Source of the DNA: a virus
Direction: 5' to 3' (one strand)
Virus record (IMG/VR): IMGVR_UViG_3300042125_000010
Span: 1 to 41,171 of that record
Length of the DNA: 41,171 bases
A program made the translations under genes and the position numbers. How positions within the stretch are numbered: position 1 is the first letter of the stretch; the number at the start of each line of letters is the position of its first letter. Positions 1 through 41,171 of the stretch are shown here, in pieces. A model generated the notes under the pieces. That model was not told the origin of the DNA. It did not search any database and saw only the letters and a program-made list of their open reading frames with translations.

Positions 1-2024
1 CCACCACAACTCAAAAGGCAGATCCCTGGTCTGGTATCCAGCCGTACCTTACGTCCGGCTACCAGCAGCTGTCGAACCTCTATCAGCCGGGACAAGGCCC
101 AGCCTACTACCCCGGTCAGACTGTGGCCACGCCGAACGCACTGGAAGGCACAGGCCAACAAGTCCAGATGGATCAGTTCTTTCATATGGCGAACCTGGCC
201 AACGTAGGCTCCAACAGCCTGCAGCAGATGGGCGGGCAGTCCGCACAGGCGGCGCAGACCGGCAAACAAACCGCCGCCGTCGGTGCCGCTGGTCAGCAGG
301 GGCTGGCACAGAACCTGAACGGCATGTCCGACCAGGCCCGGGCTGCGCTCAACTCGATGTATGGCTATGGCAACAGCGGCCTGACCACGATCGGCAACAA
401 CGCCATGGGTGACTCGATCAACACGCTGCGCGATGCCAGCGGCATGGCCGTGCAGGGCCGCACCGGGCAGGGTACTGCCATAAACCAACTGAACAACGCG
501 GGCGCTTCGACCAGCACTGGGCTCGGTGGTGCCACCAGCGCTATGGGCCAACTGGCAGGCCAAGCCGGTTCGATGTCCACACAGGGCAACATCAACACAG
601 CCAACGCCTTGAACCAGTACGGCCTGGCACAGGCGATGACGGGTGCTGGCCGTAACGACATGAACGCCGCCACCAACCAACTCAACAACGCTTCCACGCT
701 GACGGGTGCTGGTCGTGGCGACATCAACACCGCCACCAACCAGCTTGGCGGTGCTGCGTCTATGACCGGCCAAGGTCGCGGCAACATGAACGCTGCGGCG
801 AGTCAGTTCGGAAATGCTTCCGCATTGACTGGACAGGGAAGCGCAGGGATCAACAGTGCCATGTCTCAGCTGAACCAAGCTGGCGACCCGGCCAACAATC
901 CGTTCTTTCAGCAAGCGGTACAGTCGGCTATTCGCCCCGTCACCGAACAGTTCCAGGAACAAGTGTTGCCGGGTATCCGTCAAGGCGCTCAGGGTGCAGG
1001 CCAGATGGGCGGGTCCCGCCAGGGCATCGCCGAAGGTATCGCAGCACGCGGCTACCAGAACACGATCGGCGACATCACCGCCAACATGGGCAACGCTGCC
1101 TATGCGCAGGGCCTCAACGCATTGCAGGCATCCGGGCAGCTCGGCACCAGTGCCGCTAACCTCGGACTTAACGCCTCGCAAGGGCTCGCAGGGCTGGGCC
1201 AGTCTCAGGCCGGCATGGGGCTTAACGCTTCGCAAGCGCTCGGGCAGCTGGGCCAAGGGCAGGCAGGGCTCGGCATCAACGCCTCGCAGGGTCTGGGCCA
1301 ATTGGGCCAAGGGCAGGCGGGCTTGGGCCTCAACGCTACGCAGGGCATCAGCCAGATCGGCCAGAACCAGTCCGGCATGGGCCTCAACGCGCTGCAGTCG
1401 TCTGGTCAACTCGGCCAGGGTCTGGCTGGGCTGGGCATCAACGCCAACCAAAGCGCTGGGCAGCTGGCACAAGGGATGACGGGGCAAGGCCTGCAAGCGT
1501 CTCAGGCATCCGGTGCTCAGGGCCAAGCACTCAACCAACTCGCGCTCGGTGCCACACAGAACGCTGGCGCGCTCGGTGCTCAGATGGCTGGCCTGCAAGG
1601 CAACCTGTACGGCAACCTCGGCAGCCAAGGTGTCGCCCAGCAGCAGAACGGACTTACCGGCCTTGGCCAGTCCACTGCGCTTACGCCAACTGCGCTGGGC
1701 TCTGTGCAGGCACCGGGGCAAATGCTTCAGGGCATCGGCCAGCAGCGCACGGCTGACCAACAAGCACAGATTAACGCCGACATGGCACGCTACAACTACG
1801 GTCAGAACCTGCCGTACAACATGATTCAGGACTACTTGAACACGTTGAACGGCGCCGCACAGCTCGGTGGTACGCAGCAGTCGCAGCAGTCCGGTGGCGG
1901 CAGTCGTGCTACTGGCGCGCTCGGCGGCGCGGCTACTGGCGCAGCAATCGGCGGTTCGTTCGGCGGCCCTTGGGGCGCCGGTATCGGTGCCGCTGGCGGC
2001 GCACTCTACGGCCTGTTCATGTAA
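1..2024 (+). CDS. Repeat-rich internal virion / ejection protein (3' part of a gene that begins at 41122)
   Basis: This is the main part of a 684-residue protein whose ATG lies at 41122 and which reads in frame through the circular join; the GTG at 123 is internal (the frame is open and Pro/Gly/Gln-rich before it). The protein is very rich in Gly, Gln, Ala and Asn. It carries four copies of a 21-residue repeat (635-886) and six of an 18-residue repeat (1161-1484), and ends in a glycine-zipper-like hydrophobic tail (alternating GAA/GGA/GAG before the final GLFM) that could insert in a membrane. It lies directly upstream of two further large virion proteins, the usual place of podovirus ejection proteins. 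I know of no enzymatic motif here. A tail-fibre-like role is the main alternative. Confidence 0.75.
   Translation, partial: TTTQKADPWSGIQPYLTSGYQQLSNLYQPGQGPAYYPGQTVATPNALEGTGQQVQMDQFFHMANLANVGSNSLQQMGGQSAQAAQTGKQTAAVGAAGQQGLAQNLNGMSDQARAALNSMYGYGNSGLTTIGNNAMGDSINTLRDASGMAVQGRTGQGTAINQLNNAGASTSTGLGGATSAMGQLAGQAGSMSTQGNINTANALNQYGLAQAMTGAGRNDMNAATNQLNNASTLTGAGRGDINTATNQLGGAASMTGQGRGNMNAAASQFGNASALTGQGSAGINSAMSQLNQAGDPANNPFFQQAVQSAIRPVTEQFQEQVLPGIRQGAQGAGQMGGSRQGIAEGIAARGYQNTIGDITANMGNAAYAQGLNALQASGQLGTSAANLGLNASQGLAGLGQSQAGMGLNASQALGQLGQGQAGLGINASQGLGQLGQGQAGLGLNATQGISQIGQNQSGMGLNALQSSGQLGQGLAGLGINANQSAGQLAQGMTGQGLQASQASGAQGQALNQLALGATQNAGALGAQMAGLQGNLYGNLGSQGVAQQQNGLTGLGQSTALTPTALGSVQAPGQMLQGIGQQRTADQQAQINADMARYNYGQNLPYNMIQDYLNTLNGAAQLGGTQQSQQSGGGSRATGALGGAATGAAIGGSFGGPWGAGIGAAGGALYGLFM
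635..886 (+). repeat. Four tandem 63-bp coding repeats
   Basis: Four successive 21-residue units share a core of (L/M)TGxG followed by (M/I)N-A-x-x-x-Q-(L/F). The units are diverged at the DNA level, so this is an old protein-level repeat rather than a fresh duplication. Confidence 0.8.
1161..1484 (+). repeat. Six tandem 54-bp coding repeats
   Basis: Six 18-residue units of the pattern (L/M)G(L/I)NA-x-Q-x-x-(G/A)-Q-L-G-Q-x-x-x-G run without a gap, followed by a decayed seventh. The regular Asn/Gln/Gly spacing suggests a repetitive fibrous or amphipathic fold. Confidence 0.85.
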
Positions 2025-2033
2025 GGGGGCACC

Positions 2034-3260
2034 ATGGCCACGTTTATGGAAATGATCAACCAAGGGCTCGGCGGGCTCAACACCCCGTTGGGCCAGCTCG
2101 GCACACAGATGCTGATGAACGCAGGCCCCCAGCAGGGCAACCCTAGTGCCGGTGTGCGCCTCGGGCAATCGTTCGCGGGCATGCAGCAGCAACAGTACCA
2201 GCAGCAGCAGATGGAACAGGCCCAGCAGCTTCGTCAGATCCAGCAACAGGAGATGGCGCTGCGCGCTCGTGGGCTGCAACGGCAGGAGAAGCAGGACCAG
2301 GCACTGCAAGATCTTGCGCAGAACCCTGACGCCATGGCGAACTTTACGCCGCTGCAGCGCCAGGCCCTGCAGCTGGGTACGCCAATGGCGGACGTCATGA
2401 AGTTGAACCCGCCAGCCAAGATGCCGCAGGCGCCTGGCACCGTGGACATCCCTCAGATGGACGGGACTTATATCCGCCGTACCTGGAATCCTTCCAGCAA
2501 CAAGTACGAAGATTCTGTGCCGTTCACGCCGCCTCAAGCGCAGACGGCAGCCGTGGCGCAGGATCGCTGGAACACCGAAAAGCCATTCGTCTCTCAGGAG
2601 CAGGCACGCCAGGAGCGCGCTGTCGCCGCCACCGAGAAGAACGCGCAGACGCAAGCCGAGCGCGTGGCCACTCAGCAGGCAGCGGAGCAGCGCCAGCAAG
2701 ACGCCAACACCATGACCAGCAAGTTCAAGCGTCTGGAGTTCAAGCAGGCCTATCGCGGTGCCGTCAGCGAGTTGGACGAAGTGGCCACGCTGGCCAACGA
2801 GATCGCCAACAGCTCAGCACTGCCGAGCTTGTACGGCAAGAACGGGTATATCCCGCCTATCGCCGGCTCCGACGCTGCCAGCCTGCAGGTGAAGATCGAT
2901 CGCCTGAAAGCCAAGGGCGGGCTGGCCGAACTGGTCAAGCTGAAGAACAACGGCGTAGCACTGACCCCTGTGTCCAACACCGACCTGGCGCAGGCACAGA
3001 CGTCGTTCGCCAACTTCGACAAGCTGCAAAGCGACGTCGCCGCCAAGGCTACTTTCGAAGGCGTAGCCAAGGCCATGCAGAAGGCCAAGGACGAAGCCGC
3101 GAACCGGTTCAACGAATACGACAGCCTGTACGATGTGCCGGGTACTTCGGCACCAGCAGCCCGCAGCGCACCTACCGCGCCGTCTGTGGGTACAGTTATG
3201 CAGGGATATCGTTATAATGGCGGCGACCCTTCATCGCCTCAGTCGTGGAGCAAAATGTAA
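2034..3260 (+). CDS. Internal virion protein, Gln-rich coiled coil
   Basis: 408 residues. The ATG at 2034 follows an AAGGGGGC ribosome site, 9 bases after the previous stop. Residues about 45 to 100 are a Gln/Met/Arg-rich coiled coil, residues about 180 to 235 another Gln/Ala/Glu-rich helix, and the C-terminus ends in a GYRYNGGDP...SW pattern that I recognise from internal virion proteins of other podoviruses. It lies between the repeat-rich virion protein and the transglycosylase protein, and its stop overlaps the next start (TAATG). I infer that it forms part of the ejected core with its two neighbours. No enzyme motif is seen. Confidence 0.7.
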   Translation: MATFMEMINQGLGGLNTPLGQLGTQMLMNAGPQQGNPSAGVRLGQSFAGMQQQQYQQQQMEQAQQLRQIQQQEMALRARGLQRQEKQDQALQDLAQNPDAMANFTPLQRQALQLGTPMADVMKLNPPAKMPQAPGTVDIPQMDGTYIRRTWNPSSNKYEDSVPFTPPQAQTAAVAQDRWNTEKPFVSQEQARQERAVAATEKNAQTQAERVATQQAAEQRQQDANTMTSKFKRLEFKQAYRGAVSELDEVATLANEIANSSALPSLYGKNGYIPPIAGSDAASLQVKIDRLKAKGGLAELVKLKNNGVALTPVSNTDLAQAQTSFANFDKLQSDVAAKATFEGVAKAMQKAKDEAANRFNEYDSLYDVPGTSAPAARSAPTAPSVGTVMQGYRYNGGDPSSPQSWSKM

Positions 3261-5842
3261 TGGCCGGACCTTGGGAGCAGTTCCAGTCTAGCGCACCAGC
3301 ACAAGAAGCGGCCCCCACTGAGGGGCCGTGGTCTAACTTCGCCGCGCCAGCGACTGAACAGCCCAAGGCCGGGAACTACGACGACCTGATCAACAAATAC
3401 TCCCAGCAGAACGGTGTGCCGGTCGAACTGACCCGCGCCGTCATCGGCAAGGAATCCAGCTTCAATCCTAAAGCCCGCTCGCCTAAAGGCGCGGGCGGCT
3501 TGATGCAGCTCATGCCCAGCACTGCGGCGGACCTTGGCGTGGCCGACGTATACGACCCGGAACAGAACATCGACGGCGGCACACGCTACCTCAAGCAGAT
3601 GCTGGACAAATACGAAGGCGATGTGCCCAAGGCCCTCGCTGCCTACAACGCAGGCCCCGGCCGCGTGGACAAGAACCTGGCCGCCTTCGGTGACAAGTAC
3701 GACACTGTGCTGCCCAAGGAAACCAAGGACTACGTCCGCAAGATTACGGCACAGATGGGCGTCAGGAAGCCTACCGGCAAGCCTGGCGATACGTCGACGG
3801 CGCAGGACATCGCGCGCGGTGCTGCCGGCTTCTACCGTGGCTTGTTCCAGGACATCCCGGACGCCGCAACGCAAGGCGTATCGGCGCTTATCCCTGACCC
3901 TATCGAGCGTGCGCTCAGCGTAGAAGGAAAGACCGGAGCCGAAACCGTAGCGGACCAGGAAGCGTTCTTCCAGAAGCAACGCGCAGAACTCGGCGGCGAA
4001 GGCGTGGACTTTGGGCGTCTGGCGGGCAACATCGCCAACCCTGTGGGCTTGTCCATGGGCGCTTCTGGAGGCACTGGCGCGACTGCTGGGCGGTTGTTGC
4101 CTGAAGCGTTCGCCAAGCTCAGCCCTAAAGCGCAGGCGTTTCTGGCACCGGTGCTGCGCGGTGCTGGCGGTGCTGCCACGATGCCCGTCACCGGGAGCGA
4201 AGACTTTGCAGACCAGAAAGCGAAACAGCTCGCGTTCGGTGCCGCGCTCGGCCCTGTTGCGGAAGGTGCGGGCAGGCTGGTGGGTAATACTGCCGGCCGG
4301 GTCATGGGTGCTGTGCGTAACGAACTGCAGCCTGGCGCAGCAGCTACGCAGAAGCTCGGCGACGAGTTGGGCGTGCGGCTCACTGCTGGCGACCTCGCAC
4401 CGCAAAACAAAGCGATTACAGGCATCGAAGGCGCGCTGGAAAACCAGCGTCTACCATTCGCTTCGCTGGCACCTACCCGCGCTGCGCAGCAGATTGACGC
4501 CCGCACAGCGGCGAAGAAAATCGTCGGCGAAGAATACAAGCGCCTGATAAACACCAGCTACTTGGGCACCGATCGCATCCGCGCGCTGGCAGCCGGCGAC
4601 GGCATTCGCAGTGCCGAGGCGAAGAAAGTCCTGCAGATGATCGACGAAGCCGGCACAGACGAACGCGCCATCATGCAGGCGTCCGGCAACAACATGTGGC
4701 TGACCAAGAAGATCAGCGCCGACAAGCTGTTCGACGACGTGGCAGAGAAAGCCGGTGATGCCCCTGTGCCAGCTACCAACACGCTAAGCGCTATCGATAA
4801 CGCCCTGGTCAACGCCGGCAAGGTAGTGGACACGGATCCTGTATCGATGTCCCTGCTGCGCAAGTGGAAAGGTCAGCTGGAGAACCCTACGGCACAGTCG
4901 ATGGACGACCCTATAGGCGACGCTGTGAACTTCATGGACGGCACACCGGGTGCCGGTGGCGAAGCCATCCCCAACACCTACAACCGCATGCGCGCCTTCC
5001 GCAGCGACCTGCGCAAGCGTATCGATTCCGCGACCACCAACGAGACGACTGACAGTGCCAAGATCTTCCTGAAGAACATCGCGGCCAGCGTGGAGCGTGA
5101 CCTGGACAACTTCGCCAAGGAAACCCCGGGTCTGGCAGAAGCCAACGCCCGGGCGCAGTCGTTCTACCGTGATCAGGTCATCCCGTATCAGAAACAGAAG
5201 CTCGCGTCGGCGCTGACCGCGGATGATCCAGACAAGATCTACGGTGCTTTCATTCGTAGCCAGGCAGAAGGCCAGGGCGACTACGCAGCGCAGCGCCTGT
5301 TCAAGGCCCTGGACAATAAGGGCAAGCAAGCTGTGCGCTACGGCATCGTCAAGCAGGCCATGCAGAATGCCACCGACGGCGATAAGTTCAGCCCTACGGC
5401 TTTCAAGAAGGCGCTGGAGTCCACCGAGTACAAGGCTTATTTCAAAGGCCCGGACCTGGCCCGCGTTGACAAGCTCGTGCAGCTGTTCGGGCACATCAAA
5501 CGCGCTGACCCTGACCACCTCGAGAAGTACGCACCGATGATGGGTGGCATGATGGGACTTGGCGGCACCGGCTTGGCTGGCGCTGCTGGCGGACTGGCTG
5601 CGGGCAACCCGCTGGGCGCAGCAGCCGCAGCTGGCCTGGGCATTGGGGGCGCCAAGATGCTGCGCTTCCTCATGACCAGCGACAGCGGTAAACGGCTGCT
5701 CATGTCGCAGAACGTGTTCAACAAAGGCGGCTCCAAAGAAGGCGCCGGGAAGTTGCTGGACGAACTGATGCGTCGGTTCTCCGCTGAAGCCGGCGTCGTT
5801 ACTGGCGCCGAATCTGGCCAGCCTGGCCGCGCTGTTGACTAG
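3260..5842 (+). CDS. Internal virion protein with lytic transglycosylase (SLT) domain
   Basis: 860 residues, starting at the ATG that overlaps the upstream TAA (an upstream in-frame TTG-type start at 3245 lacks support). Residues about 38 to 160 form a goose-type SLT domain: catalytic Glu65 in GKESSFNP, then GLMQLMP, the NI..GTRYL block and AAYNAGPGRV. Two GPWxxF motifs precede it (residues 3 and 22). The rest is long, Ala-rich and helical, and a Gly/Ala/Met-rich hydrophobic stretch near residues 755 to 800 could span a membrane. Family knowledge: such proteins are ejected with the DNA and cut peptidoglycan to let the genome enter. It is the largest protein of the genome and the third of the ejection set. 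Confidence 0.88.
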   Translation: MAGPWEQFQSSAPAQEAAPTEGPWSNFAAPATEQPKAGNYDDLINKYSQQNGVPVELTRAVIGKESSFNPKARSPKGAGGLMQLMPSTAADLGVADVYDPEQNIDGGTRYLKQMLDKYEGDVPKALAAYNAGPGRVDKNLAAFGDKYDTVLPKETKDYVRKITAQMGVRKPTGKPGDTSTAQDIARGAAGFYRGLFQDIPDAATQGVSALIPDPIERALSVEGKTGAETVADQEAFFQKQRAELGGEGVDFGRLAGNIANPVGLSMGASGGTGATAGRLLPEAFAKLSPKAQAFLAPVLRGAGGAATMPVTGSEDFADQKAKQLAFGAALGPVAEGAGRLVGNTAGRVMGAVRNELQPGAAATQKLGDELGVRLTAGDLAPQNKAITGIEGALENQRLPFASLAPTRAAQQIDARTAAKKIVGEEYKRLINTSYLGTDRIRALAAGDGIRSAEAKKVLQMIDEAGTDERAIMQASGNNMWLTKKISADKLFDDVAEKAGDAPVPATNTLSAIDNALVNAGKVVDTDPVSMSLLRKWKGQLENPTAQSMDDPIGDAVNFMDGTPGAGGEAIPNTYNRMRAFRSDLRKRIDSATTNETTDSAKIFLKNIAASVERDLDNFAKETPGLAEANARAQSFYRDQVIPYQKQKLASALTADDPDKIYGAFIRSQAEGQGDYAAQRLFKALDNKGKQAVRYGIVKQAMQNATDGDKFSPTAFKKALESTEYKAYFKGPDLARVDKLVQLFGHIKRADPDHLEKYAPMMGGMMGLGGTGLAGAAGGLAAGNPLGAAAAAGLGIGGAKMLRFLMTSDSGKRLLMSQNVFNKGGSKEGAGKLLDELMRRFSAEAGVVTGAESGQPGRAVD

Positions 5843-5854
5843 CAGGGGGTGAGT

Positions 5855-6052
5855 ATGGCGTTCGACGTGTGGTCTGAGCTTGTAGAGTTGCGGGAACGAA
5901 TCGCAGTCATGGAAACCACACTGCTGGATATACGGCGTCTCCTGGACAAGCTGGAGAAGCAACCGGCGCCGAGTGGCAGCCTCATTGTGCCAGTGTCGGT
6001 CATCATTGTGCTGGTGCAGGCAGTGACTGAGGCAATCAAACACTTCGTCTAA
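5855..6052 (+). CDS. Small coiled-coil plus single-TM protein (holin-like / XhlA-like topology)
   Basis: 65 residues from the ATG at 5855, which follows an AGGGGGTGAGT ribosome site; the GTG at 5849 lies inside that site and is rejected. Residues about 5 to 35 form a heptad-patterned helix (ELVELRERIAVMETTLLDIRR), followed by a Pro/Ser linker and one hydrophobic helix near the C-terminus (about residues 45 to 60). This is the topology of XhlA-like haemolysin/holin accessory proteins, but sequence alone does not prove the family. It is the last gene of the rightward block and faces the holin-family gene 6111-6545 across a hairpin, so a lysis role is plausible. Confidence 0.6.
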   Translation: MAFDVWSELVELRERIAVMETTLLDIRRLLDKLEKQPAPSGSLIVPVSVIIVLVQAVTEAIKHFV

Positions 6053-6068
6053 TGGGGGCGGCGCTGCC

Positions 6069-6102
6069 GAGGGGCCAGCACATGGAAGTCGTGCCGGCCC
6101 TC
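6069..6102. terminator. Hairpin between convergent transcription units
   Basis: The arms 6069-6081 and 6091-6102 can make 11 pairs with one bulged G and one mismatch around a 9-base loop. It lies in the only gap between the two convergent blocks (stops at 6052 and 6111). There is no T-run on either side, so it may act as a bidirectional pause or processing site rather than a classical intrinsic terminator. Confidence 0.4.
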
Positions 6103-6110
6103 CCCCGCCA

Positions 6111-6545
6111 TCACCTGGACGCGATGTCCAGCGCCTTGCGTTTGTCCAGCGTGCGCAGCCCGCCCATGCCCAGCATCAGGCTTACCAACTCGAACAACCC
6201 ACCGTCAAGCCCTGGCATGTCCGGCACAGGGTGGCCGGTGGCGTTGCATAACCACGGCACCAAGGGCCGCAGCAGGTAGTGGTAGGCCAGGGCGCTGGCG
6301 CCTATCCACCCGATCGCCGGGCGCCAGCCAGACACGAACAGGTTGGGGTTGGCGGCTTCGATCGCGTTGACGTTCGTCTGCGCCAGGCTGCGCTGCAGCT
6401 CGGCATCCATTTCACGGAAGGCGCCTTCCTGCTGCGCCTTCAGCAGCTCCAGCTCAGCACTGGCGCGCTGCTGCGGGTCAGGGAATACCCGGTCAAGTAT
6501 CGACCGGCCTATATCAAAGATGCTGCTCAACAACAGGGGGTTCAT
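6111..6545 (-). CDS. Holin of the 3TM family (GTA holin-like)
   Basis: 144 residues; an amphipathic N-terminal part with DPQQRA followed by a charged helix (about residues 25 to 60), then NPNLFVSGWRPAIGWIG, a pattern typical of the GTA_holin_3TM family, and two or three hydrophobic helices (about residues 70 to 95 and 112 to 130). The ATG follows GGAG at a spacing of 9. It is the last gene of the leftward block and overlaps the upstream gene by 32 bases. Family role: a membrane protein that permeabilises the inner membrane for lysis. It is odd that it is encoded in the block with replication genes, far from the lysozyme at 24369. Confidence 0.75.
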   Translation of the reverse strand: MNPLLLSSIFDIGRSILDRVFPDPQQRASAELELLKAQQEGAFREMDAELQRSLAQTNVNAIEAANPNLFVSGWRPAIGWIGASALAYHYLLRPLVPWLCNATGHPVPDMPGLDGGLFELVSLMLGMGGLRTLDKRKALDIASR

Positions 6546-6717
6546 GGCGGTGGACTCCTTCGTGCGTGGCCACGCGAGCCATCATCTTCTCATAAGCCAC
6601 GCGCATAGTCTCGCCGTAGGTGTGCCAATAGCCCTTACTGGTACGCTGTAGGCTGCAGTGGTAGATGTCCGCATCGGAGACGGACTCAGTCTTGCGGATG
6701 TGCGGTTTGTAGTTCAT
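6514..6717 (-). CDS. Small protein of unknown function
   Basis: 67 residues from the ATG that overlaps the upstream stop (ATGA at 6714-6717). It is basic, His- and Tyr-rich (YHCSLQRT, YWHTYGE), with a helix near the middle. The 32-base overlap with the holin-family gene implies coupled translation. I do not recognise a family. Confidence 0.6.
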   Translation of the reverse strand: MNYKPHIRKTESVSDADIYHCSLQRTSKGYWHTYGETMRVAYEKMMARVATHEGVHRHEPPVVEQHL

Positions 6718-7208
6718 TGATTCAGCTCCTTGGCCTTGTCGAGGCAGGCTCCGCATTTAGCCTTTGTATCCAGCCCGCAGGAGTGCGCCACTGATGCTGG
6801 CCATGCGTGTTTATCAAACGGAAGTAGTGATGGGGTGTTGGTAACAAGTACGCTATCACTGGCGTCAAGCACTCTGTCGAGTACATATCCGGGGGCATCA
6901 AGCGCACCAAGTACTTGGTATAATTCGCCGCATAGGTGTTGATACCTATCAATAATCTTTTTGTAATGCGCAATTAGGTGGACCTGTTGTGCGATGGTTG
7001 CGTTCGCTGCGACTGACTCAAAGTCTTCTTTGGTCATAGATCGCAGCACATCTCCCGCACCAGCGGCCTGACCTTCACGCTTCATGGTTAAGCCATCAAG
7101 CGCTTGTCGAAGTTCTTTCGCAACCTTAGCGCCTCTTTTCTCACTTTTGTAGATGCAAGGGAGCGTCCTTTCTATCAGCTCGCGCGAAATTTCAATTTTG
7201 TCGTTCAT
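6714..7208 (-). CDS. Hypothetical protein, Cys motif at C-terminus
   Basis: 164 residues; mainly helical, with a basic N-terminal region (residues 18 to 50) and a CGLDTKAKCGAC arrangement near the C-terminus that could hold a metal. It overlaps both neighbours by four bases (ATGA), so it belongs to the chain of small genes between 6514 and 8061. It uses more A/T-ending codons than the replication genes. No family recognised. Confidence 0.65.
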   Translation of the reverse strand: MNDKIEISRELIERTLPCIYKSEKRGAKVAKELRQALDGLTMKREGQAAGAGDVLRSMTKEDFESVAANATIAQQVHLIAHYKKIIDRYQHLCGELYQVLGALDAPGYVLDRVLDASDSVLVTNTPSLLPFDKHAWPASVAHSCGLDTKAKCGACLDKAKELNQ

Positions 7209-7879
7209 GACTTATCCTCCGTAGGGCTTGTGGAATTGTCCCGTGTATAAAGCAGGGTTCCTTGTTTTACTAACCCTTCAAGGATGGCAGGTGCGTAGAT
7301 AACACCCTCATACGACTGGCCTATCTCATCAAGACGATGGGCGACAAATCCAACTGGCACAGGGGTGCATACACGGTCGTAGATGTAGCTCGTGTCATCG
7401 CCTAGGGTAAGCGTGCATGTAGACATATCAGTAGCGTAGCTAACCAATCTAGGCTCCCCCTGCCCACCCTTCAGCCGCTCAAGTTCTAAGCGGTATTTCT
7501 CTTTTAGCTCGAACATTTTTCCCAGCGATCCCTGCTTACCCTCAACAAGTGATTTTAATTGATCGCGCTCCGCCGTCAGCCGTGCGATGGTGGCTTGCAG
7601 TTCGGCGAGTTCGGGCGGGGCGGTGTAGAGCAGGACGAAATCAAACATTGGCGATTTACCGTCAGCGAAAAATTGCCCAGGCTTTCCAAACTTCAAGCGG
7701 TCAGGGTCATCACCATGGCCATACTTCTCTACGTTTTTCGGTATCTGGATAAACGCCACCGGCTGGCGCTCGACGACAGTGGCGGCGATACCGTTACACG
7801 AGGTGCATGTATGCCCAGCGCCGTCGTACTCGATACCAGTTCCGTTACAGGTCTTGCACGCGTTAATTTTATTGGTCAT
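7205..7879 (-). CDS. Protein with DnaJ-type zinc-finger repeats and a coiled coil
   Basis: 224 residues. The N-terminus holds CKTCNGTG and CTSCNG (residues 8 to 29), two CxxCxG half-motifs like the zinc fingers of DnaJ, giving one possible zinc site. Residues about 90 to 140 form a coiled coil (LAELQATIARLTAERDQL). A middle part resembles small phage proteins that begin with a PVAF(I/V) segment. It is in the four-base-overlap chain (7876-7879 and 7205-7208). It could bind a host protein or nucleic acid; no function can be assigned. Confidence 0.65.
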   Translation of the reverse strand: MTNKINACKTCNGTGIEYDGAGHTCTSCNGIAATVVERQPVAFIQIPKNVEKYGHGDDPDRLKFGKPGQFFADGKSPMFDFVLLYTAPPELAELQATIARLTAERDQLKSLVEGKQGSLGKMFELKEKYRLELERLKGGQGEPRLVSYATDMSTCTLTLGDDTSYIYDRVCTPVPVGFVAHRLDEIGQSYEGVIYAPAILEGLVKQGTLLYTRDNSTSPTEDKS

Positions 7880-8061
7880 GGCTTAGGCTCCCAGCCGAAG
7901 AACTTCAGAATTTTAAGACAGTGCTTACAGGTCACGTCATCGCGGTATGTGGATATAAGCGGATCGCTTGACTCAGTGCCGCAATACAAATGGTCGGGAT
8001 GATCCTGATCAGCTTCCGTACCCCCATCGAAGTCGTCGTAATGAACTTTTTTCTTGCTCAT
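7876..8061 (-). CDS. Small acidic protein with CxxC
   Basis: 61 residues from the ATG at 8061, which has GGGAG at a spacing of 8; an upstream in-frame start at 8097 lacks a site. It is Asp/His-rich (YDDFDGGTEADQDHPDH) and has one CKHC motif plus a further Cys, so a small zinc knuckle is possible. It is the first gene after the 57-base gap below the candidate SSB gene. Function unknown. Confidence 0.6.
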   Translation of the reverse strand: MSKKKVHYDDFDGGTEADQDHPDHLYCGTESSDPLISTYRDDVTCKHCLKILKFFGWEPKP

Positions 8062-8090
8062 TCGCTTGCTCCCGATTCGGTGGGTTTGAG

Positions 8091-8106
8091 GGCACATCCG
8101 TGTGCC
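8091..8106 (-). terminator. Hairpin after the 8119-9366 gene
   Basis: A perfect 6-bp stem (8091-8096 with 8101-8106) and 4-base loop lies 13 bases downstream of the stop at 8119 in the leftward direction. No T-run follows, so it may attenuate or protect the mRNA end rather than stop transcription. Confidence 0.3.
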
Positions 8107-8118
8107 GGGCGGAAAGAG

Positions 8119-9366
8119 TTACTTGGTCTGCCACTTCGACAACAGGTCCAGCACATTGGGCGTGCCGCCAGACGACTGCTGTTGCTGCACTTGCGGCTCA
8201 GGTTCGCGCTGCTGGGCCTGGGTCAGGTCTTGCTGTGCTTGTTGGACGATGCCAATCGCGCCCAGCGTGTCCGATCCGGCATCGGCCCGTACTTGAGACT
8301 GGTCATTACCTTGTGCGGTGGAGTTAGCGGCGTTGTTTTCTGCTGCGCGCGCCGCTTCCATTTCAGCCTTGGTCCGACGTTTGCGGCCAGTAGGTGCCGG
8401 AGCTGTCGCAGCCGTATTGACCGCGCCATTTTGTGCGCCCACCGCGGGGTCCTGCTCTTCATCGTCTTCTTCCTCGAGTGCTGCCAACTGTGCCCGCAGC
8501 GCTGCCGCTGCTTTTTCCTTCGGCGTCAGCTCTGGTTCTTTCGGCGCTTCAGGTTCCTGCTGCGTCTGCGTACCGCTGCCGAAGGCGATCTGGTTGGCCG
8601 GCACAACTGCCGTTGCCGGGGCTTCAGCGCCGGGCTCGTAGTCGACTTCACGCAGCAGCTGGCGCACTTCGTCGGAGTCCGAATCGGCGCGGAACTTCTC
8701 GAACATCGTCGAGTTGGCCAGGTAGCCGACAGCGCCGATCTTCACCACCGGGTAAGTGATGGACGGGTCGAAGCTGAATTCCATCACCACCGACTGCAGC
8801 GGGATGTTCGCAGACTTCAGCTTGCCGTCGATGTCGCGCAGGCTCGACAGGGACATGGTCGGCAGGTTGAACGTAGCATACTTGTCTGGCATCGACTCCA
8901 GCGCTACCACGACCATCTTGCGATCGCCGCACGCCTTGCCACGGCCAGTGACCGGATGGCTGCCGAAGGCGTTCTTCGGGCACTGCGCGCAGTTGCTGCA
9001 CTGCGGCTTGGCCACGCCGGGTGCCGGGACTTTGCCGTCGTTGCTGAAGCAGTCCGGCGCAGCGTTGGTGCCTGGCACATAGGCCTTCTCGTACCAGGCC
9101 TTGGTCAGTGTGCCGGACGCTGCGATGATGACGCCGCGCATCGAAGTGGCCGGTACGACCTGCTGGCGGTTCTGCGCGTCGGTGATGGTGGTCTGCTGGA
9201 TGACAGTCTGGCCGTTGTCGGTCAGGGTCCACTGCTTGGACGTAGTGACCGACAGCTTCGGTGCCTTGGGCGCGATGCCGGCCGTCATGCCTTCGTCGCG
9301 GTAGCCGCCAGCGTCTTTCAGGAAGTCCGGCAGCGCGGAGGAAATCAGGATCATGTCGTTGCTCAT
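8119..9366 (-). CDS. Cys-rich protein with long disordered tail; candidate single-strand DNA-binding protein
   Basis: 415 residues. Residues about 1 to 230 look like a folded domain with a Cys cluster (about residues 105 to 147: C...CSNCAQC...C) preceded by CFSNDG and followed by GKACGDRKMVVV, probably a zinc or Fe-S site. Residues about 240 to 405 are low-complexity: Gln/Pro/Glu/Ala-rich with a basic GRKRRTKAEME island; the end (LDLLSKWQTK) is ordered again. Phages with this kind of replisome usually encode an SSB, and no other candidate is seen, so an SSB-like or recombination-accessory role is my inference. It is the second largest gap-flanked gene of the block, which suggests high expression. 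Confidence 0.6.
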   Translation of the reverse strand: MSNDMILISSALPDFLKDAGGYRDEGMTAGIAPKAPKLSVTTSKQWTLTDNGQTVIQQTTITDAQNRQQVVPATSMRGVIIAASGTLTKAWYEKAYVPGTNAAPDCFSNDGKVPAPGVAKPQCSNCAQCPKNAFGSHPVTGRGKACGDRKMVVVALESMPDKYATFNLPTMSLSSLRDIDGKLKSANIPLQSVVMEFSFDPSITYPVVKIGAVGYLANSTMFEKFRADSDSDEVRQLLREVDYEPGAEAPATAVVPANQIAFGSGTQTQQEPEAPKEPELTPKEKAAAALRAQLAALEEEDDEEQDPAVGAQNGAVNTAATAPAPTGRKRRTKAEMEAARAAENNAANSTAQGNDQSQVRADAGSDTLGAIGIVQQAQQDLTQAQQREPEPQVQQQQSSGGTPNVLDLLSKWQTK

Positions 9367-9378
9367 CAGATGTTTTCC

Positions 9379-9768
9379 TTATTTAACTTTGGCTTTAGTG
9401 AAGCGGATGGAGTTTACGGTTTCTACTTTGATGCCTGGCGGCGGCGTGCCTTCGTGCTCGTCCATGTAAGCATCCACCGCCTCCTTGCTGACGTGCTTGG
9501 TGAGGAAAGTTTCACCGCCCTGGTCGCTGAACACGAAGCCGTAGAAAGCATCAGCGTCTTCTACTTTGGTGCTCAGGTTTTTAACCAGCGTTACGGCGTG
9601 TCCGTCGATGGTCTTGCCGTTGGTGATGCCCATCTCGCACATAGCGGCCTGCACCGCTGCCTTGATGTTGTCGCGCACCTTTTTAATATCTGCGATCTCG
9701 GCCTCCTTGGCGTCGATGTAGACCGCGACGGCGGCGTATTCCTCGAGCAGCTGACTGAAGTCACTCAT
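9379..9768 (-). CDS. Hypothetical helical protein
   Basis: 129 residues. Residues 1 to 45 form a helix with heptad-like spacing (EEYAAVAVYIDAKEAEIADIKKVRD), followed by a mixed domain with MGITNGKTIDGHAVTLVK. The layout, helix then small beta domain, recalls phage proteins of the Gp157/host-nuclease-inhibitor kind, but I cannot make that assignment. It sits between the candidate SSB and the lipoprotein with 2 to 12 base gaps. Confidence 0.6.
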   Translation of the reverse strand: MSDFSQLLEEYAAVAVYIDAKEAEIADIKKVRDNIKAAVQAAMCEMGITNGKTIDGHAVTLVKNLSTKVEDADAFYGFVFSDQGGETFLTKHVSKEAVDAYMDEHEGTPPPGIKVETVNSIRFTKAKVK

Positions 9769-9769
9769 G

Positions 9770-10156
9770 TCAATTCACCATGTCGATATCAGGCACGATG
9801 GCTGACGGCTTGAAGATAACCTTGTAGTGGTACACGCTTACCGATTTAGCCTCGATCTGCTCGACGAAGTAGGTCACGTTGTCCGACAGGCCGAGGAAGT
9901 GCTTTTTGTACGAGTCCGGCCCGGTCTTACAAGTGACAGTCAGCTGTGCCGACTTATCGTTGTTGCCGAGCGAGCACAGGCCCTCGATGGTCAGCATATA
10001 AGAGTCTGTTATGCCGTTGTAGAAGACAATGCGGCGGACTATCTGAAACTGGTCAGCAGCTTTAGACAGGTTGGATGACGCAATGTCAGCGTCAGTACAG
10101 CCAGCCAGCGCGCCAAGAGCGAGCAGCGCTGGCAGTGCTAGTTTTGTAAGTTTCAT
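9770..10156 (-). CDS. Small lipoprotein, possible superinfection exclusion
   Basis: 128 residues with a clear lipoprotein signal peptide: MKLTK, a hydrophobic stretch, and the lipobox LAGC with Cys19 and Thr-Asp after it. The mature part (about 110 residues) looks beta-rich with two more Cys pairs (LCSLG, VTCKTG). Asp at +3 rather than +2 leaves inner or outer membrane placement open. Phage lipoproteins of this size are known to block receptors (T5 Llp) or DNA entry; that role here is inference. A spanin subunit is the alternative, but no partner Rz gene is adjacent. Confidence 0.7.
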   Translation of the reverse strand: MKLTKLALPALLALGALAGCTDADIASSNLSKAADQFQIVRRIVFYNGITDSYMLTIEGLCSLGNNDKSAQLTVTCKTGPDSYKKHFLGLSDNVTYFVEQIEAKSVSVYHYKVIFKPSAIVPDIDMVN

Positions 10157-10159
10157 GGT

Positions 10160-11557
10160 TCAGCTCCCAAAAAGATCAATAAATTTCCCACTGAGTGTTT
10201 CCTTACCATGCGTTGCCGCATAAATCCTGTTCTCTATTACCGTACCGCTAAACTCCACCACCAGGGGCTGACCCTTCTGTCCGTACCTGAAGATACGGTC
10301 ATTCAGTTGGCTTACAAGCTCCAAATCGTACGTCGGCCCGTACCAGACCACTGTGCTCGAACGGGTCAGGGTCACGCCGTGGGCGAGCGTCTTCGGGTGG
10401 CAGAGTAAAAAATCATACTCGCCACCTTGGAAGCGGCGGATCTGGTCAGCCCGGTCTGCCTGCTTCGTGTCACCGTATATTACCGCAACCCGCCAGCCTT
10501 TCAACCTTAAAGTTTCTGCTAATCCCAGTAACGCAGGGATATAAGGCACAGAGACAATGACCGGCGTTTGTTCCACTTCGTCGAAGACATCCAGCAGCGC
10601 CTGCACACGCGGTGCCGAGGGTACGTTGACCACGTTACCCTTGCTGTCGTAGACCTCGCCCAGCGCAATTTGCGCCGCCTTAGTGACCAGCGTCATGGCC
10701 TCCTTGGCGTTGATGTGGCTGCTGCCGTACTTGGCCTTGCCGTCGGCGATCAGCGCTTGCAGCAGCGCCTTCTGCTCGGGCGTCAGGCCAATCTCCTTGC
10801 GGATACGGATCGGCGTCTTGATGTCGCCCATCACCTCACGACCGAAACGGATCGCCGGCTGCATCAGGTTATGGACCCGTTCCATGGCGTCAGGTTTCGG
10901 CACCCAGATGTGCGGTGCCGGGTTGGTCATGAGCATGTCGCGGAACTGCACATAGCTCATCACCTTGCCGGTGCGCTGGGACCTCGGCATCATGCTCGGG
11001 TTGACCAGCAGGATCTGCGCATAGGCGTCCATCAGGTTCTTGGTGATGGGCGTGCCCGTAAAGGCCCAGCGCGCAGGCTGGCATTTGTAGATCAGACTGG
11101 CCAACGCCTTCCAGCGGTTGGTGCGCACGTTCCTGTAATACCCAGCCAGCTCGTCGATGACCACAAGCCCGGGCTTCCAGTGGCACAGCTCATGCCACAC
11201 CGACTGCACGCCGTCAGGATTGATCAGCACAATGCCCTTGAAATTGTGCAGCTCCTGGACCTGCTTCTTGCGCCTGCCGCTCACGTCCATGCACATGATC
11301 GGGATGCCCGGGCTGAACTGTGCCAAGTGGTCGCGCCACGTCGAAGTAATAACAGACAGCGGTGCGTCAACCAGAATGCGAGACTCGGCGCCCGACTCGA
11401 ACAGGGCGGCGATGGCCAGCACCGCAGGCAGGGTCTTGCCGCTCCCGCAGGCAGACAGGTTGTAGCAGATCTTGTTTTCCAGCTGAAAGCCAAGGGTCGT
11501 CCACTGGTGCGGCAGCGGCGTGATTTCTTCCTTGAAAGGCGTCACTGCCATGTTCAT
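10160..11557 (-). CDS. SNF2-type DEAD/DExx ATPase (helicase/translocase)
   Basis: 465 residues from the ATG that overlaps the nuclease stop (ATGA at 11554). Superfamily 2 motifs in order: Q-like region (PLPHQW), Walker A ACGSGKT (Lys41), Walker B VVIDELAGY (Asp135, Glu136), motif III FTGTPITKN (residues 166 to 173), motif V (HGVTLTRSSTVVWYGP) and motif VI (QLNDRIFRYGQKG). This is the SNF2-like layout common in phage replication modules. It likely moves on double-stranded DNA during replication or recombination. It follows the Cas4/RecB-like nuclease with coupled translation, so the two may act together. Confidence 0.88.
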   Translation of the reverse strand: MNMAVTPFKEEITPLPHQWTTLGFQLENKICYNLSACGSGKTLPAVLAIAALFESGAESRILVDAPLSVITSTWRDHLAQFSPGIPIMCMDVSGRRKKQVQELHNFKGIVLINPDGVQSVWHELCHWKPGLVVIDELAGYYRNVRTNRWKALASLIYKCQPARWAFTGTPITKNLMDAYAQILLVNPSMMPRSQRTGKVMSYVQFRDMLMTNPAPHIWVPKPDAMERVHNLMQPAIRFGREVMGDIKTPIRIRKEIGLTPEQKALLQALIADGKAKYGSSHINAKEAMTLVTKAAQIALGEVYDSKGNVVNVPSAPRVQALLDVFDEVEQTPVIVSVPYIPALLGLAETLRLKGWRVAVIYGDTKQADRADQIRRFQGGEYDFLLCHPKTLAHGVTLTRSSTVVWYGPTYDLELVSQLNDRIFRYGQKGQPLVVEFSGTVIENRIYAATHGKETLSGKFIDLFGS

Positions 11558-12297
11558 TGGAAAATGTCCTTCGGCTTCACGGCCAGCGCTTTGGCCTTGT
11601 CGTTGGTGTTCTTCGGGCAAGCCACGTTACCGCACCAGTTGCAATGCTTGCCCGGGTTCATCGGCGGGTTGACCAGGCGGATCTGGCCGTCGGCGCCTTC
11701 GCTGTCCAGATACTCGTCAGCTGCATCGAACCCGCGCCAGAACTCCAACATCATTTCCTCGGGCTTTTCGATCGCCCGGGTGAAGGTGTTGTGCGGCTCG
11801 TCCAGGTAGACATACATCGCGTCCATGGTCCGGGTGCGGATCGCTACGGCCGCAGCGGCACCATAGAAGTCGGCGTCGGTCTGGTGCTCAGGCTTGTACC
11901 GGCCGGTCTTCCAGTCGATGATCAGGCCCTTGCCGCTGTTGTTCACCAGCACATCCAAACCTACCCGGGCGCGCAGCTCCGGTGCTCGGAAGAAATCGAC
12001 CTTGTTGAAGTTCCTGTCCAGCCCGAACTTGAACTCGGGCGCGACCAGCACACCGTTGTGTTTCATTCCCAGCAGCGCGGTTGTCCACTGCTGCGCCACC
12101 GGCATCTTGGCCGCTTCGCCTTCCAGATGGATGTCGTAGTTAAGCGTATTCTCGATGCTGCTGTGCACAGCGCTGCCGCGTTCCATCTGCGGGTTCGGCG
12201 TGTCTGTCCACTGCTTGGTTTCGTACTTGGCGACGTACATCGCCGGACACTGCTTGAGGTCACGGATGCGCGACACACCCCATACTCGATAAGTCAT
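11554..12297 (-). CDS. PD-(D/E)XK exonuclease, Cas4/RecB-like, with probable Fe-S cluster
   Basis: 247 residues. Nuclease motifs: ERGSAVH with His45, Glu88 in VAPEFKF, Asp115 in RVGLDVLV, Asp128-x-Lys130 in GLIIDWKTGR, then a QTDADFYG helix. Four Cys (Cys17, Cys219, Cys222, Cys227) are placed like the 4Fe-4S staple of Cas4 and AddB nucleases. No CRISPR array or cas gene is present, so this is a phage replication/recombination exonuclease. It overlaps the SNF2 gene and the small gene upstream by four bases. Confidence 0.85.
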   Translation of the reverse strand: MTYRVWGVSRIRDLKQCPAMYVAKYETKQWTDTPNPQMERGSAVHSSIENTLNYDIHLEGEAAKMPVAQQWTTALLGMKHNGVLVAPEFKFGLDRNFNKVDFFRAPELRARVGLDVLVNNSGKGLIIDWKTGRYKPEHQTDADFYGAAAAVAIRTRTMDAMYVYLDEPHNTFTRAIEKPEEMMLEFWRGFDAADEYLDSEGADGQIRLVNPPMNPGKHCNWCGNVACPKNTNDKAKALAVKPKDIFQ

Positions 12298-12503
12298 GCC
12301 TGTGGCTCCCAGTCTATGTAGTCGAGGACGTTGTCGTCTGTGCCGTCGAGGACGTACCGCAGCCTGTGCCCTTGGTGTTCCTCTAGGAATTTACCGACGA
12401 GTTCCAGAGAGTACAGGTAGTGGCTGCCTTTGCGGGCATGCCCTTGGCCGGCCCAGTAGTGGACCTTGCAGTCATCGCATACCAGCTCATATGTAAGACT
12501 CAT
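12294..12503 (-). CDS. Small acidic protein between polymerase and nuclease
   Basis: 69 residues; begins in a TAATG overlap with the polymerase stop and ends in an ATGA overlap with the nuclease start. It has a CDDC motif near the N-terminus and an acidic C-terminus (LDGTDDNVLDYIDWEP). The tight coupling to polymerase and nuclease suggests an accessory replication role. No family recognised. Confidence 0.65.
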   Translation of the reverse strand: MSLTYELVCDDCKVHYWAGQGHARKGSHYLYSLELVGKFLEEHQGHRLRYVLDGTDDNVLDYIDWEPQA

Positions 12504-14326
12504 TATTTAGCCTCTTTGTAGTTGTCGCCGACGCCGAATTCGCCAAAGATAGGAACGCCTTGGAACCAGTCCGGACGCGACTTGTACCGCGCCTCGTACT
12601 CTGGCAGCTCGCTCTGTACGCGGTCTGCTGGTATGACGAACACGCCCTCGTCGTGCACCACCATGGCTACCGGGCGCAGCTCGCGAGCGATCTTCCGTTG
12701 CTGGAACATGAACACGTCGTATGCCATGGCTTGGATGATGTTTTCCAGCAGCGCCCCGCCATATATCTTTTTGAAATATACGGCGAACTTTTTAACCGCT
12801 TTGTACACCCAATCGCCTTCCTCGTTGACGTGCAGCTCTGGATACCAGACTGAGCGCCCGGACGGCAGCACCGCACGGCCGAGTTCGAAGGTCACGCCGT
12901 TCATGTGCACAGGTGGTGTCATGCCAGCCATGGCCGGGATGGCGATGTCGTTCAACCACTGCCAGCGGTCGCGGATGCGGGTACGGGTGGCCCGGTAAGC
13001 TCGCTTGATCCTCAACGCCATCTCGTCGCTGCACTCTACGCCCTTCTGCCGCAGTGCCAGCTGGATACGCACATGGCCGGCACCGTACTGGCAAGCCAGC
13101 TCGGACGTCTTCGCGGCGAAGCGCTCGTCCACGTCAGCCTTGGTGATTGGCCGACCGAAGATGGTAGAAGCCAGCACACTGTATACGTCGTATTCGGGGT
13201 CTATCGCCCACTTGTCCAGTAGCGTGCGCTCGTCGCACCACCAGCCGTTCACGCGCAGCTCGATGCCGGCCAGGTCGCCTACGACAATCTTGCATCCCTC
13301 TGGCGCTTCGATGCACTTACGCAGGTCGCCGGCCTTTTCCGGGTTCTGCATGTTGTACTCGTCACCGCCGTGGCGCCCGGTGTGCGCACCGGCCACCTTC
13401 AGCGGGATAGGCAGCCGAGTGGGCAGCGTAGCCCAGCGGGCGGATCGGGTCATGGTCTGTGCCGACTTCTCCCCGATGCGCAGCGCCTGCAGCGCTCGCA
13501 CCGTAGGGTTCGGGTGGTCGGCCAGCTCCATGAAGTCCAGATCTTTGGCAGCGAAGGCGTAGATCAGATCCCCTTTTGGGTTCTTCTTCAGCGGCGGAGC
13601 CACGCCCTGAGCCCGCAGCAGCTCAGCGAATTTTTCGTTAGAGCGCAGTTGCACCCGGCTCAGCCCGAGTTCCACCACGGCCTGCTCCTTGGCCTCTTCC
13701 TCGCGCTTGTTGATCGCAGCCGCCAGCTTAACGTTCATCTGTAGCTGTGGGTACACACCCATCGCCAGCGTCAGGTTGATGTCTTCGAGCACAATACCCC
13801 ACGGTACGTCCTCGCGCAGCAGCGCCTGGAACAGCTCGCGCAGTACATGGCCGTCTTGGATAGCGTAGGTGGCCATGCGGCCTTCCTGTGCTGGGCTAAG
13901 GTTGAACACCCCCTTGAACTCGGCCAGAGCGCCCTCCATTTTCCACTTGGTAGGGTCATCCGGGAAGTAGTACTGTGCCAGCTTTGCCAGGCTCATACGC
14001 TGTCCCGGAAACCGACGAGCCAGCGCCACCTGCGCCATCGACATTGCGTCCAGCAGATACTTACGCTCTGGCATATAGAACAGCGAAGTTATTCCGTGGT
14101 CGAATAAACCGTTGAAGCAGCACATGGCGTCAATGTGCGGCCCGACGTCCTTGAAGAACGCCGGCAGGTCCGCCCCCGTCACCCAGAAGAAGTCGCCGCC
14201 CTCTACCGCGAAGCTGCAGCCGTGAGACTTGAACCGAGGGTCGTTCAGGTACTCGGTTCGTATCATCTTGGTCAAGCTGTAGTCGTCGTCGTAGTAAGTC
14301 TCATAGTCAAGCCAAAGGGTTCGCAT
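12503..14326 (-). CDS. DNA polymerase, family A, with 3'-5' exonuclease
   Basis: 607 residues. Exonuclease motifs: LDYET (Asp7, Glu9), CFNGLFDH (Asn72, Asp76), YAIQDGH (Tyr154, Asp158). Polymerase motif A: VVGDLAGIELR (Asp351, Glu356); motif B: RFAAKTSELACQYG (Arg402, Lys406, Tyr414, Gly415); motif C: VVHDE (His558, Asp559, Glu560). All catalytic residues are present. Motif A has LAG in place of the usual YSQ, and motif B lacks the usual Phe (Leu at that site), which may affect nucleotide choice. It is shorter than T7 polymerase (704). It replicates the phage DNA with the prim-pol and helicase encoded just upstream. Confidence 0.96.
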   Translation of the reverse strand: MRTLWLDYETYYDDDYSLTKMIRTEYLNDPRFKSHGCSFAVEGGDFFWVTGADLPAFFKDVGPHIDAMCCFNGLFDHGITSLFYMPERKYLLDAMSMAQVALARRFPGQRMSLAKLAQYYFPDDPTKWKMEGALAEFKGVFNLSPAQEGRMATYAIQDGHVLRELFQALLREDVPWGIVLEDINLTLAMGVYPQLQMNVKLAAAINKREEEAKEQAVVELGLSRVQLRSNEKFAELLRAQGVAPPLKKNPKGDLIYAFAAKDLDFMELADHPNPTVRALQALRIGEKSAQTMTRSARWATLPTRLPIPLKVAGAHTGRHGGDEYNMQNPEKAGDLRKCIEAPEGCKIVVGDLAGIELRVNGWWCDERTLLDKWAIDPEYDVYSVLASTIFGRPITKADVDERFAAKTSELACQYGAGHVRIQLALRQKGVECSDEMALRIKRAYRATRTRIRDRWQWLNDIAIPAMAGMTPPVHMNGVTFELGRAVLPSGRSVWYPELHVNEEGDWVYKAVKKFAVYFKKIYGGALLENIIQAMAYDVFMFQQRKIARELRPVAMVVHDEGVFVIPADRVQSELPEYEARYKSRPDWFQGVPIFGEFGVGDNYKEAK

Positions 14327-14341
14327 GGTGAAGTTCTCTAG

Positions 14342-15694
14342 TTATTTGGCAAGGCCCAGCGCGACCGCTATATCCTGTCCTGGTGTCAGTTTCCATTTTT
14401 CGATATTGCGCCAGCACCATATCCTGGCCGACTTCCACGTGCCTTCTGGCGTGATGTAGTTGATCATGGCCAGCTGCCCGTGTCCCAGGCGCTCGAGCGC
14501 AGCCGGCAGCGTGCGGTTGTTCAGCTTCAGCCCGCGCAGGATAGCCCCGTATGCCGTGTCCAGTTGCGGGATCAGGTCGTTGATGCGGCCAATGTCCTTG
14601 TCGAATGGCGCGCAGCCCTCTTCGATCAGTTCGTCCAGCAGGCACACCATCGCACCGCGAGACTCGGCCTGCATGGCCTTGGCCGCTGCGGTCTGCGGTA
14701 CCGGCGCGTAAGGGTCCCAGTCAGCCGGGAACTTCCAGGTGGCCAGGATCTGTGCCAGCGCTCCGGCGCCCGGGCCATCGATCCAGTCGACCAGCGTCTT
14801 GTAGTACTGGTCGTCCTGACGCTCAGCCAGGCAGCGCAGTACGGCGATGCGCCCGTCACGTTCCATCAGCGGCAGTGCGTCGCCGTGGTTGGTCGTGATG
14901 ATGTAGTGCGCGATGTTGCGGATCTCGCGGGATGCGCGACCCTTGCCTTCGAACTGGGTATCCTCTTCCGATACCTGGCTCTTGAAGTTCTCGTAGCCGT
15001 CAGCCTTCTCGGACCTGGCCAGCTCGTTGATGAAGATGATGCGTTTGTGCTCTATCGCGTCCATGAAGTTGCTCTGCAGCACCTTGCCGGTGCAGCTGGC
15101 CACGAGCGGCTTGCCGAACACCTTCGATATCAGGCGCTGCAGCAGGTTCTTGCCCACGCGGCCGTTCTTCGAGTACAGCAGGATGGCCGTCGGGATCTTG
15201 ATCTCCGGCTTCTGGTACAGCTGCGCCAGCCAGCACAGGAAGTAGGTCACGCCGACGACGTCACCACCTGACAGGTACATCAGGTGGTTGGCCAGGATGA
15301 CGATGTCCGCCGCCGTGGCGCTCGGATCGCGCTCCGCCATCGTGTGCTTGACGATGTGCCAGCGGTTGAACACCTCGGGGTTGTCGTCATTCTCCGGCTT
15401 GCTGGTGGGCTCCATGACGATGCGACGGACTACCCGGCGTTCCGGCTCGTTCCACTCCCACCATATGTCACCGGCCGGCATACGCTTCTCGGTATCCGGA
15501 TCCCCGTCGTTCTTGCCTGGTATCATCAGCAGCACATCGCCGTAGTGCTTGGCACAGTACTGTTTGAATCCTTCCTTGCCCAGCTCATCACCGCTTTCAA
15601 TATGGTAAGCAACTACCTTGCCAGCGGTTGCCAACATCACAAAATCTTCTGAAATGTACTTCAGAATTTCCCGCGATTCGTGGTCGATTTTCAT
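14342..15694 (-). CDS. SF3-like replicative helicase (D5/DUF5906-type ATPase)
   Basis: 450 residues from the ATG at 15694 (GGGTGA ribosome site; the GTG at 15706 has none). The ATPase domain covers about residues 125 to 330: Walker A SKNGRVGKN (Lys182), Walker B RIIFINE (Glu224), and a sensor-like ITTNHGDAL near residue 262. This is the arrangement of the helicase half of prim-pol/helicase proteins. Here primase and helicase are separate adjacent genes. It likely forms the hexameric fork helicase and follows the prim-pol gene by 21 bases. The C-terminal 100 residues may bind DNA. Confidence 0.87.
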   Translation of the reverse strand: MKIDHESREILKYISEDFVMLATAGKVVAYHIESGDELGKEGFKQYCAKHYGDVLLMIPGKNDGDPDTEKRMPAGDIWWEWNEPERRVVRRIVMEPTSKPENDDNPEVFNRWHIVKHTMAERDPSATAADIVILANHLMYLSGGDVVGVTYFLCWLAQLYQKPEIKIPTAILLYSKNGRVGKNLLQRLISKVFGKPLVASCTGKVLQSNFMDAIEHKRIIFINELARSEKADGYENFKSQVSEEDTQFEGKGRASREIRNIAHYIITTNHGDALPLMERDGRIAVLRCLAERQDDQYYKTLVDWIDGPGAGALAQILATWKFPADWDPYAPVPQTAAAKAMQAESRGAMVCLLDELIEEGCAPFDKDIGRINDLIPQLDTAYGAILRGLKLNNRTLPAALERLGHGQLAMINYITPEGTWKSARIWCWRNIEKWKLTPGQDIAVALGLAK

Positions 15695-15715
15695 GCTGTC
15701 ACCCACGTCAAACCA

Positions 15716-16567
15716 TTAGCTGGGAGTTATTTCTAGTCGTGCTCTGGCGATCTCATCACACAGCCAGCGCCAACCTCGTTCTCGAGGCTTCTCCCCCAGG
15801 GTTCCGTACCATACGATCTTGGCTATGCTCTTGTCATCCAGTTTTTCGGGAATGGTCCTGGACTTTCTCAAGCGCAGCCGGATCAGCGTATTCATCAGCA
15901 GCCAGATAGAACGGGACCGGTCACCGGGCGGCGCAGTGCCTGCCAAAATGGCATAAAGCAGCGGGTTCACAGCCTTCAGCGCGACCTGTAGTGCGAACAG
16001 ATCCTCTGGCGTATTCGGGAATGCGGCCAGCGCCTCCTCCGGCGTCACACCAGCGCTTTCGATGCTGCGCTGACGCACTTCTGCCAGCAACTGCGATGCC
16101 CACGCTGGAGCCTCTTGCAGCTCGCCCTGGCACAGCCACTTGTAGCGGTATCCATTCGGGTGCCGGGATGGTGGCGCCACTGTAATGCCGGCCGACAGGA
16201 TGTCGATCTTGCCGCTGTATCCACACTGTATCCGGCGGCCCGCTGGGCAGCTGTCGGACTTGCGGTAGTAGAAGTGCGCGCCCTTGTTGGTCAATACGAT
16301 GTTCTTGCAGGGCTCCTGTGTCAGGCCCATGGCTTCCTTAACAGCGTCCGGGCTATCACAGTCGATGACCAGCAGTTGGGACGGCTCAAGCAGCAGCGCG
16401 GTATCCAGGTTCGGGTCCATCACCCATGGCTGCACGAACGCCTCGGTGAACGGCGCGCGCAGGTCTACCAACTGTTTCCACCGCACGGTAGGCCGTGGCG
16501 GCTTGGTGGCGGCTACCAGAGGAATCGGCAGCCAGCCCTTCAGGATGTAGGCGCGGGGGTCCGACAT
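15716..16567 (-). CDS. Primase-polymerase (bifunctional prim-pol domain)
   Basis: 283 residues from the ATG at 16567, which overlaps the upstream stop (TGATG); the in-frame ATG at 16582 lies inside the upstream gene. Prim-pol motifs: LLVIDCDSPD (Asp69, Asp71), KGAHFYYR (His98), and KIDILSAG...APPSRHPNGYRYKW (Asp122, Ser134). It makes primers, and perhaps short DNA, for the family A polymerase. The C-terminal 90 residues are helical and may be a linker to the helicase. It is encoded next to the helicase with which such domains are often fused. Confidence 0.92.
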   Translation of the reverse strand: MSDPRAYILKGWLPIPLVAATKPPRPTVRWKQLVDLRAPFTEAFVQPWVMDPNLDTALLLEPSQLLVIDCDSPDAVKEAMGLTQEPCKNIVLTNKGAHFYYRKSDSCPAGRRIQCGYSGKIDILSAGITVAPPSRHPNGYRYKWLCQGELQEAPAWASQLLAEVRQRSIESAGVTPEEALAAFPNTPEDLFALQVALKAVNPLLYAILAGTAPPGDRSRSIWLLMNTLIRLRLRKSRTIPEKLDDKSIAKIVWYGTLGEKPRERGWRWLCDEIARARLEITPS

Positions 16568-16725
16568 CACTCGCGCTCCCATTGAACCATGTGCCAGAAT
16601 TCCCGCGCCCGGTCAGCATGGCACCGAGCCAGGCCGAAGGCTTTCGCCCGAAGGCACGCAGCACAGCTGGCGCCTTCGGTGCGGGCCTGGATAAAGAACC
16701 ATCGTGTTTGTTGTGTGGGTTTCAT
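16567..16725 (-). CDS. 52-residue Cys protein coupled to prim-pol
   Basis: A short gene from ATG 16725 to TGA 16567, with an ATGA overlap upstream and a TGATG overlap into the prim-pol gene; TTGGAAACT precedes the start. The protein has the pattern SCAACLRAKAFGLARCHADRA, a CxxC plus a third Cys and a His that could bind one zinc, in a basic helix. It could be a DNA-binding helper of the primase; no family is recognised. Confidence 0.62.
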   Translation of the reverse strand: MKPTQQTRWFFIQARTEGASCAACLRAKAFGLARCHADRAREFWHMVQWERE

Positions 16726-17207
16726 AGTTTCCAAAGCCGTTCAGGGTCCAGGTATTCGATCTTGATTTCTTCCTGCACTTCGTCGTGGACCACTCTGAAA
16801 GCGCCTGCGCCTACTAACATCAGATCCTTCATACATTCGTCCAGCACCGGCACAGGCTTGCTGGCGACCAGCTGCGACATGCGGCTGTACAGTTCGTTCT
16901 TGCGCAGCTGGTAGACAGTCGCGGCCTCCTTGTTCCACGATCCGCCGCTGTAGAAGCGCAGGTCATCGGCGCTCATGGCTGGGCGTGTGTATTCCGGTAA
17001 TTTCACCGTGCCGTGCAGCGTTACCTTATCGCCGATCCGCGTATAGCGCTGTTCCGCAGCGTCGTAGGTAACACCGTCGAACAGGCCTACCAGAGCGGGT
17101 ACGTAGAAGCCTTCCTCGTAGTCCGCCAGGTTGCAGGTATCGACCATCGGTGCCGGTGGGTTCATCAGCGCCCGGATTTCATCAGTCCAATCAGCAAAGC
17201 TTTTCAT
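16722..17207 (-). CDS. Hypothetical protein of the replication block
   Basis: 161 residues from the ATG at 17207 (GGAGA at a spacing of 7; ATGA overlap with the upstream gene). An in-frame start at 17246 is inside that gene and is rejected. The middle is acidic and Tyr-rich (TCNLADYEEGFYVPALVG, TRIGDKVTLHGTVKLP), the C-terminus Val/Glu-rich. No motif assigned. It precedes the small Cys gene and prim-pol in one coupled chain. Confidence 0.68.
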   Translation of the reverse strand: MKSFADWTDEIRALMNPPAPMVDTCNLADYEEGFYVPALVGLFDGVTYDAAEQRYTRIGDKVTLHGTVKLPEYTRPAMSADDLRFYSGGSWNKEAATVYQLRKNELYSRMSQLVASKPVPVLDECMKDLMLVGAGAFRVVHDEVQEEIKIEYLDPERLWKL

Positions 17208-17395
17208 GCCATTGTCTCCATTAACACTACGCCCTTTACTTCCCATCCATAGCCCATATGATGACGCACTACTTTTTCAGCCATATCAGTGGCCTGCGCC
17301 ATGGCGGCTTCCTCGCTACCGGTGCAAAAGACAGTAATGAGTTTGTCCGGCTCGGTGCCGTTGTACCAGTCACGGAAGATAATCAGAAAGTTCAT
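17204..17395 (-). CDS. Small hypothetical protein
   Basis: 63 residues from ATG 17395, with AAGGAAG upstream and ATGA overlaps on both sides. The sequence (NFLIIFRDWYNGTEPDKLITVFCTGSEEAAMAQATDMAEKV) looks like a small alpha/beta fold. Function unknown. Confidence 0.62.
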   Translation of the reverse strand: MNFLIIFRDWYNGTEPDKLITVFCTGSEEAAMAQATDMAEKVVRHHMGYGWEVKGVVLMETMA

Positions 17396-18186
17396 TCTTC
17401 GGCTTCCTTCTCTTTGCCCCGGGCAGTGATGGTGCCGCAGTGCGGGCAGTAGTGCGCCTGCACGACGATTCTGGCACCGCAGCCGGTGTTCTCGCACTTG
17501 GCGTTGCCTTGATAGACACGTTTCGCTGGTTTGATCGGCATCGCCCGGCGCACGCGGTTATCACCTTTACTCAGGACGAGCCCGAGATTGTACTTGTTGT
17601 TCACCGCCGTGACATTGTCGAAATTGGCATTACAGTGCTTGGCTATATTACAAATACCACGTACGCCTGCTTCCTGTGCTTCCTTGATCTTCTCGACCAG
17701 CTCGGCTTCCCGCTGCGCTACACCTTCTTCCCGGGTACGCTTGCGGAAACGATCAGCGCGTTTGTCCGTCGGGAAGTGGTCGCGCAGCACACGCCAGAGC
17801 TTTTCACTGCTGCACCCAAGCGCGGTGTACAGCTCCTTGAGCGTCTGCGCGGTGTCCAGCAGGGGGCCGATCTTCTCGACCAGCTTGGCATCGCCAGCAA
17901 TCCGCTTCTTGACTTGCGACAGGCGCAGGTCGTCATGCTTCTTGCGCAGCGCCGGATCCGGCGCCGCTGCCTTGCCCACCGGGAACGACCACAGCGGCTG
18001 ATGGGTAGGAATGGCTGATTCGCCCGGCTCGAACTCCTTGATCCGGCCACCGTTGGCCAGGAACTCGTCGACCTGGCGCTGCAGCTCTTCGCTCGCGCTC
18101 AGTGGCGCGGCCTTGGGCTCCAAGCTGGCCCAGTCGTCGGGGGAGACGAGCGTATCGTCATCCGCTTCCAGCACTCTATCGTTCAT
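17392..18186 (-). CDS. Protein with helix-turn-helix-like middle and C-terminal zinc ribbon
   Basis: 264 residues. The N-terminal 90 residues are acidic and likely disordered. Residues about 105 to 210 are helical with blocks that resemble winged or turn-helix units (TLKELYTALGCSSEKLWRVLRDHF and VRGICNIAKHCNANFDNVTAVNNKY). The C-terminus has a four-Cys zinc ribbon: CENTGC and CPHC (about residues 227 to 253). Such a layout suggests a DNA-binding regulator. It is the first sizeable protein upstream of the replication genes and is coupled to the next gene by ATGA. Confidence 0.65.
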   Translation of the reverse strand: MNDRVLEADDDTLVSPDDWASLEPKAAPLSASEELQRQVDEFLANGGRIKEFEPGESAIPTHQPLWSFPVGKAAAPDPALRKKHDDLRLSQVKKRIAGDAKLVEKIGPLLDTAQTLKELYTALGCSSEKLWRVLRDHFPTDKRADRFRKRTREEGVAQREAELVEKIKEAQEAGVRGICNIAKHCNANFDNVTAVNNKYNLGLVLSKGDNRVRRAMPIKPAKRVYQGNAKCENTGCGARIVVQAHYCPHCGTITARGKEKEAEE

Positions 18187-18187
18187 T

Positions 18188-18412
18188 TTATTTGGCCTCG
18201 AGTTGGCGCTTCAGCTGATCCAGATGTTCGATGAACCAGCCAAGGCCCTCAGCGTGAAAGTACACCGCGCGCTCGTATGCCATGAGCGTTATGGTATGGT
18301 CGCTCAAGTCGTCACTGTGCGCATCATAGCGGATCACATACTTGATCCCGCTGTCGTCCGAGTAGTTCTTCGTGTACGCCACCACTTGGGGCGGCACAGA
18401 TATGTAGGACAT
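18188..18412 (-). CDS. Small hypothetical protein
   Basis: 74 residues; the ATG at 18412 follows GGGAGCG. It has a beta-like first half (VVAYTKNYSDDSGIKYVIRYDAHSD) and a helical C-terminus. Its stop lies one base before the next start. No family recognised. Confidence 0.62.
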   Translation of the reverse strand: MSYISVPPQVVAYTKNYSDDSGIKYVIRYDAHSDDLSDHTITLMAYERAVYFHAEGLGWFIEHLDQLKRQLEAK

Positions 18413-18415
18413 GGT

Positions 18416-18619
18416 TCACGCTCCCGTATGTTCGTTCTTGTCGGTGATTCGGTTGATCGCTTTTGCTGTTTCAGCCACCGATATCATGATGTCGATGGAG
18501 TCCTGCGATAAGTGCCCCCGCATGATCGCCTTGAGCGTCGAGCGGGGGGTGATGCGCAGTGGGGACACAATGGACCCCACCACGTAACGCCACAGCTGTG
18601 CTGGCAGGTGCTCATCCAC
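18416..18619 (-). CDS. Small hypothetical protein with GTG start
   Basis: 67 residues from GTG 18619, chosen because AAGGAAG lies 7 bases upstream and because the GTG overlaps the stop of the 34-residue gene (GTGGATGA). The ATG starts at 18682 and 18652 have no ribosome site. The protein is helical with a moderately hydrophobic N-terminal part (LWRYVVGSIVSPL) and a regular helix SVAETAKAINRIT. Function unknown. Confidence 0.6.
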   Translation of the reverse strand: MDEHLPAQLWRYVVGSIVSPLRITPRSTLKAIMRGHLSQDSIDIMISVAETAKAINRITDKNEHTGA

Positions 18620-18716
18620 GGCTGTTCTTCCTTGCTGGCCTCGCCAGCTCATGTAACACAACCAGCACAATCCACAGGGCAAGCAGTGCCTGGATCAGCC
18701 TATATTGACGGCTCAT
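18612..18716 (-). CDS. 34-residue single-TM micropeptide
   Basis: ATG 18716 to TGA 18612. The peptide has a short basic N-terminus (MSRQYRLIQ), one hydrophobic helix (ALLALWIVLVVLHEL) and a basic C-terminus (ARPARKNSRG), the pattern of a membrane micropeptide with its C-terminus in the cytoplasm or periplasm. It overlaps the gene upstream by 17 bases and the GTG gene downstream by 8. Its own ribosome site is weak, so it is probably translated by coupling. Confidence 0.55.
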   Translation of the reverse strand: MSRQYRLIQALLALWIVLVVLHELARPARKNSRG

Positions 18717-19062
18717 GAATGCACCGCACCACGAGCATGATGCCCAGCGGGGTTACGCCTTCCGGGGTTTCGGCAATCGCCACGACATCGCCGCCGTCCG
18801 GGCACTGCGCCAGCAGTTCAGCGCGGCAAGGCGTGACCACACCGTCCACGGTATCACCGGTACATTCCAGCTTGACGACGATCTCAGGGTACTTGCTGTT
18901 GTCCAGGATGGTGGTTCGCACCGTCGAAGTACCGACGGTCTTGGTGATGGTGGCACCGGGCTCAGGCGCGGCAGCGCTGGCCTGGTCGGCATAGTAGGCC
19001 CAGGTGGCCAGGATGGCGAGCGCGAACGATACAATGGTCAGCCAGTAGCGTGTAGTTTTCAT
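18700..19062 (-). CDS. Small exported protein with N-terminal signal or anchor
   Basis: 120 residues. The N-terminus is a signal peptide or anchor: MKTTRYW, a hydrophobic helix (LTIVSFALAILATWAYY) and AAAPEP after it, with a possible signal peptidase I site at ASAAA. The mature part has two Cys pairs (CTGDTVDGVVTPC, CPDGG...VVRC) suggestive of disulfides in the periplasm. It overlaps the upstream gene by ATGA. A periplasmic or envelope function is inferred; it is not an obvious spanin. Confidence 0.65.
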   Translation of the reverse strand: MKTTRYWLTIVSFALAILATWAYYADQASAAAPEPGATITKTVGTSTVRTTILDNSKYPEIVVKLECTGDTVDGVVTPCRAELLAQCPDGGDVVAIAETPEGVTPLGIMLVVRCIHEPSI

Positions 19063-19283
19063 GGTTTCACCTCAATTTGGCTAAGTGCCTCGGTTAACGC
19101 CTGCTCCTTGGCTGCCAGCTCCTGCTCCAGCGACTGCTTTTGCGTGCTGTTCGTGGTAATCATCTGCGAGCGTTCGGTTTCGTGGAACGCAACGACGGCT
19201 TCATGCGCCGCAGCACCCATCCACTCGCCAGTCGGGTCATACACCATGCCTTGCGGCGTCCAGCGGTAACGGTTGATTCTCAT
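19059..19283 (-). CDS. Small protein with C-terminal coiled coil
   Basis: 74 residues. The N-terminal half has RYRWTPQGMVYDPTGEW, a segment seen in many phage hypothetical proteins; the C-terminal half is a Gln/Glu-rich coiled coil (SLEQELAAKEQALTEALSQIE). ATGA overlaps on both sides. Function unknown. Confidence 0.65.
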   Translation of the reverse strand: MRINRYRWTPQGMVYDPTGEWMGAAAHEAVVAFHETERSQMITTNSTQKQSLEQELAAKEQALTEALSQIEVKP

Positions 19284-19648
19284 GGCTGCGCCTCGGGCAG
19301 TGGGACTTTGGCGTACAGGGCGCGGATCTCGTACCCCTCACCTTTCAGCCTAGCCGCCTCCCCGCCGTTGTCAAGGTCGATCCATACATTATCCGGATCT
19401 CCCTCCGGACCCCAGTCGAGCTTCGACTTGTACTGCCATTGTGCTGGCACAGTGGGCTGCTCCAGGCCCCACAGTACGCGGTCACGCAGCCCCTCGGCGT
19501 TCTCGGGGTTGTAGCCGTAGACGCAGATCCTGGCCAGCCAGACCTCTTCGCCGATGACGTCAATCTGCGCCTCGAATGACGGTGGGTCATCAGCGGTAAC
19601 GCGGGCTACCGTACCGCCTTTCACGAACCTCAGTTTCTCGGTGTTCAT
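19280..19648 (-). CDS. Hypothetical protein
   Basis: 122 residues from ATG 19648, which overlaps the upstream stop (ATGA); the longer open frame to 19852 runs antiphase to a real gene and is rejected. The protein is Trp/Glu/Asp-rich and soluble (WLARICVYGYNPENAEGL, WQYKSKLDWGPEGDPDN). No motif recognised. Confidence 0.62.
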   Translation of the reverse strand: MNTEKLRFVKGGTVARVTADDPPSFEAQIDVIGEEVWLARICVYGYNPENAEGLRDRVLWGLEQPTVPAQWQYKSKLDWGPEGDPDNVWIDLDNGGEAARLKGEGYEIRALYAKVPLPEAQP

Positions 19649-19860
19649 TCTTTGTACCCCGTAAATGCAACATCTACTTTCGTGCGCCTGCCGTCTAGCC
19701 GTAGCAAGAACGCTCTGACGCGGCCTGTGCGGTCCTGCTTTTCTACTACCTGCATCCCCAGCTCCTGCCAGTCGTCCTGAAACAGGCCGCCGCACGTCAG
19801 TACTACGGGCTGCTCGTAAACCCTTCGCCACCGGGGGAACATGCGCCGCCACAGGTTCAC
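19645..19860 (-). CDS. Small basic protein with GTG start
   Basis: 71 residues from GTG 19860, which has AAGGAGA at a spacing of 6 to 7 and overlaps the upstream stop (GTGA). The N-terminus is strongly basic and aromatic (NLWRRMFPRWRRVYEQP). It may bind nucleic acid or a membrane surface; function unknown. Confidence 0.6.
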   Translation of the reverse strand: MNLWRRMFPRWRRVYEQPVVLTCGGLFQDDWQELGMQVVEKQDRTGRVRAFLLRLDGRRTKVDVAFTGYKE

Positions 19861-20063
19861 GTTAGTTCTCCTTCGGGGATTGCATAGAAGTAATCGCGAT
19901 AACATTCGACGATCGTGTACACGGAATCGGCCACGGTCTGGAACGATGGCCGGCCTTTGGTGCTCACCCGGGCGACATCGTCACCCAGGGCGATGACGAC
20001 GGCCACTTCGCCGTCGGGTTCTGGCTCACAGTGCCAGGTGGGTTTATCTGTCAAGCTGTCCAT
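19857..20063 (-). CDS. Small acidic protein
   Basis: 68 residues; AGAGGAAAG precedes the ATG at 20063. It is acidic and beta-like (EPEPDGEVAVVIALGDDVARV) with a Tyr-rich C-terminus (YTIVECYRDYFYAIPEGE). It overlaps the upstream gene by 13 bases. Small acidic early proteins often mimic DNA or bind host enzymes, but nothing here proves that. Confidence 0.6.
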   Translation of the reverse strand: MDSLTDKPTWHCEPEPDGEVAVVIALGDDVARVSTKGRPSFQTVADSVYTIVECYRDYFYAIPEGELT

Positions 20064-20290
20064 GTCGCTTTCCTCTTGCGCTGTGAGCTGGTGCGCTCGG
20101 CCGTGCGGTACTGCATAGAGCAGCTTACGATGAACGCTTCTACGGCTGCACGGTTGGTCATGCCACTGGGGCGGTGCAGGGTGTTGACGGACGCTACGGT
20201 ACTGCGGCCACTGAAGCAGCTGACGACGTATGCGTAGCCAGAGTCAATCGGTGTACAGGACCATTCCAGCTTAGCCTTAGTGCAGGACAT
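20051..20290 (-). CDS. Small hypothetical protein, Ser/Cys-rich
   Basis: 79 residues from ATG 20290 (GAGGG at a spacing of 8). Four Cys (two near the N-terminus, CTKAKLEWSC, and CF and SCS later) and a basic C-terminus (ERTSSQRKRK). It overlaps its neighbours by 13 to 14 bases. Function unknown. Confidence 0.58.
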   Translation of the reverse strand: MSCTKAKLEWSCTPIDSGYAYVVSCFSGRSTVASVNTLHRPSGMTNRAAVEAFIVSCSMQYRTAERTSSQRKRKATWTA

Positions 20291-20492
20291 GGGGTTCGCC
20301 CTCGGTGGTTACACTCATCGTCGCCTGGCCAGCACGCCAGCCCCACCAGGCGCTGTTCATGCAGCCGGTCAGGGCCTGGTTCTCGAACAGGTACAGGTCG
20401 TCATCCTTGCGGTGCTCCTTGACGTACCAGTGCAGCGCTTCATCGCCGATTTCCTTGAGGTAGGCGATTTCAAAAAGGTCACGGTTGCTCAT
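20277..20492 (-). CDS. Small hypothetical protein
   Basis: 71 residues from ATG 20492; GAGGG lies 8 bases upstream, while the ATG at 20498 is too close to that site. The N-terminal half is an acidic helix (RDLFEIAYLKEIGDEALHWYVKEHRKDDD), followed by NSAWWGWRAGQA. Similar small proteins with a W-W-G-W-xA motif occur in many phages as uncharacterised proteins. Confidence 0.62.
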   Translation of the reverse strand: MSNRDLFEIAYLKEIGDEALHWYVKEHRKDDDLYLFENQALTGCMNSAWWGWRAGQATMSVTTEGEPHVLH

Positions 20493-20507
20493 GATCATAC
20501 CCTCGAT

Positions 20508-20723
20508 TCAGACCAGTCGGTGCCCACGGCACCAGGCCAGGAACTCAGCGTCTGTCATCTCGGACAGCTGCTGTGCGGTGATGTCGTGTTGCTTGTGCGG
20601 GCTCTGCAGGTAGTCGTTGAGCCAGCCGGTAACGGTCATGATGCGCTCGCACGCGGTGATAGCCGTCAGCGTTTCGTCGATGACCTTGCCTCTGCGCTTG
20701 TTAAAGCTGGTCACTGTGCCCAT
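20508..20723 (-). CDS. Small basic helical protein
   Basis: 71 residues; the ATG at 20723 has the best ribosome site of the block (AGGAGG at a spacing of 4 to 5), much stronger than those of its neighbours. The N-terminus is basic (TSFNKRRGKVIDETL) and the C-terminus ends in CRGHRLV. Function unknown; the strong site predicts higher expression than the upstream micropeptides. Confidence 0.62.
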   Translation of the reverse strand: MGTVTSFNKRRGKVIDETLTAITACERIMTVTGWLNDYLQSPHKQHDITAQQLSEMTDAEFLAWCRGHRLV

Positions 20724-20731
20724 GACGCCTC

Positions 20732-20821
20732 CTAGAACCAAATGGAATAGAAAATGTATGTAATTACAACAAACGGGGCAAGCGCGATGGCCACTAGAAG
20801 GCCGAATGCTTCGTTGCTCAT
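20732..20821 (-). CDS. 29-residue membrane micropeptide
   Basis: ATG 20821 to TAG 20732, ATGA overlap with the micropeptide upstream, and GGAGAT at a spacing of about 7. After MSNEAFG almost the whole peptide is one hydrophobic helix (LLVAIALAPFVVITYIFYSIW). Third member of a run of three; no family known. Confidence 0.58.
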   Translation of the reverse strand: MSNEAFGLLVAIALAPFVVITYIFYSIWF

Positions 20822-20898
20822 GGGTAGATCTCCATTAGTATGGCCACCACGATGTAGCCTACACCCACCAGGGCGCCAATCAGGATGGACTCAATCAT
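20818..20898 (-). CDS. 26-residue membrane micropeptide
   Basis: ATG 20898 to TGA 20818, with ATGA overlaps at both ends. The peptide is MIES followed by one hydrophobic, Gly/Val/Ile-rich helix (LIGALVGVGYIVVAILM) and a short EIYP tail. Weak own ribosome site, so coupling is likely. Confidence 0.55.
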   Translation of the reverse strand: MIESILIGALVGVGYIVVAILMEIYP

Positions 20899-20993
20899 TT
20901 GCGCCACCAGGCCGTCGCCAGCTCGCGAAGGAACACGTACCCGGCACAGATCATTGCAGCCTGTGCCAGAAGGTCGAACTCATTTGCTGTCAT
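20895..20993 (-). CDS. 32-residue micropeptide
   Basis: ATG 20993 to TGA 20895. It overlaps the Cys-rich gene upstream by 14 bases and the next micropeptide by four (ATGA). One moderately hydrophobic helix (LLAQAAMICAGYVFLRELA) ends in an aromatic-basic tail (TAWWRK). First of the three-peptide run. Confidence 0.52.
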   Translation of the reverse strand: MTANEFDLLAQAAMICAGYVFLRELATAWWRK

Positions 20994-21228
20994 GGTCGAT
21001 ACCCCAAAAAGTCATCCAGTTGTTGTAGGCGTTCTCGGGGCTCATGCCCGAGGACATCAGGCCACCAGCACCGCATTCCATGGGTTTGTAGCACAGCCAC
21101 AGACCACAGTAGAGCGGGCCCTTGATGCGGATCTTGGCGGCGTACTCTGCGCGTCCCCTTACGCACATGCCACAGCCGCAGTTCATACGCAGGGCCCAGG
21201 AGCAGCGTGGGTCGCTTTTGGTCGTCAT
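20980..21228 (-). CDS. Cys-rich zinc-binding protein, possibly Lar-like
   Basis: 82 residues from ATG 21228, in a TGATG overlap with the upstream stop. Seven Cys lie in the first 55 residues (CSWALRMNCGCGMC, YCGLWLCYKPMECG), and the C-terminus has SPENAYNNWMTFWG, which resembles the E-A-x-x-x-W-N end of Lar restriction-alleviation proteins. The Cys spacing is not the usual CPFCG, so the match is partial. A zinc-binding small protein is well supported; an anti-restriction role is a guess. Confidence 0.6.
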   Translation of the reverse strand: MTTKSDPRCSWALRMNCGCGMCVRGRAEYAAKIRIKGPLYCGLWLCYKPMECGAGGLMSSGMSPENAYNNWMTFWGIDHDSK

Positions 21229-21410
21229 CACACACCATCCTGCACAGCGCGGGCCGTGCGTTCATTCTTGCGCTCGCCGCGCACGTAGCACTCAACACGG
21301 AAGCCCAACGGGCCACGCTTCACCAGGACCTTGACGCCTGTTTCCTTGTCTTCTGCCATCAGCTGGCCGCTGTTGCGGGCCAGTCGTAGCAGGTCGTTGA
21401 AAGTAGTCAT
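21228..21410 (-). CDS. Small basic protein
   Basis: 60 residues from ATG 21410 (GAGG at a spacing of 7; ATGA overlap upstream). N-terminal helix (TTFNDLLRLARNSGQLM), then a basic beta-like part (VKVLVKRGPLGFRVECYVRGERKNER). Function unknown. Confidence 0.62.
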   Translation of the reverse strand: MTTFNDLLRLARNSGQLMAEDKETGVKVLVKRGPLGFRVECYVRGERKNERTARAVQDGV

Positions 21411-21541
21411 AAGATCGCCTCGAATTCGACCGGGCTGAAGCAACCAAACTCGCCCAGCATGTAGTACAGCTCGCCTTCACGGATACGCCAGGGATAGACC
21501 CACTGCACATATCCGTTCAGGATGACAGGTGTGCGGACCAT
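21407..21541 (-). CDS. 44-residue protein, short gene
   Basis: ATG 21541 to TGA 21407. The start overlaps the previous stop (TGATG) and the stop overlaps the next start (ATGA), so it fills the chain exactly. The sequence (MVRTPVILNGYVQWVYPWRIREGELYYM... split here) is aromatic and soluble. Without it there would be a 130-base hole in an otherwise gap-free operon. Confidence 0.58.
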   Translation of the reverse strand: MVRTPVILNGYVQWVYPWRIREGELYYMLGEFGCFSPVEFEAIL

Positions 21542-21807
21542 CACTTCAGCTCGATGCCGGCGATAAACGCGACCATGCGGTTGTACAGATCGCGCTTAGG
21601 CTCGTGGTAGCTGCACAGGGGCGTGGTTATCGCACCGCCTTCGCTGTGCATCCTGTGCAGGCACACACCGCCGTAGGCCTGGCTGATGTGGTAGTTGCCT
21701 ATCTGGGCCTTGCCGTCGGCGTAGGGCACGACTGGACTGCCGGTTGCCTCGTTGATGATGAGGGTCAGACGTTCGAGATCTTTGATGCTGATGCGATTGG
21801 TAGCCAC
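21541..21807 (-). CDS. Small hypothetical protein with GTG start
   Basis: 88 residues from GTG 21807. I chose this start because an AGAGAG leader precedes it, similar to that of the next gene upstream (shared pattern CCAAC...ACA...AGAGAG). The frame is open to 21861 but without a site. Ser/Tyr/His-rich protein with NYHISQAYGG and a terminal helix. Function unknown. Confidence 0.58.
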   Translation of the reverse strand: MATNRISIKDLERLTLIINEATGSPVVPYADGKAQIGNYHISQAYGGVCLHRMHSEGGAITTPLCSYHEPKRDLYNRMVAFIAGIELK

Positions 21808-21903
21808 GGTGATGTTCTCTCTGTTAGTTGGTGTTATCTGAAGCTTAGTCGGCCCCGGCACATTTGCCAGGACCGTTTGTCAGTTGTCTGGTGTGCCCAA
21901 GGG

Positions 21904-22167
21904 CTAGTAGATAATGCCTGACGGCAGCTTCTTGCACAGTGCAGATACCGCGCTGCACGACATCGCCTTCGATTGGGTGTCGTCGATGTAGACCAGCTTC
22001 CCGCGGAGCGTACCGTCTGTGATCTGGTACTTGTACAGGCTGATGACCTGGTGCGTGACCTGGTCCTCGAACGATACGAGCCGCGCCTTCGACGACTGGC
22101 ACACATCGTAGGTGTGTCCGGCCTTCAGGCTGTCGAAGTCGTCGAGCGCTTTGATGGTGGTTTTCAT
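21904..22167 (-). CDS. Small hypothetical protein, first gene after a strong promoter
   Basis: 87 residues; the ATG at 22167 follows AAAGAGAG. The start TTIKALDDFDSLKAGHTYDV looks like a small beta-barrel (SH3-like) protein, and the rest alternates (RLVSFEDQ, ISLYKYQI, KLVYIDD). It lies 45 bases below the promoter at 22212-22239, so it should be one of the earliest and best expressed phage proteins. Confidence 0.65.
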   Translation of the reverse strand: MKTTIKALDDFDSLKAGHTYDVCQSSKARLVSFEDQVTHQVISLYKYQITDGTLRGKLVYIDDTQSKAMSCSAVSALCKKLPSGIIY

Positions 22168-22211
22168 GGCTGTGCTCTCTTTGTTGGTTGGGTATGTCTT
22201 GCTGTAATTGA

Positions 22212-22239
22212 ACTATAGTCGCTGGCCGGAGGCTGTCAA
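22212..22239 (-). promoter_or_regulatory. Sigma70-type promoter of the leftward block
   Basis: On the minus strand TTGACA (22239-22234) is followed after 16 bases by TATAGT (22217-22212). This is a perfect -35 and a 5 of 6 -10, in the 81-base gap upstream of the 22167 gene. It is the best promoter-like sequence I see in the window. Confidence 0.7.
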
Positions 22240-22248
22240 ATTATTTGT

Positions 22249-22545
22249 TTAGCCGTTCGTCAGTAGCTCTTTCAGGTACGCCAACTGTGCTACCAGCCGC
22301 GCCTCGTACACTCTGTGGTAGGCCTGCATTGGCGACTCTCCGCGCCCCAGGTTGTGCTGCTGGGCTTTCTGCCTTGCGATCCTTGCCCCTCTGTCACGCA
22401 CCCAATGCGCCAGTTCCTCTGTGCTTAGCATGGCCAGCCTTTGCTTGCTGATCCTACCCTCGTTGGCCAGGTGGTTCTTAAATGCGTTCTTCTGCTGCAT
22501 CGTCATGGATGACAGCACTGCTTTTAGTAGTTCTGCGTTGTTCAT
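22249..22545 (-). CDS. Small helical basic protein, first gene of the leftward block
   Basis: 98 residues from ATG 22545 (GGAG at a spacing of 8); the ATG at 22569 has no site. The protein is almost all helix and basic: an N-terminal helix (NAELLKAVLSSMTMQQKNAFKNHLA), then a region with two possible turn-helix units, and a C-terminal helix. It could be an early regulator or DNA-binding protein because of its position beside the control region. No family recognised. Confidence 0.62.
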   Translation of the reverse strand: MNNAELLKAVLSSMTMQQKNAFKNHLANEGRISKQRLAMLSTEELAHWVRDRGARIARQKAQQHNLGRGESPMQAYHRVYEARLVAQLAYLKELLTNG

Positions 22546-22598
22546 GGTAGGTTCTCCGACGAATGGCACATGCGTAGTATGACAGATCGAGCGTTTTT

Positions 22599-22628
22599 AT
22601 TCTCTTCCAATACACATGGCCTCGTCAA
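22599..22628 (-). promoter_or_regulatory. Possible promoter for the first leftward gene
   Basis: On the minus strand TTGACG (22628-22623) is followed after 18 bases by GAGAAT (22604-22599). Five of six and four of six consensus bases; 54 bases upstream of the ATG at 22545. Confidence 0.4.
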
Positions 22629-22665
22629 GTATTGAGCGCTCTGGCACACAGGGTGTAGGGCTGAA

Positions 22666-22740
22666 TCCTTAGCACAATACAGTTATACATATAATTAATA
22701 GAGAGAGTAGAGAATAAAAATACACAGAGAGTACATATAG
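22666..22740. other. AT-rich stretch, candidate unwinding element
   Basis: About 70% A+T over 75 bases in a genome that is otherwise GC-rich, with purine runs (GAGAGAGTAGAGAATAAAAA) and a perfect TATAAT at 22690-22695 that has no matching -35. Its place between divergent blocks and next to repeated boxes fits a replication origin. Confidence 0.4.
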
Positions 22741-23005
22741 CCGCCGTAGTCTATAAGGAGTACCGGGTTTTAACTGTAGTACCTGTCTGGTAAGCTGGAA
22801 GGCCCGGACTAGAGCCATGTGCTATCTGTATGGTAACTGTCTGGGCGGTGCTCGATCCGTATGGGCGAGCGATTAGCGCTAAGCCGCTATTAGGCTGCAG
22901 CCCGCGTACCACAAGGCCTGGCGCTATATCACCGTGCTTAGCGCTAAGATAAGCGCCCTAAACCCAGCATGCCCGGATCTATGTTGTATTAACTGTCATA
23001 CCTGT
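22679..23005. repeat. Repeated TAACTGT boxes
   Basis: TAACTGT occurs at 22771-22777, 22834-22840 and 22990-22996, and inverted at 22679-22685. Two copies extend to a 16-base unit TAACTGT-NN-TACCTGT (22771-22786 and 22990-23005) that differs only in the two central bases. Such a match is not expected by chance in 1 kb. They look like binding sites for a phage or host protein. Confidence 0.55.
22873..22947. repeat. Two TTAGCGCTAA palindromes
   Basis: The perfect 10-bp palindrome TTAGCGCTAA occurs at 22873-22882 and 22938-22947, 65 bp apart; the second extends to 12 bp. AGCGCT cores also occur at 22634 and 23065, and half sites (TAAGCGCC, TTAGCGCA) lie nearby. They are good candidates for dimer-binding operators or origin iterons. 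Confidence 0.5.
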
Positions 23006-23300
23006 ATTGACATTAGCGCACGCCAAGCTAAGCCCATGTTACCGTTCATCTAACTCCGTATTGACAGCGCTATGATCTTGGGCTAGCGAGCCTGGCTCGA
23101 TGGGCGTAGGGCTGGGCAGATGAGGTCGGAGGCCAGGGCGCGAAGGCTCTAGCTCGCGGGTCTTGGGGGTTTGGAGCTTGGGGCTGAGAGCGCCTGGCCA
23201 GGAAAAGGGACCGCCGGGTGGGGGTATGCGTCCTTTTTTCTTGGTGCTGTAGCTTTACCAGGTAGTGAAATTTCGTGTGCTAAGTTACTGAATCCTAAGT

Positions 23301-23408
23301 GTTTAGTTCTCTAAACGTTTACCCCTCCCCAATTTCCGAAAATCCGCGCCCCCACCGCCGAGCGTTTAGGCCTAACACGCCCAGTCCATATTCCACAAAC
23401 GTTTAAAC
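23301..23408. repeat. GTTTA palindrome cluster before the rightward genes
   Basis: An inverted repeat GTTTAG-TTCT-CTAAAC (23301-23316) merges with TAAACGTTTA (23312-23321), then TTAGGCCTAA within GTTTAGGCCTAAC (23366-23375) and AAACGTTTAAAC (23397-23408). Four GTTTA motifs in 108 bp, just above a promoter-like site, look like operators that control rightward transcription. Confidence 0.5.
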
Positions 23409-23414
23409 AAAAGC

Positions 23415-23443
23415 TTGACGCCTCGCGCCCAACGCCATACTCT
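23415..23443 (+). promoter_or_regulatory. Possible rightward promoter
   Basis: TTGACG (23415-23420), 17 bases, then TACTCT (23438-23443). The -35 is good and the -10 weak (3 of 6). It touches the GTTTAAAC palindrome and is about 150 bases upstream of the first rightward gene. Confidence 0.4.
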
Positions 23444-23475
23444 ATACCCAAGCCAGCAGTCTTCGGGGGCAGCTG

Positions 23476-23518
23476 GTCAGGACGCCGTACGGGAACTCCA
23501 AACCCGGTACGGACTGAC
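23476..23518 (+). promoter_or_regulatory. Long hairpin in the 5' leader of the rightward transcript
   Basis: An inner stem pairs CCGTACGGG (23485-23493) with CCCGGTACGG (23503-23512, one bulged G); an outer GTCAG/CTGAC stem (23476-23480 with 23514-23518) extends it across an internal loop. No T-run follows. It may stabilise the leader or act as a control element. Confidence 0.45.
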
Positions 23519-23595
23519 AAGGACGTTACCCGAATCAACCAGCGCCGCCGACAAGTGCCCGCCCGTGCGGGACCCACCAGCGAGAGGGCAGCACG

Positions 23596-23904
23596 ATGAC
23601 GATGACGATGGCGAACACATTGGGCAGTTTGGGCAGCAGCGAGCCGAGGGCAACCCCAGCCGTGGGCCGTTGGCTGCAAGAGCTGGAGGCAGCGCTGCAG
23701 TCTCTCCAGAAGGAAACAGAGGCCCTAGAGTGCAAGCTGCAGCCAGTCATGAACTACAACCTGTCCGAACACGGGGCCGTGTCGATGAACGTTGCGGTGC
23801 CAGATACTGCCTGCCCGCTGGCACAGACTCTGATGGAGCTGGTATCGAAAGTAAGTTCAGCCCGTGAGCAAATCGTCAACATGCAAAGGGCGGTAGAGTT
23901 ATGA
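23596..23904 (+). CDS. First rightward gene, coiled-coil protein
   Basis: 102 residues; GAGAGGG precedes the ATG at 23596. Residues about 25 to 50 form a coiled coil (WLQELEAALQSLQKETEALECKLQ) and the C-terminus a second helix (LVSKVSSAREQIVNMQRAVE). It leads the chain of overlapping small genes before the lysozyme. Function unknown. Confidence 0.65.
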   Translation: MTMTMANTLGSLGSSEPRATPAVGRWLQELEAALQSLQKETEALECKLQPVMNYNLSEHGAVSMNVAVPDTACPLAQTLMELVSKVSSAREQIVNMQRAVEL

Positions 23905-24140
23905 ACCTGAATAAATACGACGCCCAGGGTTTTCCGTACACAGCCGAAGAGGCTGCCGAGCGTGCCCATGCGATCTTCGCCCCGCGCTACCTGCATTACG
24001 GTTACAAGCGCGAAGTGTACCCGGCCGGCAACCCACCACTTTCGGGCCTACCTATTCCCGAAGCGACTGTCAAGCCCTACAATGTCGGGCGTAACGCAGC
24101 CAAACGCGCTGCCCGTCTTTCCCGAGGTGTCCGCAAATGA
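23901..24140 (+). CDS. Small basic protein
   Basis: 79 residues, ATGA overlap with the gene before and after. Tyr/Pro-rich middle and a strongly basic C-terminus (NAAKRAARLSRGVRK) that could bind nucleic acid. No family recognised. Confidence 0.62.
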   Translation: MNLNKYDAQGFPYTAEEAAERAHAIFAPRYLHYGYKREVYPAGNPPLSGLPIPEATVKPYNVGRNAAKRAARLSRGVRK

Positions 24141-24253
24141 CAGCCCTTCTCGCAAAACTCACTGGTATTTGGACCAACGCCACGACCCAGCAGAAAATGG
24201 TCCTGCTCGCCGTCGGCGCAGTCGTACTCGCCGGCCTGTGGACCCTGACGTGA
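24137..24253 (+). CDS. 38-residue membrane peptide, candidate holin component
   Basis: ATG 24137 to TGA 24253, ATGA overlap with the gene upstream. After TALLAKLTGIWTNATTQQK comes one hydrophobic helix (MVLLAVGAVVLAGLWTL). It lies two genes before the lysozyme, where phages keep their holins, but is shorter than known holins. Confidence 0.57.
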   Translation: MTALLAKLTGIWTNATTQQKMVLLAVGAVVLAGLWTLT

Positions 24254-24372
24254 TCGCAGCCATCACGACACTGGTGATGGCGGTCTGCGCTGTCATGGCG
24301 GTTGTGACTGTCATCACCATCGTGGCCATTGGTGTGTGCTGGTGGCACGACAAGCCTCCGGAGGACGAATGA
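24250..24372 (+). CDS. 40-residue membrane peptide, candidate holin or antiholin
   Basis: GTG 24250 to TGA 24372; the GTG overlaps the previous stop (GTGA) and the stop overlaps the lysozyme ATG (ATGA). A hydrophobic helix of about 25 residues (residues 5 to 30) is followed by a WWHDKPPEDE tail. The arrangement short TM peptide, short TM peptide, lysozyme, all translationally coupled, is the main evidence for a lysis role. Confidence 0.57.
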   Translation: MIAAITTLVMAVCAVMAVVTVITIVAIGVCWWHDKPPEDE

Positions 24373-24860
24373 ACAAGATGAGCATTTCCGCCGACGGGCT
24401 CGAGGTCGCGCACCACTACGAGTCATGCGTGCTGACGGCGTACCCGGATCCGGGCAGCAAGGACGGCAAGCCGTGGACGATCGGCTGGGGGCACACCGGT
24501 ACCGAAGTCGTAAGAGGGCTGGTATGGACCCAGGAGAAGGCGGACGCCGTCCTGAAGGTCGACATCGGTTCCTCTGAGCGTGATGTGCTGAGCCTGGTCA
24601 AGGTCAAGCTCACCCAGGGCCAGTTCGACGCCCTGGTGCTGTTCGTGATGAACGTAGGAGCGAATGCGTTCTTCAAGTCCACCATGCGCTACAAGATCAA
24701 CCAGGGCGACTTTGACGGCGCTTGCAAGGAATTCCCCCGCTGGAACAAGAACGATGGCAAGGTCATGAAGGGCCTGACCCGTCGTCGCGCCTCCGAGGCT
24801 GCGTTGTTCAACGGCGCCACCGGTCATGCGGCTATTGCTGTGGGAGCGAAAATCAAGTGA
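24369..24860 (+). CDS. Endolysin, T4-type lysozyme (GH24)
   Basis: 163 residues from ATG 24369 (ATGA overlap; the in-frame start at 24336 is inside the upstream gene). The catalytic Glu-Asp-Thr triad is visible: Glu18 in HHYES, Asp27 in AYPDPGS, Thr37 in WTIGWGHT. The Glu-Asp spacing is that of T4 lysozyme; a short insertion (GSKDGK) lies between Asp and Thr. There is no signal or SAR segment at the N-terminus, so it needs a holin to cross the membrane. It cuts the glycan strand of peptidoglycan. Confidence 0.93.
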   Translation: MNKMSISADGLEVAHHYESCVLTAYPDPGSKDGKPWTIGWGHTGTEVVRGLVWTQEKADAVLKVDIGSSERDVLSLVKVKLTQGQFDALVLFVMNVGANAFFKSTMRYKINQGDFDGACKEFPRWNKNDGKVMKGLTRRRASEAALFNGATGHAAIAVGAKIK

Positions 24861-25048
24861 TGGACCAGGAGCAGGCACTGTGGCTGGCCAGAACGCTGAC
24901 AGAAGCCGTGGGAACGGGCGTAACCCATTTCCAGATGATTGACCTTGATCACTGCGTTGTAGGCCGGGTCGGCAAAGGCAAGTGGGAAACGATAGCCGTT
25001 TACAAATCAACTACGCCTTGGGTTCACCCCGACGAGGTACAGGAATGA
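24860..25048 (+). CDS. Small hypothetical protein
   Basis: 62 residues from ATG 24860 in a TGATG overlap with the lysozyme stop. N-terminal helix (EQALWLARTLTEAV) then a mixed region (HFQMIDLDHCVVGRVGKGKWETIAVY). It is not a spanin: no signal or TM is seen. Function unknown. Confidence 0.6.
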   Translation: MDQEQALWLARTLTEAVGTGVTHFQMIDLDHCVVGRVGKGKWETIAVYKSTTPWVHPDEVQE

Positions 25049-25401
25049 AGATCTTCCAGGTAGTTTTGACCAACTGCGACATCCTCCAGGTGCGCGCCGA
25101 GTCCGCCGAGCGCAACGGGCCGTACCTGTGCTTCTACGACCACGCCGACCCGTCTTCGCAGGACGCCAAGGTGGTTTCCGAGTTCCGCGAGTGGGCCGGC
25201 TGGAACGAGCTGGAAGCGGAAAAGCCAGTAGTGGTCGCGGGGCTGCAGGACGACGACATGCTCAAGGCTATCGGTATGCCGACGAGTCCCGACCTGTACG
25301 ACTCACTAGCAGGTATGCCAAAGCGTCCGGTGCCAGAGGCTGCAACCGACTACGTGAAAGCCACCATCGACCGCCTTAACGGCCGGCTGGACCGTCAATG
25401 A
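25045..25401 (+). CDS. Hypothetical protein
   Basis: 118 residues from ATG 25045 (ATGA overlap). N-terminal beta strand (KIFQVVLTNCDILQVRAESA) with YLCFYDHADP, then an acidic middle and a helical C-terminus. Often seen as a small uncharacterised protein in phages; no function known. Confidence 0.65.
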   Translation: MKIFQVVLTNCDILQVRAESAERNGPYLCFYDHADPSSQDAKVVSEFREWAGWNELEAEKPVVVAGLQDDDMLKAIGMPTSPDLYDSLAGMPKRPVPEAATDYVKATIDRLNGRLDRQ

Positions 25402-25643
25402 ACGTCGTCGAATTCAAACGCGAAGAATGGCGCGACGGGCTGGCCACCTTGAAAAACATCGTGGCGCGCCTGGAGTCCGGGGACATCCCACCCATCGTTA
25501 TCGGCGCCCTGGTGCTGTACGACGAGCAAGGCGGTCTGGCCACGTTCGGCATCGGCCCGAAGGCTGAAGACCTGCAAATCATCGCCATGCTCGACATGGG
25601 CAAGATGCAGATGATGGACGCCATGCTTTCGAGCGGGGAATGA
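25398..25643 (+). CDS. Small hypothetical protein
   Basis: 81 residues, ATGA overlap. Helix (REEWRDGLATLKNIVARLESGD), then strands (PIVIGALVLYDEQGGLATFGIGP) and a Met-rich helix (IIAMLDMGKMQMMDAML). It looks like a compact alpha/beta protein found in many phages beside packaging genes; not assigned. Confidence 0.63.
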   Translation: MNVVEFKREEWRDGLATLKNIVARLESGDIPPIVIGALVLYDEQGGLATFGIGPKAEDLQIIAMLDMGKMQMMDAMLSSGE

Positions 25644-25647
25644 CAGG

Positions 25648-26184
25648 ATGGCGTGCCGGAACGTTTGCGGACATTGCAGCAAGGAGTTCATGTCTCGCCG
25701 TGGCGCCCGGTACTGCTGCAACATCTGCCGGTCAGCGGCGCACAATGAGAAGGCCGCACTCATGAAACGACAGCAGGCCATGAAGGAGATCGACGCGGTG
25801 CTGGCGCCGGAAGCTGCCGACAAGCCGCAGGGCAAGGCCGGGGGGCTGTATGCCAAGCGCAAGGGGGAGCGGGTAGAGCGTGAGGTTTGCGCTGTGATAG
25901 CGCGGTTGACGGGGGAAGAAACCAAGCGCAAATTGGGGCAGGCAAGGGAAGGGGGCGGTGATGTAGACTGGGGGCCGTTCCTGCTCGAGGTGAAGGCCAG
26001 GGAGACGGTATCGATGCCAGCGTGGCAGAAACAGGTCACGGAAGCCGTAGAGGGCACGGGGCAGGTGCCGGCAGTGGTATGGAAGCGCAAACGGGAAGAA
26101 TTCTGGATTGCGTTACCGTTTGAAGAATTTATAAGCATTTTCAATACGTTGAGGCTTGCAGCCATGGGGGCGCAAGATGGCTGA
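25648..26184 (+). CDS. Resolvase-like PD-(D/E)XK nuclease with N-terminal zinc ribbon
   Basis: 178 residues. Residues 3 to 28 hold five or six Cys (CRNVCGHC, YCCNIC), a zinc ribbon or knuckle. Residues about 72 to 140 have the nuclease core: Glu76/Glu78 in GERVEREV, Asp105/Asp107 in GGGDVDWG, and Glu114-x-Lys116 in FLLEVKARE. This is the Holliday-junction-resolvase-like PD-(D/E)XK pattern. It overlaps the small terminase by 8 bases. I infer a role in resolving branched DNA before packaging; a transferred homing nuclease is less likely because of the operon fit. Confidence 0.72.
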   Translation: MACRNVCGHCSKEFMSRRGARYCCNICRSAAHNEKAALMKRQQAMKEIDAVLAPEAADKPQGKAGGLYAKRKGERVEREVCAVIARLTGEETKRKLGQAREGGGDVDWGPFLLEVKARETVSMPAWQKQVTEAVEGTGQVPAVVWKRKREEFWIALPFEEFISIFNTLRLAAMGAQDG

Positions 26185-26659
26185 CGAGGCACCAAAAGGG
26201 CCGGAAAAAGGCCCTATGTTCGAATTGAAACTTATTGGCCGGCTCAATGCCGGCCAAGCTGTGTCCAAGCCCCAGCAAAGCAGCCCGCACATCGAGGCGC
26301 GCCGCGAAGACCAGGAAACGGGCCGTCGTCTGGCCAACGAATACGCAAAAGAAGCCCTTTTGACCCAAGTTCACCTGATGCGCACCAGCACCGACGAAAA
26401 CGTCATCATGCGCGCGTCCAAGGAGATCATGAACAGGGCCTGGGGGCAGACAAAAGCTCTCACGGAAGAGGAAAAGAAAGGCGCGGATGCCGGAAGTATC
26501 CTCGATGTGCTCGCTGCCGTGTCCAGTCACATGTCGGCCATCGAACAGACCCCACCAGAAGCCGCGGCGATCGAGCACCAGCCCGAAACCACTGAAGACA
26601 GCCTGGAAAAGCTCCTGGACGACCTCAACACGGAAGACGCGGAGCTGATCAATGACTGA
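26177..26659 (+). CDS. terS: Terminase small subunit
   Basis: 160 residues from ATG 26177 (GGGGGCGC upstream). Helical, with a conserved-looking core (RRLANEYAKEALLTQVHLMRTSTDENVIMRASKEIMNRAWGQ) that resembles phage small terminases, and an acidic C-terminus (EDSLEKLLDDLNTEDAEL). It lies directly before and overlaps by 8 bases the large subunit, the usual arrangement. It binds the packaging site and loads the motor. Confidence 0.8.
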   Translation: MADEAPKGPEKGPMFELKLIGRLNAGQAVSKPQQSSPHIEARREDQETGRRLANEYAKEALLTQVHLMRTSTDENVIMRASKEIMNRAWGQTKALTEEEKKGADAGSILDVLAAVSSHMSAIEQTPPEAAAIEHQPETTEDSLEKLLDDLNTEDAELIND

Positions 26660-28112
26660 TTCGATTCTCTACCAGGGCGACAACAGCCGCCTGCAGCAAC
26701 GGGCAGCCGAAACCATCACCAAGTGGCGCCGACACCCTGAAACCTACGTCCGGGACGTCCTGAAGGTCGAAGTCATCGAGCCGTGGCAGCTGAAAGGGCT
26801 GCGCAGCCTCGCCAACGAACAGTTCATCCCCCACATGAACCATATATCGGTCAGGTCCGGGCACGGCGTGGGTAAATCCGCCTGGCTGAGCTGGCTGATC
26901 CTCTGGTACACCTCGACGCACTTCCCCTGCAAAGTCCCTTGCACCGCGCCAACGTCCCACCAACTCGAAGACATCTTGTGGGCGGAACTGGCCGTCTGGC
27001 GCCGTAAAATGGGACCCCAACTGTCTGAACTGTTCGAGGTGACAAGTGACCGAATGTACCTCAAGCTCGCCCCGGAAGAGTGTTACGCGGTGGCCCGTAC
27101 GGCTCGCAAGGAAAACCCCGACGCCTTGCAGGGGTTCCACGCGGAAAACCTGCTCTTCGTGGTGGACGAGGCATCTGGTGTGCCAGATGAGATATTCCAA
27201 CCGCTTGAAGGCGCCCTATCGACCCCAGGCGCGAAGTCGGTTTTGTGCGGTAACCCGACGCGGGTACAGGGTTATTTTTACGACTCGCACCACCGTAACC
27301 GGGCGCAGCACCACTGCATGACAGTGTCCTGCCTTGAATCCAGCCGGGTGGCACCGGCCTACGTGACGAAAATGAAGGCCCAATATGGCGAGGAATCGAA
27401 CGTCTACCGTGTGCGTGTGCTGGGCGAATTCCCGCTCGAAGCCGCCGATGTTCTCATCCCGCTTTCCCTTGTTGAACCGGCGATTGACCGTGAGGTGGAA
27501 CCGACACCTGTCAAGACGATTTGGGGACTCGATCCTGCACGTTACGGCGAGTGTCTTACCGCGCTTGCTAAACGCAAAGGCAACACGCTGCTCGAACCGA
27601 TAAAGACCTGGGGTAACATTTCGCTGATGGAAACCGTCGGCAAGGTGTTCCGCGAGTATGAGGACACGCCGCGCGACCAGCGGCCCTACGAGATCATAGT
27701 GGACGTCTGCGGGCTTGGGGCCGGTGTGGTGGATCGACTCCTGGAGCTTGGACTCCCAGTGGTGGGCGTCAATGCTGGCGAGGCCGCCCCGAAGTCCGAC
27801 AACGGGCATGTGGCCCGCATGCGCGACTGGCTGTGGTGGAAAGCCCGGGAGTGGTTCGAGAAGCGTGACTGCAACATCGCGAACGACCAGTACCTGGTTG
27901 GGGAATTGACCGATGTTCACTACTCGATGACATCCAGTGGTAAGATCGTCGTCGAAAGCAAGCGGGACATGCTCGATCGCGGTGTACCGTCGCCAGACCG
28001 GGCGGACGCTTTCAACCTGACGTTCGCCGGCTCCATCGTGACCACGGACGAGTGGGAAGCCCAAAAATACACCCGAAAACGCCGCAGTACGGGCGGGTTC
28101 ATGGCCAGCTAA
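26652..28112 (+). CDS. terL: Terminase large subunit
   Basis: 486 residues; GGAG at a spacing of 7. ATPase: Walker A SGHGVGKS (residues 69 to 76), Walker B LLFVVDEA (Asp172, Glu173), coupling motif near VLCGNPTR. RNase H-like nuclease: Asp294 in WGLDPA, Asp351 in IIVDVCG, Asp452 in DRADAF. All the metal-binding residues are present. It cuts and pumps DNA into the prohead through the portal. Confidence 0.95.
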   Translation: MTDSILYQGDNSRLQQRAAETITKWRRHPETYVRDVLKVEVIEPWQLKGLRSLANEQFIPHMNHISVRSGHGVGKSAWLSWLILWYTSTHFPCKVPCTAPTSHQLEDILWAELAVWRRKMGPQLSELFEVTSDRMYLKLAPEECYAVARTARKENPDALQGFHAENLLFVVDEASGVPDEIFQPLEGALSTPGAKSVLCGNPTRVQGYFYDSHHRNRAQHHCMTVSCLESSRVAPAYVTKMKAQYGEESNVYRVRVLGEFPLEAADVLIPLSLVEPAIDREVEPTPVKTIWGLDPARYGECLTALAKRKGNTLLEPIKTWGNISLMETVGKVFREYEDTPRDQRPYEIIVDVCGLGAGVVDRLLELGLPVVGVNAGEAAPKSDNGHVARMRDWLWWKAREWFEKRDCNIANDQYLVGELTDVHYSMTSSGKIVVESKRDMLDRGVPSPDRADAFNLTFAGSIVTTDEWEAQKYTRKRRSTGGFMAS

Positions 28113-28124
28113 GCGGAGAAGACA

Positions 28125-30227
28125 ATGGTGGACGACATCGACAAGGCAGAGGGCGACGACGAGTCGACAGCCATTGTGCTATGGGCCAGGAGCAAGCTGA
28201 CCGAGTTCAAGAGCACCACGGGCGACTGGCGCAGCCAGGCCATGGACGCTTTTGCCTGTGTGGCGGGCAACCAGTGGGACGAGTCGACCCGCGAGCAGCT
28301 GGAAGCGGACAGCCGGCCAGTGTTCACGTTCAACCGCGTTGCGAGCTTCATACGCGGCATTTGCGGCCTGGAGTCGTCGACCCGCAACCAGGTCATGCTG
28401 TTTGCCCGAGAAACCAGCGACAGCGGCGCCACCGATGTGCTGAATGCTGCGGTCCGGTACGTCCGCGAGGGCTGCGACGCCGACGACGAAGAGTCCGACG
28501 CTTTCAAGGACATGCTGATTTGCGGCTTGGGCTGGACAGAAACCCTGTTCACCACCGAAGAGACGGCCGAAGGCAATATCGTCATAGAACGGGTTGACCC
28601 GCTGCACATGCGCTGGGACGCCGCTTCTCGCAAGCGCGGTCTGGCCGATCGCCGCTGGTGCGCCCGTGAAAAGTACCTGCCGTTCTCGACCATTCGCGAC
28701 ATATGGGGCGAAGCCAAGGCCAAGCAGATCGAAGGCGTTCTGGCAACCGACACCGAAGTGCTGGAAGAGTTCTCCAACAGCCCGCACGACGCCACAGCGG
28801 CCCGTAACTACGACTCCGACAACCTTAGCGCTGCCCGTCGCAAGAACGGTGTGCCGGTGGTGCAGTTCCAGTACGTGGAGACGAAGCGCTTCATGCAGGT
28901 GACGAACCCGGTCAGTGGTGAAGAAGAGGAAGTCACCGCCGACGAGTTCACCAAGATGCAGAAGCTCATGCGCGGTCAGGGCATGGATCTGGTAGGGCGC
29001 AAGGTCAAGCACCGCCAGTACCGTCAGGTGATCTTCTGCGGCGGTGTGGAGCTGGAAGAAGGCCCGCTGCCGTGCGAGGGGTTCACGTTCCAGGCCATTA
29101 CCGGCATCCGTGACCGTAACGAGGGCGTCTGGTACGGCTTTATCCGCGACCTGCTGGACCCACAGCGCTGGGTCAACAAGTTCTTCAGCTCGATGGCCGA
29201 CGTGGTCGCCAGCCAGGCCAAGGGTGGTCTGTTGGCCGAGATGGACGCTTTCGTCAACAAGGAAAACGCGACGGAAGACTGGAACAACCCACGCTCGATC
29301 GTTTGGCTCAAGCGAGACGGCCTGAACAAGGTGAGGGAGCGAAATGCAGCAGGTGTGCCGGCTGGACTCAACCAACTGTTGGATTTTACCGTGTCCAGTC
29401 TGCCAGCGGTTGCCGGCGTTAACCTGGAATTCTTGGGGATGGCCGACAGGGAGCAACCGGGGGTACTGGAGCACCAGCGGAAACAAGCCGCAATCTCCAC
29501 CCTCTCAGAGTTCTTTAACGCGATGCGGCTGTATCGTAAGCAACAAGGTCGTGTACTCCTCCAGTTCATCAACGAGTTCATCAGCGACGGCCGACTGATC
29601 CGGATCGTCGGCAAGACCAATGCCCAGTATGTGCCGTTGACCAAGGAAGCCGGGGCGATCCAGTACGACATCGTCGTCGACGAAGCGCCGACCAGTCCTG
29701 ACCAGAAAAACCGCACCTGGATGGCCTTGACGCAGATCCTGCCGGTAGCCGCCAGCATGGGCCTGCCGATCCCACCAGAGATCCTCGAGTATGCCCCGTT
29801 CCCGCAGGCGCTGATCGATGACTGGAAGAAGTTTGCCGAGCAGAACAAGCAGCCGTCGCCAGAAACACAGGCGCAGCTGCAACAGCTGCAGGAGCAGGTC
29901 CAGGCGCTGCAGAAGCAGAACGAGCAGCTCAAGTCGAAGAAAGAAGAGTCGATGGCCAAGCTGCAGAACGACCAGGCCGAGTCGCAGCAAGCGCTGCAGA
30001 TGAAGCAGGTGGAGATGCAGGCTGATATCCAGATGGCCCAACAGAAGTTCCAGCAGGAGCTGGCGTTGGAGCAACAGAAGTTCACCGCGCAGATGGAGCT
30101 TGAGCAACAGAAGTTCACCGCGCAGATGGAGCTGGAGCGCCAGAAAATGATGATGCAGATGGGGCTCGAGACGGAAAGAATGCAACTACAAGCCGCCCAA
30201 AAACCACAGCAAACCGAAGGTAACTAG
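28125..30227 (+). CDS. Portal protein, P22-like, with long coiled-coil tail
   Basis: 700 residues. The N-terminal two thirds follow the P22-type portal pattern: an early helix with GNQWD, RPVFTFNRV, NAAVRYVREGCDADDEES, GLGWTET and DPLHMRWD. From about residue 575 the protein is a Gln/Glu/Met-rich helix of some 120 residues that includes an exact 11-residue repeat, like the barrel helices of the P22 portal. It forms the twelve-fold entry vertex. Confidence 0.9.
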   Translation: MVDDIDKAEGDDESTAIVLWARSKLTEFKSTTGDWRSQAMDAFACVAGNQWDESTREQLEADSRPVFTFNRVASFIRGICGLESSTRNQVMLFARETSDSGATDVLNAAVRYVREGCDADDEESDAFKDMLICGLGWTETLFTTEETAEGNIVIERVDPLHMRWDAASRKRGLADRRWCAREKYLPFSTIRDIWGEAKAKQIEGVLATDTEVLEEFSNSPHDATAARNYDSDNLSAARRKNGVPVVQFQYVETKRFMQVTNPVSGEEEEVTADEFTKMQKLMRGQGMDLVGRKVKHRQYRQVIFCGGVELEEGPLPCEGFTFQAITGIRDRNEGVWYGFIRDLLDPQRWVNKFFSSMADVVASQAKGGLLAEMDAFVNKENATEDWNNPRSIVWLKRDGLNKVRERNAAGVPAGLNQLLDFTVSSLPAVAGVNLEFLGMADREQPGVLEHQRKQAAISTLSEFFNAMRLYRKQQGRVLLQFINEFISDGRLIRIVGKTNAQYVPLTKEAGAIQYDIVVDEAPTSPDQKNRTWMALTQILPVAASMGLPIPPEILEYAPFPQALIDDWKKFAEQNKQPSPETQAQLQQLQEQVQALQKQNEQLKSKKEESMAKLQNDQAESQQALQMKQVEMQADIQMAQQKFQQELALEQQKFTAQMELEQQKFTAQMELERQKMMMQMGLETERMQLQAAQKPQQTEGN
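30069..30134 (+). repeat. 33-bp tandem duplication in portal C-terminus
   Basis: Two copies (30069-30101 and 30102-30134) are identical except at the last base. They encode EQQKFTAQMEL twice, followed by a diverged third unit. The near-identity suggests a recent expansion of the helical barrel. Confidence 0.85.
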
Positions 30228-30229
30228 AA

Positions 30230-31141
30230 ATGGTGGATATCGCAGAACTGCTCTCCGACCAACCTCTGATCAACGAAGGCGAAGGTGACGGCGGCGAAGA
30301 GCTGCTGGACACTGGCAGCGAGCTGCAAGACGGCGGTGACTACGAGAACAACGCCGATGACGACCAGGGCGGCGAAGAGCCCCCGGAAGGTGGCCGCAAG
30401 CAGCGTGTGCCGTTGGCAGCACTGCACGAAGAGCGCACCAAGCGCCAAGAGCTGCAAACCCAGCTGCAGGCGCAGCAGGAGCAGCAACGCGTACTGAACG
30501 AGCGGCTGACCCGTATCCTTGAAGCGCAGCAACAGCAGCAGATCCAACAGCAACAACCGGCTCCGGAGGCACCGCCGAGTTTCGAAGACGACCCGGTGGC
30601 GGCGTTCAACCACCTGCAAAACGAGCTGGTGCGCTCGCAGCAGCAGATGCAGCAGTACCTGCAGGGCAACTACCAGCAGGTCACGCAGCAACAGCAGTTC
30701 CAGCAGCTGGTGCAGGAAGTTACCGCGCAGGAAGCGCAGTTCAAGGCCGTCACCCCGGACTACGACGCCGCGCACACGCACTTCACCGCGCGCAAGGTGG
30801 CCGAGTACAAGGCGCTGGGCATGGACGACGTCATGGCCAACCAGCAGCTGGCCAAGGACTACACCGGCATTGCGCAGATCGCCAAGCAGCAGGGTAAGAA
30901 CCCGGCTGAAATGCTCTACAACCTGGCCAAAGTACACGGATACAACGGCAGTCAGGCCCCCGGTGCCGGACAGCAACGCAAGGCGCCGCCCACCAGCCTA
31001 TCCAACGCCAGCGGCACGCCACGGGCACCGGATGAGAAGGGCGCCGTCACTGCATCTGACATCAGCCAGATGTCCGACAAGGAGTTTGACGAGTTCTTCA
31101 ACGGCATGGCGCGCAGGGGCATCCAGAAGCCGAAATACTGA
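30230..31141 (+). CDS. Scaffolding protein (probable)
   Basis: 303 residues between portal and capsid genes. N-terminal 60 residues are acidic, then a long Gln-rich coiled coil (about residues 65 to 175), and a C-terminal conserved-looking part (YDAAHTHFTARKVAEYKALGM...LAKDYTGIAQIAKQQGKNPAEMLYNLAKVHGY). Position, acidic start and coiled coil fit a scaffold. A sequence family is not certain. Confidence 0.75.
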   Translation: MVDIAELLSDQPLINEGEGDGGEELLDTGSELQDGGDYENNADDDQGGEEPPEGGRKQRVPLAALHEERTKRQELQTQLQAQQEQQRVLNERLTRILEAQQQQQIQQQQPAPEAPPSFEDDPVAAFNHLQNELVRSQQQMQQYLQGNYQQVTQQQQFQQLVQEVTAQEAQFKAVTPDYDAAHTHFTARKVAEYKALGMDDVMANQQLAKDYTGIAQIAKQQGKNPAEMLYNLAKVHGYNGSQAPGAGQQRKAPPTSLSNASGTPRAPDEKGAVTASDISQMSDKEFDEFFNGMARRGIQKPKY

Positions 31142-31159
31142 AGACTGTTGCAACCTGTT

Positions 31160-31260
31160 GAGGGCTATGCAATTATGTAGCCCTCACAGTTCCACTGTGC
31201 CTCGCCCCACGCAGCGTTAAGCCTGGCGACCCCGAAGCGATATTCGGTCAAAAACTGAAT
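31160..31260 (+). promoter_or_regulatory. Structured leader before the capsid gene (three hairpins)
   Basis: Three hairpins in the 140-base gap: a perfect 9-bp stem (31160-31168 with 31179-31187), a 6-bp stem with 3-base loop (31186-31191 with 31195-31200), and a 7-bp stem with one G-T pair (31242-31248 with 31254-31260). No T-run follows the first two. They may protect or process the capsid mRNA; GAGGAACG precedes the ATG. Confidence 0.5.
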
Positions 31261-31281
31261 TTCTAACTGAGGAACGCCGCT

Positions 31282-32349
31282 ATGGCAGACACATCTTACG
31301 GGGTCAATCATCCCTTAGCAGTGAAAGTGTGGTCACGTAAACTTTTGCACGAAGCGCTGAAGCAAACGTGGTTCTCCAAATTCGTAGGTAGCGATACCAA
31401 CGCCATCGTTTACATGAAAAACGACCTTGAAAAAGGTCCGGGCGACCGCATCCGTTGCGGCTTGCGCATGTTGCTGGTGGGTGATGGTATCCAAGGTGAT
31501 AACACCCTGGAAGGCTCCGAAGAAAGTCTCGTGACTTACTCGGATGACCTGTACATCAACCAGTTGCGCCACGCTGTACGCTCTGCCGGCAAGATGTCCG
31601 AGCAGCGTGTGCCGTTCAGTGTGCGTGAAGAAGCCCGTCTGGGCCTTACTGACTGGTGGGCCGATCGTCTGGACACCAGCTTCTTCAACCAGCTGACCGG
31701 TAACACCAACCAGACCGATACCCGCTACACCGGGAACAACGCCACCCTGGCGCCGACTACTGTGATTTTCGGCAACAGTGATGTCAACCTGACCGCGGCT
31801 TCGTTGTCTGCTACCACCACTTCCGCATTGACCCTGCGTGACTTTGACCGTGCCGTAGCGCTGGCCAAGACCCGCAGCCCAATGATCCGTCCAATCCGCA
31901 TGGGTGGCGATGACTACTACGTCGCGTTCATCCACACCAACGCGGTGTATCAACTGCGTGGCCAGACCGCTACTGCCCAGTGGGCAGATATCGAAAAGGC
32001 CAAGGTTCAGGGTGGCAAGGAATCGGGGATCTTCACGGGCGCCATCGGCGTGTACAACAACGTGATTTTCCACGAAGCAACTCGTCTGCCTGACATGACC
32101 GGCATCGGCACCCCCAACAGCGGCACCGTGGCGGACTTCCGTCGTGCGGTCCTCTGCGGTGCTCAGGCCATGCTCATGGGCTACGGCCAGGACGGCGGCT
32201 CCAGCGTGAGCTGGACCGAAGAGCTGTTCGATTACAAGAACAAGCTCGGTGTAGAGGCTGGGATGATCTTCGGCATGAAGAAAGCCCAATTCAACGGTGC
32301 AGACTACGGTGTCATTACCCTTGTGGGTTATGCCCCTGTCCTCGGCTAA
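31282..32349 (+). CDS. Major capsid protein, N4-gp56 family
   Basis: 355 residues. The start (YGVNHPLAVKVWSRKLLHEALKQTWFSKFVG), the DLEKGPGDRIRCGLR and RVPFSVREEARLGLTDWWADR segments and FIHTNAVYQLR are typical of the N4-gp56 family of HK97-fold capsid proteins. It should build the icosahedral head. Clean codon use and long leader suggest high expression. Confidence 0.9.
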   Translation: MADTSYGVNHPLAVKVWSRKLLHEALKQTWFSKFVGSDTNAIVYMKNDLEKGPGDRIRCGLRMLLVGDGIQGDNTLEGSEESLVTYSDDLYINQLRHAVRSAGKMSEQRVPFSVREEARLGLTDWWADRLDTSFFNQLTGNTNQTDTRYTGNNATLAPTTVIFGNSDVNLTAASLSATTTSALTLRDFDRAVALAKTRSPMIRPIRMGGDDYYVAFIHTNAVYQLRGQTATAQWADIEKAKVQGGKESGIFTGAIGVYNNVIFHEATRLPDMTGIGTPNSGTVADFRRAVLCGAQAMLMGYGQDGGSSVSWTEELFDYKNKLGVEAGMIFGMKKAQFNGADYGVITLVGYAPVLG

Positions 32350-32364
32350 TAGGAGTAGGCGAAA

Positions 32365-32826
32365 ATGGCTACATTTACTTGCAGCGCCGCCCTGCCGGGG
32401 GTTATGCCCAAGCAGATCGAAGTCGGCGTAGTCAACAAGACGTTCACGCACGCGGGCACTGCCTCGGCAGCCGCTGGTGACATCGTACTGGGGTGCAAGA
32501 TCCCGACCGGTGCAACTGTGCTGGACATGCTCTGCCGTGTAGGCCACAAGGCCGACACCCAGGCGACCGCGCACTTCTTCGTCGCCAAGGTAGGCGACGG
32601 CTCGGCTACCACTGTGGTTGAATTCGGCACGCAAGTGCTGTCGGCTACTGGTGGCACTGTGCTCTTCCGTCCAACCACTGCGAGCTTGTTCGCACCGACC
32701 AAAATCAGCTTGTCTGATGATGCCGCGGTGCAGTACGCCATGCTCAAGGTGTCCATCCAGGCCGGCACTACCACGACGTCCTTCTCTTTGGCGGGCGTGG
32801 TACTGTACACTATGGATGAATCGTAA
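32365..32826 (+). CDS. Probable capsid decoration protein
   Basis: 153 residues, beta-rich and Thr/Ala/Val-rich (ATVLDMLCRVGHKAD, SLAGVVLYTMDES), directly after the capsid gene and before a strong terminator. Position and composition fit a head decoration protein; no cysteine pattern or motif confirms it. Confidence 0.68.
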   Translation: MATFTCSAALPGVMPKQIEVGVVNKTFTHAGTASAAAGDIVLGCKIPTGATVLDMLCRVGHKADTQATAHFFVAKVGDGSATTVVEFGTQVLSATGGTVLFRPTTASLFAPTKISLSDDAAVQYAMLKVSIQAGTTTTSFSLAGVVLYTMDES

Positions 32827-32848
32827 GGTTCAATGGTGAAGCTCCCTT

Positions 32849-32872
32849 GGGACTCTTCGGAGTCCCTTTTTT
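32849..32872 (+). terminator. Intrinsic terminator with cUUCGg tetraloop
   Basis: GGGACTC (32849-32855), TTCG loop, GAGTCCC (32860-32866) then six T. The loop closes with C-G, the very stable UUCG tetraloop. It lies 22 bases after the decoration stop and should stop much of the transcription coming from the head genes. Confidence 0.9.
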
Positions 32873-32885
32873 ATGAGGTGATGAG

Positions 32886-33029
32886 ATGATCGACAAACGC
32901 GACGGCGAAACGAAGAAGCCCCAGCCCTCCCAGGAGTCCTATCAGCCCAAGAACGACAAGGTCATTCTGCCCACTGGCAACGTCCAGCCGAGCCAGAAGA
33001 AAGCGCCAAAGCAGTGCTTCGATAACTAG
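32886..33029 (+). CDS. 47-residue Lys/Pro-rich protein
   Basis: ATG 32886 to TAG 33029, with GAGGTGAT at the right distance. Rich in Lys, Gln, Pro and Ser (KRDGETKKPQPSQESYQPKN) and ending in CFDN. Probably disordered. It opens the stretch after the terminator. Confidence 0.6.
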   Translation: MIDKRDGETKKPQPSQESYQPKNDKVILPTGNVQPSQKKAPKQCFDN

Positions 33030-33046
33030 ATCAAAGGTAGCTCACC

Positions 33047-34408
33047 ATGGACAATGCCGCCCAGCAGCTCCTTGAGAAAGGGGTTGCGCTGCATCGCGTT
33101 GGAAACCTGCAAGAAGCCGCCACCTGTTACAACCAGATCCTCAACAGGGACCCGAATAACCCCGGTGTGCTGTACCTGCTGGGTGACATCTCTGTGCGCC
33201 AGGGGTGTAACGGGATCGGTATAAACCTACTGAAGAATTCGATCGCCATGAAGCCTTCTCCAGAGGCGTACACGGCGCTGGGGGTTGCGTACCGGCACGA
33301 GAACTACTACGCGCAGGCCGAGATGGCCTGGCGTGACGGCCTGAAGCTGCAGGAGACGGCGGAGCTGTACAACAACATCGCCTCGATCTACTCGGACCAC
33401 GGCGAGCCTGACAAGGCGCTGGGTCTGGTCGAGAAGTCGCTGGCTCTGGCCCCGGGCAACCCCAACGCCCGTTGGAACAAGGCGCTTGCCTTGCTGACCG
33501 CGCAGCGCTGGGACGAGGCGTGGGAGCACCACGACTGCCGTTTCGACCCCAATGTCCAGTCCATCAGCACCCGCCGCAACCTCGAGTGCCCCCTGTGGGA
33601 CGGTAGCCGTGTAGGCCACTTGGCGGTGCATGGCGAGCAGGGCCTGGGCGATGAAGTGATGTTCATGTCCATGCTGGCTGAAGCGTTGCAGCGGTGCGAC
33701 AAGATGTCGATCGAAGTGGCACCGCGCCTGATGGACCTGGTGCAGCGCTCGTTCCCCACTGTAGAGGTGTACGGCACTGAGGCTGCGCTGCGCAAGTGGG
33801 GCGCGCCGTTCGACGCTGTCGTACCTTTGGGCAGCTTGGGCACATTCTTCCGCCACCAGAACACTGACTTCCCCGGCACTCCCTACCTTGTGCCGGACCC
33901 TGAGCGTGTGGAGCACTGGCGCCGTCAGTTCGCCATGCAGGGCCCACGGCCGTTCATTGGCGTAGCCTGGCAGGGCGGTACCAAGGAAACCCGTATTCAG
34001 CAGCGCACGGTGTCGGCCAATAGCCTGTCCTTCTGCAAGCGCGGTACTGCCATCTCGTTGCAGTACGGTGACCACGCGCAGGCGCAGGCGCTCGAGCAGG
34101 GCTACCTCTACTATCCCGAGTCCAGAGGTGCAGACCTCGACGACCTCGCGGCCATGGTAGCCGCCTGTGATGCCGTCGTGACGGTCGCGCAGACGCTCGT
34201 ACACGTCGCTGGCGCTGTCGGTGTGCCGACGCACGTACTGACCCCGCTGCACTCCAGCTGGCGCTACGGGATGGGCGACACGATGCCTTGGTACAACTCT
34301 GTGCAGCTGCACCGCCAGAAGAAGGCCGACGACTGGGGCAAGCCACTGGCGGACGTCAAAGTGGCCATTGATAAACTTTGCCGGGAGTTCAACAATGCTG
34401 ATAAGTGA
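33047..34408 (+). CDS. TPR protein with GT-B-like glycosyltransferase domain
   Basis: 453 residues. Residues about 1 to 155 are four TPR-like repeats (for example DNAAQQLLEKGVALHRVGNL, AYTALGVAYRHENYYAQAEMAW, AELYNNIASIYSDHGEPDKA). The second half has GEQGLGDEVMFMSML near residue 195 and IGVAWQGG with a CDAVVTVAQTLVHVAGAVGVP block, as in TPR-fused GT41/heptosyltransferase-like enzymes of bacteria and phages. The likely role is adding a sugar to a protein or surface glycan. It overlaps the methyltransferase gene by 14 bases and is followed by a second sugar-transferase. Confidence 0.82.
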   Translation: MDNAAQQLLEKGVALHRVGNLQEAATCYNQILNRDPNNPGVLYLLGDISVRQGCNGIGINLLKNSIAMKPSPEAYTALGVAYRHENYYAQAEMAWRDGLKLQETAELYNNIASIYSDHGEPDKALGLVEKSLALAPGNPNARWNKALALLTAQRWDEAWEHHDCRFDPNVQSISTRRNLECPLWDGSRVGHLAVHGEQGLGDEVMFMSMLAEALQRCDKMSIEVAPRLMDLVQRSFPTVEVYGTEAALRKWGAPFDAVVPLGSLGTFFRHQNTDFPGTPYLVPDPERVEHWRRQFAMQGPRPFIGVAWQGGTKETRIQQRTVSANSLSFCKRGTAISLQYGDHAQAQALEQGYLYYPESRGADLDDLAAMVAACDAVVTVAQTLVHVAGAVGVPTHVLTPLHSSWRYGMGDTMPWYNSVQLHRQKKADDWGKPLADVKVAIDKLCREFNNADK

Positions 34409-34928
34409 CCAGTACCGCGCCGAGAACGCGCGCCAGCACACGCAGACCCAGGGCTACGGTGAGCGTGGATACAAGCACCTGGACGACGTCCTGCACATCC
34501 TGCGCCGCGAGAAGTGCCAGTCGGCGCTGGACTATGGCTGCGGCAAGGGCACGCTGTCCAAGTACGCCCGTCGGGTCTGTGAAGTACCGATCGCCAACTA
34601 CGACCCTTCCATCCCCGAGTTCGCCGTCGAACCCCAGTCGGCCGACCTGCTGATCTGCACCGATGTGCTGGAGCATGTAGAGCCGCTGGCGCTGCAAGAT
34701 GTGCTCGAGCATATGCACAGCCTCTGCGACAAGGCCTTCTACTTCCAGATCGCCTGCAGGCCGGCGCAGCGTATTCTTAGCGACGGGCGCAACGCCCACT
34801 TGCTGATCCAGCCGCCGTACTTCTGGTTCGACACACTGCGCCGCCACTTCGACGTGACCGACTTCAGAGCGATGCCGGGGCACTCGGTGGTGGTCTGCGG
34901 TAAGGCACGGGGAGTAGCATACGAATGA
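34395..34928 (+). CDS. SAM-dependent methyltransferase, class I
   Basis: 177 residues from ATG 34395 (GGGAG at a spacing of 8). Motif I ALDYGCGKGT (residues 44 to 53) binds the methyl donor; acidic DLLICTDVLEHVEP follows at about residue 84. The C-terminal half (PPYFWFDTLRRHFDVTDFRAMPG) resembles small-molecule or sugar methyltransferases rather than DNA enzymes; there is no DPPY-type DNA motif. It could cap or modify the glycan made by its neighbours. Confidence 0.82.
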   Translation: MLISDQYRAENARQHTQTQGYGERGYKHLDDVLHILRREKCQSALDYGCGKGTLSKYARRVCEVPIANYDPSIPEFAVEPQSADLLICTDVLEHVEPLALQDVLEHMHSLCDKAFYFQIACRPAQRILSDGRNAHLLIQPPYFWFDTLRRHFDVTDFRAMPGHSVVVCGKARGVAYE

Positions 34929-35593
34929 TCCGCATCTTCGTAGGGTACGACCCCCGCGAAGTCGTTGCCTGCAACGTGTTCCAGCACTCTGTGCTGGAAC
35001 ACTCGTCCCGCCCGGTGTCGTTCATCCCGTTGGCCAGAAAGACCCTGGCCAACGACTACATCGACTATCACGGCGACGGCAGCAACGACTTCATCTACAG
35101 CCGCTTCTTGGTCCCGCACCTGTGCGACTACACGGGATGGGCCATCTTCGCCGACGGCGACATGCTGTGCCGCGACGACATCGCCAAGCTATGGAATATG
35201 CGCGACATCCACAAGGCCGTTCAGGTCGTCAAGCACGAGTACAAGACCAAACACCCGGTGAAGTACCTGGGTGCCCGAAACGACGACTACCCTCGCAAGA
35301 ACTGGTCCTCAGTCATCCTGTGGAACTGCGGCCACCCGGCCAACGCCAAGCTGACGCCTAGCGTCGTGGGCGTCAAGCCAGGTTCCTACCTGCACCGCTT
35401 CGAGTGGCTGGAGGACAAGGATATTGGCGAGCTACCCGCCGAATGGAACTGGCTGGTGACTGAATACCCTAAACTCGACAGCGCAGCGCTGGTACACTAC
35501 ACGCTGGGGGCGCCGTGCTTTGGTGCGTACCACTACTGCGACTATGCAGACGAGTGGCACCAGACACTATCCGAAGTGCTGTCAGTGGGGTAA
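34925..35593 (+). CDS. Glycosyltransferase, GT-A fold, GT8-like
   Basis: 222 residues, ATGA overlap. N-terminal IRIFVGYDPRE, then FLVPHLCDYTGWAIFADGDMLC with a DxD motif (Asp77, Asp79) for the metal and nucleotide sugar, and a late EWNWLV...ALVHYTLGAPCF block. This is the pattern of GT8-like enzymes. It completes a three-gene sugar module with TPR-glycosyltransferase and methyltransferase. Confidence 0.82.
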   Translation: MIRIFVGYDPREVVACNVFQHSVLEHSSRPVSFIPLARKTLANDYIDYHGDGSNDFIYSRFLVPHLCDYTGWAIFADGDMLCRDDIAKLWNMRDIHKAVQVVKHEYKTKHPVKYLGARNDDYPRKNWSSVILWNCGHPANAKLTPSVVGVKPGSYLHRFEWLEDKDIGELPAEWNWLVTEYPKLDSAALVHYTLGAPCFGAYHYCDYADEWHQTLSEVLSVG

Positions 35594-35627
35594 AGTATCG
35601 CATGATCAATGTCAAGGGGTTACGGCC

Positions 35628-35720
35628 ATGGCAAAGCAAACAAAGAAACCGGGAAAGCCGGCACCCAAAACCGGTGCCAAGCGCCCAGCAAAACCGAAAC
35701 CGCGTACGGGCGGCTATTGA
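35628..35720 (+). CDS. 30-residue Lys/Pro-rich peptide
   Basis: ATG 35628 to TGA 35720; AAGGGG at a spacing of 9. Very basic (KQTKKPGKPAPKTGAKRPAKPKPR). It is like the 47-residue gene at 32886, so two small Lys/Pro-rich genes flank the sugar module. It may bind DNA or stabilise the head. Longer in-frame starts have no site. Confidence 0.57.
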   Translation: MAKQTKKPGKPAPKTGAKRPAKPKPRTGGY

Positions 35721-35746
35721 AGCATGGGGCAGTGGGGGATTCGTAG

Positions 35747-36370
35747 ATGGCAACTTTGGGGACGATGAGGACGCGCATAGCGCGTGAGCTGCAGATTGAC
35801 GCCACCGTCTACGCGACGGACATCGATGCTGCCATCTTTACGTCCATCCAGAAGTACCAGGACAAGGACTACTGGTTCCTAGAAACGGCACCGGTCACTG
35901 TGCTGTTCACCTCCACCTCCATCTACAGCCTCACGACCATGCTGCCTGACCGCAGCGAGATCAAAAGCGTCCGCCTGCAGCTGAACCCGGGCGTCGGCAC
36001 CATGTACATGAAGACCCAAGAAGAACTCATCGACATGGACTTCGACGAGAACTTCACCGGGCAGCCGGCCTACTGGGCCATCCACCACGACTCCCTGATG
36101 ATCGAGCCAACGCCCCAGCGGACGTTCACGGCCGTCGTCTGGTACTCCCTGCGCAACTCCATGACCGCTTCCGCCACCGCTTCCAGCGTGTGGACGAACG
36201 AGGCTGAAGAGCTGGTGCGCCTGACTGCCGAAGTGGACCTGCTGGAAAACCGCATCAAGGACTATGAAGAAGCCGCGCGCAAGCGTGTCCGAGTAGTCGA
36301 GGCGCAGAACGACCTCGACGAAAAAACCGTGTCGCGGACGTCCAAGCGCCGCACCAAACCATACATGTAG
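35747..36370 (+). CDS. Head-tail adaptor protein (P22 gp4-like position)
   Basis: 207 residues. The N-terminus (TLGTMRTRIARELQIDATVYATDIDAAIFTSIQKYQDKDYWFLE) is the conserved start of podovirus adaptor proteins, followed by a beta-rich part and a helical C-terminus (EEAARKRVRVVEAQNDLDEKT). It should join portal and tail hub. It follows the portal-to-capsid genes and precedes the tail fibre. Confidence 0.8.
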   Translation: MATLGTMRTRIARELQIDATVYATDIDAAIFTSIQKYQDKDYWFLETAPVTVLFTSTSIYSLTTMLPDRSEIKSVRLQLNPGVGTMYMKTQEELIDMDFDENFTGQPAYWAIHHDSLMIEPTPQRTFTAVVWYSLRNSMTASATASSVWTNEAEELVRLTAEVDLLENRIKDYEEAARKRVRVVEAQNDLDEKTVSRTSKRRTKPYM

Positions 36371-36378
36371 GGGGCGTC

Positions 36379-38145
36379 ATGTCACTTGAAGTAGGCAGTT
36401 TTGTTAACGACCTGACGCCGTCCAACCCGACCAGTACAGACCCGGTGGGGCAGGGCGATGACCACCTGCGCCTCATCAAGACCTGTGTGCAGACCACCTT
36501 CCCGAACATGGGCGCCATTCTCGGGCAGGTCCGGTCACTGGATACAGCAACGTCGCTCAGCTCCACCTGGAACACCAACCTGATCGTGTCTACCAGCTCG
36601 GCCACCACCACAGTGGTGCTGACGCTGCCGCCCGCTGCCTCCGTCACCACTGGCTTCATGCTCAGCTTCTTCACCACTGGCGGCGCGGCCATATCCCTTG
36701 TGCCGTCTGGCGCAGCATCGATCAACGGTAACGCTTCGCTGCCAATCCCGGAGCGCAACTTTGCGTTCGCCGTGTACCAGGGCGCAAACGTATGGCGCGG
36801 CGCTACGATGCCGAACGGCACAGACGGTACGTCCGTGTTCAGCGGCAACGTAACGATAGGGGGCACGCTGTCCGTCAGCGGCGCAGCGGTCCTTAACGCC
36901 TTGTCCGTCAGCGGCGCATCTGTGCTGAATGGCCCGGTGACACTGAACACCACGCTGTCTGTCAGCGGCATCGCCACGTTCAAGTCCGGCATCACTGTCA
37001 GCGGCGTGGCCATCCTGAACGGCGCGGTAACCATGAACGGCTCATTGTCCGTCAGCGCCAACGTCACCATGAACTCCGGCCTGTCCGTCAGCGGCGCAGC
37101 GCACTTCAACACCACTGTGTCCATCGGCGGCGCAACTGTGCTCGGCGGCGCTATTACGGCGAACTCCAGCCTGTCCGTCAGCGGCGTATCGACGTTCAAC
37201 GGCGCAGCGATGTTTAACGGCGCCATCACCGCCATCGACACCATGTCGATTTCCGGCGCTGCTCACTTTAAGACCACAGTTTCTGTCGGTGGCACGACTA
37301 CCTTGAACGGCGCGGTGACTGCCAACGACACAGTATCCATCTCCGGTGCGGTGGTGATGGGTACTACGCTCGCCTTGAGGGGCGCTGCTACTTTCGACTC
37401 CACCGCGTCGATCTCAGGCGCTGCGCACTTCAAGACCACAGTGTCCATCGGCGGTGCTTCTACCTTCAACGGCGCGGCAACGTTCAACAACGCCATCATC
37501 GGCACATCGACGATGTCGATCTCTGGCGCCTCGCACTTCAAGACCACAGTGTCTGTCGGCGGCGCGGTGACGCTGGCCAGTACGCTGACCGTGTCCGCGC
37601 AGTCTGTGCTGGCTGGGCTGACTGTACAGGGCACTGCTACCATCTCCGGCACACTGGTCCTGTCTAACGGGCAACTAAAGTTCCCGGCTACGCAGAACGC
37701 CAGCGCCGACGTCAATGTGCTGGACGACTACGAGGAAGGGACTTGGACTCCTGTAATAACCTTCAACACCCCTGGTAATTTGGTCGTGGTATACGCCACC
37801 CAGGTCGGTAACTACGTCAAGATCGGCAAGCAGGTTTTCGTTGAGCTGTCTTTCTCCAGCAGCACGTTTACTTTCACTACAGCAAGCGGCAACGCCTTGG
37901 TAACCGGACTGCCATTTGCATACACCGGCACGCAGTCCACCTTCCCTATGTCTAGCTCGGTCGGCCTTGTGAATCTGGTCGGGTTCACACAAATTTGTTT
38001 TGTGCTGACATCCGGATCCCCATCCACGTTGCTGTTCAGGGCTATGAACATCCCTACAGGCGCGGTGGGGACCCCTACCACTTCAGCATTCACCACGGGT
38101 ACTAACGTAGGCATAGCCGCTTGCGGAAGCTACATAGCCGCTTAA
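36379..38145 (+). CDS. Tail fibre / tail spike with repeat-rich shaft
   Basis: 588 residues; TAGGGGGCGTC precedes the ATG. Residues about 1 to 145 hold the attachment part (PTSTDPVGQGDDHLRLIKTC, common in phage fibre and hub proteins). Residues about 155 to 430 are a run of short repeats (LSVSG-A-x-(H/V)-F/L-N/K) that fit a beta-helical trimer. The C-terminus (residues about 440 to 588) begins with LDDYEEGTWTPVI, a motif of phage fibre tips, and holds Ser/Thr-rich strands. It likely binds the host receptor. No enzyme motif is seen. Confidence 0.85.
   Translation: MSLEVGSFVNDLTPSNPTSTDPVGQGDDHLRLIKTCVQTTFPNMGAILGQVRSLDTATSLSSTWNTNLIVSTSSATTTVVLTLPPAASVTTGFMLSFFTTGGAAISLVPSGAASINGNASLPIPERNFAFAVYQGANVWRGATMPNGTDGTSVFSGNVTIGGTLSVSGAAVLNALSVSGASVLNGPVTLNTTLSVSGIATFKSGITVSGVAILNGAVTMNGSLSVSANVTMNSGLSVSGAAHFNTTVSIGGATVLGGAITANSSLSVSGVSTFNGAAMFNGAITAIDTMSISGAAHFKTTVSVGGTTTLNGAVTANDTVSISGAVVMGTTLALRGAATFDSTASISGAAHFKTTVSIGGASTFNGAATFNNAIIGTSTMSISGASHFKTTVSVGGAVTLASTLTVSAQSVLAGLTVQGTATISGTLVLSNGQLKFPATQNASADVNVLDDYEEGTWTPVITFNTPGNLVVVYATQVGNYVKIGKQVFVELSFSSSTFTFTTASGNALVTGLPFAYTGTQSTFPMSSSVGLVNLVGFTQICFVLTSGSPSTLLFRAMNIPTGAVGTPTTSAFTTGTNVGIAACGSYIAA
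36840..37650 (+). repeat. Tail-fibre shaft repeats
   Basis: Repeated DNA blocks include CTGTCCGTCAGCGGCG (36868, 36901, 37080, 37170) and a block of about 30 bases around CACTTCAAGACCACAGT (37261, 37428 and 37527, with a diverged copy at 37100). The unit length varies, as expected for a beta-helical protein shaft. Confidence 0.75.
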
Positions 38146-38161
38146 TACAGAGAGATTAGAG

Positions 38162-38431
38162 ATGATCGAGCGTAAATCCGTAGTGAACCAAATCGAGATC
38201 ACCCTAGACAACACTGTGCAGGTGCAGATCGGCCTGCGCATCGTAGACGGGGGTGTAGTGGTCAATAACCGCTGGCACCGCACTGTGTTGCCGAAAGGCA
38301 TCGAGAACGGTGCCCAGCTGCAGATGAACGCCGTTAACGAGCATCTGGTGTCCATGGGTGAGCTGCCTGTGTCGCAAGCTGACATCGACCGCATCGTGGC
38401 GTTCAACACACTGGCCGAGTCTTTCGGTTGA
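38162..38431 (+). CDS. Small virion-region protein
   Basis: 89 residues. Starts ERKSVVNQIEITLDNTVQVQIGLRIVDGGVVVNNRWHRTVL and ends with SQADIDRIVAFNTLAESF, a pattern known from small phage proteins beside fibre genes. Probably a fibre-associated or chaperone protein; not assigned. Confidence 0.68.
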   Translation: MIERKSVVNQIEITLDNTVQVQIGLRIVDGGVVVNNRWHRTVLPKGIENGAQLQMNAVNEHLVSMGELPVSQADIDRIVAFNTLAESFG

Positions 38432-38441
38432 GGGATGCGCC

Positions 38442-40058
38442 ATGCCGCTCAAGCTGTTCGACAACATAGGGACCATCGGGCTCATCGCTGACGTCAACGA
38501 ACGTAAGCTGCCCGACGGTGCGTGGTCGGATGGCCGCAATGTGCGGTTCGACGGGTACACTGCTACCAAGGTACGCGGCTCCCGTGTAGTACAAGGCAGC
38601 TTGTCGGCGGCGCCTTATTCGCTGTTCGCCCACACGACGTTAGACGGCTCGCAGTTCATCTGCTACGCAGGCTTGACTGAAGTCTACACCGTCAACAACA
38701 ACGCCCACTACCAGCTGACCCGGACTGACATATCCGGCACAGCGACCCTGTACAACACCGACCCGACCCAGCTATGGACTGGCGGTGTGCTGGGTGGCCT
38801 GCTGTTCCTGAACAACGGCGTGGACGTACCGCAGGTGCAAATTACGCCTACCGCGTCCTGCCGGCTGTCCGACCTGCCCAACTGGCCTACCACCATCACG
38901 ACCCGCTGCGCCGTCATGCGAGCGTACCGTAACTACCTGGTCGCGCTGGATATCACCAAGGGACCGCAGCGCTACCGCCAGATGGTCAAGTGGTCATCCA
39001 GCGCCGACCCGCTCACTGTGCCAACGACCTGGAACGAAGCGGACACAACAGCGGACGCTGGGGAAAACTCGCTCTCCGAAACCAACGGCACCGTGATCGA
39101 CTGCCTGCCGCTGCGGGACATCAACATAATCTACAAGGATGACGCGATCCACGGGATGCAGTTCATCGGTGGGCAGTTCATCTTCCGCTTCTACCAGATT
39201 TTCAACGGCGTAGGGCTGCTGGCCAAGCGCTGCGTGGCTGCATTCGAGCAATACCACTGCTTCGTTGGCAACGACCTCGACGTCTATGTACACGACGGTA
39301 ACAGCATTCGATCCATCGGTCAGGACAAGTGGCGCGACTGGCTGCGCACTAACGTAGACGGCTCGCTATTCGAGCGCATGTTCGTCGTGGCCAACCCAGT
39401 CACTACTGAAATCTGGATCTGTATCCCTGACGGCACACAGGACTATACGTCCAAGGCCATCATGTGGAACTGGCGCAAAGACACCTGGGGCGTGCGTGAC
39501 CTCAACAACATCTCCAGCGGTGCCGTCAGCGGTATCGAGTCGTCGGACTACCTGACCCTCTGGAGCACTGTGGTAGGCGACTGGGCCAGCAACGGCGCGA
39601 CGTGGGGAGAGCTGGACAGCCTGCCACCCGATCGTAAACTTGTGCTGGCGTCCCCAACACGCACCACCGGCATCATCGAGACTGAGTTCGGCTCCAGTGA
39701 GTTCGACGCAGCGCTGCCATTCTCCGTGGAGCGCCAGGGCATCTGGGGGCTTCCTTCCAAGGTCGTCGACGGCCAGCGTGTGGTTGACCTGCAGTCGGTC
39801 AAGTTCGTGCGCCGGGTCCGCTTCCGCACCGTGGACGGTGGGTCCAGCGACAACGTGAACTTCAAAGTGGCCTTGCAGACCGACGTGGGCAGCACGCTGG
39901 TCTGGCAGACGACTACCAAGATGACCAACAACACCGCCGAGATAACGCTGTTCCAGCGCGGTCGGTTCCTTAGCGTGGCGGTAGAAACCACTGAAGATAC
40001 GCTGGTCAGCCTGCACAGCTTCGAGGTCGATTACGACCCGTCAGGACAGTACCTATGA
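38442..40058 (+). CDS. Tail hub / nozzle protein (beta-propeller-like)
   Basis: 538 residues from ATG 38442; the frame is open to 38358 inside the previous gene. Start PLKLFDNIGTIGLIADVNERKLPDGAWSDGRNVRFDG, then strand-rich blocks with WTGGVLGGLLFLNNG, HGMQFIGGQFIFRFYQIF and TSKAIMWNWRKDTWGVRDL. The layout fits the tail stopper or nozzle of P22/T7-type phages. Overlaps the next gene by ATGA. Confidence 0.78.
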   Translation: MPLKLFDNIGTIGLIADVNERKLPDGAWSDGRNVRFDGYTATKVRGSRVVQGSLSAAPYSLFAHTTLDGSQFICYAGLTEVYTVNNNAHYQLTRTDISGTATLYNTDPTQLWTGGVLGGLLFLNNGVDVPQVQITPTASCRLSDLPNWPTTITTRCAVMRAYRNYLVALDITKGPQRYRQMVKWSSSADPLTVPTTWNEADTTADAGENSLSETNGTVIDCLPLRDINIIYKDDAIHGMQFIGGQFIFRFYQIFNGVGLLAKRCVAAFEQYHCFVGNDLDVYVHDGNSIRSIGQDKWRDWLRTNVDGSLFERMFVVANPVTTEIWICIPDGTQDYTSKAIMWNWRKDTWGVRDLNNISSGAVSGIESSDYLTLWSTVVGDWASNGATWGELDSLPPDRKLVLASPTRTTGIIETEFGSSEFDAALPFSVERQGIWGLPSKVVDGQRVVDLQSVKFVRRVRFRTVDGGSSDNVNFKVALQTDVGSTLVWQTTTKMTNNTAEITLFQRGRFLSVAVETTEDTLVSLHSFEVDYDPSGQYL

Positions 40059-40294
40059 GCTACCAACCAACATTCCCCGGCGAGGGTATATCCCCGCAGT
40101 GGCTGTACGACGAGCTGCAACGAATCGGCACAGAGATGGTACGCCCGATGGGCCTGCAGTTCGATGTGCTGCATGAATCTCCACCACGCCCGCAAGAAGG
40201 GCTGCTGGTGTTTGCGGATGGTGTAGACTGGAACCCAGCAGGCGCTGGCGGTGGGCTGCATCAATACATTGGCGGCGTGTGGGATAAACTCTAG
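40055..40294 (+). CDS. Small virion-region protein
   Basis: 79 residues, ATGA overlap with the tail hub gene. Trp/Gly-rich, with EGLLVFADGVDWNPAGAGGGLHQYIGGVW. It looks like a small beta protein bound to the tail; function unknown. Confidence 0.65.
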   Translation: MSYQPTFPGEGISPQWLYDELQRIGTEMVRPMGLQFDVLHESPPRPQEGLLVFADGVDWNPAGAGGGLHQYIGGVWDKL

Positions 40295-40304
40295 GGGGTG
40301 TGTG

Positions 40305-40709
40305 ATGGATATGGCTTCGATCATGGGTATGTTTGGCGGCGGTGGAGGTGGTGGCGGTATGCAGTTGCCACAGGCTCAGCTCGGCCAGGCACAGATGGGT
40401 GGCCCGCCACCAGCCGGTGCTGGCTTCGGCATGGGGCAGCCGCTGATGCAGGGGCAGATGGGCGCATCGCAAATGGCTCCGGGATTGGGCGCATTTGGCA
40501 TGTCCACTGACCAACAGAACGAACTCATGAGGCAGCTCGGCCCTATGGGTATACAGATGATGCAGAACGCCCAGGGTGGTCAGCCGCAGCAGATGATGCC
40601 GATGATGCAGCGCGGCATGGGCATGCAGCAACAGCAGCAAGGCCCGCGCGACTACCTGGCACAGGGTGGCGGTATAGCACCACGCACGATCATAAATAAA
40701 GGCTACTGA
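40305..40709 (+). CDS. Met/Gln/Gly-rich low-complexity protein
   Basis: 134 residues from ATG 40305 (GGGGGTGTGTG upstream). Dominated by Gly, Met, Gln and Pro with an eight-Gly run, and an ordered end (RDYLAQGGGIAPRTIINKGY). It precedes the ejection genes; internal virion protein or scaffold-like role is inferred. Confidence 0.68.
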   Translation: MDMASIMGMFGGGGGGGGMQLPQAQLGQAQMGGPPPAGAGFGMGQPLMQGQMGASQMAPGLGAFGMSTDQQNELMRQLGPMGIQMMQNAQGGQPQQMMPMMQRGMGMQQQQQGPRDYLAQGGGIAPRTIINKGY

Positions 40710-40711
40710 CG

Positions 40712-41122
40712 ATGCCGGTACTGCGCGGTGTGCCGCATGACAAAGTCCCGGCGATCTGGCCGCACGCGCTGCCGTTCGTTGAGCGGTACTTCGAGAAGTC
40801 GAAGGAGCACCGCTGGAACGCCGACGACCTGCTGGCAGCTGTGCTGGAGCGCGACATGCAGTTGTGGGTCATTCTGGATGGCGCGGACATCGAGACAGTC
40901 GTACTGACAGAGATCCTGAACTACCCCCGCGTCCGTGAGTGTAACGTGTTCATGATCAGCGGGAAGATGACAGCCCGAGAAGACTGGCGCGAAGTAGTGC
41001 AGGAAGTGGTAGAGTGGGCGGCAACACAGGGCTGCCACTATATTTCCTCCATGGCCCGCAAAGGTTCGGAAAAAGCCATGGGCTGGGAAACAAGGCAGAC
41101 GTACATCACGAGGGCGATATAA
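40712..41122 (+). CDS. GNAT-like internal virion protein
   Basis: 136 residues. Strand and helix pattern and segments (LWVILDGADIETVVLTEILNYPRVRECNVFMISG, WREVVQEVVEWAATQGCHYISSMARKG) look like a GNAT acetyltransferase fold, known for small internal virion proteins of T7-like phages. The acetyl-CoA loop (Q/RxxGxG/A) is not obvious, so the fold may be structural. TAATG overlap with the next gene. Confidence 0.65.
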   Translation: MPVLRGVPHDKVPAIWPHALPFVERYFEKSKEHRWNADDLLAAVLERDMQLWVILDGADIETVVLTEILNYPRVRECNVFMISGKMTAREDWREVVQEVVEWAATQGCHYISSMARKGSEKAMGWETRQTYITRAI

Positions 41123-41171
41123 TGGGCGGCGGAAGTGGCGGCGGTGGGAATACCACCACAACTCAAAAGGC
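41122..41171 (+). CDS. Start of the repeat-rich virion protein (continues at position 1)
   Basis: ATG at 41122 overlaps the previous TAA (TAATG). The first residues are Gly-rich (MGGGSGGGGNTTTTQK). After subtraction of the 19-base overlap the frame continues at base 1 and stays open to the stop at 2024. Confidence 0.9.
   Translation, partial: MGGGSGGGGNTTTTQK
41153..41171. repeat. 19-base terminal overlap identical to bases 1-19
   Basis: Bases 41153-41171 match 1-19 exactly. They show that the ends join; unique length 41152 bp. The overlap is too short to be a natural terminal repeat for a podovirus, so it is more likely an assembly overlap of a circular map. Confidence 0.95.

Follow-up and report, generated by a model that had tools for sequence, protein, structure and literature searches.

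On the minus strand of an uncultivated virus record, positions 20993-20732 are tiled by three ATG-initiated frames of 32, 26 and 29 codons (p32, p26 and p29), which look like real but easily overlooked genes. On balance, we favour the reading that they encode early inner-membrane micropeptides that modulate the host and that are carried as separate accessory cassettes in the leftward replication operon of a tailed phage. Two new findings stand out most: the 26- and 29-codon frames show signs of selection, and their order is permuted in a related phage.

The virus record and its relatives

The window, i.e. the whole stretch of DNA that was analysed, is a single IMG/VR virus record of 41171 bases without a close relative in GenBank. 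Genes for terminase, portal, capsid, DNA polymerase, primase and helicase were found in it, indicating a tailed phage, probably a podovirus-like one, and its portal shares 38% identity with the top GenBank match. The alignment of the window with a related record of 43.7 kb (L001) spans almost the entire genome and the ends are circularly permuted, so both records look complete. Identity between the two is 97% for the capsid, 92% for the terminase and 79% for the DNA polymerase.

L001 was the only relative carrying the trio region found by viral-contig and genome-contig scans of the collections searched, and the conservation of the trio reported here is that of this one pair. The queries of the viral-contig scan were the terminase, the DNA polymerase, the Cys-rich protein encoded upstream of p32 (alone and as an alignment), the upstream genes of 87 and 61 aa, a profile of p26 and a degenerate DNA pattern for the same gene. 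Another relative, L005, shares 88% capsid identity and the operon start with the window; despite this common start, none of p32, p26 and p29 was found in it, and it encodes a different 32-aa membrane peptide (METITLEDAFCVIGICIALWCILFVWRHGGPR) that is ATGA-joined to the next gene.

Three coupled frames in a leftward operon

A sequence-only reading of this DNA had described three overlapping frames filling the gap between the stop of the Cys-rich gene at 20980 and the gene at 20723, and this layout was indeed seen on the minus strand (Table 1). Each is an intact short ATG frame with coupling or a ribosome site. The ATGA overlaps described in that reading exist at the p32/p26 and p26/p29 junctions, where the next start lies within the preceding stop (4 nt), but not between the Cys-rich gene and p32, where p32 starts inside the upstream gene with an overlap of 14 nt (ATGACAGCAAATGA). 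The p29 ATG is preceded by GGAG 8 nt upstream, and p29 ends 8 nt ahead of the ATG at 20723, its TAG stop merging with the AGGAGG of the next gene. When the window was scanned for chained hydrophobic ATG micro-ORFs, the trio was recovered once on the minus strand and no triple on the plus strand, while 60 shuffles that approximately preserved dinucleotides gave a mean of 0.03 chained pairs and zero triples. The expectation that gene callers with a length limit miss these frames was also supported.

Table 1. Features of the window around the three micropeptide frames and in the same operon
Feature	Position	Strand	Description
Sigma-70-like promoter site	22212..22239	-	TTGACA-16-TATAGT; 11/12 matches; ahead of the first gene (22167)
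Cys-rich gene	20980..21231	-	83 aa; upstream of p32 and translationally coupled to it
p32	20895..20993	-	32-aa micropeptide MTANEFDLLAQAAMICAGYVFLRELATAWWRK; borderline membrane helix, charged C-terminus
p26	20818..20898	-	26-aa single-helix micropeptide MIESILIGALVGVGYIVVAILMEIYP; contains GxxxGxG
p29	20732..20821	-	29-aa single-helix micropeptide MSNEAFGLLVAIALAPFVVITYIFYSIWF
71-aa gene	20508..20723	-	immediately follows p29; ribosome site AGGAGG; strong codon-usage signal
73-aa gene	20277..20498	-	helical; AlphaFold pLDDT 71
Probable fourth TM micropeptide	18612..18716	-	34 aa, MSRQYRLIQALLALWIVLVVLHELARPARKNSRG; same operon; overlaps the stop of a 120-aa gene bearing a signal peptide

The trio lies within a leftward gene run leading into the replication genes. 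Going by the frames read in this run, p32, p26 and p29 would be genes six to eight counted from the promoter-like site, and a TATA element is present at the matching place in L001 and L005. Because of the promoter-like site and the operon position, early expression of the trio is likely, consistent with the earlier placement of the three frames in an early block. An antisense ORF (20754-21125, plus strand) was rejected, its best L001 match lying opposite the Cys-rich gene and none being found across the trio.

As for the neighbours, no homologue of the 71-aa gene was found in L001, the helical structure of the 73-aa gene gave no informative fold match, and the probable fourth TM micropeptide had no convincing sequence homologue in L001. 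The early operon of L001 also encodes a 211-aa protein (4596-3961, minus strand) that on visual inspection looks like a DNA sliding clamp and was not seen in the early block of the window.

Conservation of the frames as proteins

No match to the trio was found in the family, structure or RNA libraries searched, and the RNA element search at the trio gave no Rfam match. Likewise, p26, p29, the Cys-rich gene and the 73-aa gene had no match among GenBank phages, nor did p26 and p29 among PDB sequences. A weak match of RnfA to the L001 p26 (E 0.08) was taken as chance. A shared NE-F-LL start of p32 and p29 had a P of about 0.01, uncorrected for the 36 comparisons made, and paralogy of the two is not claimed.

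L001 holds counterparts of all three peptides as intact frames. The stops or frameshifts in relatives that the sequence-only reading had named as evidence against its proposal were absent from L001, the sole relative with the region. The p26 homologue (L001 2863-2783) has the same length and 65% identity, and retains the GxxxGxG motif and the IYP end. Its dN of 0.36 and dS of 1.08 correspond to a dN/dS of about 0.34, and its identity was reached in only 2 of 10,000 random dealings of the same substitutions (P 0.0002), which argues for constraint on the protein. The p29 homologue (L001 2963-2874) is also equal in length, with 38-41% identity, a dN of 0.57, a dS of 1.23 and a dN/dS of about 0.46. 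Its identity alone was not significant against randomly dealt substitutions (P 0.11); an open frame, identity and hydrophobicity were jointly reached in 25 of 10,000 random trials (P 0.0025). The dN/dS of the two shifted same-strand frames was 1.0 to 1.9, above that of p26 and p29 in frame. For p32, the positional equivalent (L001 3376-3296, MSPNDLLELVTAIVCCAWILIAFVEG) is a 26-aa hydrophobic peptide overlapping the stop of the Cys-rich homologue, and the two share weak similarity at the N-terminus (anchored P about 0.001, global P 0.019). Conservation as protein was thus found in one relative, weakly for p32, and the intact frames together with the constraint on p26 and p29 bear out the initial view that the trio consists of genes rather than chance frames.

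It is quite improbable, in our estimate, that the frames arose by chance or that they serve as spacers or for translational coupling, with functionless peptides. The weak codon-usage signal of p32 and p29 would fit such an origin, p32 being neutral and p29 unlike the long genes of the genome (LLR -3.9), although none of the other five frames scores as well as its own; so would the 3' end of p26, which carries the Shine-Dalgarno-like stretch of the next gene in both phages. The protein-level constraint on p26, the joint retention of length, identity and hydrophobicity by p29, the failure of the shuffles ever to reproduce a triple, and the persistence of p26 and p29 in a different order in L001 all argue against it.

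Permuted order of the micropeptide genes

The order in the window is Cys-rich gene, p32, p26, p29, 71-aa gene and 73-aa gene, and that in L001 is Cys-rich gene, p32', a 104-aa lipoprotein gene, p29', p26' and 73-aa gene. The Cys-rich homologue in L001 (3603-3373) likewise overlaps a TM micropeptide (ATGA), and the 73-aa homologue directly follows p26 (detected in the L001 record at E 4e-56; the profile used includes that sequence). In both phages p26 ends in ATCTACCCATGAG, the next gene being p29 in the window and the 73-aa homologue in L001. Given the permuted order and the inserted lipoprotein gene, the peptides behave as separate cassettes; the permutation also suggests that each moves as a unit, with no need for them to act as one complex. 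The notion of the trio as one fixed set is accordingly weakened.

A shared junction, CTACCCATGAG(C/T), follows p26 in both phages (window 20775-20845, L001 2740-2810) with different downstream genes, suggesting that recombination may occur at ribosome-site/start-codon sequences. The gene inserted among the micropeptides of L001 (3291-2977, minus strand) is lipoprotein-like (MKTLLLAVGFSALAGCA); outer-membrane lipoproteins are a known type of exclusion protein.

Membrane-helix character and proposed role

The best 17-residue Kyte-Doolittle mean is 2.78 for p26 and 2.64 for p29, clearly indicating a single membrane-spanning helix in each. The claim that every peptide is essentially one hydrophobic helix therefore holds for these two, whereas p32 is borderline (1.68); the peptide at the matching position in L001, with a best mean of 2.5, is clearly hydrophobic. 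The conserved residues showed no clustering on one helix face (P 0.97 and 0.93), so no binding face can be named. The GxxxG of p26 is conserved in L001, but with 17 identical residues in all it is not unusual for three of them to be glycines, and the motif is only suggestive.

With two clear helices and one possible one, a position at the start of the replication operon and a separate lysis set in the genome, early action at the host inner membrane is the most likely role. We propose that the three genes share a transcript and are linked by translational coupling in the opening part of the leftward replication operon, and that the peptides, once translated, would enter the inner membrane of the host at an early stage of infection. 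There, each may bind or perturb either the membrane as such or one of the host's membrane proteins, conditioning the cell for host takeover or for the exclusion of competitors. The peptides would act as separate accessory cassettes rather than as an obligate three-part machine.

A more far-reaching form of this proposal, which we advance tentatively and regard as doubtful, is that p32, p26 and p29 represent three hitherto undescribed families of membrane micropeptides directed at the host, carried as cassettes interchangeable at start-codon/Shine-Dalgarno junctions and each with a different target, i.e. a kit for retuning host membrane complexes.

The lysis set bears on another explanation, namely that the peptides time lysis as small holins or antiholin-like peptides. 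Single-helix peptides of phages are often lysis-related, and two other TM micro-ORFs lie upstream of the endolysin gene at 24336. The trio, however, is encoded on the other strand from the endolysin gene, some 3.4 kb away and within the replication operon, and showed neither a holin family match nor a place in a lysis cassette. Moreover, the window encodes a family-matched holin (6545-6111, minus strand; phrog_3427, E 2e-25) and an endolysin (24336-24860; phrog_7), so lysis does not need the trio peptides, and we regard a lysis role as very unlikely. Just ahead of the endolysin (24137-24372, plus strand) are two short membrane frames, one of 38 aa at 24137-24253 and one ending at 24372, its stop overlapping an ATG at 24369. 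A similar pair precedes the endolysin in L005, and at least one such frame does so in L001. These are possibly extra lysis-cassette peptides, despite the family-matched holin elsewhere in the genome.

Superinfection exclusion, in which at least one peptide would stop the entry of other phages' DNA at the inner membrane, is rather unlikely as the specific role. It would agree with the membrane location predicted for the peptides and with their presumed early timing, and there are precedents in P22 SieA and in DicB, which acts via inner-membrane receptor proteins (PMC10883804, PMC6832061). The peptides also diverge faster (65/38% identity) than the capsid (97%), as in an arms race; yet soluble neighbours diverge equally (34-77% identity), so rapid change is not peptide-specific. 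Nor did the trio match by sequence any known family, including those of superinfection exclusion, toxins, holins and defence, and homology to an exclusion family was not found.

A further explanation, to which we give little credence, is that the peptides arrest growth by depolarising the membrane, much as YohP or type I toxin peptides do, lowering the proton motive force and shutting down host metabolism. Their size and composition resemble those of the 27-aa YohP, but p26 and p29 are without the helix-flanking basic residues present in YohP (PMC7549839). Neither an opposite-strand promoter-like site at 20732-20993 nor an Rfam match was found, giving no sign of an antisense antitoxin RNA as for Hok/TisB-like type I toxins, although plus-strand promoter-like sites and Rfam constitute a weak test. 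An early collapse of the membrane would presumably also harm the phage.

Our preferred reading remains that the peptides act early, at the inner membrane of the host. If translated, the three would be very small membrane proteins of a phage for which sequence comparison gives evidence of selection and which family libraries lack. Early phage use of tiny membrane peptides would point to host membrane complexes worth inhibiting, and the permuted order, in suggesting that micro-genes move as units, may aid in judging other frames of at most 30 codons.

Comparison with known systems

By analogy, the general kind to which the trio appears to belong is already known, early phage membrane micropeptides being a descriptive class exemplified by phage SPP1. 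SPP1 ORFs 46.1, 50.1, 51, 51.1 and 53 are, like the trio, tightly packed short ORFs with predicted TM segments and no known function, and an early role in the host membrane was inferred for the SPP1 early ORFs, as we propose here (PMC6316719). Among them, the consecutive ORFs 50.1, 51 and 51.1 are early and dispensable (PMC6316719). This is a likeness without a claim of sequence similarity: the SPP1 products have 51-133 aa and one to three TM segments and belong to a phage of Gram-positive bacteria, while the trio peptides have 26-32 aa, and dispensability is a finding on the SPP1 ORFs (PMC6316719).

YohP, at 27 aa, is also essentially one helix, and it dimerises via a helix glycine, as p26 with its three conserved glycines may recall (PMC7549839, PMC12719787); when it is produced, the proton motive force falls and the stringent response is induced (PMC12719787). 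It differs in being a host stress gene rather than a phage gene and in its lysine-flanked helix, and homology to the trio is not claimed. MgrB, a 47-aa inhibitor of the sensor kinase PhoQ, resembles the proposed role in being a small membrane peptide that binds a host membrane protein; it is chromosomal and longer than the trio peptides (PMC8404706), and homology is again not claimed. P22 SieA and DicB are small or membrane proteins that keep other phages from entering at the inner membrane, and differ from the trio in being expressed from prophages and in size (PMC10883804, PMC6832061). Over 2 million small phage genes have been reported, frequently with unknown function (review PMC11323111); compared with this general class, the trio is distinguished by its coupling and by the permuted order of its genes between two relatives.
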